The notes beneath the pieces are model-generated. The model had not been told where the DNA came from, did not search any database, and worked only from the letters and a program-made list of their open reading frames with translations. Shown here in pieces: positions 1 to 64,000 of a DNA stretch of 64,000 nucleotides. This DNA comes from Arcobacter sp. Its GTDB lineage: Bacteria > Acidobacteriota > Terriglobia > Bryobacterales > Bryobacteraceae. The first letter of the stretch is position 1. Every line of letters begins with the position of its first letter. Made by a program: the position numbers and the translations under genes. The DNA is taken from positions 92,911 through 156,910 of the forward strand of contig DYJN01000001.1 in the NCBI GenBank assembly GCA_020723085.1, in the 5' to 3' direction.

Positions 1-55
1 AGCCGGCTTGGACCCGCACGATCCCGCAGGCATGCGCGCCGCTTCACTTGGCAGC
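1..55. repeat. 55-bp direct repeat, copy 1
   Basis: Identical by eye to 215-269. It begins at the first base of the window, so the repeat unit may extend further to the left. The spacing of the two copies is 214 bp. Confidence 0.85.
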
Positions 56-214
56 CCTTCGTGGGCGACTGCCGGCCCCGTTTGCGGCTTCGCCCTGGTG
101 CAGCCGCCAATCCCGGCGCGGTCTTCCGCCGTTCCTGACGGCGGCCGCCTCCCATCGGGCTTCTGCGCCGGTTGCGCGAAGGGCGCGCATGGCCGTCTCT
201 TGCGCGGCACGGTC

Positions 215-269
215 AGCCGGCTTGGACCCGCACGATCCCGCAGGCATGCGCGCCGCTTCACTTGGCAGC
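215..269. repeat. 55-bp direct repeat, copy 2
   Basis: Second copy of the repeat at 1-55, in the same orientation. Confidence 0.85.
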
Positions 270-344
270 GCCTGCCGGTCCTGCAGCCTTTGCCGTCGCG
301 GACCTGAGCGGTCCTTGGCTGGCTGCCGCGCCGCAAAGGGCGCC

Positions 345-2348
345 TCAGCTCGGCAGGCCGGCCGCCGCGTGCAGCACCCCCGGCTCGCCGCAGCCCAGCG
401 CGCGCCGCGCCATGGTGAGGGCCAGGATCGGGAAATACTTGCTGTACAGCGTGTAGCGCAGGTAGAAGACGTTCGGGAAGCCCGTGCCCGTGGCCAGATC
501 CTCCTTCCACGTTCCGTCAGCCTGCTGCGTTTCAACCAGGTATTGGATGCCCCGGCGCACACCGTCGTAATAGGACTCACCTGCCGCAAGCAGACCCAAC
601 AGCGCCCATGCCGTCTGCGACGGCGTGCTCGGCGCAGCCACGAAGTGGTCTTCCAGATAGCTCGCACAGCTCTCGCCCCAGCCGCCATCAGGGTTCTGCA
701 CGGCGGCAAGCCAGCGTGCCGCCTTCCGAACCGCCTCCTGCACGTTGGGCGCTCCCGAGTATTTGAGCGCGCGCATGGCGAGGAACGCCCCATAGATGTA
801 ATCCACGCCCCAGCGCCCGTACCAGCTTCCGTTCCGTTCCTGCGTCTTCAGCAGGTATTCGACGCCGCGGCGCACAGCCGGGTGCGAATGCACCAGCCCG
901 CGGCGGCACAGCGACTCGAGCACCCTGCCCGTGATGTCCGGGCACGTGGGGTCGAGCATGGCGTTGTGGTCGGCGAACGGAACCTTGTTCAGCAGCTGCC
1001 AGTCGTTGTCGACATCGAACGCCGCCCAGCCGCCGTCCTTCGACTGCATGCCCACAAGCCAGTTCACCGCGCGCCGCTCGCACCGTGCCTGCGCTTCTGG
1101 GTCGCTCGCCCGCGCGTGCAGCAGCGCCAGCAGCACCATCGCCGTGTCGTCGATGTCCGGGTAGTGCTCGTTGGCGAACTCGAAAGCCCAGCCGGACGGT
1201 TCGAGATCCGGGCGTTTGACGCTCCAGTCCCCCTTGCGGCGCACTTCGCGGGCGATCAGCCAGTCGGCGGCGCGGCGCAGCCGCTCTTCCGGCGCCTTCC
1301 CCATCTCGCCCAGCGCGAAGGCGGCGTATGCCGTGTCCCACACCGGGGAAAAACAGGGCTGGAAGTAAAACTCGTCTCCACGCTCTATAAGCAGGTCTTC
1401 GAACTGCCGGATCGCATCCATCAGATCCGGATGATCCCGCGGGTAGCCGAGGGCGTCCAGCGCCATGACCAGGTACATCATCGACGGGTAGATGGCGCCG
1501 AGCCCCTCGGAGTAGCGCGTGTGGTCCAGCATCCACTTCTCCGCGGCGCGGATCGCGGCATTCTTCACCCGGGAATTTCCCCGGTCCTGCCAGATCTTCA
1601 ATCCGCGGTCGATGCCGTAGAACAGGAACGAGAGCTTGTCCCGGCGCGGCAGGCGGAAGCTCCTGCCGGGCGCGACGATCTCATTCAGGTGGAAGCCCGG
1701 CGGCGCAGGGCGCGTGCCGCCGCGCGCCTGCACGATGGAGAGAGGAACCACAATGGCGCGCGTCCACGAGGACATTTCATAAAGCACGCCCCCGGGCAGC
1801 AGCACCAGTTCTGGCGGAATCGTTGGCACATGCTCGCGCGGGTACAGCCCGAACAGGCTGAGGTTGATCTTCACATAACTGTTGGCCGCCTGCACGCCGC
1901 CCAGCCGGAGGATGCAGTCGCGCAGCCGTGTCATTTCCGGGCTCGATGGATCGGCGCCCGCGAGCTTCAGCGCGGCGTAGGCTTTGACGCTGGCGCTCGG
2001 ATCGGCGGGTCCGCCGGGATAGATGTCAAAGCCCCCGTCAGGCAGCTGGCGGCGCAGGATGGAGCGCGCCGCCTTCTCGATCCGCGCCTTTGACGGCGGA
2101 TTCCAGCCGTCCGCATCCGGCCGGTACAGCCAAAGCTGCAGCAGGATGTAGTCGGATTCGAGCGTCGTGTCCGCCAGCAGGTCGCCGCACCAGTAGCCTT
2201 CCGGCTTCTGAAGATCGAGCAGCGCTTCGCCGGCGCGCCCGAGCGCTTCCGTGCATGCCTGGGCGAGGCTCTGCCTGGCCGCCGCAGCCACGGAAACCGT
2301 GCGCCGCGTCACCCGCCGGTTGACGTTTTCAAACCACACTGAATCCAT
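345..2348 (-). CDS. shc: squalene-hopene cyclase
   Basis: The 667-residue protein cyclises squalene to hopene/hopanol, the core of the hopanoid membrane lipids, and acts as a monotopic membrane enzyme. The catalytic DxDD motif is visible as DIDDTA at residues 398-403, where the middle Asp protonates squalene. Several QW-type repeats are present (for example QKPEGYW near 47, and QxxDGGW/QxxDGTW forms in the C-terminal half). The length matches the bacterial family (about 630-720). The start at 2348 places the usual N-terminal segment before the first QW motif. No other hopanoid gene (hpnC/D/E) lies in the window, so the substrate pathway is encoded elsewhere or to the left. Confidence 0.96.
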   Translation of the reverse strand: MDSVWFENVNRRVTRRTVSVAAAARQSLAQACTEALGRAGEALLDLQKPEGYWCGDLLADTTLESDYILLQLWLYRPDADGWNPPSKARIEKAARSILRRQLPDGGFDIYPGGPADPSASVKAYAALKLAGADPSSPEMTRLRDCILRLGGVQAANSYVKINLSLFGLYPREHVPTIPPELVLLPGGVLYEMSSWTRAIVVPLSIVQARGGTRPAPPGFHLNEIVAPGRSFRLPRRDKLSFLFYGIDRGLKIWQDRGNSRVKNAAIRAAEKWMLDHTRYSEGLGAIYPSMMYLVMALDALGYPRDHPDLMDAIRQFEDLLIERGDEFYFQPCFSPVWDTAYAAFALGEMGKAPEERLRRAADWLIAREVRRKGDWSVKRPDLEPSGWAFEFANEHYPDIDDTAMVLLALLHARASDPEAQARCERRAVNWLVGMQSKDGGWAAFDVDNDWQLLNKVPFADHNAMLDPTCPDITGRVLESLCRRGLVHSHPAVRRGVEYLLKTQERNGSWYGRWGVDYIYGAFLAMRALKYSGAPNVQEAVRKAARWLAAVQNPDGGWGESCASYLEDHFVAAPSTPSQTAWALLGLLAAGESYYDGVRRGIQYLVETQQADGTWKEDLATGTGFPNVFYLRYTLYSKYFPILALTMARRALGCGEPGVLHAAAGLPS

Positions 2349-2460
2349 CGGCGGCTCTCTGGGGCGAACCTTCTATTTTCTGTCATTCTCTCCGTCTTCG
2401 CGCGGCGGGTCCGCCGCCGGCCTCATGGTAAACTGAAAGGTTTGAGCCGCGGAGTGCACT

Positions 2461-3171
2461 GTGGACCGCCTGACAAGACATGATCTGAAGACCGACAAGT
2501 TCGTGGAAGAGGTCGGTCAAACCGTCCATTTCTTCGAAGAGCACCGGCAGGCGTTCATCCGCTACGGATCCATCGCGCTCGTGCTGATCGTCCTTGCGGC
2601 GGCTGTGTTTGGTTATATGCGGTCGAAGAGGGCGGAACGCCAGTTGGCGCTCGGCAAGGCGCTGGACGCATACAACGCGCCTGTCATTGATCAGGCGCCG
2701 CCGGAACTGAAGGCGTTCCGGACCGAACAGGAAAAGCAGGAAGCCGTTACAAAGGCCTGCAATGAACTGATCCAGAAGTATCCGGGCAGCGACGAGGCCG
2801 CCGCCGCCACGCTGCTGCTGGGCTCCCGCGCCGCGGATGAGGGCGATGTGGATGCGGCGGAGCGTTATCTGAAGCAGGCGGCGGAGACAGGCAGCGGCAA
2901 CTATGCCTCTCTCGCGCAGCTCGCCCTCGCGCAACTGTACGTTTCGCAGGGCAGGACGGCGGAGGCGGAAAAGGTCCTCCGCGCGCTTTCTGACAAGCCC
3001 ACAGTGCTGGTGACCAGGGAACAGACCGCGCTGGCGCTGGCCCGCCTGCTCGTGCAGAAGAACCCCGAAGAAGCCCGCAAGCTGGTGAGCCCGCTGGCCA
3101 ACAAGCCCGGCGCTGTCGGCCGTTCCGCGATCGCCATCATGGCGGAGATCAATCGCAAGCAGGGATCGTGA
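2461..3171 (+). CDS. YfgM-like TPR membrane protein
   Basis: This 236-residue protein has a short cytoplasmic N-terminus, one membrane helix at about residues 35-53 and a periplasmic helical repeat region with TPR-like pairs. That is the arrangement of YfgM/TPR_21 proteins, which in Escherichia coli assist the SecYEG translocon and periplasmic chaperones. The start is GTG at 2461, chosen because the charged N-terminus and the TM segment follow at the expected spacing. It is divergent from the cyclase gene and overlaps the downstream HD-domain gene by 4 bp, so the two are probably co-transcribed. The family assignment rests on topology and repeat pattern; function is inferred. Confidence 0.8.
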   Translation: MDRLTRHDLKTDKFVEEVGQTVHFFEEHRQAFIRYGSIALVLIVLAAAVFGYMRSKRAERQLALGKALDAYNAPVIDQAPPELKAFRTEQEKQEAVTKACNELIQKYPGSDEAAAATLLLGSRAADEGDVDAAERYLKQAAETGSGNYASLAQLALAQLYVSQGRTAEAEKVLRALSDKPTVLVTREQTALALARLLVQKNPEEARKLVSPLANKPGAVGRSAIAIMAEINRKQGS

Positions 3172-4280
3172 ATCTTTCCCGGCTCCGGTTTCCTCTGCAT
3201 GAGTTGCGGGGACGCCGCTATCCGGAGCCCCCGCACCCGTACCGCAACGAGTTCCAGCGGGACCGCGACCGCATCGTCCACGCCCGCGCCTTCCGGCGGC
3301 TGGAGGACAAGACCCAGGTCTTCACCGAGCGTCTGAGCGACCACTTCCGCAACCGCCTCACGCACACCATCGAAGTCGCGCAGATCGCCCGCACGGTGGC
3401 CGTGGCGCTCGGGCTGGACGAAGATTTCACGGAGGCGCTCGCGCTCGCCCACGACATCGGGCATCCTCCGTTCGGCCACGCAGGAGAAGCGGCGCTGGAC
3501 GAGCAGATGCGCCGTTATGACGACCGGTTCGACCACAACGTGAACGCGCTGCGCCTGGTGGAGAGCTTCGAGCAGCGCTATGCCGCCTTCCCGGGGCTCA
3601 ACCTCACGTTCGAGGTCCGGGAGGGCATCGTGAAGCACTCCCGCGACTTCGAGCCCGGCGAGCATCCGGAGCTGGATGAATTCCTCCCCGGCTTGCGCCC
3701 GCCTCTGGAGGCGCAGTTGATTGACCTCGCCGACGAGGTCGCTTACAACACCGCCGACCTCGACGACGGCTGGAGCGCGGGGCTGTTCACGATGGAAGAG
3801 ATCGAGGCCGCTGTCCCCGCTTACGGACAGATCGCCGCCCGGACGCGCCGGCTCTTCCCGCAGGCGTCCGAGCCCGCTTTGTTCCTCGAATCGCAGCGGC
3901 GGCTGATCGACTTTCTGGCAACCGCACTGATCGAAGGCACCGGAGCCGCAGCCGCGGCCAGCGGGGCGGAAACCGCGGGCGATGTCCGGCGCCTGCCGAG
4001 GCTGGCCTCCATGGCGCCGGCTGCTGCGGAAACCAGCCGCGCTCTCAAGCGCTTCCTGTTCGCCCGCCTGTACTCCATTCCGGCTCTCGCCGAAGAGCGG
4101 CGGGCGGCGATGGTACGGATCGCCAGCCTGTTCCAGTTTTTCATGAATCACCCGCAAGAATTGCCGGAAAATCACCAGAAAAGACTGGATTCTTTTCCGC
4201 TGCACCGCGTGGTTTGCGATTATATTGCGGGAATGACAGACGGCTATTTCCGCCGCACCGTCCGCCGTCTGCTCTCCTGA
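3168..4280 (+). CDS. dgt: dGTP triphosphohydrolase-like protein
   Basis: The protein is a 370-residue HD-superfamily member of the deoxyguanosinetriphosphate triphosphohydrolase-like group, which hydrolyses dNTPs to the nucleoside and triphosphate. The N-terminal motif with RNEFQRDRDRI and FRRL, the TH of RLTHTIEVAQ, the metal-binding HD in LAHDIGHPPFGHAGE and the downstream DEVAYNTADLDD are all typical. Translation starts at a GTG that overlaps the stop of the upstream gene by 4 bp (GTGA), which implies translational coupling. Length fits the dGTPase type 2/3 proteins. Substrate preference cannot be read from sequence. Confidence 0.93.
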   Translation: MNLSRLRFPLHELRGRRYPEPPHPYRNEFQRDRDRIVHARAFRRLEDKTQVFTERLSDHFRNRLTHTIEVAQIARTVAVALGLDEDFTEALALAHDIGHPPFGHAGEAALDEQMRRYDDRFDHNVNALRLVESFEQRYAAFPGLNLTFEVREGIVKHSRDFEPGEHPELDEFLPGLRPPLEAQLIDLADEVAYNTADLDDGWSAGLFTMEEIEAAVPAYGQIAARTRRLFPQASEPALFLESQRRLIDFLATALIEGTGAAAAASGAETAGDVRRLPRLASMAPAAAETSRALKRFLFARLYSIPALAEERRAAMVRIASLFQFFMNHPQELPENHQKRLDSFPLHRVVCDYIAGMTDGYFRRTVRRLLS

Positions 4281-4295
4281 AGGCCGCAGGCCGGA

Positions 4296-4460
4296 CTACG
4301 CCCTGCCTTCGCTTTCGCCTTCATGCAGGCTCATCACTTCCACCTTCCGGACTCCGTAGACACGCTCCAGAATCCGGCACAGTTCGGCGGCGAAGCGGCG
4401 CGCATTTTCGCTTTCGTCCAGGTCGGCTTCCACCTTCAGGTAAATATCCACGGCGCTCAT
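4296..4460 (-). CDS. small conserved-looking protein, 54 residues
   Basis: This short frame encodes MSAVDIYLKVEADLDESENA and then an amphipathic helix-rich stretch ending in acidic residues. I do not recognise a family. It reads like a compact beta-alpha protein (VDIYLKVEADL, then a helix, then VRKVEVMSL), and it fills the gap between the dGTPase-like gene and a divergent Cys-rich gene. Its ATG at 4458-4460 is only 15 bp from the divergent ATG at 4476, so the two share a very compact promoter region or lack independent promoters. No clear Shine-Dalgarno sequence is seen. Annotated because the gap is otherwise empty and the codon use looks normal. Confidence 0.5.
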   Translation of the reverse strand: MSAVDIYLKVEADLDESENARRFAAELCRILERVYGVRKVEVMSLHEGESEGRA

Positions 4461-4475
4461 CGTCCGAATGATACG

Positions 4476-5117
4476 ATGGAAGCAATGGAGCGCGCCAAGT
4501 GCCATTTGTGCGAGTCCCGCCCGCCCCGCCGCGCCTGTCCCGCCCTCGGGCGCGACATTTGCGCCGTCTGCTGCGGCGAGCAGCGGGAAGACTCGATCGA
4601 CTGCCCGCTGGAATGCCCGCACCTGCGCGAGGCTCGGCAGCACGAGCGCCCGCCCGCCCGCGACCCGAAAACGCTGCCCAACGCCGACATCGAGGTCACC
4701 GAGCGGTTTCTCGCCGAGAACGAGCCGCTGGTCATGCTCGCCGGCACGGTAATCGCCGTGGCCGCTTTGCAAACGCCGGGCGCCATGGACTCCGACCTGC
4801 GGGACGCGCTCGACTCGCTCGCCCGAACCTACCGCACCGCATCCAGCGGCCTGATCTACGAAAGCCGCCCGTCGAACCGCATTGCCGACTCGATCGTCGA
4901 GCGGTTCCGGAAAGAAATGGGCGATTTTCGCGAGCGCGTGGCGCAGCAGACCGGCGTCCACAGCGTCCGCGACCAGGACCTGCTCGGCTCCATCGTCTTC
5001 TGGCAGCGCATGGAATGGCAGCGCAACAACGGCAGGCGCAAGGGGCGCGCGTTCCTGGAAAGCCTCATCGCCCTGCTGCCGCCTCCCCCGCCGCCGGAGA
5101 ATCCCGTTCTCGCCTGA
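4476..5117 (+). CDS. Cys-rich zinc-finger-like protein
   Basis: The 213-residue protein opens with a dense cysteine cluster (CHLC, then C, CAVCC and CPLEC within about the first 45 residues), which looks like a double zinc-binding knuckle of the SEC-C/zinc-ribbon sort. The rest is a mostly helical region and a proline-rich C-terminus. I do not recognise the family and assign no reaction. The start was set at 4476 (an alternative ATG is at 4485) because everything upstream in frame lacks protein-like character and overlaps the divergent 54-residue gene. The next gene, a flavin reductase, begins 25 bp downstream in the same direction. Confidence 0.72.
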   Translation: MEAMERAKCHLCESRPPRRACPALGRDICAVCCGEQREDSIDCPLECPHLREARQHERPPARDPKTLPNADIEVTERFLAENEPLVMLAGTVIAVAALQTPGAMDSDLRDALDSLARTYRTASSGLIYESRPSNRIADSIVERFRKEMGDFRERVAQQTGVHSVRDQDLLGSIVFWQRMEWQRNNGRRKGRAFLESLIALLPPPPPPENPVLA

Positions 5118-5142
5118 CGCATCCGTTGGAAGAGAGGCCCGC

Positions 5143-5826
5143 ATGGAAGCCAAGCTCGTCTCATACCAGGACATCGGGCGCGAGGTGCGTCATTTCATCT
5201 TCGAGTCCGCCCATCCGCTGGAAGCGTTGCCCGGCCAGTTTGTCTCCTTTACGGCGGAGATGAACGGAAAGCGCGTCACCCGGCCTTACTCGCTGGCCGG
5301 ACTGCCGCCGGGCAACCGCTTCGAGCTGTGTCTGAACCGCGTCCGCGAGGGCCTGTTCTCGCCGTGGCTCTTCGAATTGGAGCCCGGCCAGACCGTGGCC
5401 ATGCAAGGGCCGCTCGGCTACTTCACGCCGCGCCAGCCCTTCCGCGATTCCGTTCTGGTGGCCACCGGCACGGGGGTGGCGCCCTTCCGGGCCTTCCTCG
5501 AGTCGGACGCGGTGCTTTCCAGCGGAGCGCGGATCACGCTGCTGTTCGGAGCGCGCCATGAGGAATCGCTGCTGTACCGTGCGGAGTTTGAAGCACTGGA
5601 GCGGCGCCTCCCCGGCTTCCGCTACCTGCCCACGCTGACGCGGCCGCCCGCAGGCTGGCCGGGACGCACGGGGCGCGTGCAGGCGCATCTCGATGAGGCG
5701 CTCGAGGGGCGCGCCGGCCTCGACGTCTACGTCTGCGGCCTGCGCGAGATGGTGGACGACATCCGGCGGATGCTGAAAGAGCGCGGGTTCGAGCGCCGCC
5801 AGATCATCGCCGAGAAATACGACTAG
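5143..5826 (+). CDS. ferredoxin-NADP reductase-like FAD oxidoreductase
   Basis: This 227-residue protein has the two-domain FNR fold. The FAD-binding RPYSLAG motif (RxYS) lies near residue 47, the pyridine-nucleotide-binding GTGVAPFRAF near 109, and the C-terminal YVCGLREMVDD typical of the NAD(P) domain near 195. Such proteins move electrons between NAD(P)H and ferredoxin, flavodoxin or a partner oxygenase. No Cys ligands for an iron-sulfur domain are present, so a separate carrier is needed. The ATG at 5143 has a GAGAGG-like ribosome-binding site. The partner is unknown; the pyruvate:ferredoxin oxidoreductase at 56.7 kb implies ferredoxin metabolism in this organism. Confidence 0.88.
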   Translation: MEAKLVSYQDIGREVRHFIFESAHPLEALPGQFVSFTAEMNGKRVTRPYSLAGLPPGNRFELCLNRVREGLFSPWLFELEPGQTVAMQGPLGYFTPRQPFRDSVLVATGTGVAPFRAFLESDAVLSSGARITLLFGARHEESLLYRAEFEALERRLPGFRYLPTLTRPPAGWPGRTGRVQAHLDEALEGRAGLDVYVCGLREMVDDIRRMLKERGFERRQIIAEKYD

Positions 5827-5837
5827 AATCGGAGCTG

Positions 5838-6095
5838 ATGAGCCAGTCCTTCCGGCGCGCGCTTCTGATCGTCGCCGCCGCTGCCGGCGTTTTCACGCTC
5901 GCGGCGGCGGTGGGTCTCCATTTCACCCCGGAACCTCGCACGCAGTTGGACTACCTCGTCATCGGCTCGGTGGCGACCTTTCTCATGCTCGGCGCCGTCT
6001 TTGGCCTGCTTCTGGCTCTGTGGATCAAACCGCGGGACTTTCTGGCCAGACGCCGCCAAAAAGAGGACGGCGGCGGCGAGGCGCCGCGCGAATAG
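5838..6095 (+). CDS. small two-helix membrane protein
   Basis: An 85-residue protein with two predicted membrane helices, about residues 8-27 and 40-62, and a basic then acidic C-terminal tail (RRRQKEDGGGE). It begins 11 bp after the reductase gene in the same direction and is likely in its operon. No family is recognised. A role as a small membrane partner of the reductase is possible but unsupported. Confidence 0.65.
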   Translation: MSQSFRRALLIVAAAAGVFTLAAAVGLHFTPEPRTQLDYLVIGSVATFLMLGAVFGLLLALWIKPRDFLARRRQKEDGGGEAPRE

Positions 6096-6098
6096 GGC

Positions 6099-7031
6099 TC
6101 AGGCGGCGCGCTCCAGCGAGACTCGCGCCAGGATTTCCCGCGTCTGTTCCGGAGACGCGAAACTGACGCCCGGCAGCCGCGCCGAGGCCGTGCCCGCCGC
6201 AACGCCCCATTGAAGCGCTTCAGGGCGCGTCGCGTCGCTGGTCAGCGCCCAGACAAAAGCCGCTGCCAGCGCATCGCCCGCGCCGATGGGGCACAGCGCT
6301 TCCACGCGCGGCGGGATCGCTTCCCAGGCGGAGCCGTCCTCAAAGGCGCCCACAGCCCCTCTCGCGCCGAGCGAAAGCACCACGTTCCGCGCGCCCATGC
6401 CGCGGATCCGCTCAGCCGCCTCCTGAAAGTGCGCCCGGGTCAGCAGCGCGCGGCTCAGCAGCCGCTCTGCCTCCTGCTGATTCGGCGTCACCACCGTGGG
6501 ATGGGCCTCCAGCGCCGTTTCCAGCGCTTCGCCGTCCGCATCGAGCAGCGTGCGCACGCCAGCCTGTTCGGCGGCGCGGATCAGGCGCGCGTAGAAGTCC
6601 GCAGGCACGCCGGGCGGCAGCGACCCGCACAGCATCAGCCACCGGGCGCCCCCGAGTTTCGTCCGCACCGCCTTCTCGAGCCGCGCCACTTCCGCCGCCG
6701 TCAGCTCCGGCCCCATCTCATTCAGCTTGATGGCCAGCCCGTGCCGGTCGGCGATCGTCAGGTTGGTTCGGATTTCGCTGCGGACGCGGACGAACTCGCA
6801 GGGAAATCCGCAACAGCCGAGATACTCCTCCAGTTGCCGCCCGGCTTTCCCGCCGCAGATGGCGATGGCCAGCGTCCGCCCGCCGAACGAGTGGATGACG
6901 CAGGAGGCGTTGATGCCGCGTCCGCCCGCCGACTTCCGCGTATCGAGAATGTAAGCCCGGTCGTCGAACGCCAGCCGGTCAACCGTCACATTGCGGTCGA
7001 TGGCCGGATTGGCTGTCAGCGTGAGGATCAA
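6099..7031 (-). CDS. PfkB-family sugar-phosphate kinase (1-phosphofructokinase-like)
   Basis: The 310-residue protein belongs to the PfkB/ribokinase family. The opening MILTLTANPAID matches the 1-phosphofructokinase/tagatose-6-phosphate kinase subgroup, the GGRGIN motif near residue 36 binds substrate, and CPIGAGDALAAAF places the catalytic Asp at residue 253 beside the anion hole. The likely reaction is ATP-dependent phosphorylation of fructose 1-phosphate, fructose 6-phosphate or tagatose 6-phosphate. No PTS genes are nearby, so substrate is undecided and I give no gene symbol. The gene converges on the small membrane protein gene with 3 bp between stops. Confidence 0.9.
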   Translation of the reverse strand: MILTLTANPAIDRNVTVDRLAFDDRAYILDTRKSAGGRGINASCVIHSFGGRTLAIAICGGKAGRQLEEYLGCCGFPCEFVRVRSEIRTNLTIADRHGLAIKLNEMGPELTAAEVARLEKAVRTKLGGARWLMLCGSLPPGVPADFYARLIRAAEQAGVRTLLDADGEALETALEAHPTVVTPNQQEAERLLSRALLTRAHFQEAAERIRGMGARNVVLSLGARGAVGAFEDGSAWEAIPPRVEALCPIGAGDALAAAFVWALTSDATRPEALQWGVAAGTASARLPGVSFASPEQTREILARVSLERAA

Positions 7032-7076
7032 CGCCTCATTTTATCGTGATTGCCGGGCAGGTGCTAATCTGGGCAT

Positions 7077-7967
7077 TTGAAAGGGCATCCGCAATTCTGG
7101 GCGTACGCGGCTCTGATTTCCGTCTGTTTTTTCTGGGGCACGACCTATCTCGGCATCCGGATGGCGCTGGAGATGTGGCCGCCGATGCCGCTGGTGGCGG
7201 TCCGCTTCCTGCTCTCCGGCGGCATCCTGCTGGCTGGGGCCCTGCTGCTGAAGGCGGAGATGCCGCGCGGCCGCGAGCTGGCGCTGACCGCTTTCTATGG
7301 CGTCGTGATCCTCGGCGTCGGCAATGGCGCGCTGGTGCTGGCTGAGACATGGATTCCCAGCGGGCTGGCGGCGCTCATCATTACCGTGAGTCCGTTCTGG
7401 ATGGTGGGGCTGAACGCGCTGCTCCCTCCGCGCGAGCCTCTGCACCCGCCCACGCTCGCTGGCATGGCCCTCGGCCTTGCGGGCGCGGTGCTGCTGGTCG
7501 GACCCGGCGCCCTCGCGGGCGGCGCTGCGGGCGCCGCCATGCTCAAGGGCGCGGTCGTTCTTCAACTCGGCTGCGTGAGCTGGTCGCTTGGCTCGCTTCT
7601 TCAGAAGCGGCTGCCCACGCGCTCCCACCCCATCGTCTCCGGCGGCATCCAGCAGCTGGCGGCGGGGCTCGCTTTCATCCCGGCGTCGCTTCTCTGGCCC
7701 GGCGAAATTCACTTCTCTTCGCGCGGGATGGGCGCGTTGCTCTACCTCGTGGTCTTCGGCTCCATCGTGGGCTATTCGAGCTACATCGTCGCCCTGGAGC
7801 GGCTCCCAGTGGCGGTGGTCTCCATCTACAACTACATCAATCCCGTTGTGGCGGTGATTCTTGGCTGGATCTTCTATCGCGAACCCTTCGGCTGGCGCGA
7901 GGCGGCGGCCATGCTCGTGATCTTCTCCGGCGTGGCCCTGGTCAAACGAATGCAGGCCGGCCGGTGA
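7077..7967 (+). CDS. EamA/DMT-family transporter
   Basis: A 296-residue protein made of about ten hydrophobic helices arranged as two EamA repeats, the pattern of drug/metabolite exporters. Motifs include GTTYLGIRMALE in helix 2 and the EP-containing loop near the end of the second repeat (FYREPFGWREA). Exporters of this type carry amino acids, purines or other small metabolites; the cargo cannot be told from sequence. The start is TTG at 7077, chosen because it gives a complete first helix and the frame is closed further upstream. It is divergent from the PfkB kinase gene with 45 bp between them. Confidence 0.88.
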   Translation: MKGHPQFWAYAALISVCFFWGTTYLGIRMALEMWPPMPLVAVRFLLSGGILLAGALLLKAEMPRGRELALTAFYGVVILGVGNGALVLAETWIPSGLAALIITVSPFWMVGLNALLPPREPLHPPTLAGMALGLAGAVLLVGPGALAGGAAGAAMLKGAVVLQLGCVSWSLGSLLQKRLPTRSHPIVSGGIQQLAAGLAFIPASLLWPGEIHFSSRGMGALLYLVVFGSIVGYSSYIVALERLPVAVVSIYNYINPVVAVILGWIFYREPFGWREAAAMLVIFSGVALVKRMQAGR

Positions 7968-7970
7968 GCG

Positions 7971-8630
7971 TCATTGCCGGCGCCCCCGCAGCCGCGCTCC
8001 CAGCACTCCGCCCAGCGAGCAGAAGATCGTCAGGAACAGAAACTGGAAGGCAAGACCGGCAATCACGGTCATGGCGAACGTCTTCGGCTCCGACAGCAGC
8101 CGCCGCAGCCTCTCCACGCTGTCCGCGGGCAGATGCATCCGCGCGAGGCTCTCCTCGTATGCCTGAACAAGCTCCCCGCTGGCGGAAAGCAGCGCCATGC
8201 CCGCCGTGAAGAAAACCGTGGCGATGACAAACGTGAAGATGCCCGTGATCCAGCCCACGCGCGCTCCCTCCACCGCGCTGAGCGGCGCGCCCGTCCGCTT
8301 CATGTACTGCACCGCCGCGTAGAACCCGCCGCCGATCAGCAGCAGGGGCATCAGCAGCGAAGCGCCGGCGATCGCGCTCAGGATGGATGCCAGCTGCACC
8401 AGCACAGCCGCCAGGAATCCCACGCGCATAGCCGTGTTGCTCTGGAAGGAAGCCGCCGGCTCCTCCAGAACCTGGACCGGCGGCGCCTCGGCGGCCGCGG
8501 GCTGCGGCTCCTCCTGCGCCTCCGTCTCGCCGCACGCTTCGGTGGTCAGCTCGCGCACAGGGCGTCCGCAGCGGTGGCAGAACAGCGCGTCGTCCACCAG
8601 CTTCGCGCCACAGGTGCAGAATGACTCCAC
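7971..8630 (-). CDS. zinc-ribbon membrane protein
   Basis: The 219-residue protein starts with a zinc ribbon (CTCGAKL then CHRCGRPV, two CxC/CxxC knuckles in the first 25 residues), followed by an acidic, Pro/Ala-rich linker and about four membrane helices. Start is GTG at 8628-8630. Such zinc-ribbon/TM proteins are common and uncharacterised in acidobacteria. It converges on the EamA transporter gene. A second protein of the same general plan is encoded at 31853-32335. Confidence 0.75.
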   Translation of the reverse strand: MESFCTCGAKLVDDALFCHRCGRPVRELTTEACGETEAQEEPQPAAAEAPPVQVLEEPAASFQSNTAMRVGFLAAVLVQLASILSAIAGASLLMPLLLIGGGFYAAVQYMKRTGAPLSAVEGARVGWITGIFTFVIATVFFTAGMALLSASGELVQAYEESLARMHLPADSVERLRRLLSEPKTFAMTVIAGLAFQFLFLTIFCSLGGVLGARLRGRRQ

Positions 8631-8702
8631 GGATTCCAGTTTCCCGTACCACGCCGCGCGGGGGCAAGAACCGCCGCCGCAGGATTATTCTGGGATCGAG
8701 AG

Positions 8703-9632
8703 ATGCCTTCCCACACGCTGCTCGTTCTCAACGACCCGGCCGCAGCATATCTGAAGTGGCTGGACAAGCTGCCCGCGGGCACGCGCATCGCCGCCGGCGC
8801 TTCGGCCGAGGCGTTCCGGCAGTCGGCGCCCGAAGCCGATGCGATGCTGGTGGGCGCCGTGCCGCGCGAGCTCGTGGAAGAGGTCTTCTCGATGGCGCCG
8901 CGGCTCCGGTGGGTGCACATCATGTGGGCCGGGATCGACTCGCTGCTGTTTCCGGCGCTGGTGGAAAGTCCCGTCGTGCTGACCAACGGGCGCGGCGTCT
9001 TTGCGCGCTCGCTGGCGGAATTCGCCATCGCCGGCATGCTCTGGTTCGCCAAGGACATCTGCCGCATGCGCCGGCAGCAGCGCGAACAGCGGTGGGAGAA
9101 GTTCATCGTAGAGGAGCTGCACGGCAGGCGCCTCGGCATCATCGGGCACGGCTCCATCGGCCGCGCTGTCGCCGCCCTCGCCGCCGGCTTCGGCATGAAA
9201 GTGATCGGCGTTGGACGGCGCTCTCCGCGCGAGGAGTTCGACGAGGTGATTGAAACCAGCGACTTCATCCTCGTCAGCGCGCCGCTCACGGCGGAAACGC
9301 GCGGGCTGGTGGGAGAAGACGAGTTCCGCCGGATGAAGCCGGAGGCTGTGCTGATCAACATCGGCCGGGGGCCGGTGGTCGAGGAGAAAGCGCTGATCGC
9401 GGCGCTGTCCACAGGCCGCATCCGCGGCGCCGTCCTCGATGTGTACGATGAGGAGCCCCTGCCCCCCGGCCACCCCTTCTGGAGCCTGGACAACGTGCTG
9501 CTCAGCCCGCACTGCGCCGACAACACCCCCACATGGCTCGACGAAGCCATGCAGCTCTTCCTCGAGAACTTCGCGCGGTACGCCTCCGGCGAGCCGCTGA
9601 GGAATGTGGTCGACAAGAAAGCGGGCTATTGA
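8703..9632 (+). CDS. D-isomer-specific 2-hydroxyacid dehydrogenase
   Basis: This 309-residue NAD(P)-dependent enzyme has the Rossmann motif GIIGHGSIGRAVA near residue 145 and a catalytic His in LLSPHCADNT near residue 267, with the conserved NIGRGPVV in between. It interconverts 2-oxoacids and D-2-hydroxyacids; the closest functional types are phosphoglycerate, glyoxylate or hydroxypyruvate reductases. It lacks the ACT-type C-terminal domain of SerA, so a general 2-ketoacid reductase is more likely. Its TGA overlaps the ATG of the PLP enzyme downstream by one base, which suggests a shared role in 2-oxoacid/amino-acid metabolism. Confidence 0.92.
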   Translation: MPSHTLLVLNDPAAAYLKWLDKLPAGTRIAAGASAEAFRQSAPEADAMLVGAVPRELVEEVFSMAPRLRWVHIMWAGIDSLLFPALVESPVVLTNGRGVFARSLAEFAIAGMLWFAKDICRMRRQQREQRWEKFIVEELHGRRLGIIGHGSIGRAVAALAAGFGMKVIGVGRRSPREEFDEVIETSDFILVSAPLTAETRGLVGEDEFRRMKPEAVLINIGRGPVVEEKALIAALSTGRIRGAVLDVYDEEPLPPGHPFWSLDNVLLSPHCADNTPTWLDEAMQLFLENFARYASGEPLRNVVDKKAGY

Positions 9633-10582
9633 TGGACGAAATCACCATCCATTCGATCCGTGAGGCTGCGGGCCGGATCGCGCCTCTGGCGCGGCGGACG
9701 CCCGTGTGGCGCTCGCGCAGCTTCGACGAGCGCGCCGGCTGCCAGGCGTTCTTCAAGTGCGAAAACCTTCAGAAGGGCGGCGCATTCAAGATCCGCGGCG
9801 CGGCGAATTTCATCTTCTCGATTCCGGAACAGGACCGCCCGCGCGGCGTCGTGGCCTGGTCGTCCGGCAATCACGCCCAGGCTGTGGCCATCGCCGCACG
9901 CCACCTCGGCATCCCCGCCACGCTCGTCATGCCAGCCGACGCGCCGCGCTCCAAGATGGAGGCGACCCGGGCGCAGGGCGCGCGCATTGTCCTTTACGAC
10001 CGCCTGCGGGAATCGAGGGAAGAGATCGGCCGCCGCATCTCGAAAGAGACAGGCGCCACGCTGGTTCCGCCCTTCGATCATCCGTGGATCATCGCCGGAC
10101 AGGGCGCCTGCGCCCTGGAGTTCCTCGAACAGCAGCCGGATCTCGACGCGCTCGTCGTCTGCCTCGGCGGCGGCGGACTGCTGGCCGGCTGCGCCATCGC
10201 CGCCAGGTCGCTGCGGCCGGCCATCCGCATTTATGGAGTGGAACCGGAGATCGCGAATGATTACTGGTTGTCCCTGCGCCGCGGCGAACCCGTCGAGATC
10301 GCGCCGCCGTCCACCATCGCCGACGGGCTCCGCACGACAAAGCCCGGCCGCTGGAACTTCCCCATCATTCAACGGCTGGTGGACGAAGTGCTTCTCGTCA
10401 GCGAGGACGAGATCCGCGAGGCCGCCAGGTTCATTCTGACCCGCATGAAACTCGTCGTCGAGCCCAGCGGCGCGGTGGCCGCCGCGGCGGCGCTCGCCGG
10501 AAGGCTGCCGCAGCGCTTTGCGCGCGTGGGCATTGTGCTCAGCGGCGGCAATGTAGACCTGGAAACGCTGGCCGGGCTGTAG
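9632..10582 (+). CDS. threonine/serine dehydratase, PLP-dependent
   Basis: The 316-residue fold-type II PLP enzyme has the cofactor Lys in GGAFKIRGA (Lys53) and the Gly-rich phosphate loop CLGGGGLLAG. It deaminates L-threonine or L-serine to the 2-oxoacid plus ammonia, or racemises serine. The absence of a C-terminal ACT regulatory domain points to the catabolic TdcB/serine racemase type and not biosynthetic IlvA. The ATG overlaps the stop of the 2-hydroxyacid dehydrogenase gene (TGATG), so the 2-oxoacid product could be reduced by that partner; this link is inferred. Confidence 0.92.
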   Translation: MDEITIHSIREAAGRIAPLARRTPVWRSRSFDERAGCQAFFKCENLQKGGAFKIRGAANFIFSIPEQDRPRGVVAWSSGNHAQAVAIAARHLGIPATLVMPADAPRSKMEATRAQGARIVLYDRLRESREEIGRRISKETGATLVPPFDHPWIIAGQGACALEFLEQQPDLDALVVCLGGGGLLAGCAIAARSLRPAIRIYGVEPEIANDYWLSLRRGEPVEIAPPSTIADGLRTTKPGRWNFPIIQRLVDEVLLVSEDEIREAARFILTRMKLVVEPSGAVAAAAALAGRLPQRFARVGIVLSGGNVDLETLAGL

Positions 10583-10628
10583 CGGCCCTCAGCCGGCTGC
10601 GCATGTTACACAGGGAGGCTGGAAACAA

Positions 10629-12047
10629 ATGCTGGACCGGCGAAGATTTCTCGCGGCCGCGGGAGGCGCCGTTCTTCACGCGCAGTCGCGCGCCACGCGC
10701 CCCAACATCGTCTTCATCTTGACCGACGATCTCGGCTGGCGCGACCTCGCCTGCTACGGCAACGAGCACCACTCGACGCCGAACCTGGACCGGCTCGCCT
10801 CGGAAGGCGTGCGGTTCACCCAGGCCTACGCCGCCGCGCCGGTCTGCTCGCCGGCGCGCGCCGGCATTCTCACGGGGCGCTGGCCTGTCCGCACGGGCAT
10901 CACTGACTGGATTCCCGGCCGGCCCTCGCCCCCGCGCGGCCCTCTGATCACGCCCGCCACGGCGCGCCATCTGCGGCTCGAAGAGACCACGCTGGCGGAA
11001 GCGCTGCGCCAGGCTGGCTACCGGACCGCCGGCATCGGCAAGTGGCATCTCGGCGGACAGGGCTTCCTGCCCGGCGACCAGGGCTTCGACGTGAACATCG
11101 CCGGCACGGAAAGCGGCAGCCCGCCGCGCAGCCCCCGCCCGCACTTCGGCCCCTTTGAGCTGCCCGGGCTGAAGGCCGCCGAGGGCGAGTCCCTCACCGG
11201 CAGGCTCGCCGGGGAGGCCGTGCGGTTCATCGAACAAAACCGGCAGAATCCGTTTTTTCTGCTCCTTTCCCATTTCACCGTGCACATCCCTCTGGGCGCG
11301 CCGCAGGAACTCGTCGAGCGGCACCGCGCCCGGTCCGGAGGGCGCTACCATCCGGTTTACGCGGCGATGGTGGAAACGCTCGACCAGAGCGTGGGGCGCG
11401 TCCTGGAAGCGCTCGAACGGACCGGGCTCGCCCGCAACACCATTGTTGCCTTCTTCTCGGACAACGGCGGGCTGTGCTTCGAGGGCTCGTCGAAGGAGCG
11501 CGTCACCAGCAATGCCCCGCTCCGCGCCGGCAAGGGGCACCTCTATGAAGGCGGCATCCGCGTGCCCTTCCTCCTGCGCTATCCCGGCGCCGCCCGGGTC
11601 GGCTCTTCCATCGACTCGCCCGTTGCGGGCGTGGATCTCTTCCCAACCCTGTGCGAAGCCGCGGGCGTCCGCGCGCGCAATGTGGACGGCGTCAGCCTCC
11701 TGCCGCTGCTGCGCGGACGAACGCTCCGCCCGCGGCAGCTCTTCTGGCATTACCCCCACTACTCGAACCAGGGCGGCGAGCCCTCCAGCGCCATCCGCGA
11801 TGGCGATTGGAAGCTCATCGAGTTCTATCACGGCGGACGGCGCGAGCTGTACAACCTTCGGAACGACCCGGGCGAGGCGCGCAACCTTGCCGGCGCGCAG
11901 CCGGCCGTGGCAAAGAAGCTCAGCCTCGCGCTGCATCAGTGGCTCCGCCAGACCGGCGCAGCCATGCCGCGGCCCAATCCGGACGCCGATCCTGCCTGGA
12001 AGGGGCTCGGGCTGACGGGCGCCGAGCCTCCGTCGCCGCCGGCTTAG
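10629..12047 (+). CDS. secreted sulfatase (arylsulfatase A family)
   Basis: A 472-residue type I sulfatase. The N-terminus MLDRRRFLAAAGG looks like a Tat-type export signal. Metal-binding DD in FILTDDLGW lies at residues 33-34, and the formylglycine signature CSPAR has its modifiable Cys at residue 73. GKWHLGG and the later FFSDNGG segment are further family motifs. It would hydrolyse sulfate esters of a polysaccharide or glycoside outside the cytoplasm and needs a formylglycine-generating or anaerobic maturase encoded elsewhere. It follows the dehydratase gene by 46 bp; a functional link is not evident. Confidence 0.95.
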   Translation: MLDRRRFLAAAGGAVLHAQSRATRPNIVFILTDDLGWRDLACYGNEHHSTPNLDRLASEGVRFTQAYAAAPVCSPARAGILTGRWPVRTGITDWIPGRPSPPRGPLITPATARHLRLEETTLAEALRQAGYRTAGIGKWHLGGQGFLPGDQGFDVNIAGTESGSPPRSPRPHFGPFELPGLKAAEGESLTGRLAGEAVRFIEQNRQNPFFLLLSHFTVHIPLGAPQELVERHRARSGGRYHPVYAAMVETLDQSVGRVLEALERTGLARNTIVAFFSDNGGLCFEGSSKERVTSNAPLRAGKGHLYEGGIRVPFLLRYPGAARVGSSIDSPVAGVDLFPTLCEAAGVRARNVDGVSLLPLLRGRTLRPRQLFWHYPHYSNQGGEPSSAIRDGDWKLIEFYHGGRRELYNLRNDPGEARNLAGAQPAVAKKLSLALHQWLRQTGAAMPRPNPDADPAWKGLGLTGAEPPSPPA

Positions 12048-12113
12048 GGCTCGGCGCCATCGATTTGTGCGGCGGATCATGGGAGTGGTAGGCTCAGCGG
12101 GAAGGAGACTCCG

Positions 12114-12434
12114 GTGCCAGCGCTCCGGCTCGGCGACGATATCGACGACTACTGCATCAAGTGCAAGCGCGTCACGAACCACTCGATTCTGGCCATCGTT
12201 GACGGCGAGCCCGTGAAAGTCCGCTGCCGGAGCTGTTATAACGAAGGCCCTTACCGCCGCTGCGTCATCCCTCCGTCCAAGCGCGAACTCCAGAAGGCGG
12301 CCCTGCTGAAGCAGTTGCTGGAGCAGGCGCCCGCGCCGCCCCCGCCTGCCGCCGGGCCGGAGCCCGCGGGAAAAGCCCTTCCAAAGCCCGCACGGAAGGC
12401 GGCTACCAAGGCCGCAGGCAGGAAAAAGTCCTGA
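12114..12434 (+). CDS. small zinc-ribbon protein
   Basis: The 106-residue protein has two CxxC knuckles (CIKC near residue 14 and CRSC near 38), forming a zinc ribbon, followed by a helical stretch and a Lys/Ala/Pro-rich basic tail (KPARKAATKAAGRKKS) resembling nucleic-acid-binding tails. Start is GTG at 12114 with a good GGAG ribosome-binding site about 8 bases upstream. No named family is recognised; RNA or DNA binding is inferred from the ribbon and the tail only. Confidence 0.7.
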   Translation: MPALRLGDDIDDYCIKCKRVTNHSILAIVDGEPVKVRCRSCYNEGPYRRCVIPPSKRELQKAALLKQLLEQAPAPPPPAAGPEPAGKALPKPARKAATKAAGRKKS

Positions 12435-12496
12435 CTCCGCGTCCGGCGCGATCCGCCCCAGCCGCGCCCGCGCCGGTGGCATGATGGCAGCAGCCC

Positions 12497-13405
12497 ATGC
12501 GCCGCAGAACATTTCTCTCTCTCCCCGCCGCCGGACTCGCCGCCGCGCGTCCATCCGGCGATCCGCGCGACGCGATCCGCCGCGAGATCGCTTCGTTCCA
12601 GGGCGAGGTTTTCCTGTACGCGCGCAACCTCTCCACAGGCGCTTCCTTCGGCTGGCGCGAGGACGAGCGCGTGCGCACCGCCAGCACGATCAAACTGCCC
12701 ATCATGGCTGCCGTGTTCGCGAAGGTGCGCAGAGGGGAAGCCCGCTGGGACGAGCTCATCGAGCTGCGCGCGCAGGACAAGGTCTCCGGCTCCGGCGTCC
12801 TGCGCGAGCTCTCTCCCGGCTTGAAGCTGCCGCTGCGCGACCTCGTCCATCTCATGATCGTCGTCAGCGACAACACCGCCACGAATCTCGTGCTCGACCG
12901 CATCACTGCCGACGCGGTGAACGATTTCCTCGACACGCTGGGACTGAAACAGACGCGCTCGCTGCGCAAGGTACGCGGAGACGGCGCGGATCTGAAGCCG
13001 CCTTCGGGCTGGAGCAGGGCAGGGCTGCTCGAAGAGAACCGCCGTTTCGGCCTTGGCGTCTCCACCTCGCGCGAGATGGTCGAACTGCTGGCGCTTCTCG
13101 ATCAGGGCAAGGTGGTCTCGCCGCAGGACTGCAGCGAAATGCTGGCGATCCTCGAGCGCCAGCAGTACAAGGACGGCATCGGGCGCAGGCTCTCGGGGTA
13201 CAGGGTCGCCAGCAAGAGCGGCGCGCTCGACGCGCTGCGCTCCGACGTGGGGATCGTCTATGCGCCGAAGGGTCCGGTCGCCATGGCGATCACGGTGGAC
13301 GGCATGAAAAAGGTGGATTACACGGAAGACAACGCCGGACTGCTTCTCATCGCGCGGCTCGCCCCGTTGCTGGTGGATGCGGTGCTCGAGCCGCCGGAGG
13401 CCTGA
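12497..13405 (+). CDS. class A beta-lactamase-fold serine hydrolase
   Basis: The 302-residue exported protein has a signal sequence beginning MRRRTFLSLPAAG. It shows the class A catalytic motifs: STIK (Ser63 nucleophile, Lys66), SDN (residues 124-126) and KSG (240-242). The omega-loop ExxLN that supplies the deacylating Glu in true class A beta-lactamases is not recognisable, so a DD-peptidase-like or esterase role is as likely as beta-lactam resistance. It acts in the periplasm. The gene follows the zinc-ribbon gene by 62 bp and converges on the YbaK gene. Confidence 0.87.
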   Translation: MRRRTFLSLPAAGLAAARPSGDPRDAIRREIASFQGEVFLYARNLSTGASFGWREDERVRTASTIKLPIMAAVFAKVRRGEARWDELIELRAQDKVSGSGVLRELSPGLKLPLRDLVHLMIVVSDNTATNLVLDRITADAVNDFLDTLGLKQTRSLRKVRGDGADLKPPSGWSRAGLLEENRRFGLGVSTSREMVELLALLDQGKVVSPQDCSEMLAILERQQYKDGIGRRLSGYRVASKSGALDALRSDVGIVYAPKGPVAMAITVDGMKKVDYTEDNAGLLLIARLAPLLVDAVLEPPEA

Positions 13406-13420
13406 CGGCGCCCCGCCGCG

Positions 13421-13903
13421 TTACTTGTCCTTTGAGATCGCAGCATACCGCGCGCCTGTTGCGCGCACGTAGTCCTCCGGGCTCAGCAGCACTTGAATGC
13501 CTCGCGCCCCAGCCGACACCGAGATCCGGTCGTAGAGCTGCGCGAACTCGTCGAGGAACACCGGATACGCCTTCTTGCAGGCCAGCGCCGTCACCCCGCC
13601 CCGGACGTAGCCCGTCAGCGGCTGCACTTCTTTCAGCGGAACCACCTCCGCCTTGCGGCCGTCTGCGGCGCGCGCCAGCGCCTTCAGGTCGAGTTCCGCG
13701 TTGCCCGGAATCACCGCCAGGCAGACGCCCGCCTCGCCGGCGCGGGCCACCAGCGTCTTGAAGGTCTGCTCTACAGGAAAGCCGATCTTGCGCGCCACCG
13801 ACTCGGCGGAGAGATCGTCCGGGTCGACTTCATACGTGCGCACTTCGTAAGCGATGCCCAGGCTCTCCAGCAGCCGGATGGCGTTGGTCTTCTGCGCGGG
13901 CAT
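13421..13903 (-). CDS. ybaK: Cys-tRNA(Pro) deacylase YbaK
   Basis: This 160-residue protein matches the YbaK/EbsC trans-editing family, which hydrolyses Cys mischarged onto tRNA-Pro in the cytoplasm. Recognisable are the N-terminal MPAQKTNAIRLLE, EQTFKTLVARA, the Lys/Gly region LTGYVRGGVTAL and the C-terminal VSAGARGIQVLL. Length is that of the E. coli enzyme (about 159). The ATG at 13901-13903 begins the conserved helix. It is divergent from the sugar nucleotidyltransferase gene, with 24 bp between starts. Confidence 0.94.
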   Translation of the reverse strand: MPAQKTNAIRLLESLGIAYEVRTYEVDPDDLSAESVARKIGFPVEQTFKTLVARAGEAGVCLAVIPGNAELDLKALARAADGRKAEVVPLKEVQPLTGYVRGGVTALACKKAYPVFLDEFAQLYDRISVSAGARGIQVLLSPEDYVRATGARYAAISKDK

Positions 13904-13927
13904 CGATTCGATGGTACACAAGGATTG

Positions 13928-14785
13928 ATGCGGGTCAAGAAGTGCGTCCTTACCGCGGCCGCGCCGTCGCAGCGGCGGCTGCCCCTTCAGATGCTCATCG
14001 ACCGCGACGGCGTCGAGCGCAGCATCCTCGCCATTCTCTTCGATGAGGCGGCCCGCGCCGGCATCGAAGAAGTGGCGGTGGTGGTGTGTCCCGGCGACGG
14101 AGAAGTCTACGCCGCCGTGGCGGGCGAGCATGCGGCGCGCGTTCGGTTCATCGAGCAGCCCGAACCGCGCGGCTACGCGCACGCGCTGGCCTGTGCGCGC
14201 TCTTTCACCGCCGGAGAGCCGTTTCTCCACATGGTGGGCGATCACCTCTTCGTCAGCCATGACGGCAATGGCTGCGCCGCCCGCCTCGTGGCGCTGGCCG
14301 GGCAGGAAGACTGCTCGATCTCCGCCGTGCAGGCCACGCGCGAAGGCCAGATCACGCAGTTCGGCGCCATCGGCGGCCAGCCTGTGGCGGGCAAGCCGGG
14401 CCTGTACCGCATCGACGCCGTGCTGGAGAAGCCCACTCCCACCGAAGCCGAGCAGAGGCTCTTCGTCCCTGGCCTGCGGGCGGGCCACTATCTTTGCTTC
14501 TTCGGCCTCCACGTTTTCACTCCCGCCGTCATGGATCTCGTGGAGGAGCTCTCGCGTCAGACGTCCGGCCCATGTTCGGTCTCGGCGGCTCTGGATACGC
14601 TGGCCCGCTCGGAACGCTACCTGGCGCTCGAGATGCAGGACCGCCGCTACGATCTCGGCGCGCGCTACGGGCTGCTGCACGCGCAACTCGCCCTGGCGCT
14701 TTCCGGCGCGGACCGCGCCGCCATTCTCGCCTCGCTCGTCGAGATGCTGGCGCTCCAGCCGGGCGGCGCCGGAGGCCGGTCATGA
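13928..14785 (+). CDS. sugar-phosphate nucleotidyltransferase (GalU-like)
   Basis: A 285-residue protein of the glucose-1-phosphate uridylyltransferase (GalU) type: LTAAAPSQRRLPLQMLIDRDG at the N-terminus is a divergent nucleotide-binding/Lys loop, HMVGDHLFV carries the metal-binding Asp, and GLYRIDAVLEKPTP contains the sugar-phosphate-binding EKP. The classical GxGTRxxP loop is altered here, so activity may differ. Its stop overlaps the start of the 1106-residue GHMP kinase/UDPGP fusion by 4 bp (ATGA), which indicates a shared pathway of nucleotide-sugar formation. Confidence 0.82.
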   Translation: MRVKKCVLTAAAPSQRRLPLQMLIDRDGVERSILAILFDEAARAGIEEVAVVVCPGDGEVYAAVAGEHAARVRFIEQPEPRGYAHALACARSFTAGEPFLHMVGDHLFVSHDGNGCAARLVALAGQEDCSISAVQATREGQITQFGAIGGQPVAGKPGLYRIDAVLEKPTPTEAEQRLFVPGLRAGHYLCFFGLHVFTPAVMDLVEELSRQTSGPCSVSAALDTLARSERYLALEMQDRRYDLGARYGLLHAQLALALSGADRAAILASLVEMLALQPGGAGGRS

Positions 14786-17700
14786 GCCGCTTGCTTCAGG
14801 TCATCACGGCTGCGGACGCGGAGGTCCGCAACCAGCCGCTGGAAGCCTTGTGCACGGAGCTCCCGCTCGCGGATCTGATGAGGGAATGCGATGCGCTCGA
14901 GGAATTCCGCCGCCGCTCGCACAACCTCTACGAGCGCGTCCGCGCGCTGTTCTTCCTCTATGCGATCCATCGCTTTCAGATCCCGCGGCGCGAAGCAACG
15001 GCGGCGCAGGGGCGCATCCCCTTCCACGGCTACGTCCATCTGCTGGAGCGGCGTTTCGAGGAGGCCATCCGCGAGTTTCTCTCCGAACAGCGGCGCCAGG
15101 GGCCCAGCGCGGCTCTCTCCAGCGCCCTGGCAGCCTCCTACCGCAGCCTCGGCTTTCAGACGCTCGCCGATCAGGTCCGCCGCAGCGTCCGCAGCACGCG
15201 CGGCAACCAGTGGATGTTCCGCGCCGGCCACCCGCTGGACGCGCCGCTTCAGGTGCGGCGCGAGCTGCTCTCGCCCGATCCGGCGACGGGCCTGTTTCCC
15301 GTGCTGCGCGAGTCGACGCCCGTGCGCATGGACTTCTCGCACAGCGCGTGGAGCGACATTTTCTTTCTCGGCATGGACTATCCGGAGGGCGCGCGCGTCT
15401 TCAACACCTCCATCGACCTCGCCGTGCGAGGCTCGGGCGAGCCGCGCCCGCCCGTGGAAGCGTCTTTCCGTATCATCGACGAGCCCGTCCTGCGCCTGGT
15501 GAGCGTCGATCTTGGTGCGTCGGCCAGCATCCGCTCCACGGACGAAATCTTTGACTTCGCGCGCGACTATCTCGGGTTGCTGAAGGCCGCCGTCATCGCC
15601 TCCGGGCTGGTGCCTCCCGGCATGGAAGGCAGCGGGCTGGACCTGGAGGGGCTGCTCGGGCGTCTGACCGGCAGCCGCGGCCTCGGCATCGAGCTCGTCA
15701 GCCGCGTGCACGACATTCCCAAGGGCTCCCGCCTTGCCGTCTCCACGAGCCTCCTGGCCTGCCTCATCACGGCCTGCATGCGCGCCACAGGACAGGTGCG
15801 CCGCCTGACCGGGGGACTGGAAGAACTGGAGCGCCGCACCGTCGCCGCCCGCGCCATCCTCGGCGAGTGGCTCGGCGGCAGCGGCGGCGGCTGGCAGGAC
15901 TCCGGCGGCGTCTGGCCCGGCATGAAACTCATCGAAGGCGTGCCGGCGCGGCCGGGCGACGTCGAGTACGGCATCAGCCGCGGCTGCCTGCTGCCCCGCC
16001 ACCGCGTGTATCCGCTCGACGAAATCACCGCGGAAACGCGGCGGAAGCTGCAGCAGAGCCTCGTGCTCGTGCACGGCGGGATGGCCCAAGACGTCGGCCC
16101 GGTTCTCGAAATGGTGACCGAGCGGTACCTGCTGCGGCTGGATGCCGAGTGGCGCGCCCGCCTCGACGCAGGCCGCATCCTCGATGAGATCATCGGTTGC
16201 CTGAAGCGGGGCGACATTCGCGGCCTCGGCGCCTGCACCCACCGCAACTTCGAAGGGCCGATCCAGACCATCATCCCCTGGGCCGGCAACTATTACACCG
16301 AGCTGCTGATCACGGAGGCGCGCCGCGCCTTCGGCGGCGGCTTCTGGGGCTTCTGGATGCTGGGCGGCATGGCTGGCGGCGGCATGGGGTTCCTGTTCGA
16401 TCCGGACGCCGCTGCGCACGCACGGGATACGCTCGGCGAAATCCTGCTGGAAACCAAACGCAGGCTGGAGCGCGGCGTGCCGTTCGCCATGGATCCGGTG
16501 GTCTACGATTTCTCGATCAACGAAAACGGCACGATGGCTGAGCTGCTCGCCGGCCCGGAGGCGTTGATGCCGCCCGGCTATTACACGCTCCGCGGCCCTT
16601 CCCTGTTGCGCCGGGAGGCGCGCTCGCTCACCACCCTCCAGCGCCGCGAACTCGAGGCGTTCGCCGCCGCCGCCCGTTCGCGCCCCGGGTGGACCGGCAT
16701 GGCCTACGCGATGTTCGAGCGCCTGCTGCCCGGCGCGGAATCGGCCTCTTCCATCGGCAGACAGGCTCTGGAAGAACTCCTCGCCGCCAATGGCTTCGAC
16801 CGCGTGCAGCACGAGAAGATCCGCGCCGACCTGCGCAGCGGGCGCATCGGACTGGCGCAGAACCGCCTCCCGGTGGCTACGGCGATCGAGGACGTGCGCG
16901 AAGGCGATGTCACCGATGCGCGCCATGGCCTGCCTCCCGCTCTCGCGCGCCTCGGCGAAGACGCGCTCGCCTCGGGCTCTCTCGCCATCCTCACTTTGGC
17001 CGGCGGCATGGGCACGCGGTGGACGCGCGGCGCCGGCGTCGTCAAGGCGCTCAACCCCTTCGTGCGCCTGCGCGGCCGCTGGCGCAACTTCGTCGAGATC
17101 CACCTCGCCAAGAGCCGCCGCGCGCTCGCCCGGTACGGCACGGACCCCGTGCACATCTTCACCACCAGCTTCATGACCCACGCTCCCGTCGAGCAGTGGC
17201 TGCGGCGCGAGCGGAACTACGGATACCCGGGCCGCGTGGTCCTCTCGCCGGGCCGCTCCATCGGGCTCCGCCTCATCCCCATGGCGCGCGATCTGCGTTT
17301 CGCCTGGGAAGAGATGCCGCAGCAGATGCTCGACGAACAGAAACAGAAGGTTCGGGAGAGCGCCCGCGCAGCCCTGATCCAATGGGCTGTCTCCTCGGGC
17401 GAAGGCGCCGACTACACCGGCAACCTGCCCGAACAGTGCGTCCACCCGGTGGGGCACTGGTACGAGGTGCCCAACCTGCTTCTCAATGGCGTGCTGCTCA
17501 GCCTCCTGGAGGAGCGGCCGAATCTGCGGTATCTGCTGCTGCACAACATCGACACTCTGGGCGCCTGGGCCGATCCGGCGCTGCTCGCGCTCCACATCGA
17601 AAGCGGCGCCGCCATGACGTGCGAGGTGATCGGCCGCGAGATGGAAGACCGTGGCGGCGGGCTGGCGCGCGTCGACGGCAAGGTTCGCCTCGTGGAAGGC

Positions 17701-18102
17701 CTCGCCCTGCCCGAGGAGCGGCTGGAGTTCGACCTCTCCTTCTACAACACGAACACAATGTGGCTCACCATCGATGCGCTGCTCGGCGTCTTCGGGCTGA
17801 CCCGCTCCGATCTGGCAGACCCCGTCCGCACCCGCGAAGCCGTGCGCCGCGTCGCCGCCCGGATGCCTGCCTACGTCACGCTGAAGGACGTTAAGAAGCG
17901 CTGGGGCAAGGGACAGGAGGATGTGTTTCCGGTGAGCCAGTACGAGAAGCTGTGGGGCGACATGACCGCCCTGCCCGACTGGCGCTGTGCCTATGTCGCC
18001 GTGGAGAGGCGCCGCGGACAGCAGTTGAAGGAAGTGACGCAACTGGACGGGTGGCTGCGGGAAGGCTCCGCCGCCTGGGTGGAACAGCTCTGCGAATTCT
18101 GA
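14782..18102 (+). CDS. GHMP kinase-like / UDPGP-family uridylyltransferase fusion
   Basis: This 1106-residue protein seems to combine two enzymes. After a helical N-terminal region (about 1-175), residues 180-660 look like a GHMP sugar kinase: IPKGSRLAVSTS near 311 corresponds to the ATP-binding motif, GGWQDSGGVWPG near 370 to the GGxxDQxGG segment and a Gly-rich stretch near 517-540 to the C-terminal motif 3. Residues about 735-1060 are UDPGP-like, with the pyrophosphorylase loop LAGGMGTRW near 738 and a Lys/Asn segment VVKALNPF. Together they would turn a free sugar into a sugar 1-phosphate and then a UDP-sugar. The kinase motif departs from consensus (GSRLAVSTS for GSGLGSS), so activity is not assured. 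Sugar identity is unknown. Confidence 0.78.
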   Translation: MSRLLQVITAADAEVRNQPLEALCTELPLADLMRECDALEEFRRRSHNLYERVRALFFLYAIHRFQIPRREATAAQGRIPFHGYVHLLERRFEEAIREFLSEQRRQGPSAALSSALAASYRSLGFQTLADQVRRSVRSTRGNQWMFRAGHPLDAPLQVRRELLSPDPATGLFPVLRESTPVRMDFSHSAWSDIFFLGMDYPEGARVFNTSIDLAVRGSGEPRPPVEASFRIIDEPVLRLVSVDLGASASIRSTDEIFDFARDYLGLLKAAVIASGLVPPGMEGSGLDLEGLLGRLTGSRGLGIELVSRVHDIPKGSRLAVSTSLLACLITACMRATGQVRRLTGGLEELERRTVAARAILGEWLGGSGGGWQDSGGVWPGMKLIEGVPARPGDVEYGISRGCLLPRHRVYPLDEITAETRRKLQQSLVLVHGGMAQDVGPVLEMVTERYLLRLDAEWRARLDAGRILDEIIGCLKRGDIRGLGACTHRNFEGPIQTIIPWAGNYYTELLITEARRAFGGGFWGFWMLGGMAGGGMGFLFDPDAAAHARDTLGEILLETKRRLERGVPFAMDPVVYDFSINENGTMAELLAGPEALMPPGYYTLRGPSLLRREARSLTTLQRRELEAFAAAARSRPGWTGMAYAMFERLLPGAESASSIGRQALEELLAANGFDRVQHEKIRADLRSGRIGLAQNRLPVATAIEDVREGDVTDARHGLPPALARLGEDALASGSLAILTLAGGMGTRWTRGAGVVKALNPFVRLRGRWRNFVEIHLAKSRRALARYGTDPVHIFTTSFMTHAPVEQWLRRERNYGYPGRVVLSPGRSIGLRLIPMARDLRFAWEEMPQQMLDEQKQKVRESARAALIQWAVSSGEGADYTGNLPEQCVHPVGHWYEVPNLLLNGVLLSLLEERPNLRYLLLHNIDTLGAWADPALLALHIESGAAMTCEVIGREMEDRGGGLARVDGKVRLVEGLALPEERLEFDLSFYNTNTMWLTIDALLGVFGLTRSDLADPVRTREAVRRVAARMPAYVTLKDVKKRWGKGQEDVFPVSQYEKLWGDMTALPDWRCAYVAVERRRGQQLKEVTQLDGWLREGSAAWVEQLCEF

Positions 18103-18103
18103 A

Positions 18104-18118
18104 CCGCCCGCGCGGCGG
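18104..18118. terminator. possible bidirectional terminator hairpin
   Basis: A 5-bp GC stem (CCGCC/GGCGG) with a 5-base loop fills the 18-bp gap between the convergent stops at 18102 and 18121. No T-run follows, so efficiency is doubtful. Confidence 0.3.
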
Positions 18119-18120
18119 AC

Positions 18121-19434
18121 CTAATATTGCGCCCGGACGGCCTCGCCTTCTTTCAGCCCTTCCAGAATCGCCGTCTGCACGCCGTTGGAAACGCCGGGTT
18201 TCACTTCGCGCTTCTCGAAGCCCTTCTCCTTGCGGACGTAAACAAAATGCCTGCCGCCCTGCTCGCCGACGGCGGCGGCGGGCACGAGCAGCACGTTCTC
18301 CTGCCGGTCCACCAGGACGTTGGCAAACGCCGAGAGATCGGGAATCATGCGGCGGTCGGCGTTCTCGATCATCACCCTGATCGGGATGTTGCGGATGTAA
18401 TAGTTCTCCCGGCGGCTGCCCACGCCGATGGCGCCGATCGAATAGACCTTGCCGTGGTAGGTGGCTTCCGGAAACGCATCCAGCCCGATGACGGCCTCCT
18501 GCCCGATTCTGAGCCGTGTCACCTCCGCCTGATTCACCGTGCCCTCGACCATCATCTTCTCTGGATTGATGATCTTCATGACCGGCTGCCCCGGCCCCAT
18601 GCGGTCGCCCACGGCGACAGTCACCTGATCGCCGCCCGGCCGGAACATCGTTTGCAGCACCACCATGCCGGCGATCGGCGCGCGGATCAGCAGCTTCTTC
18701 AGGTCGTTCTCCTGGCGTTCGACGCGCAGCTCCTCCATCTCCATCGAGATTTCAGCGTTGCGCAGGTCAGCCGCCAGCGACTGCTCCGTGAGCGCCACCT
18801 CAGCCAGCATTTCCTTGTATGCGGCCTGCGCCTCTTCCAGCGACAGCCGCAACAGCTCGCGGTCGATGTCGGTGCGGACCTCCAGAGTCTTGTAGTCGAG
18901 CGCGGCCTTGTCCATTGCCGCCTTGGCCTGGCGCAGGGACTGGCGGAGGTTCTCCATCCTGAGTTCGTTGTTCACCTTCCGCTTGGCCACATCGTTCTGG
19001 CGGTCGCGCAGCCCGTCGATCGTGTCGTCCAGCTGGTCTTTCATGCTCTGCGGGTCGAATTCGAGGACCACCTCGCCGGGCTCAACCATCTTGCCCGGCG
19101 GGGCGAGGCGCAGGATCACCATCGAACCTGAGCCCCGGCCGCGCAGCCGCGGCGCCGTGATATTGACAAACTCCGTCGCCGTGGTCGAACCCGAGATCCG
19201 CAGGCGCACGTCGAGCGTCCCGCGCTGAACGGTGGCCGTCCGGGTGGCGGCCAGCACCGTCTGCGCCGCGCCGGATTGGCGTGCCGTCCGCAGGTAGAGC
19301 CAGCCTGCAATCCCGGCTGCGGCCAGCGCCGCTGCCGCGAGCAGCGGACGGAGCAGCGAAGGCTTGGCGCGCCTCGGGGTTTCAGGCCCCTGCTCCGATC
19401 CTGTCAAAGGCGCTGGATGACTCATCGCCGGCAT
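18121..19434 (-). CDS. HlyD-type periplasmic adaptor protein
   Basis: The 437-residue protein has a cytoplasmic Pro-rich N-terminus, one membrane helix at about 28-48, a split lipoyl domain (GEVVLEF and GMVVLQTMF), a long coiled-coil hairpin around 130-250 and beta-barrel segments after it. This is the plan of membrane fusion proteins that link an inner-membrane pump to an outer-membrane channel. The pump (ABC or RND) is not adjacent in this window: downstream is the convergent fusion gene, upstream is galE. An alternative ATG lies 9 bp inside. Substrate unknown. Confidence 0.87.
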   Translation of the reverse strand: MPAMSHPAPLTGSEQGPETPRRAKPSLLRPLLAAAALAAAGIAGWLYLRTARQSGAAQTVLAATRTATVQRGTLDVRLRISGSTTATEFVNITAPRLRGRGSGSMVILRLAPPGKMVEPGEVVLEFDPQSMKDQLDDTIDGLRDRQNDVAKRKVNNELRMENLRQSLRQAKAAMDKAALDYKTLEVRTDIDRELLRLSLEEAQAAYKEMLAEVALTEQSLAADLRNAEISMEMEELRVERQENDLKKLLIRAPIAGMVVLQTMFRPGGDQVTVAVGDRMGPGQPVMKIINPEKMMVEGTVNQAEVTRLRIGQEAVIGLDAFPEATYHGKVYSIGAIGVGSRRENYYIRNIPIRVMIENADRRMIPDLSAFANVLVDRQENVLLVPAAAVGEQGGRHFVYVRKEKGFEKREVKPGVSNGVQTAILEGLKEGEAVRAQY

Positions 19435-19525
19435 CGAGACACAGGATTCCTTTCCTCAGCTTAGACGCGCTCTCACCCGAAAAGGCGCAGAACAAGCCGC
19501 TTCCGGTTACATCCGGCCGCGGGCT

Positions 19526-20503
19526 TCAGACCCGCCGGCGGTGCTGCTCGAACTCCCAAGCCGTGCCGACCATCGCCTCAAGTGTTTCGTATTGGGGCTT
19601 CCAGTTCAGTGTTTTCTTCAGCTTGGAGCTGTCCGCCACCAGCGCCGCCGCGTCGCCCTCGCGCCGCGGACCATACCGGAACGGCACCGGCATGCCCGTC
19701 GCTTTTTCCGCCGCCCGGATCACCTCCAGCACCGAATAGCCTCGCCCGGTGCCTGCATTGAACACGCCGCTGCCGCCGCCGTCCAGCAGGTGCTCCAGCG
19801 CCCGCACATGCGCCTCCGCCAGATCCGAGACGTGAATGTAATCCCGGATGCAGGTGCCGTCCGGCGTCGGATAGTCGCCGCCGAACACGGTCAGCGGTTC
19901 CCCTGTCCGCACGGCGCGGAGAATGAGCGGGACCAGATGCGTTTCCGGCTGATGCTCCTCGCCGATGCCATAGCGGGGTTCAGCACCGCAGGCGTTGAAA
20001 TAGCGCAGGCTCACGCTGCGCAGACCAGAAGTCCGGTCCAGCCATTCCAGAATCCGCTCCACCATCAGCTTGGATTCGCCGTACGGGTTCTTGGGACGGA
20101 GCGGGGCGTCCTCCGGGATCGGTGTCGTCTCAGGATCGCCGTATACCGCCGCAGTGGAGCTGAACACCAAGCGGCGGACGCGGTGGCGGCGCATCATCTC
20201 CAGCAGCGCCACCGATCCTCCCACATTGTTGCGGAAGTACCGCTCCGGCTCCTGCATGCTCTCGCCGACAGCGATGAAAGCCGCAAAATGGATCACCGCA
20301 TCAAAGTGGTGCGTTGCGAAGAGCGCCTCCAGAGAGGCGGTGTCGTGCAGGTTGATGATGTGCAGGCGTCCCTTCGGGACATTGTGCGCATAGCCTTTGC
20401 TCAGGTCGTCGAACACCTGAACGTCGTGCCTTTCTTCGAGCAGAAGCCGCGCAGTATGAGCGCCGATGTATCCGGCGCCGCCGGTGACGAGAATCGAGGC
20501 CAT
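19526..20503 (-). CDS. galE: UDP-glucose 4-epimerase
   Basis: A 325-residue extended short-chain dehydrogenase/reductase. GGAGYIGAH at the N-terminus binds NAD, FSSTAAVYG supplies the catalytic Ser, and YGESK holds the catalytic Tyr and Lys. The substrate region FNACGAEP and GTCIRDYIHVSDLAEAH are typical of GalE, which interconverts UDP-glucose and UDP-galactose in the cytoplasm. Its presence close to two nucleotidyltransferase genes (13928-18102) suggests a local interest in UDP-sugars. The ATG follows the glutathione peroxidase gene by 76 bp in the same direction. Confidence 0.95.
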   Translation of the reverse strand: MASILVTGGAGYIGAHTARLLLEERHDVQVFDDLSKGYAHNVPKGRLHIINLHDTASLEALFATHHFDAVIHFAAFIAVGESMQEPERYFRNNVGGSVALLEMMRRHRVRRLVFSSTAAVYGDPETTPIPEDAPLRPKNPYGESKLMVERILEWLDRTSGLRSVSLRYFNACGAEPRYGIGEEHQPETHLVPLILRAVRTGEPLTVFGGDYPTPDGTCIRDYIHVSDLAEAHVRALEHLLDGGGSGVFNAGTGRGYSVLEVIRAAEKATGMPVPFRYGPRREGDAAALVADSSKLKKTLNWKPQYETLEAMVGTAWEFEQHRRRV

Positions 20504-20579
20504 GTGTACCGCAGAGAAGGCTCAGGCCCGCCGGGCCAAGCCCTCTCCAGCGTATCAGATGGCCGCTGGATTCAGGCTC

Positions 20580-21107
20580 TTATAGCGCCTTCTCGATGGC
20601 TTCGGTCAGCTCCGGCGCATCCGGTTTCACGCCCGGCTCGAAGCGCCCGATCACCTTCCCGTCCTTACCTACGAGGAACTTGGTGAAGTTCCATTTGACG
20701 TCGCCTCCGGCAGCGGACGTCAGGTATTGGTACAGCGGCGTCATGTCGCTGCCCTTCACCGAAACCTTCGACATCATCGGGAAGGTGACGTCGTAGTTCC
20801 GCTTGCAGAACTCTTTGATCTCCGCCTCCGTCCCGGGCTCCTGCCCGCCGAAGTTGTTGGCTGGCACGCCGATGATCACAAATCCGCGGTCCTTGTACTT
20901 GCGGTAAAGCTGTTCGAGCCCCGCGTACTGCGGCGTGTAACCGCACCGGCTGGCGACGTTCACGATCAGCACGACCTTGCCCTGATACTGCCTTAGCGGC
21001 GCCGGCGCGCCGTCGATCGTCTTCATCGTGAATTCATGGATGGAAGAAGCGGCGAGGGCGGACATGGCGGCAAGCAAAGCCCCTGCCAGCAAAATGCGGC
21101 GATTCAT
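20580..21107 (-). CDS. glutathione peroxidase-family thiol peroxidase, exported
   Basis: The 175-residue protein has a signal peptide (MNRRILLAGALLAAMSALAAS) followed by a GPx domain. The peroxidatic Cys is in VASRCGYT, the catalytic Gln in PANNFGGQEPG and the Trp-Asn pair in KWNFTKFLVGKDG. It reduces hydroperoxides, in bacteria usually with thioredoxin-like donors, and here would act in the periplasm. I place the start at 21107 and not at the in-frame ATG at 21143 because the former begins directly at the signal peptide. Length fits BsaA/BtuE-type enzymes. Confidence 0.92.
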   Translation of the reverse strand: MNRRILLAGALLAAMSALAASSIHEFTMKTIDGAPAPLRQYQGKVVLIVNVASRCGYTPQYAGLEQLYRKYKDRGFVIIGVPANNFGGQEPGTEAEIKEFCKRNYDVTFPMMSKVSVKGSDMTPLYQYLTSAAGGDVKWNFTKFLVGKDGKVIGRFEPGVKPDAPELTEAIEKAL

Positions 21108-21165
21108 GCCCCATTGGATGAAGCTGTCCGCGCCCGGATGCAAAAAGGCAGAGAGCCTGCCGGTT

Positions 21166-22998
21166 CTAGCGCAGCCACACCTGATGGCGCCCCGGCGGGA
21201 AGAACCGGATCTCCCGCCGCTCGCCCGCCATCACGGCGATCGCCCGGGCGCGGCTTTCGTACTCCAGGCGCCAGAGCCCGTCCACCTGCTCAAGCTTCAG
21301 CACGTTCCCGTTGAAGTCCTCGAGCACGGGCGCTGCCGCTTGTCCGCACGGCGTCACCCTGCGCCGTCCAGCCGGTAACAGCAACTTGCCCTGGCTCCGC
21401 AACGGCCAAAGCTGCCCGTCCACCAGCGCGCAGCCCTCCCACGCGACCGCCACCGGCCTTGACGATTCCACTTCCAGCCCGCCATCAGCCAGTTCGCTCG
21501 CCTTCGCGGCTGCCGCCGCCGCGCCCAGCAGCCCCCAGTCCGGCCCCAGGATCGAGTTTTCGAAGTAGATCGCCACAAGTGGAAACGACTTCGCCGCCCA
21601 GTGCAGAAGCTGGAACAGTTCTCCCCCCGTCTGCTGCTTGGTAGGGTACACGTCCTGATAGCGCTCCACGATATTGATGTCCGCCCCCAGCAGCACGCCC
21701 GCAGGGGCGATCCGCGCGTAGCGCCGCGCCAGTTCCGCGTAACGCTCCGGACCGAGGTCCCAGATCGTGGCGGGGTCTTCCACCAGAAACGCCGATCCGA
21801 ACCGCGCCGCCTCCGGCAGCAGCGCCTCGGCGTCCGCGCCGAGATTGTCCCTCATCGCCGTGTCGAAGCGGTCGTCCACATGCGTCAGCACCAGGTCCAG
21901 CCCGCCCCGCTCTTCGGCCATACGGCGCACCCGCTCCAGCCAGTCCACCTGCAGGCGGTGCGCCAGCCGGGCGCGGTATTCCAGAAAGCGCCGCATGGGC
22001 GCCGCGTCCCGTACATGGTAAGCGCGCGAAGCCGGATTGTAGAAGTCCGCCGGGTCGAGCCCTGTTTCCGCCCGGAACTCGGCGCGCACCCGTTCGTTGA
22101 ATGGCGTGAAGCGCGCCGGATTCAGATAGCCTTCCAGCGATTCGAAATACAGCTCAGCCAGGTTCACGCCATCCCAGTCGAACCGGTGCAGCAGGCTGCG
22201 CAGCCCGTCTTCCACCGCCGCCGCGCAGTCCGGCTCGGCGAGGTTCATCAGCCGCCTCCAGTCCAGATGCGCGTCCTGACCCGTGGCGGTCTTCTCGCGC
22301 CACTCCGGGTGCGCGTTCCAGAACGCCTCGCTCACATGCGGGAACTCGATCCAGGCATACACGTGGATCGCGCGCCGGTGGCAGGCGTCCACCAGATTCC
22401 GCAGCCACCCGTCGCGCCCGGAATCCGGCTCCCAATAATGCCATGCCGCCACGTGCAGCGCCCCAATGCCTGCCCGCCGCCACCGGTTCGCCAAGTATTC
22501 GGGATCAGCGCGCAGACGGTAGGAGGAGTCGAAGAACGCCCACAATCCGCGCGTCTCCACCCGTGGCGCGAGCCCGAGTTCCACCAGCGCCTGCGCCAGA
22601 TACGGATATCGTTCGTAGCCCTTGTCTCCAATGGGCGTGGCGGTCCAGAACACCACGCGCCCGCCGTCGCGGAAGCCCGCCGCCAGAGGCGCGCCGGTCC
22701 ACCGCTCCCGCGTGAAGACCACCGCCCGCCCCGGCATGCGGAAGCGTTGCACCATCTCCGGCTTCTCCCACACAATTCGCAGAGAGGGCAGAAGCGTATC
22801 CGTCACGCTGCGCACTTCCACGCGCCCGCCCTCTGGAATGAAGCCCGCCGCCCGCGCCTCAGCCGAGTCGCCTTCCAGCAGGACTGCTCCGGCGCCGTTC
22901 AGCCCCGCGGCTTCCAGCACGCGCTGCCAGCCCCCGGCGGCATGTCCGCCTGTCCAGAGCAGCAGAACCACGCAGCAGCTAATACTTCGTGCGTGCAT
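21166..22998 (-). CDS. secreted glycoside hydrolase-like protein
   Basis: The 610-residue protein has a signal peptide (MHARSISCCVVLLLWTGGHA) and a region from about 150 to 480 that reads as a TIM-barrel of the glycoside hydrolase-like (GHL10/GHL13) type: YLANRWRRAGIGALHVAAWH, then VDACHRRAIHVYAWIEFP, and WDGVNLAELYFES with acidic residues at strand ends. A C-terminal beta-rich region follows. The start overlaps the 3' end of the TPR/beta-barrel gene by 20 bp. That pairing resembles PgaB with PgaA, where the hydrolase domain binds or cuts the exported polysaccharide. The substrate and even activity are inferred. Confidence 0.72.
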   Translation of the reverse strand: MHARSISCCVVLLLWTGGHAAGGWQRVLEAAGLNGAGAVLLEGDSAEARAAGFIPEGGRVEVRSVTDTLLPSLRIVWEKPEMVQRFRMPGRAVVFTRERWTGAPLAAGFRDGGRVVFWTATPIGDKGYERYPYLAQALVELGLAPRVETRGLWAFFDSSYRLRADPEYLANRWRRAGIGALHVAAWHYWEPDSGRDGWLRNLVDACHRRAIHVYAWIEFPHVSEAFWNAHPEWREKTATGQDAHLDWRRLMNLAEPDCAAAVEDGLRSLLHRFDWDGVNLAELYFESLEGYLNPARFTPFNERVRAEFRAETGLDPADFYNPASRAYHVRDAAPMRRFLEYRARLAHRLQVDWLERVRRMAEERGGLDLVLTHVDDRFDTAMRDNLGADAEALLPEAARFGSAFLVEDPATIWDLGPERYAELARRYARIAPAGVLLGADINIVERYQDVYPTKQQTGGELFQLLHWAAKSFPLVAIYFENSILGPDWGLLGAAAAAAKASELADGGLEVESSRPVAVAWEGCALVDGQLWPLRSQGKLLLPAGRRRVTPCGQAAAPVLEDFNGNVLKLEQVDGLWRLEYESRARAIAVMAGERREIRFFPPGRHQVWLR

Positions 22999-24733
22999 AC
23001 CAGATGCCCGTCCTGAAATCCCAGTAGTTCGGCCCCCACGGGTTCGATTCGTTCCTCAGATGCGCGCCGCGCACGAATTCCGCCCGCCAGCTCATGCCTC
23101 GCGGCAGCGACGGCGACATCACCCGGATGCCGGCGCCCGCCTCTACGAAATTGCCCCAGTACTCTCCGCGCCAGTCGCGCGTTGCGTTCCACACCGCGTA
23201 CACCTGCGCCTGCGTGCCGCCGGGCAGCGGAGCCAGCGTATAGCCCGAGCGGTTCTGCGCGTAAGCGAGCATGTTGTGACGGAACCGCGACGCGTAGACA
23301 CCGTCCAGATTCACTTCATGGAACAGCCCCGCCTCGCGCCCGCCCAGCAGGCGCCCCCAGCCCTTCAGCAGCGACACGCCTCCCCGCGCATCCCAACGCC
23401 AGCGCTCTTCGTAAGACCGCTGCTCGCCATAGCTCCACGACCGCCCCGCCTCAAACCACGCAAAAGTGGTCGGATGCAGCACGCGGCTCACGCCTGCCGC
23501 CGCGATCACGCTCTTTTCGCTCAAGTACAGCGGCAGCAGCGCCTTCGCCGCCTGCCTCCCTCCTGCCGAGTCGCCCACGAACCGCAGCGACAGGTACGGA
23601 GTCACCGGCAGCCCGCGGATGCGCCGCTGGATCTTCGCCTGCCCGTATGCGAAGGCGCCCTGCCAGCGCGAAGAATAAAAGGGGATCGCCCACACGTCTG
23701 TCGTCGTTCGGCTGAACTTCGGCTTCAGCGCCAGATACCCTTCCTGCGCCTTTGCGGCGATCACCGCATCGCCGGAGCGGCGAGCCATGGCGAACCACCG
23801 CAGCGCCTCCTCGTCGCGCTGCAACAGGTTCGCCGTCACGCCCAGCAGGTACTGCGCCTTCCCATTGTCCGGCTCTTCCTCCACAGCCTTGCGGAAATAG
23901 CGGTAGGCATCGTTCAGATAGCTTCCCGCCAGCGACCGCTCCCCCATTTCCAGAGCCGGCAGGGGCGCCGCCGCCAGCACCGTCTCCGTCTCCTGACGCG
24001 GCGGAGCAGGAACGGCGAGCACCGCCTCTTCCGCCGCAGGCGGCTCGCCCTGCAGCAATTCACGCGCCTGCTCGCCGACCCGCGTCGAGCCGTGTTTCCA
24101 CGCCGCCGCCAGCGCCGCGCGCGCCTTGTCCTCGCGGCCCAGTTCCCGCCAGACGCGGGCCAGAGCGAGCAGCAGCTCGTATTTCTGCGGACGCAGCTTC
24201 CAGGCCAACTCGTAGTGCTCCGCCGCCAGCGCCAGCTCGTCCCGCATCTCGGCCAGCTGGGCCAGCTCCTCATGCGCCGACCACTGTTGCGGCGCGCGGC
24301 GCACCGCTTCGCTCCACCGCTCGATCCCTTCGCGCAACGGCCGGTCGACATTCTCAAACGCCTTCTCTGCCGTCAGGCGCACGCCTTCCTGTTTGGCCGC
24401 CAGCCGCAGCATGTGAAAGACCCGCCGCGCCTCCTGCACCCGGCGCGTTTCGTAACACAGAAACGCATACTCCAGCGCCGACTGCTCGTCGCCGGGATCC
24501 TCCCGCCGCAGCCGGTCAAAGTGATCCCGCGCGGCTTCCCGGTCGCCCCGCCGCAACAGCGTGTAGGCGAGATCTTTCCGCACGTGCCGCAGCCCCGGAT
24601 CGGCTTCCAGAGCCCGCTCGAAGGCTGCCACCGCCGCATCGTATTCGCCGGCGCGCAGAGCCGCGTAGCCGCGCCCGGCTTCCTCCAAGGAGGAGCTTGC
24701 CAGCGCCAGCGCCAGCAGGACAATCGCAGGCAT
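22979..24733 (-). CDS. TPR protein with C-terminal outer-membrane barrel-like region
   Basis: A 584-residue protein with a signal peptide (MPAIVLLALALASSS), TPR repeats over about 20-340 (for example GYAALRAGEYDAAVAAFERA), and a C-terminal half of alternating hydrophobic strands rich in Tyr/Trp/Arg ending in WYARTKY. The last part resembles the NfrA/PgaA-type outer-membrane barrel. TPR-plus-barrel proteins guide polysaccharides across the outer membrane. The start at 24733 was chosen because it opens the signal peptide; an in-frame start further upstream adds a non-signal extension. It overlaps the glycosidase-like gene by 20 bp and is divergent from the acyl-CoA dehydrogenase gene (68 bp). 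Confidence 0.75.
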   Translation of the reverse strand: MPAIVLLALALASSSLEEAGRGYAALRAGEYDAAVAAFERALEADPGLRHVRKDLAYTLLRRGDREAARDHFDRLRREDPGDEQSALEYAFLCYETRRVQEARRVFHMLRLAAKQEGVRLTAEKAFENVDRPLREGIERWSEAVRRAPQQWSAHEELAQLAEMRDELALAAEHYELAWKLRPQKYELLLALARVWRELGREDKARAALAAAWKHGSTRVGEQARELLQGEPPAAEEAVLAVPAPPRQETETVLAAAPLPALEMGERSLAGSYLNDAYRYFRKAVEEEPDNGKAQYLLGVTANLLQRDEEALRWFAMARRSGDAVIAAKAQEGYLALKPKFSRTTTDVWAIPFYSSRWQGAFAYGQAKIQRRIRGLPVTPYLSLRFVGDSAGGRQAAKALLPLYLSEKSVIAAAGVSRVLHPTTFAWFEAGRSWSYGEQRSYEERWRWDARGGVSLLKGWGRLLGGREAGLFHEVNLDGVYASRFRHNMLAYAQNRSGYTLAPLPGGTQAQVYAVWNATRDWRGEYWGNFVEAGAGIRVMSPSLPRGMSWRAEFVRGAHLRNESNPWGPNYWDFRTGIWYARTKY

Positions 24734-24801
24734 CCATGAAATAGGTGGCCCGCAGGCGGCAGAAATCTCACCCGTCCGGCGACCGGCTACCATGGAAAAA
24801 T

Positions 24802-25971
24802 ATGGCCGCCTACCGCGGGTTCGACTACCTGCTCATCGACTCCCAGTTGAGCGGCGAGGAGAAGCTCGTCCGCCAGACCACCCGGCAGTGGGTAGAGGAA
24901 CGCCTCATCCCCGTCATCAAAGACTGCTACAACCAGGGACGCTTCCCCTCCGAGCTCATCCCGGAAATGGGACAAATGGGCTTCCTCGGGGCGAACCTCG
25001 AAGGCTACGGCGCCGCCGGCATGACCAACGTCGAATACGGCCTCATCATGCAGGAGCTCGAGCGCGGCGACTCGGGTTTGCGCAGCTTCGCCTCCGTCCA
25101 GGGGGCGCTCGTGATGTTCCCCATCCTCACGTTCGGCAGTGAAGAGCAAAAGAAGAAATACCTCCCCAAGCTGGCCTCGGGCGAGTTCATCGGCTGCTTC
25201 GGGCTCACGGAGCCGGGCTTCGGATCCAACCCCGGCGGCATGACCACCACCGCCGCGCGCGATGGCGATGCCTGGGTTCTGAACGGCGAAAAGACCTGGA
25301 TCACCAACGGCACGGCGGCGCACGTCGCCGTCGTCTGGGCGCGCACCGCGGAAGGCATCCGCGGCTTCCTCGTCGCAAAGGGCACGCCGGGTTTCCGCGC
25401 CTCCGACATCCACGGCAAGCTGTCCATGCGCGCTTCGGTGACTTCGTCGCTGTCCTTCAGCGACTGCCGCATTCCCGATTCCATGCGGCTGCCCGGCGCC
25501 GCCGGACTGAAGGCGGCGCTGTCCTGCCTGTCGCAGGCGCGCTACAGCATCGGCTGGGGCGTGCTCGGTCCCGCCATGGAGTGCCTGGAAGTGGCGCGCC
25601 AATACTCGATCGAGCGGAAGCAGTTCGACAACCGCCCCATTGCTTCCCATCAGCTCGTGCAGGAAAAGCTCGCCTGGATGGCTACGGAGGTCACCAAGGG
25701 GCAGTTGCTGGCGCTGCATTGCGGGCGGCTCAAGGATCAGGGCAAGCTCGATTTCGCCCACATCTCGATGCTCAAGCGCAACAACGTCGCCATCGCGCTC
25801 GAATGCGCCCGCATGGCGAGGGATCTGCTCGGCGCCAACGGCATCGTCGACGATTACCCCGTCATGCGCCACCTGTGCAATCTGGAAACCGTCAAAACCT
25901 ACGAGGGCACCGACCACATCCACGCCCTCGTCATCGGCGAGCGCCTGACGGGCGTCGCTGCCTACAAGTAA
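24802..25971 (+). CDS. acyl-CoA dehydrogenase, glutaryl-CoA dehydrogenase-like
   Basis: The 389-residue flavoprotein has the acyl-CoA dehydrogenase signatures GLTEPGFGSNPG and a C-terminal YEGTDHIHALVIGERLTG with the catalytic Glu in YEGT. The segment around KLSMRASVTSSLSFSDC and the Glu placement resemble glutaryl-CoA dehydrogenase, which oxidises and decarboxylates glutaryl-CoA in lysine/tryptophan breakdown. The FAD-linked electrons pass to ETF. No ETF or other beta-oxidation gene is adjacent. The start at 24802 gives MAAYRGFDYLL; upstream in-frame residues are not protein-like. Substrate subtype is less certain than the family. Confidence 0.9.
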   Translation: MAAYRGFDYLLIDSQLSGEEKLVRQTTRQWVEERLIPVIKDCYNQGRFPSELIPEMGQMGFLGANLEGYGAAGMTNVEYGLIMQELERGDSGLRSFASVQGALVMFPILTFGSEEQKKKYLPKLASGEFIGCFGLTEPGFGSNPGGMTTTAARDGDAWVLNGEKTWITNGTAAHVAVVWARTAEGIRGFLVAKGTPGFRASDIHGKLSMRASVTSSLSFSDCRIPDSMRLPGAAGLKAALSCLSQARYSIGWGVLGPAMECLEVARQYSIERKQFDNRPIASHQLVQEKLAWMATEVTKGQLLALHCGRLKDQGKLDFAHISMLKRNNVAIALECARMARDLLGANGIVDDYPVMRHLCNLETVKTYEGTDHIHALVIGERLTGVAAYK

Positions 25972-25994
25972 GATTGGAAACCGGAGGTGTCATC

Positions 25995-26309
25995 ATGCAT
26001 CGCCGGCAGTGGCTGGCTCTGGTCCCTTTGTTCGCCCTCGCCTGCGGCAAGCGCCGCGAACCCAGGTTCGATTACGGTGAGCCGGAGCAGCGGTACCAGC
26101 TCCGCGGCAAAGTCCTCCGCCTCCGCCCCGAAGCCCGCGTCGCTTCCATCGAGCACGAGAAGATCGACGGCTGGATGGAGGCCATGACCATGGAGTTTCC
26201 CGTCCCGAACGAAGCGGACTTCGCCAGGCTGAAAGTAGGCGCCGTGATCCGCGCCACCGTGAACGTCAACGATCTGAACTACTGGCTCACCGACATTGTT
26301 GTGGAGTAA
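25995..26309 (+). CDS. copper-binding lipoprotein, CusF/SCO-associated type
   Basis: The 104-residue protein has a lipoprotein signal with lipobox ending in Cys17 (LFALAC). The mature part contains HEKIDGWMEAMTMEFPV, the Met-rich copper-binding motif found in CusF-fold domains and in the copper-binding module fused to SCO1 proteins, where a His, Met and aromatic residue hold Cu(I). It would be anchored to a membrane facing the periplasm. A strong GGAGGT ribosome-binding site lies at 25983-25988. The next gene, an exported methyltransferase, begins 4 bp later, so the two are co-transcribed. Confidence 0.85.
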   Translation: MHRRQWLALVPLFALACGKRREPRFDYGEPEQRYQLRGKVLRLRPEARVASIEHEKIDGWMEAMTMEFPVPNEADFARLKVGAVIRATVNVNDLNYWLTDIVVE

Positions 26310-26313
26310 CTCC

Positions 26314-26967
26314 ATGAAGCGCCCCGCCGCGCTCGCCGCGCTGATCTCGCTGTCCCTCCTGCCGGCGCAGACCCGGCAAAAGGCGCCGCAAAGCTGGGAC
26401 CAGGTCTATCTGAACCCGGACGCGCGCGTGCCGGTGAACCCCAGCGCTCTGGTGCTGGAAACCACCGCCAACCTGCCCGCCGGCGTGGCCCTCGACGCAG
26501 GCATGGGCAATGGCCGCAACGCCATCTACCTGGCCCGCAAAGGATGGAAAGTCACCGGCATCGACCTGTCGGAAGCCGCCGTGCGCCGCGCCCGCGAGGA
26601 GGCGGGACGGCTGAAAGTGGAGTTCGACGCCCGCGTCGGCGACGTGGAGAAGATGCTCCTGCCCCGCGCCGCCTTCGACCTCATCCTCTGCCTGTACACG
26701 GAACCGCTCGCCGTGCGCGCCGCGCGGAAGTTCATCGACGCGCTGAAGCCCGGCGGACTGCTCCTGATCGAAGGCCGTCATATCGAAGCCCTCCCCCTCG
26801 CTGCCGCCGCCTACCCCCGTACCGGATTCCACGACAACCAGCTCCTCAACGTCTACCATCGCCTCCGCATCCTGCGCTACGAAGACCGCCTCATGCCGTC
26901 GGAATGGGGCAACGATTCTCAGGATCCCCGTGCGCGAGTCGTGCGCCTCGTCGCCCAGAAACGCTGA
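26314..26967 (+). CDS. SAM-dependent methyltransferase with signal peptide
   Basis: A 217-residue class I methyltransferase. VALDAGMGNGRNAIYLA is motif I that binds S-adenosylmethionine, WKVTGIDLSEAAV is motif II, and the post-motif FDLILCLY and LKPGGLLLIEG follow in order. The N-terminus MKRPAALAALISLSLLPAQ has the shape of a cleavable signal peptide, which is unexpected because SAM is cytoplasmic. The start at 26314 was preferred over an in-frame TTG further upstream because it opens the hydrophobic segment. It follows the copper lipoprotein gene by 4 bp. Possible roles are metal or metalloid methylation or detoxification, but that is speculation. Confidence 0.85.
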   Translation: MKRPAALAALISLSLLPAQTRQKAPQSWDQVYLNPDARVPVNPSALVLETTANLPAGVALDAGMGNGRNAIYLARKGWKVTGIDLSEAAVRRAREEAGRLKVEFDARVGDVEKMLLPRAAFDLILCLYTEPLAVRAARKFIDALKPGGLLLIEGRHIEALPLAAAAYPRTGFHDNQLLNVYHRLRILRYEDRLMPSEWGNDSQDPRARVVRLVAQKR

Positions 26968-27277
26968 CGGATTCGCGCCGCCGTCCATCTGAACGGGCAG
27001 CGGCACGGCTCAGCCCGGAACGGACAGGCTCTTCTCTCCGCTGCCCGTGCCCGCCGCATCGGCGCGGACGCGCCGTGTCTCTCAGGGGCAAAGCGCTGGA
27101 TTTCCGTTGCGGCGCCGTCCGTGCAGGGTGCGGCATGGCGGCCGCACACGGCGGCTGCCGGAGGCGGCCTGCTTCTCTCCCTCGCAGTCGCTGGCTCCGT
27201 CTGAATCCCGGCTTCGCCGGACGGAATCTCCCGCCGCCCCCGCATGGGCGGCTCAGATCGTCCCTGCCGGAAGCGCG
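26968..27277. other. GC-rich spacer between convergent genes
   Basis: The 310-bp gap lies between the methyltransferase (plus) and DUF72 (minus) stops. It contains only short GC-rich inverted repeats, such as the CCGGC/GCCGG stem-loop near 27210. No open reading frame with protein-like character or known RNA is visible. Confidence 0.5.
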
Positions 27278-28033
27278 TCAGCTCCTCTCGACAAGCTCTT
27301 GCAGCCTCAAAGCATTCCGCACGGCGCAGCCTCCGGCGTCGTTGTTGAAGTAGGCGTAAACGTCATGCCCGGATGCGGTCCACTCCCGGATCCGCAGCGC
27401 CCATTCGCGCAATTGCGTGTCGGAGTAACTGGAAGCGAACAGCTGCTCGGGTCCGTGAAAACGCAGGTACGCGAACTCCGCAGTCATCTCCAGCGGCGCC
27501 CGCGGATACCGCGACGAGTCCGCCGCCACCAGGGCCGCCCCGTACGCCCGAAGCGTCTCCAGAACGCCTGATTGGAACCACGAAGCGTGCCGGAACTCGA
27601 ATGCCAGCCGCGGCGCCGCGCCGGAGGCGCGCCGGCGCCCGTCAAGAAAGGCCTCCAGCAGGTCCAGCCGGCAGCGGAACGAAGGCGGGAACTGCAACAG
27701 CACCGGCCCGAGCTTCCCGCCCAGCGCCTCGGCTGCGGAAACAAATTCCTGCCACTTTGTTTCCACCCCCTCGAGCCGCATCTCGTGCGTGATGGAACGG
27801 TGCGCCTTCACGGCGAAGACGAACCCCTCCGGCACGGCCTCCGCCTGCTTGCGGAAGGTCTCCGCGCGCTGCATCCGGTAAAAGCTCGCGTTCAGTTCCA
27901 CAGTGCAAAACACCCGCGCGTACAGTCCCAGATAGTCCGCGGATTTCGCTCCCTCCGGATACAGCACGCCGCGCCAGTGGGGGTAAGACCACCCGGAAGT
28001 TCCGATTCGGAGCGTCCCGCGGCGCCTCGGCAA
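27278..28033 (-). CDS. DUF72 domain protein
   Basis: The 251-residue protein has the DUF72 hallmarks: RIGTSGWSYPHWRGVLYPEG at the N-terminus, a conserved NASFYRM segment near residue 50, KAHRSITHE near 75, and the C-terminal DVYAYFNNDAGGCAVRNA. DUF72 proteins have a TIM-barrel fold with endonuclease-IV-like relatives, but no reaction is firmly established. Start is the ATG at 28033. It lies downstream of the molybdopterin-binding gene, with a strong terminator between them, so it is likely transcribed alone. Confidence 0.93.
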   Translation of the reverse strand: MPRRRGTLRIGTSGWSYPHWRGVLYPEGAKSADYLGLYARVFCTVELNASFYRMQRAETFRKQAEAVPEGFVFAVKAHRSITHEMRLEGVETKWQEFVSAAEALGGKLGPVLLQFPPSFRCRLDLLEAFLDGRRRASGAAPRLAFEFRHASWFQSGVLETLRAYGAALVAADSSRYPRAPLEMTAEFAYLRFHGPEQLFASSYSDTQLREWALRIREWTASGHDVYAYFNNDAGGCAVRNALRLQELVERS

Positions 28034-28157
28034 CTTGCCCTGCCTCCCATGCCATCATCGCCCCGTCGTCCCGGCGGCGCCAGCCCGCCCGGCGCCAGGC
28101 TGCGCAGCCGCGGCCCGCCCGGAAGGAAAGCCGGCGGCGGCGGAAGTGCCCGCGAGG

Positions 28158-28198
28158 AAAAAAGCCGGCCGGAAGCCCCTTGCAGGGCTCCCGGCCGG
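28158..28198 (-). terminator. rho-independent terminator
   Basis: On the minus strand an 8-bp CCGGCCGG/CCGGCCGG arm pair, extended by an AGCCC/GGGCT pair around a short loop, is followed by a run of six T (28163 to 28158). It sits 70 bp past the stop of the molybdopterin-binding gene and is the clearest intrinsic terminator in the window. Confidence 0.82.
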
Positions 28199-28267
28199 TG
28201 TGCCACAGGGTCCGCTTCAGGAGGATTCCCCAAGCTGGATCTGATCCCGGAAGGTGCAGGGAGGCAT

Positions 28268-29239
28268 TCAGGCCAGCAGTCCCCCGTGGCCGAGGCAGGC
28301 GATCTCCCAGCCTGAAACCCGGTAGCGGGCCAGCAGCGGCGGGAGAACCAGATCGACGACATTCGGTTTGGCCGAGCGGAAGCAGCCGGGCGCTGAGACA
28401 ATGGGAACGGAATCCCTGTAGCCGAGCATGAGCAGGTTGCCCGGTTCCACCGGGGCCAGATACCGCTCCAGATGCGCCCCCAGCCGCTGCATCGAGCGTC
28501 CGATCACGTCCTCCGGACCCGCGGGCGCCGTGGTCGACGCCACCAGAACCACGTCGGGGTTCATGCGCAGCAGGTAACCCAGGGCTTTCACCACCTCCGC
28601 CTCGTTTTCCGTACACGAAAGCCGGTAACGCGGCTGAATGCCAAACCGCGCCATACGCTGCCGCACCACGGGCTCGAACATCATGCGCGCACGTTCGCCG
28701 TCGTAATGATCGCTGTAAAGCAGAGCAAGCGAGGGATTCCGCACCGGACGCGCCTGCAGCAGCGGCCCGCGCTCGCCTAGCGTGGCAAGGATCACTTCCA
28801 ACTCCTGCCGCGCGACCGCGAACGGCGTGCTCTTCACGGTTGCGATGCGGTCGCCCGCCCGCGCAAAACTGAAGTTGGCCGCCGTCGCGATGACTACGGA
28901 AGACGTGCAATTGACCTGCCGCAGCAGGTCATCGTCTACCAGCACGCACACGTCTTCCGCCGCGTGCAGGTTCGCCCGCCCCCCCGCCGCAGGCCGCACC
29001 TCGGCCGACCCGCACGCCATGGCCGCCGCCACCTGCATGACCGCCTCGTCTTCGGCCACCTCGTCTTCTTCGAGCTCTGTCACCCAGACCGTCCGTAACC
29101 CCTCCGTTTCCAGCAGTTGTACGTCTTCTTCGCTCAGCATGTGCCCCTTGGCGAGCAGTTTCTTTCCACCGGGACGAAAAATCGTGCAGCAGAGAACCCG
29201 GCCGTGGGCCTGACGAACATCGACCGTCTGGGTGCGCAT
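28268..29239 (-). CDS. molybdopterin-binding (MoeA/MogA-like) domain protein
   Basis: The 323-residue protein has an N-terminal region (DVRQAHGRVLCCTI, then GGKKLLAKGHMLSEED) like the MoeA N-terminal domain and a C-terminal MoCF-biosynthesis fold with VASTTAPAGPEDVIG and a GYRDSVPIVSAPGC segment. Such proteins bind molybdopterin during cofactor synthesis. The middle domain is unlike canonical MoeA, so the exact step is unknown. The start at 29239 has a GGAGG ribosome-binding site just upstream; an in-frame extension to 29311 has no such site. Other molybdenum cofactor genes are absent from the window. Confidence 0.8.
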   Translation of the reverse strand: MRTQTVDVRQAHGRVLCCTIFRPGGKKLLAKGHMLSEEDVQLLETEGLRTVWVTELEEDEVAEDEAVMQVAAAMACGSAEVRPAAGGRANLHAAEDVCVLVDDDLLRQVNCTSSVVIATAANFSFARAGDRIATVKSTPFAVARQELEVILATLGERGPLLQARPVRNPSLALLYSDHYDGERARMMFEPVVRQRMARFGIQPRYRLSCTENEAEVVKALGYLLRMNPDVVLVASTTAPAGPEDVIGRSMQRLGAHLERYLAPVEPGNLLMLGYRDSVPIVSAPGCFRSAKPNVVDLVLPPLLARYRVSGWEIACLGHGGLLA

Positions 29240-29354
29240 GGAAACCTCCACGGCCGCGCCACGGAATCCGAGGGCCGCCTGAAAACGGCGCGGTCGCCAT
29301 TCTCGCCACACTAGTGCCGGTTGCCTAGGAAAAATCTCAGGGAAATGCGGTACC

Positions 29355-29366
29355 CCTGGTACCAGG
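29355..29366. promoter_or_regulatory. 12-bp perfect palindrome, possible operator
   Basis: CCTGGTACCAGG is self-complementary and lies in the gap upstream of the molybdopterin-binding gene and downstream of the N-acetylglutamate synthase gene. No cognate regulator is encoded nearby, so it is only a candidate operator. Confidence 0.3.
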
Positions 29367-29378
29367 ATTCCCGCCAGG

Positions 29379-29393
29379 GGCCGCCCGGCGGCC
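29379..29393 (-). terminator. possible terminator of the arg operon
   Basis: A 6-bp GGCCGC/GCGGCC stem with a 3-base loop stands directly after the minus-strand stop at 29395. There is no T-run, so it is a weak call. Confidence 0.35.
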
Positions 29394-29394
29394 G

Positions 29395-29928
29395 CTAGTT
29401 GCCCCGAAACACCGGAATCCGGATCAGCTCGTCAGCATCCGCATCCGCAGCCCGCGCCGCCAGCCCGGCTTCCGGCTTCAGCCACTTCAGCACCGCAATC
29501 TCGTCGCAGGCCTGAAACTTCGGGCAGCGCAGGCAGTCCTTCCAGGCTTTCAGCGGCAGCGCGCCGCGGTCCACCTGACGGTAGCCGAGGCGCGTGAAGA
29601 ACTCCGGCACGTAGGTGAACGCGAACAGCAAATCGAGATCAAAAGAGCGCGCTTCGGCGTCGAGCGCCTCCACCAGAAGCCTGCCGATCCCCGCCCCCTT
29701 CAGCGTCTCGTTCACCGCCAGCGACCGGACTTCCGCCATCGTGGGTCCGTAAAAATGCAGGGCGGCGCAGCCGTGCACGTCTTCTCCGGCTGCCGCCACC
29801 GTGAAATCACGGATGTTTTCCGCCAGCTCGAAGCCGTTGCGCGGCAGCATCAGCCCCTTTGCGGCATAGCCGTTGATCAGGCGCAGGATGCCCGGGATAT
29901 CGCTCATCCGCGCCTTCCGCAGGGTCAC
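29395..29928 (-). CDS. N-acetylglutamate synthase, short GNAT type
   Basis: The 177-residue protein is a stand-alone GNAT acetyltransferase with the acetyl-CoA motif GAGIGRLLVEAL near residue 80 and the C-terminal Cys-containing segment CLRCPKFQACDEIAV typical of the short N-acetylglutamate synthases. It would make N-acetylglutamate from glutamate and acetyl-CoA, the first step of arginine synthesis. It lacks the amino-acid-kinase-like domain of classical ArgA. Its start overlaps the argB stop by 4 bp, and argC precedes argB, which supports the role. Confidence 0.9.
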   Translation of the reverse strand: MTLRKARMSDIPGILRLINGYAAKGLMLPRNGFELAENIRDFTVAAAGEDVHGCAALHFYGPTMAEVRSLAVNETLKGAGIGRLLVEALDAEARSFDLDLLFAFTYVPEFFTRLGYRQVDRGALPLKAWKDCLRCPKFQACDEIAVLKWLKPEAGLAARAADADADELIRIPVFRGN

Positions 29929-30725
29929 TCGTCTTCCTCCTCGTCCTCCGGCTCCCAGTCCCAGCTCAGCCGGGTGCCCGCCGCCCCGCCCGTCGTGAGG
30001 CGGTCGAGAATGCCCGACGCGGCGCCAGGCGCGATGACGACCTCGGAGACGCCCTGATCCACCGCCTCGCAGGCTGCCTCCAGCTTCGCCTGCATGCCGC
30101 CCGCCGCCACGCCGCTTGCGATCAGCTTCTTCGCGTCGTCAGGCGTCAGGTGCGACAGGATCGCCCCGCCCGCTCCACGCACGCCTTCCACGTCCGTCAG
30201 GAACAGCAGCCGGTCAGCGCCGAAGGCGATGGCCAGCGCCGAAGCCATCTGATCGGCATTCACGTTGTAGATGCGGCCATCAGCGTCGCCCGCGACGCAC
30301 GCCACCACGGGCAGGAAGCCGGCCTCGGTGAGCGCCTCGAGCAGCTCCGCGTTGACCCGCGTGATGCGCCCCACGGCGCCAAGCTCCGCGCTCATCTGCC
30401 GCGCCTCAGCCAGCTTCGCGTCGATGCCGCTCAGACCCACCGCCGGCGCGCCTTCCGCCACCAGCGCCGCCACCAGTTGCTTGTTCACGCTCCCGGCGAA
30501 GATCTTGAGCACGGCGTCCAGCACTTCGGGCGTGGTCACCCGCAGCCCGTTCACAAAGCGGCTCTCCACTCCGCGCTCTTCCAGAAACTTCGTCATCTGC
30601 CTGCCGCCGCCGTGCACCACCACCGGCTGCGTACCCGCAGGCAGAGCGGCAATCTGAGCCGCCAGCGGCTTCAGCGTCTTCGGCTGATCCAGCAGCGTTC
30701 CGCCAAGCTTGATTACCATGCGCAT
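29925..30725 (-). CDS. argB: acetylglutamate kinase
   Basis: A 266-residue amino-acid kinase that phosphorylates N-acetylglutamate with ATP, step 2 of arginine synthesis. IKLGGTLLD at the N-terminus binds phosphate, VVHGGGRQMTKFLEERG the substrate, and YNVNADQMASALA is conserved in ArgB. A short acidic tail (EPEDEEEDE) is unusual. The gene overlaps argC upstream by 13 bp and the acetyltransferase gene downstream by 4 bp, so the three are one operon. Confidence 0.96.
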   Translation of the reverse strand: MRMVIKLGGTLLDQPKTLKPLAAQIAALPAGTQPVVVHGGGRQMTKFLEERGVESRFVNGLRVTTPEVLDAVLKIFAGSVNKQLVAALVAEGAPAVGLSGIDAKLAEARQMSAELGAVGRITRVNAELLEALTEAGFLPVVACVAGDADGRIYNVNADQMASALAIAFGADRLLFLTDVEGVRGAGGAILSHLTPDDAKKLIASGVAAGGMQAKLEAACEAVDQGVSEVVIAPGAASGILDRLTTGGAAGTRLSWDWEPEDEEEDE

Positions 30726-31729
30726 GACAATCCCTCCGTCTCGGGGAGGCCGAGCATCAGGTTCAGGTTCTGCACCGCCTGCCCGGCGGCTCCTTTGCCG
30801 AGGTTGTCAATGCAGGCTACCACGACGGCGCGCCGTGCCGCATCGTCCAGCCGGAAGCCGATCAGGCACAGGTTCGTATGCTGAACGGGCCGCAGATCCG
30901 GAACCGTGCCCGGCGCGTACAGCTTCACGAAAGGCTCGCCCGCGTAGGCGCGCTGATATTCTTCCAGCAACCGCTCCGCCGTGACGCCTTCGGCGGGGCG
31001 GAAATAGATCGTTTCCAGGATCCCGCGATGGATGGGCAGCAGATGCGCCGTGAAGCTGAATTCGCGCTCTTCCAGCCCGCTCGTCAGCAGCACCTCAGGC
31101 ACGTGCCGGTGGCCGAGAATGGAATAAGCGCTGAAGTTCTCCGTCACCTCGCAGAAGCTCGTCTTCAGCGACGGCTTGCGCCCCGCGCCGCTGACGCCGC
31201 TCTTGGCGTCGCAAACTACTCCGCAGGCGCGGTCGATCACTCCCGCCGCCGCCAGCGGGCGCAGCGCCAGGTTCGCCGCCGTCGGATAACACCCCGGATT
31301 GGCCACCAGCCGCGCCCCCTTCACCTGCTCGCGCGTAAATTCCGGCAGCCCGTAGACCGCCTCTGCCAGCAGCCCGGGCTGCGTGTGCTCCTCCTTGTAC
31401 CATCGCCGGTACCGCTCCACCGTCCGCAGCCGGAACGCGCCGCTCAGGTCGATCACCCGCATGCCCGCATCCAGAAACTCCGGCGCAAGCTGCATGCTCA
31501 CATCCGCAGGCGTCGCCAGCAGCACCACCTCCACCCCCGCGCCCCGCGCCGCTTCCGCAGCGGCGGCGATCCGCTCCGGTCCCTTCCAGCCCAGCGGGTG
31601 CGCCTCCGGCGCCGCATCCGCGCGGTGCTCCATCAGCACGGGCTCGACGCTCGGGTGCGCCGCCAGGATCTTCACAAGTTCCATTCCGCTGTACCCGCGG
31701 AAGCCCACAATGCCGGCACGGATCTTCAT
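30713..31729 (-). CDS. argC: N-acetyl-gamma-glutamyl-phosphate reductase
   Basis: The 338-residue NADPH-dependent enzyme reduces N-acetylglutamyl phosphate to the semialdehyde, step 3 of arginine synthesis. GFRGYSGMEL near residue 9 is the nucleotide loop, and NPGCYPTAA places the catalytic Cys at residue 147. HRHVPEV in the C-terminal half is also conserved. It is the first gene of the argC-argB-acetyltransferase operon; the AT-rich palindromic promoter region lies directly upstream. Confidence 0.96.
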   Translation of the reverse strand: MKIRAGIVGFRGYSGMELVKILAAHPSVEPVLMEHRADAAPEAHPLGWKGPERIAAAAEAARGAGVEVVLLATPADVSMQLAPEFLDAGMRVIDLSGAFRLRTVERYRRWYKEEHTQPGLLAEAVYGLPEFTREQVKGARLVANPGCYPTAANLALRPLAAAGVIDRACGVVCDAKSGVSGAGRKPSLKTSFCEVTENFSAYSILGHRHVPEVLLTSGLEEREFSFTAHLLPIHRGILETIYFRPAEGVTAERLLEEYQRAYAGEPFVKLYAPGTVPDLRPVQHTNLCLIGFRLDDAARRAVVVACIDNLGKGAAGQAVQNLNLMLGLPETEGLSCAW

Positions 31730-31740
31730 GGCTTGGTTAT

Positions 31741-31765
31741 TTATTCACCTTACTGAATAATTATA
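31741..31765 (-). promoter_or_regulatory. promoter/operator of the arg operon (ArgR-like palindrome)
   Basis: A perfect 7-bp inverted repeat, TTATTCA-6-TGAATAA (31741-31760), stands 12 bp upstream of the argC ATG in an AT-rich patch of an otherwise GC-rich region. On the minus strand a perfect TATAAT (31765-31760) overlaps its edge and fits a -10 element; no good -35 is seen. TGAAT/ATTCA half-sites are the core of ArgR boxes in other bacteria, though here they face the opposite way from the E. coli consensus, so ArgR control is inferred. Confidence 0.6.
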
Positions 31766-31852
31766 ACAGCCACTGCCGGACCTGGAGCCCAAAAAAGTGG
31801 CCGGAGGCGGACTTGTCCCGCCCCTTGCCCTACACATGACTCGGAGCAGCCC

Positions 31853-32335
31853 TCACTGCTGTTCGGATACCGAGCGCTCCGCCAGATCCCCAATCAGCGG
31901 CAGGCGGACGTCCTCGCCGGCGTTGACCCGGACCATCATGTAGATCCAGACGCCCAGCACAGCGAGTTTCATGGCGCCGCCGGCGAACTTGAGGGCTGGC
32001 GTATAGCCTGTCATGGGGCCAAAAACCCAGTCGGCGAACAGCCACACGACGAACAGGTAGAGTCCCTGGAAGGCATGGAAACGCACCGTGCGGTCTTCAC
32101 GGAACCGCTCGCTCGCCAGCACGACGATGCTCATGATCCAGCCCGCGAGGGGCACATAGCACAGCAGCGCCGCGCGCCTGCGCGGCAGGCGGGACAGGAA
32201 ATCTTCCGCTCTGTTCTGTCCGCCGGCGGACCTGCCGGGGGGAGGGGGTGCGCCGGCACGCTGGGGCGCGCCGCAGGCGGGGCAATAGAGAGCCTGTTCA
32301 TCCACCTGAGCGCCGCACTGCGTGCAGAAGGGCAT
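31853..32335 (-). CDS. zinc-ribbon DUF4870-like membrane protein
   Basis: The 160-residue protein begins MPFCTQCGAQVDEQALYCPACGAP, a zinc ribbon with two CxxC pairs, then a Pro/Gly linker and about three membrane helices with FHAFQGLYLF and VRLPLIGDLAE, motifs seen in DUF4870/Tic20-like proteins. I moved the start to 32335 because the longer in-frame upstream stretch has no protein character. It is divergent from the MBL-fold gene. Function unknown. Confidence 0.75.
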   Translation of the reverse strand: MPFCTQCGAQVDEQALYCPACGAPQRAGAPPPPGRSAGGQNRAEDFLSRLPRRRAALLCYVPLAGWIMSIVVLASERFREDRTVRFHAFQGLYLFVVWLFADWVFGPMTGYTPALKFAGGAMKLAVLGVWIYMMVRVNAGEDVRLPLIGDLAERSVSEQQ

Positions 32336-32411
32336 CCGTCGTTTCCCGTAGTGTACTACGAGGCTTCTGTAACAAAAGTTCCCCGGGTGTAGCCCATGAT
32401 AAGATGCCGGC

Positions 32412-33419
32412 ATGCTGCGGATCGTTGCCTTGCTCGCCTGCTCGGCGGCTGCCTCGGGGCTGCCGGCGCAGCCCCTCAAAATGGTTTTTGTTGACACGGA
32501 AGGCGGTCAGGCGACCCTGATCCTCACTCCTCGCGGAGAATCGCTGCTTGTGGATGCGGGTTTCCCGGGCAACAACGGGCGGGACTCGGACCGGATCGTC
32601 GCGGCGGCTCGGAAGCTCGGGCTCCAGCGCATCGACTGGCTGCTGGTGACGCACTACCACCTGGATCACGTCGGCGGGGTGCCGGAGCTGGCGGCCAAAT
32701 TCCCCATCGGCACGTTCATCGACCACGGAGACAACACGGAGACCTCCCCGCAGGCCAGGGCGCTTGAGGAAGCCTACCGCAAAGTGCTTGCCACCGGAGC
32801 CAGACGCATGACGGTCAAGCCGGGCGACGTGCTCCCGCTGAAAGATGTCCGGATCGAGATCGTCGCGGCGCGGGGCGAAAGGATCGCCAAGGCCATCCGG
32901 GGCGGCGGTCAGAAGAATCCGCTCTGTGCCACGGCGGAACGCAAGGCTGACGATCCAACGGAAAACGCGCGCTCCATCGGCTTCATCCTCACCTTTGGCC
33001 GGTTCCGTTTTGCCGATCTTGCCGATCTGACCTGGAACAAGGAACTCGAACTCGCCTGTCCGGAGCACCTTATCGGTCCGGTGGACCTCTACCTGACCAC
33101 GCATCACGGACTCGACCAGAGCGGCTGCCCGCAGATCGTCCACGGGATGCGCCCCCGCGTCGCCATCATGAACAACGGCGCCCGCAAAGGCGGCTCGCCC
33201 TCGGCGTGGCGCATCGTCTCCTCTTCACCGGGGCTCGAGGACCTCTGGCAGCTCCACTATTCTCTGGCAGGCGGAAAAGAGGCCAACGTGGCCGAAGAGC
33301 GGATCGCCAACCTCGAGCCTGACTGCCAGGGCTTCGGCATTGAAGTGGAGGCGGCGCGGGACCGCGTGATCGTGGTGCGCAACCAGCGCAACAATTACTC
33401 CAAAACGTACCGCCCGTGA
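32412..33419 (+). CDS. secreted MBL-fold metallohydrolase
   Basis: The 335-residue protein has a signal peptide (MLRIVALLACSAAASGLPAQ) and a metallo-beta-lactamase fold with the metal ligands HYHLDH at residues 81-86. The layout (KMVFVDTEGGQATLILTP at the start, LVDAG near 47) resembles the ComEC-like competence/exonuclease-type MBL proteins and not true beta-lactamases. It probably hydrolyses a phosphoester or lactone in the periplasm; the substrate is unknown. It is followed by the acylation cluster with a 39-bp gap. Confidence 0.85.
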   Translation: MLRIVALLACSAAASGLPAQPLKMVFVDTEGGQATLILTPRGESLLVDAGFPGNNGRDSDRIVAAARKLGLQRIDWLLVTHYHLDHVGGVPELAAKFPIGTFIDHGDNTETSPQARALEEAYRKVLATGARRMTVKPGDVLPLKDVRIEIVAARGERIAKAIRGGGQKNPLCATAERKADDPTENARSIGFILTFGRFRFADLADLTWNKELELACPEHLIGPVDLYLTTHHGLDQSGCPQIVHGMRPRVAIMNNGARKGGSPSAWRIVSSSPGLEDLWQLHYSLAGGKEANVAEERIANLEPDCQGFGIEVEAARDRVIVVRNQRNNYSKTYRP

Positions 33420-33458
33420 CCGCGCGCTGGATAAAATAGAGAACACACGCCCGCGGGC

Positions 33459-34871
33459 GTGCGCATGCTCCTCTCAAGTTCTGTCTATTTCGTTTTCCTT
33501 GCCGGGGTCTTCTTCCTCTACTGGCCGCTGGCGCGGTGGCGCACGGCGTCAGTGGCGGTTCTGTTGTTCGCCAACCTCTTTTTCTACGCCAAGTGGGACC
33601 TGCACTACCTGGCGTTGATCCCCTCGGCGGCGTTCCTCGACTACCTCATCGGCCTCGGCCTTGGCGCCAGCCGCAGCCGCCCGTTGCGGCGCCTGTTGGT
33701 GACGGCGAGCATTGTTTTGAATCTCGGCCTGCTGGCGGCGTTCAAGTACATGCCCTTCTTCCTCGGCGCCTGGGCCGCCGCCGCGGGCGGCAAGGCGCCC
33801 GAATGGCACTGGGTCTTCCCGCTGGGCCTCTCCTTCTACTGCTTCCAGGCGATGACCTACACCATCGACCTCTACCGCCGCGATGGCAAGCCCGTGCGCA
33901 GCCTGCTGGCGCACATGACCGCGGTCACCTTCTTCCCTACCACGCTGAGCGGCCCCATCACGCGCGTGCTGGCGCTGGCGCCGCAACTGGAAAAGAAGGA
34001 CAAGACGGTCCTGCCCGAGGACAGCGGGCGCGCCTTCTGGCGCATCGGACTCGGGCTTCTGAAAAAGTTCCTCATCGCCGACTATCTGGCGGAAAACCTC
34101 GTCAACCGCGTCTTCGACACGCCGGGGCTGTACACCGGCATGGAGACCCTGATCGGCGTCTACGCCTACGCCGCTCAGCTCTACTATGACTTCTCCGGCT
34201 ACACGGACATCGCCATCGGCAGCGCGCTCCTGCTGGGCATCCGGCTGCCGGAGAACTTCAACCGCCCCTATCTGGCGCTGAATATCAGCGAGTTCTGGCG
34301 GCGCTGGCACATCAGCCTGTCCAACTGGCTGCGGGATTACCTTTACTTCTCGCTGCCAGGGCTCCGGTCGAAGCGGAAATGGCCCGCCTACGGGAATCTC
34401 TTCGTGACCATGCTGCTCGGCGGGCTGTGGCACGGTCCCGCCTGGACGTTCGTCGTCTGGGGCGCGCTGCATGGCGTTGCGCTGGCCATTCACCACGGCT
34501 TCCGCGCCGCGCGCGGCAATCCCCCGCCCGGCGGCTGGCCCGCACGGCTCCTGAGCCGGCTGCTGACGGCGCACTTCGTGATCTTCGCGTGGATCTTCTT
34601 CCGTGCATCGTCGCTCGAAAACGCCTTCGAGGTGCTCGGCAGGATCGGATCCCTCACGGTCAGCTTCGCCAACATCTCGCTTCCCATTGCGGTGGTCCTG
34701 CTCATCGCCGTGGCGGCGCACTACCTGCCCAAGCGGTGGGCCGGGTGGTGCGCGGCTCTTTACGCGCGCTCGCCGTTTTACGCGCAGGCGGCGGCGCTGG
34801 CGCTGCTCGTGCTGGCTATCGAATATGTCGCCATCACGGGCGCGGCGCCGTTCCTGTACACGCAGTTCTGA
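33459..34871 (+). CDS. MBOAT-family membrane O-acyltransferase (AlgI/DltB-like)
   Basis: The 470-residue polytopic protein matches the MBOAT family. The catalytic His is His325 in LWHGPAWTF, followed by a second conserved His338 in ALHG; FWRRWHISLSNWLRDYLY is the PF03062 signature. AlgI-type proteins move acyl groups across the inner membrane onto exported sugars, and DltB does so from an acyl carrier protein. Start is GTG at 33459, with an ATG two codons inside as an alternative. It heads a run of five co-directional genes with an SGNH pair, an ACP and a KASIII-like gene, which suggests carrier-dependent surface O-acylation. Confidence 0.93.
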   Translation: MRMLLSSSVYFVFLAGVFFLYWPLARWRTASVAVLLFANLFFYAKWDLHYLALIPSAAFLDYLIGLGLGASRSRPLRRLLVTASIVLNLGLLAAFKYMPFFLGAWAAAAGGKAPEWHWVFPLGLSFYCFQAMTYTIDLYRRDGKPVRSLLAHMTAVTFFPTTLSGPITRVLALAPQLEKKDKTVLPEDSGRAFWRIGLGLLKKFLIADYLAENLVNRVFDTPGLYTGMETLIGVYAYAAQLYYDFSGYTDIAIGSALLLGIRLPENFNRPYLALNISEFWRRWHISLSNWLRDYLYFSLPGLRSKRKWPAYGNLFVTMLLGGLWHGPAWTFVVWGALHGVALAIHHGFRAARGNPPPGGWPARLLSRLLTAHFVIFAWIFFRASSLENAFEVLGRIGSLTVSFANISLPIAVVLLIAVAAHYLPKRWAGWCAALYARSPFYAQAAALALLVLAIEYVAITGAAPFLYTQF

Positions 34872-34878
34872 GGATGCT

Positions 34879-36267
34879 ATGAGACCGCCCTGGCCCCTGA
34901 AACCCCTCGTGGTGCTGGTCACGTTCGGCCTGCTGATCACGCTGCCGCAGTACATTCCGCAGTGGTACAACTGGCGCGTCTATGAATGGCGCTCGGCCTC
35001 TTCACTGTTCGATTTCCAGCCCCGGATGCGGAAGGCGAACCCGGTGGAAGAGGAGCTCGCCCGGCTCCGTCCAGCCGCGCCTCAGCCCGGGCAGGATCCG
35101 CTGAAGATCGCCGACCCGCACGGGGCGATGGAAGCGTTCTACGCGAGCCTCCTGCGCACGGAGCGCGGCGAGTCCGGCGCCGTGACGCGCATTTTGCACT
35201 ACGGCGATTCGCCCGTCACCGCCGATCTGATCACCGCCGACGCCCGTTCCCTGTTGCAGGACCGCTTCGGCGACGCCGGGCACGGCGCCTATCTGATCGC
35301 CAAACCCTGGGCCTGGTATGCTCATCGCGGCGTCGATGTCAAAGCCGGCGGCTGGAAGGCCGATCCCGCCACGCTGCGCGGCCAGAAGGACGGCTGGTAC
35401 GGCCTGGGCGGCGTCAGCTTCACCGGCGACACCGGCGCATACAGCAGGCTCCGCCTGAAGCGGCCCGGCCACACCCGGCTGACCCTCTCCTACGTGGCGC
35501 AGCCCGGCGGCGGAGATCTCTGGATTCTGGCCGGGGACATCGAAGCCGGCGTGCTGGACACGGCTGCCCCGGAGACGGCGGCCGCTCAGCAGACGTTCGA
35601 CATTCCGCCGGAGGCGCAGGAGATCGAAATCCGCGTCACCCGCGGCCCCGTGCGCCTGTTCCAGGTGGAGTTGTTCAAGCCCAATCCCGGCATCGTCTAC
35701 GACAGCATCGGCTTGAACGGCACCTGGGCCGGCGTTCTCGCCTGGCACATGAACGCCCGCCATTGGGCCGGACAGTTGCGGCAGGCGCGGCCGAATCTCG
35801 TCATCATTCAATACGGAACCAACGAGAGCGGCTACCGCAAGTACATTGACTCCACGTACCCGCGGGATGTCAGGGAGATCATCGCCCGTGTCCGCGCAGC
35901 CGTGCCGGAGGCATCCATCCTGATCATGAGCCCCATGGACCGTGGCGTGCGCGAAGACAGCGGCGTCATCGGCACCGTGCCTTCCATCCCCCATTTGGTG
36001 GCTGTGCAGGCCAAGCTGGCCGCGGAAAACGGATGCGCCTTCTTCAATACGTTTGAAGCCATGGGAGGCCCGGGCACCATGGGCAAGTGGTACATGGCCG
36101 AACCCCGCCTCGTCAGCGCGGACTTCATCCACCCCCTGCCCGCCGGAGGGCGCATCGTGGGCACGCTGCTTTACAATGCCCTTATGGACGGCTTCAACGC
36201 CTACAAGCTGCGGCTGCTGCGCCAGACCGTCGCCGCGGACCGACAGCCCGGGACGGTCAAGCCCTGA
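34879..36267 (+). CDS. membrane-anchored SGNH/GDSL acyl-handling protein
   Basis: The 462-residue protein has one N-terminal membrane helix (about 8-25) and then a periplasmic SGNH domain. HYGDSP holds the block I Asp-Ser (residues 110-111), QYGTNESGY the block III Asn near 315, and DFIHPLPAGG the block V Asp/His (about 415 and 418). A beta-rich insert sits between blocks I and III. In alginate or peptidoglycan acetylation, SGNH partners (AlgJ/AlgX-like) hand the acyl group from MBOAT to the polymer. It follows the MBOAT gene by 7 bp. Confidence 0.88.
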   Translation: MRPPWPLKPLVVLVTFGLLITLPQYIPQWYNWRVYEWRSASSLFDFQPRMRKANPVEEELARLRPAAPQPGQDPLKIADPHGAMEAFYASLLRTERGESGAVTRILHYGDSPVTADLITADARSLLQDRFGDAGHGAYLIAKPWAWYAHRGVDVKAGGWKADPATLRGQKDGWYGLGGVSFTGDTGAYSRLRLKRPGHTRLTLSYVAQPGGGDLWILAGDIEAGVLDTAAPETAAAQQTFDIPPEAQEIEIRVTRGPVRLFQVELFKPNPGIVYDSIGLNGTWAGVLAWHMNARHWAGQLRQARPNLVIIQYGTNESGYRKYIDSTYPRDVREIIARVRAAVPEASILIMSPMDRGVREDSGVIGTVPSIPHLVAVQAKLAAENGCAFFNTFEAMGGPGTMGKWYMAEPRLVSADFIHPLPAGGRIVGTLLYNALMDGFNAYKLRLLRQTVAADRQPGTVKP

Positions 36268-37638
36268 ATGAAGAGGACCCTTCTGCGCGTGGCCCTGTTG
36301 GCGATGGCGATGTCCGCTGCGCCCGTCTTGCCGCAGAGTTCCCCCTCCAAGCGACCCTCCGCCACGGCGAAGAAAACGTCGTCGAAATCCTCCGCCAGGC
36401 GGCGCCGGCCCGTTCCCAGGCCGCCGCGGGTGTCCCCCCAAGCCAGGGCCGAAGCAGCGGCCGCTGTGGAGTCGCGCATCAAAACGGCGCCCGAAACCGG
36501 CATCGAAAACGCCGCCGCCATGGTGCCGCTCTACGAATTGATGTACCGTCAGGAGAATCACGTCGAGAACGGCCAGCCGCTCCGCGTGCTGCAGTTCGGC
36601 GACTCTCATACGGCCGCCGACGACTGGCCCGGCCAGTTGCGCACCCGCTTCCAGCAGCGCTTTGGCTCCGGCGGCCCCGGCTTCGTTCAGGCCGGCCGCC
36701 CCTACGCCGGCTTCCGCCGCCTCGATGCGAAGTCCGCCATGTCCCGCGGCTGGCAGACGCTCGGAGGCGTCCGGGGCGGCGACGGATTCGACGGCATCGC
36801 CGGCGTCAGCCTCGCCGCTGCCAGGGCGGGCGAGACGCTTTCTCTGGAAGCCGAAGGAGAAGTGCTCGAGTTCTTCTACTGGAACCAGCCCGGCGGCGGC
36901 TCCTTCGCTCTCGAGGACAACGGCGCGCTTCTCGGCGAAATCTCCACCGATGGCCCTTTGGGCCCCGGCTACTTCCGGAAGGATCTGGCCGCGGGCGTCC
37001 ATTCCCTCACGCTGCGCACTCTCACCGCCGCGCCCGTCCGGGTCTTCGGGTGGGTGCTCGAACACCGCAGCGGCATCACCTGGGAGACGCTCGGCCTCAA
37101 CGGCGCGCAGGCCGGCCTGCTGCTGAAACAGGACGCCGCCCTGCTCAAGGACCACATCGCCCGCCGCAATCCCGCCCTGATTCTCGTCGCGTACGGCACC
37201 AACGAATCGCGCCGCAAAGACTGGACTCTCGAGAGCTATCAGCAGACTCTGGACGGCGTGCTCCGCCTGCTCAGGGAAGCCGCGCCCGTGGCCAGCATTC
37301 TCGTCGTCGGCGCGCCGGATCAGTTCATCCGCACCCGCCGCTCCGCTGTTCCTCCTTCCGGCGCCGGCCAGGTTCTGGAGGCGCAGCGGAAGGCCGCCCT
37401 GGAGCACCGTTGCGCCTTCTGGAACCTCCGCGCCGCCATGGGCGGGCCCGGCTCGATGAAACAGTGGGTCCGCGCCGGTCTGGCGCAGGGCGACTACGTC
37501 CATCTCACCGCCGCCGGCTACCGCCTGGTAGGGGACGCTCTGTACGATCTGATCCTCGGACAATACGGCATTTTTGTGACCATCCGCAATAAAATCATGG
37601 GAGAAAACGGCAATGGATCGCCGGTCAAAACTCATTGA
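36268..37638 (+). CDS. second SGNH/GDSL protein, exported
   Basis: The 456-residue protein has a signal peptide (MKRTLLRVALLAMAMSAAPVL), a Lys/Arg/Pro-rich basic linker to about 60, and an SGNH domain: FGDSHTAAD with Asp-Ser at 112-113, AYGTNESRR near 309 and GDYVHLTAAGY with Asp/His near 409 and 412. The ATG follows the upstream stop directly, with no gap. Domain plan is like its neighbour (beta-rich insert between blocks) but the sequence is clearly diverged, so the pair likely arose by old duplication and may divide labour. Its 3' end overlaps the ACP gene by 26 bp. Confidence 0.88.
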   Translation: MKRTLLRVALLAMAMSAAPVLPQSSPSKRPSATAKKTSSKSSARRRRPVPRPPRVSPQARAEAAAAVESRIKTAPETGIENAAAMVPLYELMYRQENHVENGQPLRVLQFGDSHTAADDWPGQLRTRFQQRFGSGGPGFVQAGRPYAGFRRLDAKSAMSRGWQTLGGVRGGDGFDGIAGVSLAAARAGETLSLEAEGEVLEFFYWNQPGGGSFALEDNGALLGEISTDGPLGPGYFRKDLAAGVHSLTLRTLTAAPVRVFGWVLEHRSGITWETLGLNGAQAGLLLKQDAALLKDHIARRNPALILVAYGTNESRRKDWTLESYQQTLDGVLRLLREAAPVASILVVGAPDQFIRTRRSAVPPSGAGQVLEAQRKAALEHRCAFWNLRAAMGGPGSMKQWVRAGLAQGDYVHLTAAGYRLVGDALYDLILGQYGIFVTIRNKIMGENGNGSPVKTH

Positions 37639-37846
37639 AATCCTGAAGTCCGTGACAAAAAAAGACGTGGATATCGCCCCGGACGAGTCTCTTTTCGAAT
37701 CCGGCATCCTGGATTCGTTCGCCCTGCCGGACCTCGTCAGCGCCCTGGAGCAGGAGTTCTCCATCGAGATCCCGGACTCCCACCTGAACCCCCGCAAGTT
37801 CGAGTCCATCGAGCGCATTGAGGAATACCTGGATTCGAGGGCCTGA
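37613..37846 (+). CDS. acyl carrier protein
   Basis: The 77-residue acidic protein has the carrier fold of four helices. The phosphopantetheine site is Ser35 in GILDSFALPDL, where Asp34-Ser35 is the DS signature. The size and the sequence LFESGILDS resemble DltC-like specialised carriers more than the fatty-acid AcpP, whose motif is DSLD. The ATG at 37613 lies inside the upstream SGNH gene, so translation is likely coupled. Together with the KASIII-like gene 6 bp later, it suggests that the MBOAT here draws its acyl group from a carrier protein. Confidence 0.92.
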   Translation: MDRRSKLIEILKSVTKKDVDIAPDESLFESGILDSFALPDLVSALEQEFSIEIPDSHLNPRKFESIERIEEYLDSRA

Positions 37847-37852
37847 CCGGAA

Positions 37853-38785
37853 ATGGCATTTATCAAAGAATTTGGCTGCTGGCTCCCGGAGCACATCGTC
37901 ACGAGCGAGGAGGCTGGCTCGTGGGTCGGCTCTGACGCCGAATGGGTCAGGAACGTTTCCGGCATCGACGAACGGCGATTCGCGCCGGAGTCCGACACGG
38001 TGGCCGGCTTGGCGGCGCGCGCCGGCGCGGATTGCCTCCGGAGGGCTGGAATGAGAGCGAAGGACTTGGGAATGGTCTTCGTCGCCAGCGGGACATCGGA
38101 GCGGGCATTCCCCGGCCCGGCGTGCACTGCGGCGCGCCTCCTCGGCGCGGAAGGCGTGCCCGCGGTGGACGTCCCCATGGCCAGCGCCGGTTCGCTGTTC
38201 GCTCTCGCTTTGGCCTCCCGGCTGGCGGCGCAGCTCGGGGCGATCCTTGTCATCGGCGCCGAAAAGATGTCGCGCGTGGTGCTGCGCGAGCCGCGCGAGA
38301 AGGGCGTCGCCATCCTGTTCGGCGACGGCGCCGGCGCCTGCCTGGTGACGCCCGATGCGGGACGCTCCGAGATCGTGGACTCCATCCTCTGTTCGGATGG
38401 AACCCACGCCGAGGATCTGATGCTGGAAAACGGCGCTCCGCTCAAGATGAACGGCCGCAGCGTCATCTTGCACGCCTCGCGCAAGATCCCCGCCGTCATC
38501 CGCGCCGTGCTCGACCGGAACAAGGTCCCTCCCGCCGAAGTGCAGACCTACCTTCTCCACCAGGCCAACCAGAACCTGCTGGACAGGATCGCCTCGGCCT
38601 TGGGCATCGCTTCGGAGCGCTTCTTTTCCAACATCCGCCGCTACGGCAACACCTCGTCGGCTTCCATGCTGATCGCCGCCTGCGAGTGGTGCCGCGCCGA
38701 GGGCTTCCGCCCCGGCGCGCCGGTGGTCTTCGGCGCGTTCGGCGCCGGCTTCCATTGGGGCGCGTTGCTCGCCCGCGGCGTCTGA
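37853..38785 (+). CDS. KASIII (FabH)-like protein with Ser at the Cys position
   Basis: The 310-residue protein aligns with 3-oxoacyl-ACP synthase III along its length. The His and Asn of the triad are visible (His236 in LLHQANQN, Asn266 in YGNTSSAS), but the catalytic Cys of E. coli FabH is replaced by Ser111: DVPMASAGS against DVAAACAGF. Ser variants exist in natural-product pathways, such as DpsC, and act as acyltransferases or priming units. Here it probably loads or elongates an acyl group on the adjacent ACP; that is inference. It begins 6 bp after the ACP gene. Confidence 0.9.
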   Translation: MAFIKEFGCWLPEHIVTSEEAGSWVGSDAEWVRNVSGIDERRFAPESDTVAGLAARAGADCLRRAGMRAKDLGMVFVASGTSERAFPGPACTAARLLGAEGVPAVDVPMASAGSLFALALASRLAAQLGAILVIGAEKMSRVVLREPREKGVAILFGDGAGACLVTPDAGRSEIVDSILCSDGTHAEDLMLENGAPLKMNGRSVILHASRKIPAVIRAVLDRNKVPPAEVQTYLLHQANQNLLDRIASALGIASERFFSNIRRYGNTSSASMLIAACEWCRAEGFRPGAPVVFGAFGAGFHWGALLARGV

Positions 38786-38815
38786 AGCTGATTCCCGGCC
38801 GGCTTCTGGTGCATC

Positions 38816-39262
38816 ATGAAGAGCATGGGCAAGCGCTGGGTCCGCTGGGCTTTTCTGGGCATCTTGGTTGTTTTCGCCGGAATGCAGGCAGTCCGGCCGG
38901 AGAGGATCAACCCGCCCGTAAAAGCCGAATTCACTCTCGCGGCGCAATACGAAGTGCCCGGCGAGGTGATGGCCATTCTGGAGCGCTCCTGCGGGGACTG
39001 CCACTCCAACCGCACCCGCTGGCCTTGGTACAGCCATGTGGCGCCCGCTTCCTGGCTTCTGGCCGATCACGTCAAAGACGGGCGCCGCCATTTCAACATC
39101 GATGACTTCACGGAAGAGATGTCGCTCAAGGATGTCTGCCAGGAGATCCGCGTCGGCTCCATGCCCCTCATGAACTACCTGCTGCTTCATCCCGGGGCGA
39201 AGCTGGCGGGTTCGGAGATCCAGACCGTCTGCGCATGGACGAGCGGCGCAAAGGCGAAATGA
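38816..39262 (+). CDS. haem-binding domain membrane protein
   Basis: The 148-residue protein has an N-terminal membrane anchor (about 9-25) and a periplasmic domain with one CxxCH haem-attachment site, CGDCHSNRTRWPWYSHV, close to the haem-binding domain family that carries CxxCH and a downstream Trp/Tyr cluster. It would be a membrane-bound c-type cytochrome-like protein with a redox role. It follows the acylation cluster by 30 bp in the same direction, but no functional tie is visible. An alternative ATG lies 3 codons inside. Confidence 0.87.
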   Translation: MKSMGKRWVRWAFLGILVVFAGMQAVRPERINPPVKAEFTLAAQYEVPGEVMAILERSCGDCHSNRTRWPWYSHVAPASWLLADHVKDGRRHFNIDDFTEEMSLKDVCQEIRVGSMPLMNYLLLHPGAKLAGSEIQTVCAWTSGAKAK

Positions 39263-39325
39263 GCCGCCCGCCGCGCTGCCCGCGGCCCGCGATTGCGGGA
39301 AACTGAGAATGGAGGCCTGATCGGA

Positions 39326-39616
39326 ATGCCGGAAGACAAACCCAGGCGCATGGTTCACTGCGCCAAGCTCGGGCGGGAAATGGAAGGGCTTGACGAGGTC
39401 CCCTTCGACAACCATCCGCTGGGGCGGAAGATCTACGAGAACGTGTCCAAAGAGGCGTGGCGCATGTGGGTCGAGCATATGAAGATGATCATGAACGAGT
39501 ACCGCCTCAACCTCGGCACCCGCGAGGCCCAGGAGTTCCTGCTCAAGCAGATGGAGCAGTACTTCTTCGGCGAAGGCGCGCAACTGCCCCCCGACTACGT
39601 CCCGCCGCAACACTGA
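39326..39616 (+). CDS. yggX: YggX-like Fe(II)-trafficking protein
   Basis: The 96-residue protein carries the YggX pattern: MVHCAKLGREMEGLDEVPF, then LGRKIYENVSKEAWRMWVEHMKM and the C-terminal hydrophobic helix. In enteric bacteria YggX protects iron-sulfur clusters and handles iron. The start at 39326 has a GGAGG site about 10 bases upstream; a start further upstream would add a short tail outside the family. It sits between the haem-binding gene and a BNR-repeat gene. Confidence 0.9.
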   Translation: MPEDKPRRMVHCAKLGREMEGLDEVPFDNHPLGRKIYENVSKEAWRMWVEHMKMIMNEYRLNLGTREAQEFLLKQMEQYFFGEGAQLPPDYVPPQH

Positions 39617-39745
39617 AACGCCGCCGGCGCCGCTCCGGATGCCAAGGCCGCGGAGCGCGCCCCCTCGCGGGACCGCTCTGATACGCTGGCTGTCATCAAA
39701 CGGCGCGCCTTTCTTCTGTCCCTCCCCTCTGCTGCCCGGGCCGGC

Positions 39746-41083
39746 GTGGCGGGCCGTGCCGCCGGCTACCAGGGCATCTGGTACTGCAACCAGCCGAGAC
39801 AGGATCGCTACCGCTATAAATACAGCGGCGGCTTCGCCACCTATCCGCAACAGCACGCGCCCATCGCCATCTACTCGCCGGAAGCCCGCAAGACCTTCTT
39901 CTGTTACGGCGGCGTCGAGGGCGGCAGGCAGGAACTCCTGCACATGGTCTCGTATTACGACCACGCGCGCCACACCGTTCCCCGGCCCGCCGTTCTCCTG
40001 AACAAAAAGACGGACGATGCCCACGACAACCCTGTTCTGTCCCTCGACCCGGACGGCCGCCTGTGGGTGTTCTCAAACTCCCACGGAAGGAGCCGCCCTT
40101 CGTTCATTCACCGCAGCCGCGAGCCGTATTCCATCGACAGCTTCGAACAGGTGGCCGAGACAAACTTCTCCTACGGCCAGCCGTGGCATCTCGGCGGCCG
40201 CGGTTTCCTTTTCCTCCATACCCGTTACAACCGCGCTGCCGGCATGGGGACGGAGACCGGAAGGTGGCTCACTCAGATGACAAGCCCCGACGGACGCGCG
40301 TGGTCCGAGCCGCGCCAATTGGCCCTCGCTCTCCGCGGCCACTATCAGGTCAGCTGGATTCATGACGGCAAAGTGGGCACGGCGTTCGATGTGCATCCTC
40401 CGCCGCTCGGCCTGAATCAGCGCACGAATCTCTACTACATGGAGACCCGGGATGGCGGCGCCACCTGGCGCAAGGCGGACGGCGAGCCCGTCGAGTTGCC
40501 GGTCCGCAGCGAACAACACCCCACTCTCGTGCGCGATTATCGCCGCGAGGGACTGCTCGTCTATCTCAAGGATCTCCAGTACGACGCGCAAGGGCGTCCC
40601 GTCATCGTTTATCTCACCAGCCGCGGCTTCGAACCAGGGCCGGAACAGGGCCCCCGCCATTTCACACTCGCCCGCTGGACCGGCACGGAGTGGCTGTTCT
40701 CCGCCATTTGCACAGCGGATCACAATTACGATCACGGATCGCTGTACATCGAAGACGGCGGTCGCCTGTGGCGGTTTCTCGCTCCGTCCGCACCGGGCCC
40801 GCAGCCCTGGTCCACCGGCGGCGAAATTGAAGAATGGATCAGCCGCGATTCGGGGCGAACCTGGAAAAAAGCCCGCGAATTGACGCGCGGCAGCCGATTC
40901 AACCACACCTACCTTCGCCGGCCTTTGCACGCGCACCCGGACTTCTGCGCCCTCTGGGCCGACGGCGACGCACTGCATCCCTCGCCTTCTTCTCTCTATT
41001 TCGCCAACCGTAAGGGAGAAGTGTTCCGCCTGCCCTTCACGATGCGGCGCGGCGAACAGGAGCCGGAACGCCTGCGCGCGTGA
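39746..41083 (+). CDS. BNR-4 repeat protein (exported), start uncertain
   Basis: The 445-residue protein has the BNR-4 plan: KKTDDAHDNPVLSLDPDGRLWVFSNSHG near residue 87 and repeated Asp-box-like blades (DGGATWR, SRDSGRTW). Such beta-propellers bind or cleave polysaccharides. The first ordinary start codon in frame is GTG at 39746, but the in-frame sequence just upstream (39695-39745) encodes IKRRAFLLSLPSAARAG, a convincing twin-Arg signal peptide whose first codon is ATC instead of ATG. So either a rare start codon is used or the true start has been lost. CTG at 39686 is another possible start. Confidence 0.82.
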   Translation: MAGRAAGYQGIWYCNQPRQDRYRYKYSGGFATYPQQHAPIAIYSPEARKTFFCYGGVEGGRQELLHMVSYYDHARHTVPRPAVLLNKKTDDAHDNPVLSLDPDGRLWVFSNSHGRSRPSFIHRSREPYSIDSFEQVAETNFSYGQPWHLGGRGFLFLHTRYNRAAGMGTETGRWLTQMTSPDGRAWSEPRQLALALRGHYQVSWIHDGKVGTAFDVHPPPLGLNQRTNLYYMETRDGGATWRKADGEPVELPVRSEQHPTLVRDYRREGLLVYLKDLQYDAQGRPVIVYLTSRGFEPGPEQGPRHFTLARWTGTEWLFSAICTADHNYDHGSLYIEDGGRLWRFLAPSAPGPQPWSTGGEIEEWISRDSGRTWKKARELTRGSRFNHTYLRRPLHAHPDFCALWADGDALHPSPSSLYFANRKGEVFRLPFTMRRGEQEPERLRA

Positions 41084-41087
41084 AAAT

Positions 41088-41103
41088 GAGCGCCGGCGCG
41101 CTC
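41088..41103. terminator. possible bidirectional terminator hairpin
   Basis: A 6-bp stem (GAGCGC/GCGCTC) with a 4-base loop lies between the convergent BNR and TonB-receptor genes. It lacks a T-run, so the call is weak. Confidence 0.35.
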
Positions 41104-41132
41104 CGGCCCTTGCTTGCCCTGTCAGTCCGGCT

Positions 41133-43535
41133 TCAGAACATCCACTTCATCCCCGCCGAGGCCCATGCCCGCGGCGTGCGGAAGCCGTCCTCGAAATACC
41201 GCTGGTTCAGCACATTCTCCGCGCGCACATAGAAGCGCAGCGAGCGCACATCATCGAGCGGCAGCGTGTAGCTCGCCGCTACGTCCAGCTTCCGCGGTCC
41301 GCGGAACTCATATGGCCGGCTGCCGCTGCCCACAAAGAACGAGCCGGAGATGTAGTCGCTTGCCGCGAGGAAGTCTGCCGTCACCTGCCAGCGCCGCGTC
41401 AGCTGCTGCGTGGCCGTCAGCGTGAACATGTGCGGGAACACGCGGATCGACCGCAACGAGCCTCCGATCAGCGCGCTGCGCCGCTCGTCGGCGTTCGTGT
41501 AAGTGTAAGACGACGCCACCAGCAGGCTGCGGCGCGGCCGCGCCTCGACCGCGAACTCCGCGCCGCGCGCGAGCCCGCCGCCCATATTCACGTACCCGCC
41601 CCAGCGCCCGTAGGGGTCGTTCACCAGTCCCGAATAGCCGATCACCTCCTGCAGGCGCGTGTAAAAGTAGGTCGCGCTGGCGCGGTAACGCGATCCGGCG
41701 AAGTAGCGGTCCACGCCGAAATCGAAGGAAACCGTGCGTTCCGGCCGCAGTTGCGGATCGCCCAGCGGGCTGAACGCGCCCCAGAAGAACGAACTCCCCA
41801 TGCGCTCATAGAGCGTTGGCGCCCGGAACCCGTTGCCCGCGTGCGCGCGCAGCTTCGTGTTCGCAGATGGGATGAAGTAGGAGATGGCCGCATCGCCGGT
41901 GAGCGCGTCCGGCGGCGCCGTGAACGGCGCGTTCTGGTACAGCGGGAATCCCCCCTCGAATTTCGGCTTCGACAGGTCAAAGCTCTGATACCTGCCGGTC
42001 AGCCCGATCTGAAGCCGCTCGTTCAGGAGCCGGATCTGGTCCTGAAGGAACACCGCCAGGCTGCGTTGATGCGCCGAGGCGCGCGCGTTCACGCGCTGCG
42101 CCGGATCCGGGTTCTCGTCGCGCGAAGGGTTCTCGTAAAACTCCCGCTCCCATTCCAGCCCCGCGCTGAAGGCGTTCCACCGCGCCAGCGCCGCATCGGC
42201 GCGCGCCTGCACCGTATCGATGCGCCCTGCAAACAGGCTCGACGAATTGAACTGCGGCTGGTAGCCCCGCCCTCCGGGTCCGTTCCGGTTGTCACGCTCG
42301 GTGTCGACGTTCTGGTAGCTGAGCCGGTAGTGAAAGCGCGGCGACGCCTGCTGCGCCCACTGCACCAGCGTCGTCACAAAACGGCCTTCGCGGCGGCTGT
42401 CCGGATCGAGAAAATTGGGCGCGAACGTCGCGCTGCCCCACTGGAAAGGCAGCCCCCGGTCGCCCAGCCGCGCCTGCGCCGCATCCAGCGCGATGGCGCG
42501 GATCATGGCGCCCGGCGGCAGGCTCGCCTCCGGCGCCGCATAGGGGCTGGAGTTCACGCCCACCGTGCTCAGCGTCGCCCACACACGCCCGGAAAGCGAC
42601 GTGGTCGCCGTCGGGCGCCATTGGAGCTGCCCCTGCGCGCTCGAGTTGCGCACATTCTCCACCCCGTCCACTCCGCCGTTCACGTTCAGGTGCGCCACGC
42701 CTGCGCTGTAATACAGCCGGCTCCGCGCCGCTTCCCCGGCGATCTTCGCCAGCCCCCGGCCAAGCCCCAGCCCGCCGCCTTCGCCGCCGATCTCGCCGCG
42801 CGTGCGCCCGCCGCCCGGCTCGGTCACCAGGTTCAGCACACCGGCCGTGGCGTTGGTTCCGTAGACGCTCGAACCCAGCCCGCGGAGGATCTCCACGCGG
42901 TCGGTCTGGATCAGCTGCATGTCGCCGAGAAACGCCGTCGCGTCGCCCTGCACGCTCGCCGGATCGCGCAGCCGCATCCCATCGATCAGCACGCCCGTGT
43001 CGGCGGCTCGCAGGCCGCGCATCTGAATGCGCGTGAACGAGCCCGGCCCGCCAAGCTGCTGCACCCGCAGCCCGGGCACGAGCCGGACCGCCTCCGGCAG
43101 CAGGATCTCCTCACGCCTCTCCATCATGGCCCCGTCCACGATGTCCATGGCCTTGCCCGAATCGATCGTCGACTGCGGCGTCACGGCGGCGGTCACTTGC
43201 ACCTGGGCCGCCAGCCCGCGGATTTCGAGTTTCAGGTCGATCTCCGCCGTGCGGCCCGCTTCGGCCTTCACGAGCACGGGGCTGGCCTGATCCAGCGTCT
43301 CCGTGCGCGCTTCGATCAGGTACTCGCCCGGCGCCACCCGCTCGAATCGGAACCGGCCCTGCCCGTCCGTGGTGGCCGTCTGCTGCAAAGTCGCGTCGCG
43401 CGTGAACAGGCGCACGGTGGCTTGCGGAACCGCCGCTTGCGATGGATCGGTGACCGTGCCGGAGATGCCAGCCGGGCTCCGGCCCTGCGCGAAGACGCCA
43501 AGAGCGGAAAACAGAAATACAGCGAAATGTTTCAT
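41133..43535 (-). CDS. btuB: TonB-dependent receptor, probable vitamin B12 transporter
   Basis: The 800-residue outer-membrane protein has a signal peptide, a carboxypeptidase regulatory-like beta domain (about 22-110), a plug domain (DIVDGAMMERREEILLPEA, IQMRGLRAADTGVLIDGM) and a C-terminal beta-barrel ending in Phe (MKWMF), the outer-membrane assembly signature. The upstream cobalamin riboswitch identifies the cargo as cobalamin or a related corrinoid. Energy comes from TonB-ExbB-ExbD encoded elsewhere. It is larger than E. coli BtuB because of the extra N-terminal domain common in acidobacterial receptors. The symbol rests on the riboswitch and not on homology alone. Confidence 0.9.
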   Translation of the reverse strand: MKHFAVFLFSALGVFAQGRSPAGISGTVTDPSQAAVPQATVRLFTRDATLQQTATTDGQGRFRFERVAPGEYLIEARTETLDQASPVLVKAEAGRTAEIDLKLEIRGLAAQVQVTAAVTPQSTIDSGKAMDIVDGAMMERREEILLPEAVRLVPGLRVQQLGGPGSFTRIQMRGLRAADTGVLIDGMRLRDPASVQGDATAFLGDMQLIQTDRVEILRGLGSSVYGTNATAGVLNLVTEPGGGRTRGEIGGEGGGLGLGRGLAKIAGEAARSRLYYSAGVAHLNVNGGVDGVENVRNSSAQGQLQWRPTATTSLSGRVWATLSTVGVNSSPYAAPEASLPPGAMIRAIALDAAQARLGDRGLPFQWGSATFAPNFLDPDSRREGRFVTTLVQWAQQASPRFHYRLSYQNVDTERDNRNGPGGRGYQPQFNSSSLFAGRIDTVQARADAALARWNAFSAGLEWEREFYENPSRDENPDPAQRVNARASAHQRSLAVFLQDQIRLLNERLQIGLTGRYQSFDLSKPKFEGGFPLYQNAPFTAPPDALTGDAAISYFIPSANTKLRAHAGNGFRAPTLYERMGSSFFWGAFSPLGDPQLRPERTVSFDFGVDRYFAGSRYRASATYFYTRLQEVIGYSGLVNDPYGRWGGYVNMGGGLARGAEFAVEARPRRSLLVASSYTYTNADERRSALIGGSLRSIRVFPHMFTLTATQQLTRRWQVTADFLAASDYISGSFFVGSGSRPYEFRGPRKLDVAASYTLPLDDVRSLRFYVRAENVLNQRYFEDGFRTPRAWASAGMKWMF

Positions 43536-43569
43536 TCGCTCCTCCCTCGAGAGCTGCTTGTGGATTCCG

Positions 43570-43790
43570 CCGGCGTCAGGCGCCGGGGGCGGCGGCAGGT
43601 CTTCGGACTTGCGGGCGCTGCCAGCCTCTTGATCGAGGCGGCGTTCCTAATGGCCGCGGCTTCCCAGGAGCCTGCGCTCCCAGTGCCTTCTCTGCGGCGT
43701 TCGTTCCCGCTCACCGCTGCGGGGCAGTCCCGGATTTCCACCGGGTTCCCTCTTGCGTGGCCGGACGCGCCGGCCAGCCGCTTGCAATTG
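43570..43790 (-). promoter_or_regulatory. cobalamin riboswitch
   Basis: On the minus strand, just upstream of the receptor gene, the order of conserved elements is that of a B12 riboswitch: GGGAACCCGGTGGAAATCC, then GGGACTGCCCCGCAGCGGTGA, then GGCACTGGGAGCGCAGG-like segments, ending in the B12 box TCCGAAGACCTGCC (about 43594-43608). The outer P1 arms near 43770 and 43580 are partly complementary. It represses the downstream receptor when adenosylcobalamin is bound. End points are approximate. Confidence 0.93.
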
Positions 43791-43974
43791 AGATTATGGC
43801 CCCTGGAACTGCGCCCTGTCAACGGCGGGCTCGGGCTGCCGCGGAGGCGGCATCATCCGCCTGATTCCGGCGCCCCGGTGAGCGCCGGATTTACAACAGG
43901 AAATTCCGGACAACAAGGCTCTTCCTGCTCCGGGTGGTCCGCTTCCGAGTGGCGAAGCTGCGGCATAAGCTGCC

Positions 43975-44095
43975 ACCGCGCAGGAACTGGCGTTCAGAGC
44001 GGCATGCACGCGCCCGGATGAAGCGCTGCCTGATGTCTTGTCTCGGAAATAGTGGAGCGGGAGACGGGACTCGAACCCGCGACGTTCAGCTTGGG
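43975..44095. repeat. 121-bp direct repeat, left (attachment-site copy)
   Basis: The sequence is identical to 47788-47908. It comprises the 43-base 3' end of a tRNA-Gly plus 78 bp of the region beyond the tRNA. It marks the left edge of the small integrated element. Mismatches begin immediately outside both ends. Confidence 0.93.
44053..44095 (-). tRNA. tRNA-Gly 3' fragment left by integration
   Basis: Only the 43-base 3' part, from the anticodon onward to CCA, is present. The 5' half is missing, so it cannot fold as a tRNA. The intact gene is at 47866-47940. Confidence 0.88.
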
Positions 44096-44300
44096 CAATT
44101 AAACGCCGTTTGTAAACAAGAGACTTATGCATTCAAGGCGTTGATTCATGGCCACGTAACTCACTGATTCCTCGCGCCCGTCTTTGACCGCCGTCCTTAA
44201 TGGAGTAAATGGAGTAACGGCGGTTTCCCATTTGTCCTTCCCATCCTGACGGCATCATCGCGCCGCTTCCTCGATCGGCGAGCCCTCAGGAAACCCCAAC
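44096..44300. other. non-coding left end of the element
   Basis: The stretch contains a near-inverted pair, AAACGCCGTT (44101-44110) and AACGGCGGTTT (near 44216), and a short tandem GGAGTAAATGGAGTAA. No coding frame is supported. It may hold the left attachment arm sites of a lost integrase. Confidence 0.4.
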
Positions 44301-44489
44301 GTGAAACAGAGGAGGATTCGTGCGCCCAAGCGCGGAACGCCGAGCGCCACCACGCAAGAGATCATCGAGCACCTGCTGCGCCTGGCCGATCCGGACCGCC
44401 GGGATGACCCGGAGGCCGACACGACCATGCCGGTGATGATGCGCGTCCAGCGGCGAGTCATCCGCGAGGCGGTGAAGGAGAGGCCGTGA
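44301..44489 (+). CDS. small element protein of unknown function
   Basis: The 62-residue basic protein (MKQRRIRAPKRGTPSATTQE...) precedes the primase remnant and overlaps it by 4 bp, as small regulatory or accessory genes do in phages and satellites. No domain is recognised. It is annotated for its position and coupling only. Confidence 0.5.
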   Translation: MKQRRIRAPKRGTPSATTQEIIEHLLRLADPDRRDDPEADTTMPVMMRVQRRVIREAVKERP

Positions 44490-45618
44490 ACTTGGCGGTC
44501 CATTTCCATAGCCGCCTGGCGCCGCCGGAGGTCTCCGCATACTATCGCGTGCGCATGCCGGACCTCGAGCAGCTCGGCAGCGAGTGGCGGGCGGGCTGTC
44601 CAATCCACAAAGGCGAGGATTCGAACTTCTCGGCCAACGCCGAAACCGGATTGTGGATGTGCCACAGCCAGTGCGGGCGCGGTGGCCCGGTGTACGACCT
44701 GGAGATTGCGCTCACCGGCGCTGACTTTCCCGACGCCGCGCCTGCAGTGCGCCGCATCATCGGCAGGCCGGACTCGCGCCCGGCCGCAGTGGAACCGCAG
44801 ATGAAGTGGGGCTTGCTTGGCTGGCAGCACGAGTATCTGCGCAAGCGCATCGAGAAAGTGGAAGCCGGGCATGGATGGAAGCACAGCGCGGCCTACCCAT
44901 GCTTCGAAGCCGATGGCCGCTTTTCTGATGTGAAGGTCCGTTTCATCGACAAGCAGAACGACAAGACCTTCCGGCAGTACGCCCTCTCATCCAGCGGTGG
45001 CTGGATCTCGCGGAGGAAGGCGGGCAAGCAGCCGATCCTGTACCGTCTGAACACGCCCGCTGCCGCGGATGAGATCTTCATTGTGAACGGCGAGAAAGCG
45101 GCCGGCCGGGGCGCAGCCGAACTCCGCATCGTGACCGCCTGCGCGCCCGGCGGCGAGGGCAAATGGTGCGCCGAGTATACGAAGCCGAGGGCATCCTGGC
45201 CTGGGCTGTGGAGGGCGCGAAACTCTGGTGGCAACATGGTCTCGGCAAGCCGCCCGAGGTCGTGGCTGCCAACGGCGGCTGGCGCGCGGAGAACGACCAG
45301 CTTGGCCGGCTCATCGAGGAGCGCTGCGTGCTTGCCGAGTCCTTCAACGGCAAGGCCCGCCAACTCTACGAATGCTATCGCGCGCGGGCGGAGGGCGCGG
45401 GCGAGAACGCCATCTCCGAGACTCTATTCGGCAGGCGGCTGAAGGATCGGGGCTTTGCGAAGGAGCATCGACGTTACGGCGCGGTCTATGCCGGCATCGC
45501 TCTACGGGCCCAAGACGGCGCCTCGGCAGAAGAGGTGCGACGGGTTTGCGGCGTGACGGGTTGTGATGCCTTTTTTCAAAACATCCGTTGCCCCGCGCAT
45601 ATAAGGACCATTTCTTAG
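44486..45618 (+). pseudogene. P4-type primase-helicase remnant with internal deletion
   Basis: The 5' part (GTG at 44486) encodes a CHC2-type zinc finger (Cys38, His41, Cys59, Cys63) and the beginning of a toprim domain (EIFIVNGEKAA). Near 45160 the reading frame breaks. The 3' part, in another frame up to 45618, encodes the C-terminal end of a P4-family primase/helicase (EGILAWAVEGAKLWWQHGLG, then LIEERCVL and FGRRLKDRGF). The core of the toprim domain and the whole SF3 helicase are missing, so a deletion plus frameshift has joined the ends. The product cannot replicate DNA. Confidence 0.85.
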
Positions 45619-45770
45619 AACAACCCCTCACAAGCCGTCACGCCTCTGAACCCGTCACCAGGACCGGCGGCGTTGATACCCTTTTCCCGAGCCGGGCGGC
45701 GGGTAAAACGATGGCACGCTTTGGCCAGTGTCAGGCTCGAAAACAGGTTGATTGGTTGATGGTTTCCGGC

Positions 45771-46004
45771 CTACAGATCCTCGGGCTTGAGGCCGGTCTT
45801 TTTCGCGAGGACTTTCATCGCCGCAGGGCCGAGCGTGACCCGGTCATGGTAGGCGAACAAGAGATCGGGCCAGCCGGGACGTTCCAGGATACGGTGGGAG
45901 GTTCCGCTTTGGCGTTTGATGCGCCAGCCGATTCGAAGCAGAGCCGCCAAGGCCCGCTTGGCCTTGGTGGACGGCCAACTCTGAGGAGGCTCTTCAGGCC
46001 GCAA
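45771..46004 (-). CDS. hicA: HicA-type mRNA interferase toxin
   Basis: The 77-residue protein has the HicA pattern: a helix (KAKRALAALLRIGW), then RQSGTSHRIL with the catalytic His, and a short C-terminal helix. HicA cleaves mRNA after double-stranded-RNA-like folding. No ATG fits; the likely start is TTG at 46004, 11 bp inside the hicB gene. It follows hicB, so the order is hicB-hicA, the less usual one. Confidence 0.8.
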   Translation of the reverse strand: MRPEEPPQSWPSTKAKRALAALLRIGWRIKRQSGTSHRILERPGWPDLLFAYHDRVTLGPAAMKVLAKKTGLKPEDL

Positions 46005-46227
46005 CGAAGGATACGTCCATGGGGCCGGGAACCGCTTCGCCGTGTTCCAGGCGGTCAGCAATGAGCCTGAGCGCTAGCGCCTGCGCGGCGGCGGTCGCCT
46101 GCTTCTTGGTCCGCCCATACGCCGTAACGCCGGGCAGGGCCGGGATGTCCGCCAACCAGCGGCCATCCTCCTCCCGGTAGTACTCGATAGTGAGCGAGAA
46201 TCGGTTCGCCGATGGACGTTTCGGCAT
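45994..46227 (-). CDS. hicB: HicB-family antitoxin
   Basis: The 77-residue protein has the HicB fold: LTIEYYREEDGRWLADIPALPG, followed by TKKQATAAAQALALRLIADR. This is the partial RNase-H-like core that binds HicA. No C-terminal DNA-binding helix-turn-helix is seen, so autoregulation may be weak or done by another protein. The ATG at 46227 was chosen because upstream in-frame residues are not protein-like. Confidence 0.83.
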   Translation of the reverse strand: MPKRPSANRFSLTIEYYREEDGRWLADIPALPGVTAYGRTKKQATAAAQALALRLIADRLEHGEAVPGPMDVSFVAA

Positions 46228-46280
46228 AACTATATCTTCCCACCAAACCTGATCCAGAAAAACGCCGGTGTGAATCGACC

Positions 46281-46754
46281 ATGAGCAGCAGACCCGACAA
46301 GCCGCTGATGACCCAGGCTGAGTACGCCCGGCACCGCGGCAAGAGCCCACAGTACATCAACAAGCTGGCCAGGGCTGGCATCCTCGTGATGCGGGGTCGC
46401 TTGGTGGACGCCGCCGCGTCGGACGCTGTGCTGGATGACAAGCCCGACGAGGGTTCCGCTGGCCAGCAGCCCGCCACGTTCGCCCAGGCGCGCCTGGCGC
46501 GCGAAGTCTTCTCCGCGAAGCGGAAGAAACTGGAGTACGAGACGCGGATCGGAAAGCCCGCGCCGACTGACGAGGTCAGCATCAAGTGGTACACGCTGGG
46601 CCGTCAGATCCGTAACCGCGTGCTCGGGATCGCCGGCAAGCTCGCGCCGCAATTGGCCGCCGAAACCGATGTGCGCCGCGTCCGCGAGATCCTCGACGCC
46701 AAGTTGACGGCCATCCTGAAGGGACTCGCCGAGGACATCCGCCATGGGGCTTGA
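46281..46754 (+). CDS. phage terminase small subunit-like protein (Nu1 type)
   Basis: The 157-residue protein has an N-terminal helix-turn-helix (QAEYARHRGKSPQYINKLARAG, as in Nu1/MerR-like heads) and a long charged helix (LAREVFSAKRKKLEYE) typical of oligomerising terminase small subunits, which recognise the packaging site. Its stop overlaps the large terminase start by 11 bp, which supports the assignment. Confidence 0.82.
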   Translation: MSSRPDKPLMTQAEYARHRGKSPQYINKLARAGILVMRGRLVDAAASDAVLDDKPDEGSAGQQPATFAQARLAREVFSAKRKKLEYETRIGKPAPTDEVSIKWYTLGRQIRNRVLGIAGKLAPQLAAETDVRRVREILDAKLTAILKGLAEDIRHGA

Positions 46755-47781
46755 AGTCTGCGTGGCGCGCCTGGCGGACTCGCTCGCGCCGCCCCCGCGC
46801 CAGACCGTCTCCGAGTGGGCCGACCAGAACCGCCGCCTTTCGTCCGAGGCATCGGCCGAGCGCGGCGGGTGGCGCACCGGCCGCGCTCCGTACCAGCAGG
46901 CCGTCATGGATGCCTTCTCGCCTTACAGCCCCTACGAGCGGATTGTGGTGATAAGCAGTTCTCAGATCGGTAAAACGGAGACTCTACTCAACTTCGCCGG
47001 CTACATCATCGACCGCGATCCGGGGCCGGTGCTGGTGGTGCAGCCGCGCGTCGAGGACGGCAAGTCGTGGTCCAAGGACCGTCTCGCGCCCATGCTGCGC
47101 GACACTCCATGCCTGCGCGGCAAGGTTTCCGACGTCCGGGCGCGCGACGCGAACAACACCACGCTTCATAAGCGGTTTCCTGGAGGGCACATCACCATCG
47201 CCGGCGCGAACTCGGCGGCAGGCCTCGCCGCCCGGCCCATCCGCTACGCCCTGCTTGACGAAGTGGACCGTTACCCGGCGAGCGCCGGCGCCGAGGGCGA
47301 TCCGATGTCGCTGCCGATCAAGCGGACGGCGACGTTCCGGAATCGCAAGATCGTGATGGTTTCCTCGCCGACGGTGAAAGGCGCCTCGCGTGTGGAGGCG
47401 GCTTGGCTCAAGTCGAACCGGCAGAGCTACTGGGTGCCCTGTCCGGACTGCGGACACTTCCAGATCCTTCGCTGGCCCAACCTCGAGTGGCCGGACGCCG
47501 ATCTGGCGGCCGCAGCGTACCGTTGCGAGCATTGCGCCGCGCTGATCCCGGGCTACCGGAAGGCCTGGATGCTGGCGCGCGGCGAGTGGAGGCCGATCAA
47601 TCCCAAGGCCAAGGCCGTCGGCCTCCGGATCAAACCAGTTGTACTCGAATTGGATGGAGTGTGGAGAGACGGCCTCCGAGTTCCTAATGGCAAAAGAGAG
47701 CCAGAGACTCTGCGACCCTCTGTCAACACCGCTCTCGCCAAACCCTGGGCCACGAGGCCCACACGAATGGCTGTGATGTGA
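46744..47781 (+). pseudogene. terminase large subunit (GpA type), truncated and frameshifted
   Basis: The 345-codon frame encodes the GpA ATPase motor: SSSQIGKTETLLN is the Walker A-like loop, DEVDRYPAS the Walker B and a zinc-binding CxxC pair follows (CPDCGHF). The nuclease domain that normally follows is absent. Between about 47630 and 47700 the family sequence (SNQLYSNWMECGETASEF) is read in frame +1, and then the original frame resumes (PETLRPSVNTALAKPW). So two compensating indels garble about 22 residues. The gene ends 7 bp before the right repeat. It is inactive. Confidence 0.83.
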
Positions 47782-47787
47782 ACCGCG

Positions 47788-47940
<153 letters not shown>

Positions 47941-48345
47941 TCGGCAGGTCGCAGTGGCTACACTCATTTTACACAAACCCGCGCCTCCGGAAGCCCTGAA
48001 TCAGCCGTGGCGGCGCCAGAGGGCAGCGTGGCGGAAAGCCGCTTCCCCGGCGAAGCCGCTCTCCCTCGCCGCCTGCAGACATGCCCGGGGAGCGCGGCAT
48101 CCCCCCTCCGCATTCGGCTCCCGGCCCTGTTGTCCCGAAACCCGCCTTCCCGCTTCCACACGGAAGACGCCCGGCTCGCCCCGTGACGGCGCTGGCGCCG
48201 CCAGGATCGGCGCATTCCGGAAGCCCGCCGTGATTCCGGCACGCACAGCAAAGAAAAAGGAAAACCGCCTGAACCGGATCCCGGATTCCTGCACGCTGGG
48301 ACGCGCGGAAGCGTCAAACCCGGTAGAGGCAGGAAACCTGCGCCC
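47941..48345. other. GC-rich spacer before the secretion operon
   Basis: The 405-bp gap lies between the tRNA promoter region and the gspF ATG. After an AT-rich patch near 47965 (possible tRNA promoter) the rest is C-rich with no convincing reading frame. A short hairpin (GCAGG-aaa-CCTGC, 48329-48341) sits just before the ATG at 48346. Confidence 0.5.
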
Positions 48346-49551
48346 ATGCCCGAGTACGCTCTCAAATACGCCGACGCCCGCGGCGAGATCCGTCAGGAGA
48401 TCGTCGAAGGCGCAAGCGAACAGGAGATCCGCGACCGCATGGCGCAGCAGGGCTTCCTCGTCTATTCCGTCCGTCCCCGCGCCGCGCTCAGCCTCGCCCC
48501 GAAGCCGGGCCGCCGCCGCAAGCTCGACCTGGAAAAATTCCTCATCTTCAACCAGCAGTTCATCACGCTGTTCCGCGCCGGGCTGCCCATTCTCAAGTGC
48601 CTTGACCTGCTCGGCGACCGGCTCACCGATGCCAGGCTCAGCCCCGTCATCCGCGAGATCCGCGACGACGTCAAAAAGGGCTCGCTGCTGAGCGAAGCCT
48701 TCCAGCGGCAGCAGCTCTTTCCGCCCATCTACGTCACCTCGATCATGGCGGGCGAGCGCAGCGGCGCCCTCGGCGAAGTGCTCGATCGCTATCTCGCCTA
48801 CCAGCGGCTGGTGCTCGCCGTCCGCAAGAAGATCGTGCTCTCGCTGATCTACCCCAGCGTTCTGGTCGTGCTCGTCATCGGGCTGATCGTGTTCCTGGTC
48901 ACCTTCGTCGTGCCGCGCTTCGCCGAACTATACTCGACCACCAACGCCGCCCTGCCTGCTCCGACGCGCCTGCTCATCGCGGTAGGCCTGGCCGCCGAGC
49001 AGTTCATCGTCATCGGCGCCGTTGCGCTGGTCCTGCTGATCCTCGGCGGCCGATACTACCTGCGCACGGACGCGGGCCGCGCGATGGCGGACCGCATCAA
49101 GGCGCGCGCGCCGCTGCTCGGCGAAATCTGGCTCAAATACCAGGTGGCGCAACTGGCGCGGCTGCTGGCGACGCTGCTGTCCGGCGGCATCCCGCTCGTG
49201 CAGGGCATGGAGACGGCGTCGCAGTCGGTCGACAGCCCGCTGCTGCGCTCCGCCCTGAGCGAGGCCCAGAAGCGCGTCAGGGAAGGGCAGTCCCTGTCGG
49301 GCGCGCTGGCTTCCACCGGACTGTTGCCCGGCCTCGCCATTGACATGATCGAAGTCGGCGAAAGCACGGGCGCGCTGCCGCAAATGCTGAACAGCGTGGC
49401 CGAGTTCTACGAGGACGACGTCAACACCCGCATGCAGGCCGCGCTCTCCCTCATCGAGCCGTCCATCATGATCTTCATGGGGCTGTTCGTCGCCTTCGTG
49501 CTCGTCTCGCTCTATCTGCCCATCTTCTCGCTGGCCGACGCAATGAAATAG
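48346..49551 (+). CDS. gspF: type II secretion/type IV pilus inner-membrane protein GspF/PilC
   Basis: The 401-residue protein has two T2SF domains (about 65-190 and 265-390), each with conserved FxxxLxxLLxxGxP-type segments (FITLFRAGLPILKC; LLATLLSGGIPLVQG), and about three membrane helices. The N-terminal YALKYADARGE segment is the usual start. It forms the inner-membrane platform with the GspE ATPase, whose gene begins 10 bp later. Here F precedes E, and PilMNOP-like genes follow. Confidence 0.94.
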   Translation: MPEYALKYADARGEIRQEIVEGASEQEIRDRMAQQGFLVYSVRPRAALSLAPKPGRRRKLDLEKFLIFNQQFITLFRAGLPILKCLDLLGDRLTDARLSPVIREIRDDVKKGSLLSEAFQRQQLFPPIYVTSIMAGERSGALGEVLDRYLAYQRLVLAVRKKIVLSLIYPSVLVVLVIGLIVFLVTFVVPRFAELYSTTNAALPAPTRLLIAVGLAAEQFIVIGAVALVLLILGGRYYLRTDAGRAMADRIKARAPLLGEIWLKYQVAQLARLLATLLSGGIPLVQGMETASQSVDSPLLRSALSEAQKRVREGQSLSGALASTGLLPGLAIDMIEVGESTGALPQMLNSVAEFYEDDVNTRMQAALSLIEPSIMIFMGLFVAFVLVSLYLPIFSLADAMK

Positions 49552-49561
49552 GAGACCCCCC

Positions 49562-51184
<1,623 letters not shown>

Positions 51185-52096
51185 ATGCACGGGTTCCACT
51201 GGCTGAAATCGCTCGTCGCCGACCCGCCCCCCGAGGCCGTCTTCGAGGTCTCGGCGCGCGGCATCGCATGGTCGCCCACAAGGCGGCCGCATCTCGAGTG
51301 GACGCCGCTTCAGGAAGGCGCCCTGGAGATCTCGCCGCTCGAAAACAATGTGCGGGATCCGGAGGCCTTCGCCGCCGCCGTCCGCGCAGCCGCGGGCGAC
51401 GGCGAAGGGCGCGGGCGTCGCCGCCGCGCCGCCCTCATCCTGCCGGATTACTGCGCGCGCGTCACCGTGCTCGATTTCGATTCCTTTCCGGACGAGCCCC
51501 AGGAACAGCTTCAGCTCGTGCGCTTCCGCATCCGCCGCGTCGTGCCCTTCGACATCGAGAACGCCGTCGTCGCCTGTTATCCGCAGCCGCGGCAGGACGG
51601 CTCGAAACGCATCGAAGTGGCCGCCGCCGTCGTCAACATGGACGTCGCGTCGCATTATGAGACGCCCTTCCGCGCGGCCGGCCTGCACTGCGGCTTTGTC
51701 ACGCTCTCGGCGCTTGCCGCGCTCTCTCTGCCTCCCGCGGAGGAGCCGTCCCGGCATGGCCCGCGCGTCGTGGCCAAGCTCGGCGGCGGCGCCCTTGCCG
51801 TCAGCCTGCTGGAAGGCGCGCGGCTGCGGCTGTACCGCTGCGTGCAGCTCGGGGAGGAAGGGCTCGAAGAGGCCACGTCGGTGCTCGCCACCACGCTCGC
51901 TTACGCGGAGGACGAACTCGGGGAGCGCGCCGCCGGCATCCAGGCATGCGGGCTCGGCCGCGAGCAGCAGGACTGGATCGAGCGCTGGCGCGAGGAGTTC
52001 CGGATCCCCCTGTGCGGCGTGCGCGGCCGCTTCGGCCAGCCGTCGCCGTACAACGCCGGCCTGCTCGGCTATCTCGAATCGCTGGAGGCCGCATGA
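51185..52096 (+). CDS. PilM-like actin-fold assembly protein
   Basis: The 303-residue protein lacks strong motifs but its position between GspE and a PilN-like gene, and its alternating strand-helix pattern with LILPDYCARVTVLDFDSF (a PilM-type ADY-like segment), fit PilM/GspL cytoplasmic domains. These bind the PilN N-terminus on the cytoplasmic face. It begins immediately after the GspE stop and overlaps the next gene by 4 bp. Confidence 0.75.
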   Translation: MHGFHWLKSLVADPPPEAVFEVSARGIAWSPTRRPHLEWTPLQEGALEISPLENNVRDPEAFAAAVRAAAGDGEGRGRRRRAALILPDYCARVTVLDFDSFPDEPQEQLQLVRFRIRRVVPFDIENAVVACYPQPRQDGSKRIEVAAAVVNMDVASHYETPFRAAGLHCGFVTLSALAALSLPPAEEPSRHGPRVVAKLGGGALAVSLLEGARLRLYRCVQLGEEGLEEATSVLATTLAYAEDELGERAAGIQACGLGREQQDWIERWREEFRIPLCGVRGRFGQPSPYNAGLLGYLESLEAA

Positions 52097-52674
52097 GTCC
52101 GCCCCGCGTCCACCTTCCCCTGAACCTCGCCCGCGAGCCCTTCCGCCGGGACCGGCCCGTCCTCGTAGCCTCGGCCGCCGCCGCCGTGCTCATGCTCGCC
52201 GTGCTCGCGCTCCTGGTTGCCAGCATTGTCCAGCAGCGCGAGCTTGCCGCCTCGAGCCGCGCCCAGCTTGCCGCTGTCGAGGCCCAGCTCCGCGCCGCCG
52301 CAGCCGAACAGGGGCGGCTGGAGGCGCAGCTCCGCCAGCCCGCCAACGCCGCCGTGCTCGACCGCAGCTTTCTCTTCAACGCCCTCATCCAGCGCAAAAG
52401 CCTCTCCTGGACGCTGCTGTTTTCTGACCTCGAGAAGGTGATGCCCGGCAGCGTCCGCCTCGTCACCGTGCGCCCGTACCTCGCCGGCGGCAACGAGGTC
52501 CAGCTCGACATGGTTGTCGGCGCGCAGTCTCCCGATCCCGTCATTGAACTGCTGAAACGGCTCGAGCGGTCGCCCACCTTCGGCGCCACGTCTCTGCTCA
52601 GCTCTTCGCCGCCTACCCAGAACGAACCTCTCTACCGCTACCGCGTGAGCGTCAGCTATGCCCAGAAACTCTGA
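52093..52674 (+). CDS. PilN-like membrane assembly protein
   Basis: The 193-residue protein has the PilN opening (LPLNLAREPFRRDR; PilN binds PilM through an INLLP-like segment), one membrane helix at about 27-48, a coiled coil (about 50-90) and a small ferredoxin-like periplasmic domain. ATGA overlap with the upstream gene indicates coupling. Confidence 0.82.
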   Translation: MSPPRVHLPLNLAREPFRRDRPVLVASAAAAVLMLAVLALLVASIVQQRELAASSRAQLAAVEAQLRAAAAEQGRLEAQLRQPANAAVLDRSFLFNALIQRKSLSWTLLFSDLEKVMPGSVRLVTVRPYLAGGNEVQLDMVVGAQSPDPVIELLKRLERSPTFGATSLLSSSPPTQNEPLYRYRVSVSYAQKL

Positions 52675-53482
52675 CACCGCCTGGAAAACCTGGCTCCGCG
52701 ACCCGCGCCATGCCGTGCGCCTCGTCCTCGGGACGCTTCTCGCCGCCAACCTCGCCGCCGCTTGGTTCGCCTTTCACACGCCGGGCGGCACGGCGGAGGA
52801 CCTGGAGCGCGAGCTCGCGGCAAAGCGCCGCCAGCTCCTCGCCCGGCGCCAAGCGGTGGAGCGGCTCAGGCAGTCGGCCTCCAGGACCGAGGCTGCGCGC
52901 GAGTCCGGCGACGCCTTTCTGCGCGAGTACTTCCTGCCCCGGCAGCACGCCTATTCACTGCTGGAGATCGAACTCGCCAACGCTGCCCGCCGCTCCGGCG
53001 TCCGACCCCGCGAGCGCAACGTCTCGTTCGAACCCATCGAGGGCAGCGACACCCTCGGCATGCTGAACATCAACGCGAATTTCGAAGGCACCTACGCCGA
53101 TCTCATCGAACTGCTCTACGCCCTGGACCGCTCCCGCCGCATGTTGATCCTCGAGCAGCTCCAGGCTTCGCCGCAGCAGAGCGGCGCGACGCTGGCCATG
53201 ACGCTCAAGCTGAAGGCATTCATCCGCATGGAAGGGCCGCAGGAGGCTGAGGAGCCGGAATTGCTCAGCGCCGCACCCTCCCCTGCCCTCGCCCCGGCGG
53301 CGGCTCCGGCGGCGGCGCCGCCCGTCAAACCGGCGTCCGCCCCCGTATCGCAAGCGCCGCCGAAGGCTGTGCGTCCGCAGCCCGATGCCTTCAGCGAGCC
53401 GCGTTCCGGTCCCATGCCCCAGCCCCCGAAGAGCCGCTTCTTTAACCGCCGCCGTCCCGCCGGCGGGGAGGAGGAGCAGTGA
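52658..53482 (+). CDS. PilO-like membrane assembly protein
   Basis: The 274-residue protein has a membrane helix at about 20-40, a coiled coil (about 45-75), a PilO-type ferredoxin-like domain to about 185 and then an unusually long Ala/Pro-rich tail (about 195-260), probably extended and periplasmic. PilO pairs with PilN to form the inner-membrane alignment complex. It overlaps the upstream gene by 17 bp. Confidence 0.78.
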   Translation: MPRNSDTAWKTWLRDPRHAVRLVLGTLLAANLAAAWFAFHTPGGTAEDLERELAAKRRQLLARRQAVERLRQSASRTEAARESGDAFLREYFLPRQHAYSLLEIELANAARRSGVRPRERNVSFEPIEGSDTLGMLNINANFEGTYADLIELLYALDRSRRMLILEQLQASPQQSGATLAMTLKLKAFIRMEGPQEAEEPELLSAAPSPALAPAAAPAAAPPVKPASAPVSQAPPKAVRPQPDAFSEPRSGPMPQPPKSRFFNRRRPAGGEEEQ

Positions 53483-54183
53483 GCAGACCGCGTCTCGAAT
53501 GGAAGCTCGGCGCCGAACCGAAAAAGGTCGCCATCCTCGTCGCGCTGCTCACCACGGCGGCGTACTTTTTCTCGCAGAACCTTTCCGAGAACCCGCCCGC
53601 TGCGCCGCCCCCGCGCCCTCGCCCTGCGTCAGCCGCAGCGGTGAAAACCGCCGGCTCGCCCGCCGCCGCTGCCGCCGGGACGCCATCCGCCGGACGCCGC
53701 GAGTTCCGCCCGTCCCTCCTTCCCCGCAAGGACGAGGACCGCTCTGGCGCCGACCCGACGCTCAGTCTCGATCTGCTCGCGCGGGTCGATCACGTCAAGT
53801 TCGAGAGCGCGGGACGCAATCTCTTCGAATTCGGCCCCGTTGAGGCCCAGAAACCGAAATTGCCGGAACCGAAAATCCAGGTGAAAAAAGAGCCGAAATT
53901 CATCGGCCCCGAACCGCCGCCGCCGCCTCCTGCCCCTCCCGTCAAGCCCCCTCCGCCCCCCATCCCGCTCAAGTTCTACGGCCTCGCCCTCCCCGCACGC
54001 GGCAACGACAAGCGCGTATTCTGTCTCCAGGGAGACGAAATCCTGACCCCCTCGGAAGGGGACCTCGTGCAGAACCGGTACCGCATCGTGCGCATCACGC
54101 CTGCGGCGGTTCTGGTCGAGGATACGCAGTACAAGCATCAGCAGCAGATCCCCATCGATCAGCCGCTGGCTCCGGGAGGTTGA
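53479..54183 (+). CDS. PilP-like periplasmic protein
   Basis: The 234-residue protein has one N-terminal membrane helix (about 17-34), long Ala/Pro-rich linkers and a C-terminal beta-domain (LKFYGLALPARGNDKRVFCLQGDEI, then VEDTQYKHQQQIPI) resembling the PilP/GspC domain that meets the secretin. The polyproline run around 150-165 is low complexity. Overlaps the upstream gene by 4 bp. Confidence 0.75.
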   Translation: MSRPRLEWKLGAEPKKVAILVALLTTAAYFFSQNLSENPPAAPPPRPRPASAAAVKTAGSPAAAAAGTPSAGRREFRPSLLPRKDEDRSGADPTLSLDLLARVDHVKFESAGRNLFEFGPVEAQKPKLPEPKIQVKKEPKFIGPEPPPPPPAPPVKPPPPPIPLKFYGLALPARGNDKRVFCLQGDEILTPSEGDLVQNRYRIVRITPAAVLVEDTQYKHQQQIPIDQPLAPGG

Positions 54184-54193
54184 GGATACAGGC

Positions 54194-55429
54194 ATGAGAT
54201 ACCGGCGCAGGCAATCTCAGCGCGGCTTCGCCCTCCTGTTCGTCTTCGCGCTTGCCGCCGCGGCGTTGGTGATGCTCTACCTCGAAATGCCCCGGGTTGC
54301 GTTTGAGCATCAGCGCGACAAGGAGGCTCTCCTTATCGACCGCGGCGAAGAGTACACCCGCGCCATCCAGCTCTACGTCCAGAAATTCCGGAAATACCCG
54401 CAGTCAATCGACGAGCTCGAAACCACGAACAACGTCCGGTTTCTGCGGAAGCGGTTCCGGGACCCGATCACCGGCGAGGAGGAGTGGCGCCTGATCCACA
54501 TCGACGCCGCCGGCCAGTTCGTCGATTCGCTGATCCATAAACGCCAGGAGCAACAACAGAAGGAAAGCGCCCCCCACGTGCTTCAGTCCAGCGTTCAGGG
54601 CATCGGCGTCTCCGCCCAGGTGGTGTCGCCGCAAGGGGAATCCCAGAGCCCGAATCCCGCCCTGCGCCGAACCGCCAGCGACCGCATCATCCCCGGGCTT
54701 GCGCCCGGACATCAACCTGCCGCGGAGACCCCGTCCGAGGGCGGAACGCAGCCCGAAACGGGGCAGCCGCCGGTGTCTCTCGCCCCTCCGCAGCCGGGTT
54801 CGGAGACTCCCTTGCGCGGCGAGCCCGGCAGCCCCGGCGCTGCTCCTTCACAACAGGGCGGCTTCCGGATGCCGGGCACCGTGCCGCAGCCGGCCGCTGG
54901 CGCTTCGGCACAAGGCGTGCCGCCGCAGCCCGGCGCGCCTCCTTCCATCGGATATGGAGGCGGGATCGGATCCGTCTCGGCCACGCCTCCTCCCTCTCCC
55001 GGCAGCCCCGCCTCCGGCTCCGCGCCCGGCGCCGTCGCGCCGCCGGGCCAGCGTCCCGGCGCTCCAAACGAGGCTCTCCAGGCCATTCAACGCCTTCTCA
55101 CCCGCCAGCCCGCCGCCGGCGCGCAGCAGCCGGGAGGGATGCTCCTTGGCGGTGGTATCGCCGGAGTCGCTTCCCGCGCCGACATGGAAGGCATCCGCAC
55201 TTACAACGAACGGACCAATTACAGGGAGTGGGAGTTCCTCTTCGATTTCCGCAAAGCCATGCAGGCGGCAGGTCTTGGCGCGGGACAGCAAACGCAGCAG
55301 GGCTTGCCCGGACAGGCGCCCTCCCAGGAGTCCGGTCCGTTCCAGCGGCCCGGCCGCGGCTCCGGTTTCGGCGGGTTCGGGAGTTTCGGCGCCGGCCAGC
55401 CCCAGCCCGCGCCTCCCGTCCGGCCGTAA
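54194..55429 (+). CDS. GspK-like pseudopilin with long Pro/Gly-rich tail
   Basis: The 411-residue protein starts with basic residues, then RGFALLFVFALAAAALVML, a class III signal in which the cleavage-site Gly is kept but position 5 is Phe instead of Glu, as in GspK-type minor pseudopilins. A helical segment to about 140 (EYTRAIQLYVQKFRKYPQS, similar to GspG-like repeats) is followed by a low-complexity Pro/Gly/Gln-rich region to the end. Its length is much beyond a major pseudopilin. It closes the operon. Confidence 0.75.
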   Translation: MRYRRRQSQRGFALLFVFALAAAALVMLYLEMPRVAFEHQRDKEALLIDRGEEYTRAIQLYVQKFRKYPQSIDELETTNNVRFLRKRFRDPITGEEEWRLIHIDAAGQFVDSLIHKRQEQQQKESAPHVLQSSVQGIGVSAQVVSPQGESQSPNPALRRTASDRIIPGLAPGHQPAAETPSEGGTQPETGQPPVSLAPPQPGSETPLRGEPGSPGAAPSQQGGFRMPGTVPQPAAGASAQGVPPQPGAPPSIGYGGGIGSVSATPPPSPGSPASGSAPGAVAPPGQRPGAPNEALQAIQRLLTRQPAAGAQQPGGMLLGGGIAGVASRADMEGIRTYNERTNYREWEFLFDFRKAMQAAGLGAGQQTQQGLPGQAPSQESGPFQRPGRGSGFGGFGSFGAGQPQPAPPVRP

Positions 55430-55436
55430 TGCGCTG

Positions 55437-56447
55437 TTATTTCTTTCGTGCCCGGAGCTCTTTTTCGATCCGTTCCACCAGCCGTTCGCGCTCCCCGGCC
55501 GCCCAGGCCTTCTCAAGTTCCTCCTGTCGAACCCCGCCCAGCATCCCGAGCAGCCAGTAGGCGGGCAGCGCATGGGGCAAGTGCTGCCACCGCGCCATCT
55601 CTGCCACCGACGCGAGCGCCCGCTCGCGGATCTGCGCCGCCGCGCCTTCGTCTCCGCGCTCCACGTACATCGAGAGCGCCTGCACCGCCTCCTGCCGGTC
55701 GCTCAGGACCACCGAATTCAGCATCTCCACAAACCAGGTGGGCTCAACCCGCAGATCTCCCCCGCCATTCGTCAGCGCCAGGTACGCGATGCCCTTTAAT
55801 GCCCGCGCCGCGTTGCGCCGCACCGCCGGTTCGGGATCCCGGAGAGCCAGCTGCAGCGCCTTCGCCGCCGCCGCCTTGTCCCGCGCATAACCCGCCACAT
55901 ACGCCGCCACCGCCCGGACCTCCGGATCCGCCGCGTCCACTGCCGCCCGCAGCAGCTGCTGCTCGTGAAGCTCCGCCAGCGCTTCCAGCCTCTGCTGCGC
56001 CACCCGGCAGGCCACATTCCGCATCAGGGAGTGCCCCCGCGAGAGATCTTCTTCCAGATCCCCTTCCGCCGTGGCGCGGGCAAGAGCGCCGGCAAAATCC
56101 TGGTAAGCCGGCATCAGCTCCTCCGGAAGCCCCAGGGAATCGTCCGCCGGCGCCGGACGCAGTTCGAAATGCGGACCGCCCCGCTCCTCGATGCCCACAT
56201 ACAGCACCGCTTTCCCCTGCTCGCAGCACCACGCCTCCAGGTTCGCCCGCACCACCCCGTCGAGCGCTTCCAGCCGTTCCTCCGCCTCGCCTTTCGACTT
56301 CGGCAACGCACCGCCGGGCATCACCCCCAGGACCTTTCGAATCCGGTCCGCTGGCACGCGCCTCGCTCCGAAAACTTCGATCGCCCCCACCTGCACCTGC
56401 CCCCAGCCGAGCGCCGCCGCCGCCACTGCGATCATCATCCGCTTCAT
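55437..56447 (-). CDS. exported HEAT-repeat protein
   Basis: The 336-residue protein has a signal peptide (MKRMMIAVAAAALGWGQ) and helical HEAT-like repeats, most clearly DPEVRAVAAYVAGYARDKAAAA and DPEPAVRRNAARALKGIAYLA. Such alpha-solenoids are scaffolds in the periplasm. No catalytic motif is seen. The start at 56447 opens the signal peptide. It converges on the pseudopilin gene. Confidence 0.8.
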   Translation of the reverse strand: MKRMMIAVAAAALGWGQVQVGAIEVFGARRVPADRIRKVLGVMPGGALPKSKGEAEERLEALDGVVRANLEAWCCEQGKAVLYVGIEERGGPHFELRPAPADDSLGLPEELMPAYQDFAGALARATAEGDLEEDLSRGHSLMRNVACRVAQQRLEALAELHEQQLLRAAVDAADPEVRAVAAYVAGYARDKAAAAKALQLALRDPEPAVRRNAARALKGIAYLALTNGGGDLRVEPTWFVEMLNSVVLSDRQEAVQALSMYVERGDEGAAAQIRERALASVAEMARWQHLPHALPAYWLLGMLGGVRQEELEKAWAAGERERLVERIEKELRARKK

Positions 56448-56691
56448 CCTGCCCGCCTCCCGGGATGCTCTGCCCTTCACGTCTATTCTCCCTCGCGCCG
56501 GTGGGTGATTTAATGCAGCCCTCAGGAGGCTCCCTGGCATTTCATTGAACTGTGGGGCATCTGCCCCAATTATCAGCCCGCCTAATACAAGAATCGCTTC
56601 GTCCAACAAGCGGCTGAATCAGGACATACAGAGTCTGCTGCCCGAAAGACCCTTATGGCACAAGACGTGCTACCCTTCCAGCGAGATTCCC

Positions 56692-59600
56692 ATGCCGAGA
56701 ACTTTTGTCACTATCGACGGCAACGAAGCCGCCGCTTACGTTGCCCACAAGACGAACGAAGTCATCGCCATCTACCCCATCACCCCTTCCTCGCCGATGG
56801 GCGAATGGTCTGACCAGTGGTCGAGCGAGGGCAAGCCGAACATCTGGGGCACGGTGCCGTCCGTGGTCGAAATGCAGAGCGAAGGCGGCGCCGCCGGCGC
56901 TGTCCACGGCTCGCTTCAGGCAGGCGCGCTGACGACGACCTTCACCTCGTCTCAGGGTCTCCTGCTGATGATCCCCAACATGTACAAGATCGCGGGCGAA
57001 CTGACCCCCACGGTATTCCATGTGGCCGCCCGCAGCCTCGCCGCCCATGCCCTGTCGATCTTCGGCGATCACCAGGACGTCATGGCGTGCCGCGCCACGG
57101 GGTGGGCGATGCTCGCCTCCAACTCCATCCAGGAAGTGATGGACATGGCGCTCATCGCGCAGGCCGCCACGCTGGAAGCCCGCGTGCCCATCATTCACTT
57201 CTTTGACGGCTTCCGTACCTCGCACGAAGTGGCCAAGTTGGAGCAGCTCACGGTCGAGGACATGAAGGCGATGCTGCCCGACGAGCTGATCCGCGCCCAC
57301 CGCGAACGCGCCATGAATCCTGAGCGCCCGGTGCTCCGCGGCACCGCCCAGAACCCGGACGTCTACTTCCAGGCGCGCGAGGCGGTGAACAAATACTATC
57401 TGGCCGCGCCCGCCATCGTGCAGAAGGCCATGGACCGCTTCGCCGCCATCGTCGGCAGGCGCTACCACCTGTTCGATTACGTCGGCGCGCCCGACGCCGA
57501 GCGCGTGGTGATTCTCATGGGCTCCGGCGCCGAGGCTGCTCAGGAGGCCGTCGAATACCTCGTGGCCCGCGGCGAAAAGGTCGGCCTGCTGAAAGTCCGC
57601 CTGTTCCGGCCCTTCTCCGTCGAGCACTTCCTCTCCGCCCTTCCGGCATCGGTCCGCTCTCTGGCCGTCCTCGACCGCACCAAGGAGCCCGGCAGCGCGG
57701 GCGAACCGCTCTACCAGGACGTCCTCACCGCCCTCATGGAAGCCCAGGTCTCCGGCAGGCTCCCCTTCGCCTCCATGCCCAGGGTCATCGGCGGCCGTTA
57801 CGGCCTCTCCTCCAAGGAGTTCACCCCCGCCATGGTCAAGGCGGTGCTCGACGAGCTCGCCAAGGCGCAGCCCAAGAATCATTTCACCGTCGGCATCGCC
57901 GACGACGTGACCAACTCCTCTCTCGACTACGATCCAGATTTCTCCACCGAGGATGACGCGACCATCCGCTGCCTCTTCTACGGACTCGGCGCGGACGGCA
58001 CCGTCGGCGCCAACAAGAACAGCGTCAAGATCATCGGCGAGGAGACCGAAAACTGGGCCCAGGGGTACTTCGTCTACGACTCCAAGAAGTCGGGTTCGAT
58101 CACGATCAGCCACCTCCGCTTCGGTCCCAGGCCCATTCGCAGCTCCTACCTCATCTCCCGGGCGAACTTCATCGCCTGCCACCAGTGGTCGTTTCTCGAG
58201 CGGGTTGACATGCTCCGGTGGGCCGTTCCCGGAGGCACCTTCCTGCTGAACTCCCCGTATGGCCCGGACCAGGTCTGGGATCACCTGCCGCGCACCGTGC
58301 AGCAGGAGATCATCGACAGGAAGCTGAAGTTCTACGTCATCGACGCCTACTCGGTCGCCCGCGAGACGGGCATGGGCACGCGCATCAACACGATCATGCA
58401 GACCTGCTTCTTCGCCATCTCCGGCGTACTGCCGCGCGATGAGGCGATCAAGCAGATCAAGAAGGCGATCGTCAAAACCTACGGCCGCCGCGGCGAGGCC
58501 GTCGTCCAGAAAAACTTCGCCGCGGTCGACAGGACCCTGGAGCGCCTCCACGAGGTCCAGGTTCCTGGCCGCATCACGTCGGAGAAAGACCTGCGCCCGC
58601 CCGTGCCCGCCGCCGCGCCCGAGTTCGTCCGCAACGTGCTCGGCAAGATTATCGAGGGCAACGGCGACGCGCTCCCTGTCTCCGCCTTCCCTGTCGACGG
58701 CACCTTCCCCACAGCCACGGCCATGTGGGAGAAGCGCAACATCGCCCTCGAAATCCCCGTCTGGGATGAGAAGCTCTGCATCCAGTGCGGCAAGTGCGTG
58801 CTTGTGTGCCCGCACGCCACCATCCGCGCCAAGATTTACGACCCCAGGCGCCTGGAGAAGGCGCCGCCCACCTTCAAGCACGCTCCCGCGCGCTGGAAGG
58901 ATTTCAAGGACCTCGCCTATACCCTGCAGGTCGCGCCCGAGGATTGCACCGGCTGCTCTCTCTGCGTCGAAGCCTGCCCGGTGAAGGACAAGGCCCAGCC
59001 CAAGCGCCGCGCCATCAACATGGAGCCCCAGGCGCCGTTGCGCGAGTCCGAAGCCGCCAATTGGGACTTCTTCTTCCAGCTCCCGGAATTCGACCGGAAC
59101 AAGCTCAACCAGACGCAGGTGAAGGATCTTCAGGTCCTGCAGCCGCTGTTCGAGTTCTCCGGCGCCTGCTCCGGCTGCGGCGAGACGCCGTACCTGAAGC
59201 TCCTCACGCAGCTCTTCGGCAACCGGGCTCTCATCGCGAACGCCACCGGCTGCTCGTCGATCTACGGCGGCAACCTGCCTACTACGCCTTACACCGTCAA
59301 TCCCGAAGGACGCGGCCCTGCCTGGAACAATTCCCTGTTCGAGGACAACGCTGAGTTCGGCCTGGGCATGAGGCTGGCCATCGACCAGCAGGCGCGCTAC
59401 GCCGCGGATCTGCTCCAGAAGCTCGCTCCGCAGATCGGCGAAAACCTGGTCTCCGCCCTGCTCAACGCCGGCCAGGATACCGAACCCGGCATCTTCGAGC
59501 AGCGCGCCCGCGTCGCTGAGCTCAAGAAGAAAATCGAGGAGCTGATGCCGGAAGCGAACGGATCCAGCCTCCTGTACCGCGACCTGCTCGCCGTCGCCGA

Positions 59601-60291
59601 TGCGCTCGTCCGCAAGAGCGTCTGGATCGTCGGCGGCGACGGCTGGGCTTACGACATCGATTACGGCGGTCTCGACCATGTCCTCGCCTCCGGCCGGGAC
59701 GTCAATGTGCTCGTGCTCGACACCGAGGTCTATTCCAACACCGGCGGCCAGTGCTCCAAGGCCACGCCCCGCGCCGCCGTGGCCAAGTTCGCCGCGGGCG
59801 GCAAGCCTGCGGCCAAGAAGGACCTCGCACTGATGGCGGTCAATTACGGCAACGTCTACGTGGCCCGCGTGGCCATGGGCTCGAGCGACATGCAGACCGT
59901 CAAGGCCTTCCTCGAGGCCGAGAAATGGAAGGGCCCGTCGCTGATCATCGCCTACTCCCACTGCATCGCTCACGGTTATGACCTGCGCTACGGCCTCGAA
60001 CAGCAGAAGCTGGCCGTCCAGACCGGCCACTGGCCGCTGTTCCGCTACAATCCGGCTCTGGCCGCCGAGGGCAAGAACCCCTTCCAGCTCGACTCGAAGG
60101 CGCCCTCGCTTCCTCTGGAGAAGTACATCTACAACGAAACTCGCTACACCATGCTCGTCCACTCGAAGCCCGAAGACGCGCGGCGCCTGCTGGCCGAGGC
60201 GCAGGCCGATGTCATGAACCGCTGGCGCATCTACGAACAGATGGCCGCCATGCCGGGCGCTCCGGTGGAAGCCACTCAGGGAGGAAATTGA
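56692..60291 (+). CDS. nifJ: pyruvate:ferredoxin (flavodoxin) oxidoreductase, single chain
   Basis: The 1199-residue protein fuses all PFOR domains. It converts pyruvate and CoA to acetyl-CoA and CO2 with reduced ferredoxin. Visible are YPITPSSPMGE in domain I, the two 4Fe-4S clusters CIQCGKCVLVCP (near 695) and CTGCSLCVEACP (near 752), SGACSGCGET for the third cluster and the thiamine diphosphate segment GDGWAYDIDYGG. The start at 56692 gives the standard MPRTFVTIDGNEA; in-frame residues upstream are not protein-like. A dihydroorotate dehydrogenase-like gene follows by 3 bp. Confidence 0.96.
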   Translation: MPRTFVTIDGNEAAAYVAHKTNEVIAIYPITPSSPMGEWSDQWSSEGKPNIWGTVPSVVEMQSEGGAAGAVHGSLQAGALTTTFTSSQGLLLMIPNMYKIAGELTPTVFHVAARSLAAHALSIFGDHQDVMACRATGWAMLASNSIQEVMDMALIAQAATLEARVPIIHFFDGFRTSHEVAKLEQLTVEDMKAMLPDELIRAHRERAMNPERPVLRGTAQNPDVYFQAREAVNKYYLAAPAIVQKAMDRFAAIVGRRYHLFDYVGAPDAERVVILMGSGAEAAQEAVEYLVARGEKVGLLKVRLFRPFSVEHFLSALPASVRSLAVLDRTKEPGSAGEPLYQDVLTALMEAQVSGRLPFASMPRVIGGRYGLSSKEFTPAMVKAVLDELAKAQPKNHFTVGIADDVTNSSLDYDPDFSTEDDATIRCLFYGLGADGTVGANKNSVKIIGEETENWAQGYFVYDSKKSGSITISHLRFGPRPIRSSYLISRANFIACHQWSFLERVDMLRWAVPGGTFLLNSPYGPDQVWDHLPRTVQQEIIDRKLKFYVIDAYSVARETGMGTRINTIMQTCFFAISGVLPRDEAIKQIKKAIVKTYGRRGEAVVQKNFAAVDRTLERLHEVQVPGRITSEKDLRPPVPAAAPEFVRNVLGKIIEGNGDALPVSAFPVDGTFPTATAMWEKRNIALEIPVWDEKLCIQCGKCVLVCPHATIRAKIYDPRRLEKAPPTFKHAPARWKDFKDLAYTLQVAPEDCTGCSLCVEACPVKDKAQPKRRAINMEPQAPLRESEAANWDFFFQLPEFDRNKLNQTQVKDLQVLQPLFEFSGACSGCGETPYLKLLTQLFGNRALIANATGCSSIYGGNLPTTPYTVNPEGRGPAWNNSLFEDNAEFGLGMRLAIDQQARYAADLLQKLAPQIGENLVSALLNAGQDTEPGIFEQRARVAELKKKIEELMPEANGSSLLYRDLLAVADALVRKSVWIVGGDGWAYDIDYGGLDHVLASGRDVNVLVLDTEVYSNTGGQCSKATPRAAVAKFAAGGKPAAKKDLALMAVNYGNVYVARVAMGSSDMQTVKAFLEAEKWKGPSLIIAYSHCIAHGYDLRYGLEQQKLAVQTGHWPLFRYNPALAAEGKNPFQLDSKAPSLPLEKYIYNETRYTMLVHSKPEDARRLLAEAQADVMNRWRIYEQMAAMPGAPVEATQGGN

Positions 60292-60294
60292 TCC

Positions 60295-61308
60295 ATGCCA
60301 GTCGATCTCGCCACTACCTATCTCGGACTCCAGCTCCGATCGCCCCTCGTCGCCTCGTCCTCGCCCCTGTGCAAGGACATCGGCAACATCCTCCGCCTGG
60401 AGGACGCCGGCGCTTCCGCCGTCGTCCTGCACTCGCTGTTCGAGGAGCAGATCCAGCTCGAAAGCGGCGAGCTGGACCGCTTCCTTTCCGAGAACGCCGA
60501 AAGCTACAGCGAAGCCTCCAGCTACTTCCCTGAGCTCGGCTCCTACAATCTGGGTCCCGAGCCGTATCTGGAGCACCTGCGCAAGGCCAGGGAGAGCGTC
60601 GACGTGCCCGTCATCGGCAGCCTCAACGGCATTTCCAATGGCGGCTGGATCCGCTACGCCCAGATGATGGAGCAGGCGGGCGCCGACGCCCTGGAACTGA
60701 ACATCTATTTCCTCCCCACTGACCTCGAGCTCACCTCTCAAAAAATCGAAGACGCCTATTTCGACCTCGTCAGCCACATCAAGGCAAGCATCCGCATTCC
60801 CGTCTCGGTCAAACTCGGCCCGTTCTTCACCGCCCTCGGCCATTTCGCCACGCGCCTGGATTCCGCCGGCGCCGACGGACTCGTTCTCTTCAACCGTTTC
60901 TATCAGCCCGATTTCGACATAGAGTCGCTCGAGGTGGCGCCCAACCTCGTCCTCAGCGACAGCGACGAACTGCGCCTGCGCCTCCACTGGGTAGCCCTGC
61001 TCTATAACCGCATCCGCCCCGATCTCGCCATCACCGGCGGCGTGCACACAGCCGAAGACGTGGTCAAAGGCGTCATGGCGGGCGCCCGCTGCACCATGAT
61101 GACCTCGGCGCTGCTCCGCCATGGGATTCCCTATCTCGAGAAGATCGAAGAAGACCTCATCGACTGGATGGAAGAGCACGAATACGAGTCCATCAGCCAG
61201 ATGCGCGGCTCGATGAGCGCCCAGTCGGTGGCGGAACCCGCCGCCTTCGAACGCGCCAACTACATGAAGGTGCTCTCCAGCTATACACTGAAACCCGCCA
61301 GCCGCTGA
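60295..61308 (+). CDS. dihydroorotate dehydrogenase-like flavoprotein
   Basis: The 337-residue TIM-barrel flavoprotein matches the DHOD-like group that lies beside pyruvate oxidoreductase genes in many bacteria: [18 protein letters not shown], then [22 protein letters not shown] and [11 protein letters not shown] with the FMN-binding Lys. It lacks clear catalytic Cys/Ser of true PyrD, so pyrimidine synthesis is doubtful. Coupled to nifJ with a 3-bp gap, it may take or give electrons to ferredoxin; the reaction is unknown. Confidence 0.88.
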
Positions 61309-61950
61309 CCGCACCCGCGCGAACGCTCCCGCGCCGAGCGGCGCGGGAGCCCCGCTCGCGCCCCGGAGCCGCCGCGGAGAGCGCATCCCCGGCGCCGCTC
61401 CTGTCCATCCGCGCCCCGCGCCACCGCGCCTGCCTCGCCTCCCGCGGCTCTCCCCGCACGGTTCCCCAGATCGGAGCGTTGCCGCCGCCCGTCGCGCGTC
61501 TGGCGTTCTGCCGATCGCAGCTCGGGCGCGCTCCTGCCCTTCACTCGGCACCGCTGCTGCTCCTCTCCGGCGCGCCCGTGGCGGATCGCCGACCGGCTGC
61601 GCCCTCTCCCTGCCGCTGCCGGCTCCGCCCCGCCCCCTGCGGCAACCTGCCCCCTCTGGCGGAACCTGATTTTCTTTATTTTCAATTAGTTTCACTGTGC
61701 CGGCCAGCCGGCCCGCCACCGTCCGGCACAATTGGACCGATGACCGCATCGCTCTTCTTCCATTTTTCGCCGCCCTGCCCCTCCTGCCCCGAAGAAGACG
61801 CCTCGGCCCGCCCTCGGCGGCAATACAATTTTTTCGAAACGAACCTAAGAGCTGATAACCAAGTGTTTATTCAATAACTTGCAAGCCATGATCCTGGCCC
61901 TCCGCCGGCGCTTCCGACCCTCCCGCGCGCGCCAGGCGTAGAATGCTTCC
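61309..61950. other. 642-bp gene-free spacer
   Basis: The stretch holds the hairpin at 61325-61350, a C/T-rich middle, an AT-rich patch at about 61668-61695, an 8-bp inverted repeat TGTGCCGG/CCGGCACA (61696-61703 and 61723-61730) and another AT-rich patch near 61824-61885. A 45-codon frame at 61741 has no ribosome-binding site or protein character. No known RNA is recognised. Confidence 0.5.
61325..61350. terminator. strong hairpin after the nifJ operon
   Basis: A perfect 11-bp stem (GCTCCCGCGCC/GGCGCGGGAGC) with a 4-base loop lies 16 bp past the stop at 61308. There is no T-run, but the stability suits termination or mRNA end protection. Confidence 0.6.
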
Positions 61951-62796
61951 ATGACCATCCTGCGCCTCTTCTGCGTGCTCGCCGCCGTCCCCGTCCTGAC
62001 CGCCCAGCCGAGGAAATCCGTCCTCCTCATCACCGACGCGGAGGGCGTCGCCGGCGTTTGCCGGCAGGATCAGACCGATCCGAACAACGCGGAACTCCGC
62101 GCCCTGCTCACCGGCGAGGTCAACGCCGCCGTGGACGGCTTTCTCGACGGCGGAATCGAAGACGTCTATGTCTGGGACGGTCACGACGGCAGCGCCACGC
62201 TGTCTGCCCTTACCATCCACCCGAAAGCCCGTTTGATCATCGGCGGTCTCGGGCGCACCATGACGCTCGAGCGCGGCTACAGCGCCATCGGCTTTCTCGG
62301 CCAGCACGCCATGGCAGGAGTCCGTGCCGGCATCATGGCTCACAGCTACAGTTCGCTGGGAATCCAGAACATCCGCCTGAACGGAAAGAACGTGGGCGAG
62401 ATCGAAACCCGCGCCGCCCTCGCCGGCCACTTCCACACACCCGTCATCTTCCTCTCCGGAGACAGGGCGGCTGTGGAAGAGCTGAAGGCCATCGCGCCGG
62501 ATGCGGAAACCGTGGCGGTGATGGAAGGGCTCGCCCGGCACGTTTGCATCTCGCTCTCGGCCGAGATGTCGCGCCAAGCCATCCGCTCCGCCGCGCGCAG
62601 AGCCGCGGCGAACATCAGCCGGTGCAAGCCTTACCGCATCTCCGGTCCGGTGACCATCGAAATCGAATACACCACCCGCAATTCCCTCCGCCTCGACGCC
62701 GGCCACGCCCTCGGCGGAGAGGTCCTGAATGACCGCACCATCCGTTACCGCGGCGCGGACTTCCTCGAAGCGTGGACCCGCGCGCGCCTCTGGTAA
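61951..62796 (+). CDS. M55-family D-aminopeptidase (DppA-like), exported
   Basis: The 281-residue protein has a signal peptide (MTILRLFCVLAAVPVLTA) and a DppA-type zinc peptidase domain: LITDAEGVAGV near residue 26 (Asp/Glu ligands), DGHDG near 67 and the His-containing GHFHTP near 158. The family releases D-amino acids from D-peptides, probably from peptidoglycan fragments. An export signal is less usual, as DppA is cytoplasmic in Bacillus. Confidence 0.88.
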   Translation: MTILRLFCVLAAVPVLTAQPRKSVLLITDAEGVAGVCRQDQTDPNNAELRALLTGEVNAAVDGFLDGGIEDVYVWDGHDGSATLSALTIHPKARLIIGGLGRTMTLERGYSAIGFLGQHAMAGVRAGIMAHSYSSLGIQNIRLNGKNVGEIETRAALAGHFHTPVIFLSGDRAAVEELKAIAPDAETVAVMEGLARHVCISLSAEMSRQAIRSAARRAAANISRCKPYRISGPVTIEIEYTTRNSLRLDAGHALGGEVLNDRTIRYRGADFLEAWTRARLW

Positions 62797-62832
62797 GAGA
62801 ACCGCGGCGCCGGACGGACCAGCCCGGTCGCC

Positions 62833-63192
62833 TTATTTCGGCAGGTTGTCTCCCGAGACGCGGACGAGCCGGTTGATCTGCTTGATCACGATGAAGACGG
62901 CCAGCGCGATCAGGATGAACTCGATCACCGAGTTCAGAAAATTCCCATACGTCATCACCGCCGCGCCGGCTTTCTTCGCCTCTTCAATCGACGCATAGGT
63001 GTTGCCGTCCAGCGCAACCCACTTGTCGGCCAGGTTCACGCCGCGCGTCAACATGCCAAGCAGCGGGTTGATCAGGTCGGCCACCATCGAATTGACGATC
63101 TTGCCGAACGCGCCGCCGATCACCACGCCCACGGCCAGATCGATCGCATTGCCCTTCAGGGCGAACTCTTTGAACTCCTGTGCGAATCCCAT
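62833..63192 (-). CDS. mscL: large-conductance mechanosensitive channel
   Basis: The 119-residue protein matches MscL: FKEFALKGNAIDLAVGVVIGGAFGKIVNS forms the pore-lining first helix, and FLNSVIEFILIALAVFIVIK the second. It opens under membrane tension to release solutes after osmotic downshock. The start at 63192 removes a non-family extension. It is convergent with the M55 peptidase gene. Confidence 0.96.
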   Translation of the reverse strand: MGFAQEFKEFALKGNAIDLAVGVVIGGAFGKIVNSMVADLINPLLGMLTRGVNLADKWVALDGNTYASIEEAKKAGAAVMTYGNFLNSVIEFILIALAVFIVIKQINRLVRVSGDNLPK

Positions 63193-63259
63193 AGCGCCGA
63201 GAGTATATTTCAATTCGCCTCGCATTGTGAAGTGGGGAGTGAAGCGCGCCGCCAATCCC

Positions 63260-63622
63260 GCCTTATGCCGGAGATGCCCCACGAACCCCGCCGCACGTCC
63301 GCAGATCCGCTGGCGGAGACGTCCCTCCGTGGCAGCGCGGCGCCCGGAGACGGTGGAACAACTCCTGACTCCACAACAGTTGTCTTCCGGCCAGCAGACG
63401 GACTACGGTCTTGGCTGGCAGCTCGGCACGGTCACGTTGGCGGGGCGGCTTGTCCATGTGGCGGGCCACGATGGCGCCCTGCTCGGCCGGAAGGTGGCTT
63501 CGCTCAGGATCGTGCGTGAGTCGGGACTTGTGGTCGCCATAGCCGCCAACAGCCCCAACGCGGACACGGAAGCGCTGGCGCTTCAGGTAGCCGAGTTGTT
63601 TTCACGTCCTGCCGGACAGTGA
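63260..63622 (+). pseudogene. serine hydrolase (beta-lactamase-fold) C-terminal remnant
   Basis: The frame ends with GYxLGWxx-like TDYGLGWQLGT, HVAGHDGALLG and VVAIAANS, the last three blocks of class C beta-lactamase/serine hydrolase family proteins. The N-terminal SxxK and YxN parts are absent in any frame, so it is a fragment of a lost gene. The left boundary is approximate. Confidence 0.7.
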
Positions 63623-63731
63623 ATCACAGCAGTTCGCGCTTTTGTGCGATTTTCCAACTGGCTAAACATCTAGCACTTAGCCTGATCTCCGCCGGAAAAA
63701 CGCCCTCTCTGGTTTCGGCCTCCGTTGCAAA

Positions 63732-64000
63732 ATGCCGGCCATGGCAATCCCGCATGAAGAACTCCCGGAGTGGATCGACTCGAGCACCTTCCGGCTTCCC
63801 GAATCGAGCTATTTCCAGCAGCGCGTCCCCAAGGATCTCATTGTCCTTCACGCCACCGCCAGCTCGACGGCGCGCAGTGTGTACGAGACTTGGAAGAACC
63901 CTGCCGGCGGGCGCGTCTCCACCGCTTACGTCGTCGAGCGCGACGGGCGCGTGTACCAGATGTTCCCGCCCGATTGCTGGGCCTATCATCTCGGCATGCG
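63732..64000 (+). CDS. N-acetylmuramoyl-L-alanine amidase, 5' part (runs off the window)
   Basis: The visible 89 codons encode an amidase_2 (PGRP-like) domain: LIVLHATASSTARS gives the first zinc His, and STAYVVERDGRVYQMFP and WAYHLGM the following blocks. It cleaves the bond between MurNAc and L-Ala in peptidoglycan. ATG at 63732 is taken; an in-frame ATG at 63741 is equally possible. The 3' end lies beyond 64000. Confidence 0.9.
   Translation, partial: MPAMAIPHEELPEWIDSSTFRLPESSYFQQRVPKDLIVLHATASSTARSVYETWKNPAGGRVSTAYVVERDGRVYQMFPPDCWAYHLGM

Follow-up and report, generated by a model that had tools for sequence, protein, structure and literature searches.

A conserved five-gene cluster of Acidobacteriota that probably encodes a carrier-dependent surface acylation system

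Evaluating five neighbouring genes that are kept together across Acidobacteriota, a phylum of soil bacteria, we interpret them as probably forming a dedicated carrier-dependent surface acylation system, in which a KASIII-derived acyl-CoA:carrier transacylase would replace the DltA ligase. A KASIII as loading enzyme is not known from such acylation machines, and a keyword search of the open-licence literature returned no published description of this gene set among the matches listed, in agreement with the initial annotation, which knew of no pathway with exactly this set. If true, the cluster would combine, in one conserved system, a carrier of its own with a shuttle motif fused to the MBOAT; it would also exemplify the recruitment of a condensing enzyme for loading, and it would point to a surface ester not yet studied in this common soil phylum.

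Layout and spread of the cluster

All five open reading frames of the initial annotation are present at their coordinates on the + strand of the window (the whole stretch of 64,000 nucleotides analysed). They encode an MBOAT membrane acyltransferase (33465..34871; Pfam and alignment), SGNH1, in which a beta-sandwich is inserted into an Ape1-like SGNH domain (34879..36267), SGNH2, an Ape1-like SGNH protein (36268..37638; both SGNH proteins by Pfam, PDB match and alignment), a DltC-like acyl carrier protein (ACP; 37613..37846, overlapping SGNH2 by 26 bp; Pfam and PDB match) and a KASIII-family protein (37853..38785; Pfam, alignment and PDB match). Intergenic gaps of 7, 0, -26 and 6 bp were likewise borne out, a spacing that fits co-transcription of the five genes. 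One start needs revising, as the MBOAT frame opens at GTG 33459 and its relatives begin at MLLSS, which makes ATG 33465 the likelier start (MBOAT residue numbers below are counted from GTG 33459). Pfam scores were 100.3 bits for MBOAT, 58.9 and 52.0 for Lipase_GDSL_2 in the two SGNH proteins, 41.3 for PP-binding and 86.8 for ACP_syn_III_C, all exceeding the curated cut-offs.

Among the 48 distinct contigs encoding the window's type of KASIII, which has Ser at the catalytic Cys position (Ser-KASIII), 29 have the order MBOAT-SGNH1-SGNH2-ACP-KASIII on a single strand, although in two of these 29 (L042, L053) the end gene is cut by the contig end. Three of the remaining contigs end too early for the order to be followed, and 16 are variants. 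Speaking against the carrier-fed reading, the cluster at L036 has no ACP, and L041 and L050 have no full MBOAT nearby. Two families keep the five-gene order and further families possess rearranged forms, so that the loss of order in relatives that the initial annotation had named as evidence against the system was looked for and not found. Because 29 of 48 contigs show the same order on one strand, and because the genes co-occur even when split, a chance neighbourhood is ruled out.

Among the matches listed from our KASIII contig search, all 23 with 49% identity or more were titled Acidobacteriota or subgroups thereof. Outside this phylum, the Ser-KASIII profile had a match in 0 of 349 genomes from the phylum of an alphaproteobacterial locus, 0 of 121 from that of a Gemmatimonadales locus and 1 of 240 from that of a verrucomicrobial locus, the single hit (L178) being in fact a Cys FabH; these counts apply a strict Ser-profile threshold that would miss the Cys subfamily and have no positive control in the three phyla.

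The serine-type KASIII

In the window's KASIII, Ser111 (38183-38185) replaces the catalytic Cys, and Ser stands at this position in 48 of 48 members of the subfamily; all 73 other KASIII rows compared have Cys. All 47 readable sequences retain His236 and Asn266 (L053 is cut), Asn241 of the window's protein lies where FabH usually has Arg, and the conserved Ser, His and Asn hold down to about 45% identity. FabH uses His and Asn in malonyl decarboxylation. The full Cys-His-Asn triad of condensing enzymes is absent from the Ser form and present in a sister Cys subfamily only. The nearest solved structures are FabH-type, with no DpsC among the best 50 listed. As for a housekeeping FabH, this identity was rejected, given a separate Cys-type KASIII in the same genome (G000:C1, L125) and a distinct Ser clade with full support.

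The initial annotation had proposed that this protein makes or loads an acyl group. Since the condensing Cys has been lost, making now appears unlikely and loading is favoured, and a Ser in the KASIII fold is described for DpsC as giving self-acylation and transfer to ACP (PMC12664062). Deeper in Acidobacteriota, the same gene set comes with the sister Cys-type KASIII (G123, G135, G398), while one further genome (G023) has its Cys-type KASIII away from the ACP-bearing cluster. The Cys sister speaks against a simple Ser-based account: because it accompanies the same gene set, condensation is possible in Cys-type clusters, with Ser as the derived state. It is conceivable that the Ser form truly condenses, or descended with that job intact, so that a 3-oxoacyl group is made on the carrier and exported by the MBOAT, a reading favoured by the full Cys-His-Asn site of the sister, by the retention of His236 and Asn266, and by ACP and KASIII pairs that serve flagellin-glycan acyl synthesis in Pseudomonas syringae (PMC3927599). 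We consider it unlikely given the invariant Ser of the window's subfamily and the lack, judged by eye, of any recurrent reductase family in the flanks of 28 compared loci (7 kb each side or to the contig end, Acidobacteriaceae loci L159-L164 left out). Also speaking against it, the KASIII enzyme BioZ was crystallised, by its structure title, as C115S with its glutaryl-CoA substrate, which suggests that Ser lacks full turnover there.

Ties between the carrier, KASIII and MBOAT

The window's MBOAT is the sole PF03062 match in its genome and finds its best solved-structure match in DltB, although it scores 182.7 bits against the DltB family TIGR04091, under the cut-off of 375. Its His284 (34308-34310) and His325 (34431-34433) are invariant across 23 aligned rows, and His325, as the conserved catalytic His of an MBOAT, aligns with DltB His336. 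At the C-terminus lies an FxYxxF acyl-shuttle motif, FLYTQF (34851-34868, with Tyr467 at 34857-34859), that is present in 39 of 39 cluster MBOATs; this PatA-type motif is consistent with the role of transmembrane acyl mover assigned to the protein at the outset. Of 17 non-cluster MBOATs from the phylum, 15 have an LGG(N/S)(R/Q) loop that occurs in 0 of 39 cluster MBOATs and that by alignment occupies the position of the HC helix of DltB, which binds DltC (PMC11035591).

The carrier has its phosphopantetheine site at Ser35, within D-S-F (37715-37717), without variation over 25 rows, and the genome has one ACPS-family match. The best PDB match is DltC at 49.0 bits (about 25 for E. coli ACP), in line with the comparison to the Dlt system first drawn, but the score against NCBIfam DltC is 47.3, under the cut-off of 68. 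At locus L182 the carrier scores 21.8 bits for PP-binding.

Across 61 relatives, Ser-KASIII occurs in 15 and the cluster MBOAT type (414 bits or more; next-best score 291) in 17, with all 15 possessing both (Fisher p 2e-12, kinship ignored; within the family 14/0/2/21, p 2e-8). In seven genomes ACP-KASIII is located apart, and the MBOAT-SGNH1-SGNH2 trio is found elsewhere in 7/7, such that the tie to MBOAT persists at genome level where the genes are unlinked; G160 has Ser-KASIII but a generic MBOAT only. In Mantel comparisons, distances among the KASIII proteins gave r of 0.90 with the MBOAT distances, 0.88 with SGNH1 and 0.86 with SGNH2 (0/999 permutations each). Species history held in common can alone yield both correlated trees and co-occurrence. 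An ACP and KASIII unrelated to MBOAT, the other outcome that the initial annotation held to be damaging, was looked for among these sequences and did not appear. The natural split genomes (3+2 genes), together with the Cys and Ser subfamily pair, make each part's role directly testable.

We also weighed whether ACP and KASIII belong to a separate pathway of glycan or flagellin acylation and are mere operon neighbours of an acetyl-CoA-dependent MBOAT-SGNH machine. Several genomes do have ACP-KASIII pairs without MBOAT that adjoin fliW, fliD-like, flagellin or GDP-sugar genes, and flagellin is found in 15/15 relatives with Ser-KASIII versus 24/46 others (61 relatives, p 4e-4), yet this contrast is explicable by kinship and within the family shrinks to 14/14 with versus 20/23 without (p 0.27). 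Flagellin thus does not discriminate within the family, and flagella were rejected as the acylation target. The persistence of the trio in all seven split genomes, the DltC-like carrier, the MBOAT donor loop altered where a carrier would dock, and 15 other MBOAT loci (L130-L144) with no match to the cluster's ACP or KASIII leave a separate pathway distinctly improbable. A catalytically dead KASIII that binds acyl-CoA or regulates is very hard to credit: a Cys-to-Ser change can inactivate condensing enzymes, and the BioZ C115S structure title fits this, yet a dead site would be expected to drift and the Ser (48/48), His and Asn (47/47) are invariant to about 45% identity.

The SGNH proteins, the acceptor and a proposed route, compared with known systems

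Returning to the surface acylation reading, SGNH1 (Ser111, Asn315, Asp415, His418; 17 rows) and SGNH2 (Ser113, Asn312, Asp409, His412; 16 rows) both possess invariant residues. Each also has a single hydrophobic N-terminal stretch that, judged by eye, we read as a putative membrane anchor in SGNH1 and a putative signal peptide in SGNH2, and we infer a periplasmic location for the two. Solved structures matched Ape1, a peptidoglycan O-acetylesterase, in both cases. By Pfam, neither protein matches PatB/DUF459, Pfam and PDB matches together placing both with GDSL_2 and Ape1, and the scan of the five genes gave no DltD family match. Because both are of the Ape1 esterase type, one may strip the acyl group instead of adding it, so the earlier proposal that both place it on a polymer is revised.

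As for the presumed polymer, peptidoglycan is our leading guess, suggested by the Ape1 type of both SGNH proteins and by a DPBB_1 "lytic transglycolase" gene in divergent orientation beside MBOAT at 7/7 Acidobacteriaceae-type loci (by Pfam for L159, L160, L161, L163 and L164, by motif alone for L051 and L162). By motif, such a neighbour was unseen at the other scanned loci except L187, where one follows a generic MBOAT at a distance of 1.5 kb, so this evidence speaks for one family only. Flanks are not conserved in Bryobacteraceae-type loci, with the commonest flanking family at 7 of the 28 loci and, by eye, neither a polysaccharide-locus family nor an alginate-type gene recurring. At a single locus, L162, an AMP-binding gene lies downstream.

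To summarize the route we envisage, a phosphopantetheinyl transferase would attach phosphopantetheine to carrier Ser35, and the KASIII-like enzyme would pass a short acyl group from acyl-CoA through Ser111 to the carrier, an ATP-free counterpart of DltA's job. The acyl-carrier would dock at the cytoplasmic face of the MBOAT, where the donor loop differs from that of the phylum's other MBOATs, and the MBOAT would shift the acyl group onto its own Tyr467, by analogy with PatA and DltB/DltX. Membrane-anchored SGNH1 would then take it from Tyr467 and esterify a periplasmic glycan, most likely peptidoglycan, while periplasmic SGNH2, closest to Ape1, may be a second transferase or an esterase that trims the modification. 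The overall model of the initial annotation is thus largely upheld, with KASIII probably loading rather than making the acyl group. Taken further, the cluster might represent a third feeding route for MBOAT-SGNH machines, ATP-free and via a carrier, with a Ser-His-Asn KASIII as acyl-CoA:carrier transacylase, the fused acyl-tyrosine shuttle kept, the MBOAT donor site changed from CoA to carrier, and a carrier-selected non-acetate acyl group put on peptidoglycan, a fuller claim on which we are evenly divided.

Compared with the Dlt D-alanylation system (DltA-DltB-DltC-DltD-DltX), in which an MBOAT is fed by a dedicated carrier and has an SGNH partner and an acyl-Tyr shuttle motif (PMC12148441), the cluster shares the MBOAT, the SGNH partner and the motif, along with a carrier whose best PDB match is DltC. 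It differs in having no DltA ligase among its five genes, a KASIII-family protein at the loader position, no space among these genes for DltX, with the shuttle motif fused to the MBOAT, and two Ape1-type SGNH proteins without a DltD family match. The pathways of peptidoglycan O-acetylation by PatA/PatB/Ape1, described as carrier-free with acetyl-CoA as donor (PMC12148441), resemble it in the fused C-terminal FxYxxF, the Ape1 fold of the SGNH proteins and the adjacency of MBOAT and SGNH genes, whereas the cluster adds a carrier and KASIII and has a different MBOAT donor loop. Its SGNH proteins also stand apart from PatB/DUF459. To our knowledge, a carrier and a KASIII are not part of alginate O-acetylation. 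There, AlgI/AlgJ/AlgX combine a single MBOAT with two SGNH-type proteins (PMC9487903), as the cluster does, but the SGNH type differs and its flanks have no recurrent alginate-type gene. Finally, DpsC priming ketosynthases share the KASIII fold with Ser and act as acyl-CoA:ACP acyltransferases (PMC12664062), with a Ser-His-Asp triad in DpsC where the cluster KASIII has Ser-His-Asn, Asn266 being kept in every readable sequence.

Arrangement of the five genes in the window and across relatives

The five ORFs claimed by the initial annotation (33459-38785, + strand) are present at their given positions with gaps of 7, 0, -26 and 6 bp, and Pfam bore out their families, giving MBOAT, two Lipase_GDSL_2 (SGNH1, SGNH2), PP-binding (the acyl carrier protein, ACP) and ACP_syn_III (KASIII). 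Judged from sequence, ATG 33465 is the more likely MBOAT start because relatives begin with MLLSS. The closest named relatives place the window's genome probably in the Bryobacterales (Acidobacteriota). Profile searches of this genome returned this MBOAT as the sole PF03062 match, along with one PF01648 match (phosphopantetheinyl transferase). Directly upstream lies a metallo-beta-lactamase-fold protein (32412-33419, +); counting the window, 5 of the 28 loci compared have a relative of it close to the cluster. Just downstream (38816-39616, +) are a protein with a haem-binding domain and a member of the Fe(2+)-trafficking family. Elsewhere in the window, a HicA toxin-like ORF (29.2 bits, cut-off 27) overlapped by a HicB-like ORF (UPF0150, 20.1 bits, below cut-off) at 45771-46350 (-) sits ~1.5 kb from a tRNA-Gly, and the region shared with a CHC2 zinc-finger primase-like ORF (44486-45442) is possibly a small mobile element.

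Drawing KASIII relatives from database contigs and phylum genomes, we checked 48 distinct contigs by tblastn and found the predicted order to be conserved, with MBOAT-SGNH1-SGNH2-ACP-KASIII on a single strand in 29/48, counting L042 and L053, where the contig end cuts MBOAT and KASIII, respectively. Three further contigs (L032, L034, L045) are cut before the full order can be read. The others carry ACP-KASIII alone (7; L047, L048, L049, L052, L116, L120, L158), ACP-KASIII facing the remaining cluster genes (4; L124, L165, L167, L168), SGNH2-ACP-KASIII only (L037, L050), no full MBOAT nearby (L041), a cluster without ACP (L036), or ACP-KASIII near a generic MBOAT (L166). No two of the 48 KASIII sequences are identical, and one pair (L042, L043) exceeds 95%. 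The 29 ordered loci include members of two families in one class; L165, L167 and L168 represent further families, recorded only as the same phylum.

KASIII active site and its Cys-type sister

The predicted KASIII model (mean pLDDT 94.6) matches FabH structures, and Ser111 aligns with the catalytic Cys of solved KASIII enzymes. This serine is present in 48/48 sequences, with His236 and Asn266 in all 47 readable, while all 73 other KASIII rows compared have Cys, including one (L016) of a sister Cys-type subfamily. In E. coli KASIII, Arg249 is a docking residue and Phe87 narrows the acyl pocket; the former position holds Asn in 45 sequences, with single instances of His and Val, and the latter holds Phe in 42/48, which suggests a short acyl group. 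DpsC, as described in PMC12664062, has Ser in a KASIII scaffold, self-acylates and transfers to its own ACP. Given Ser111 and this precedent, we favor loading as the probable chemistry, so that of the earlier proposal that KASIII "makes or loads" an acyl group, loading is favored and making disfavored.

We scored an MBOAT profile on 396 phylum genomes (four candidates per genome): 16 reached at least 521 bits and the remainder at most 440. Eleven of these 16 were among the 13 Ser-KASIII genomes of the phylum-wide search, the other two of which have an MBOAT cut at a contig end (G196) or a generic MBOAT only (G160). The remaining five of the 16 lack Ser-KASIII. In three (G123, G135, G398) the set reads SGNH2-MBOAT-SGNH1-ACP-KASIII and its KASIII is Cys-type (motifs MACCN, AACCN and AACAT; one extra gene precedes ACP in G398), G350 has ACP and no KASIII within the 17 kb examined, and in G252 the contig runs out. 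In the KASIII tree, four Cys-type sequences, that of relative G023 included, form the sister clade of 39 Ser rows, and their union has 100/100 support against 17 FabH rows; Ser is thus a derived state within one MBOAT-associated KASIII family. Condensation by the Cys-type enzymes is possible; transacylation is an activity that Ser and Cys forms could share.

Co-occurrence of separated genes

Where ACP-KASIII stands alone, the genome holds the MBOAT-SGNH1-SGNH2 trio elsewhere in 7/7 cases (L126, L127, L169-L173). Across 61 relatives, Ser-KASIII occurs in 15, all 15 with cluster-type MBOAT (Fisher p 2e-12, kinship uncorrected). Two relatives have that MBOAT without Ser-KASIII: in G015 it runs off a contig end, and in G023 the cluster (L129, G023:C493) reads MBOAT-SGNH1-SGNH2-ACP with no KASIII and a DDE transposase gene beyond ACP; elsewhere in that genome (L145, G023:C271) is a solitary KASIII of the MBOAT-associated family, of Cys type, a possible natural replacement. 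Distances for KASIII are also correlated with those for MBOAT, SGNH1 and SGNH2. Genes such as fliW, flagellin, fliD-like or GDP-sugar genes are frequent neighbors of the lone pairs (L116, L120, L048 and L049 sit within such neighborhoods), so we tested a flagellin-glycan role; flagellin is present in 34/37 family members and does not discriminate within the family.

Partner proteins, acceptor and comparison with known systems

The C-terminal FxYxxF motif occurs in 39/39 cluster MBOATs and all 17 others; PMC12148441 describes auto-acetylation of its Tyr in PatA. An LGG(N/S)(R/Q) loop occurs in 15/17 other MBOATs and 0/39 cluster MBOATs, although Cys-group G135 carries LGGLR. The loop aligns onto the DltB HC helix, described in PMC11035591 and PMC9338922 as binding DltC. 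Searching 15 further MBOAT loci (L130-L144) with the cluster queries turned up no match to ACP or KASIII. The carrier has an invariant DSF and matched DltC first, yet below that family's cut-off. SGNH1 (100.5 bits) and SGNH2 (178.7 bits) match Ape1 by sequence profile, as does the SGNH1 predicted model (mean pLDDT 85.5) by fold.

Among flanks of 28 loci, mostly Bryobacteraceae-type, the most widespread family occurs in 7. At 7/7 Acidobacteriaceae-type loci (L051, L159-L164) a DPBB_1 "lytic transglycolase" family gene is divergent from MBOAT (five by Pfam, 76-87 bits; the family's motif identifies it in L051 and L162). A scan of other cluster loci did not reveal this motif. The gene suggests that the system acts at the cell wall in that family. 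Peptidoglycan is our leading guess for the acceptor, from the Ape1 fold and this neighbor, which adds weight to the guess without altering how probable the main model is. Separately, in L187 a generic MBOAT is followed at 1.5 kb by a lytic-transglycosylase-like (DPBB_1) gene, and L162, in one Acidobacteriaceae genome, has, starting 37 bp after KASIII, an AMP-binding ligase fused to carrier and acyltransferase domains (9499-12081, +).

What is observed is which genes are present, their invariant residues, order and co-occurrence, and the correlated distances; the acyl route that we infer is as follows: acyl-CoA would acylate KASIII Ser111, which would load the carrier; the acyl-carrier would charge MBOAT Tyr467 (the FxYxxF tyrosine), from which SGNH1 would transfer the group to a glycan. 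In line with the claim that no described pathway is known to have exactly these parts, literature keyword searches found no description of the five-gene set among the matches listed. MBOAT-SGNH pathways other than Dlt have no carrier, as PMC12148441 describes them. The system resembles Dlt in its carrier and Pat in a shuttle motif fused to MBOAT, but differs from both in a putative KASIII-derived loader without counterpart in either; its parts are those of an established class, MBOAT-SGNH acylation, in a combination unlike each known member compared.
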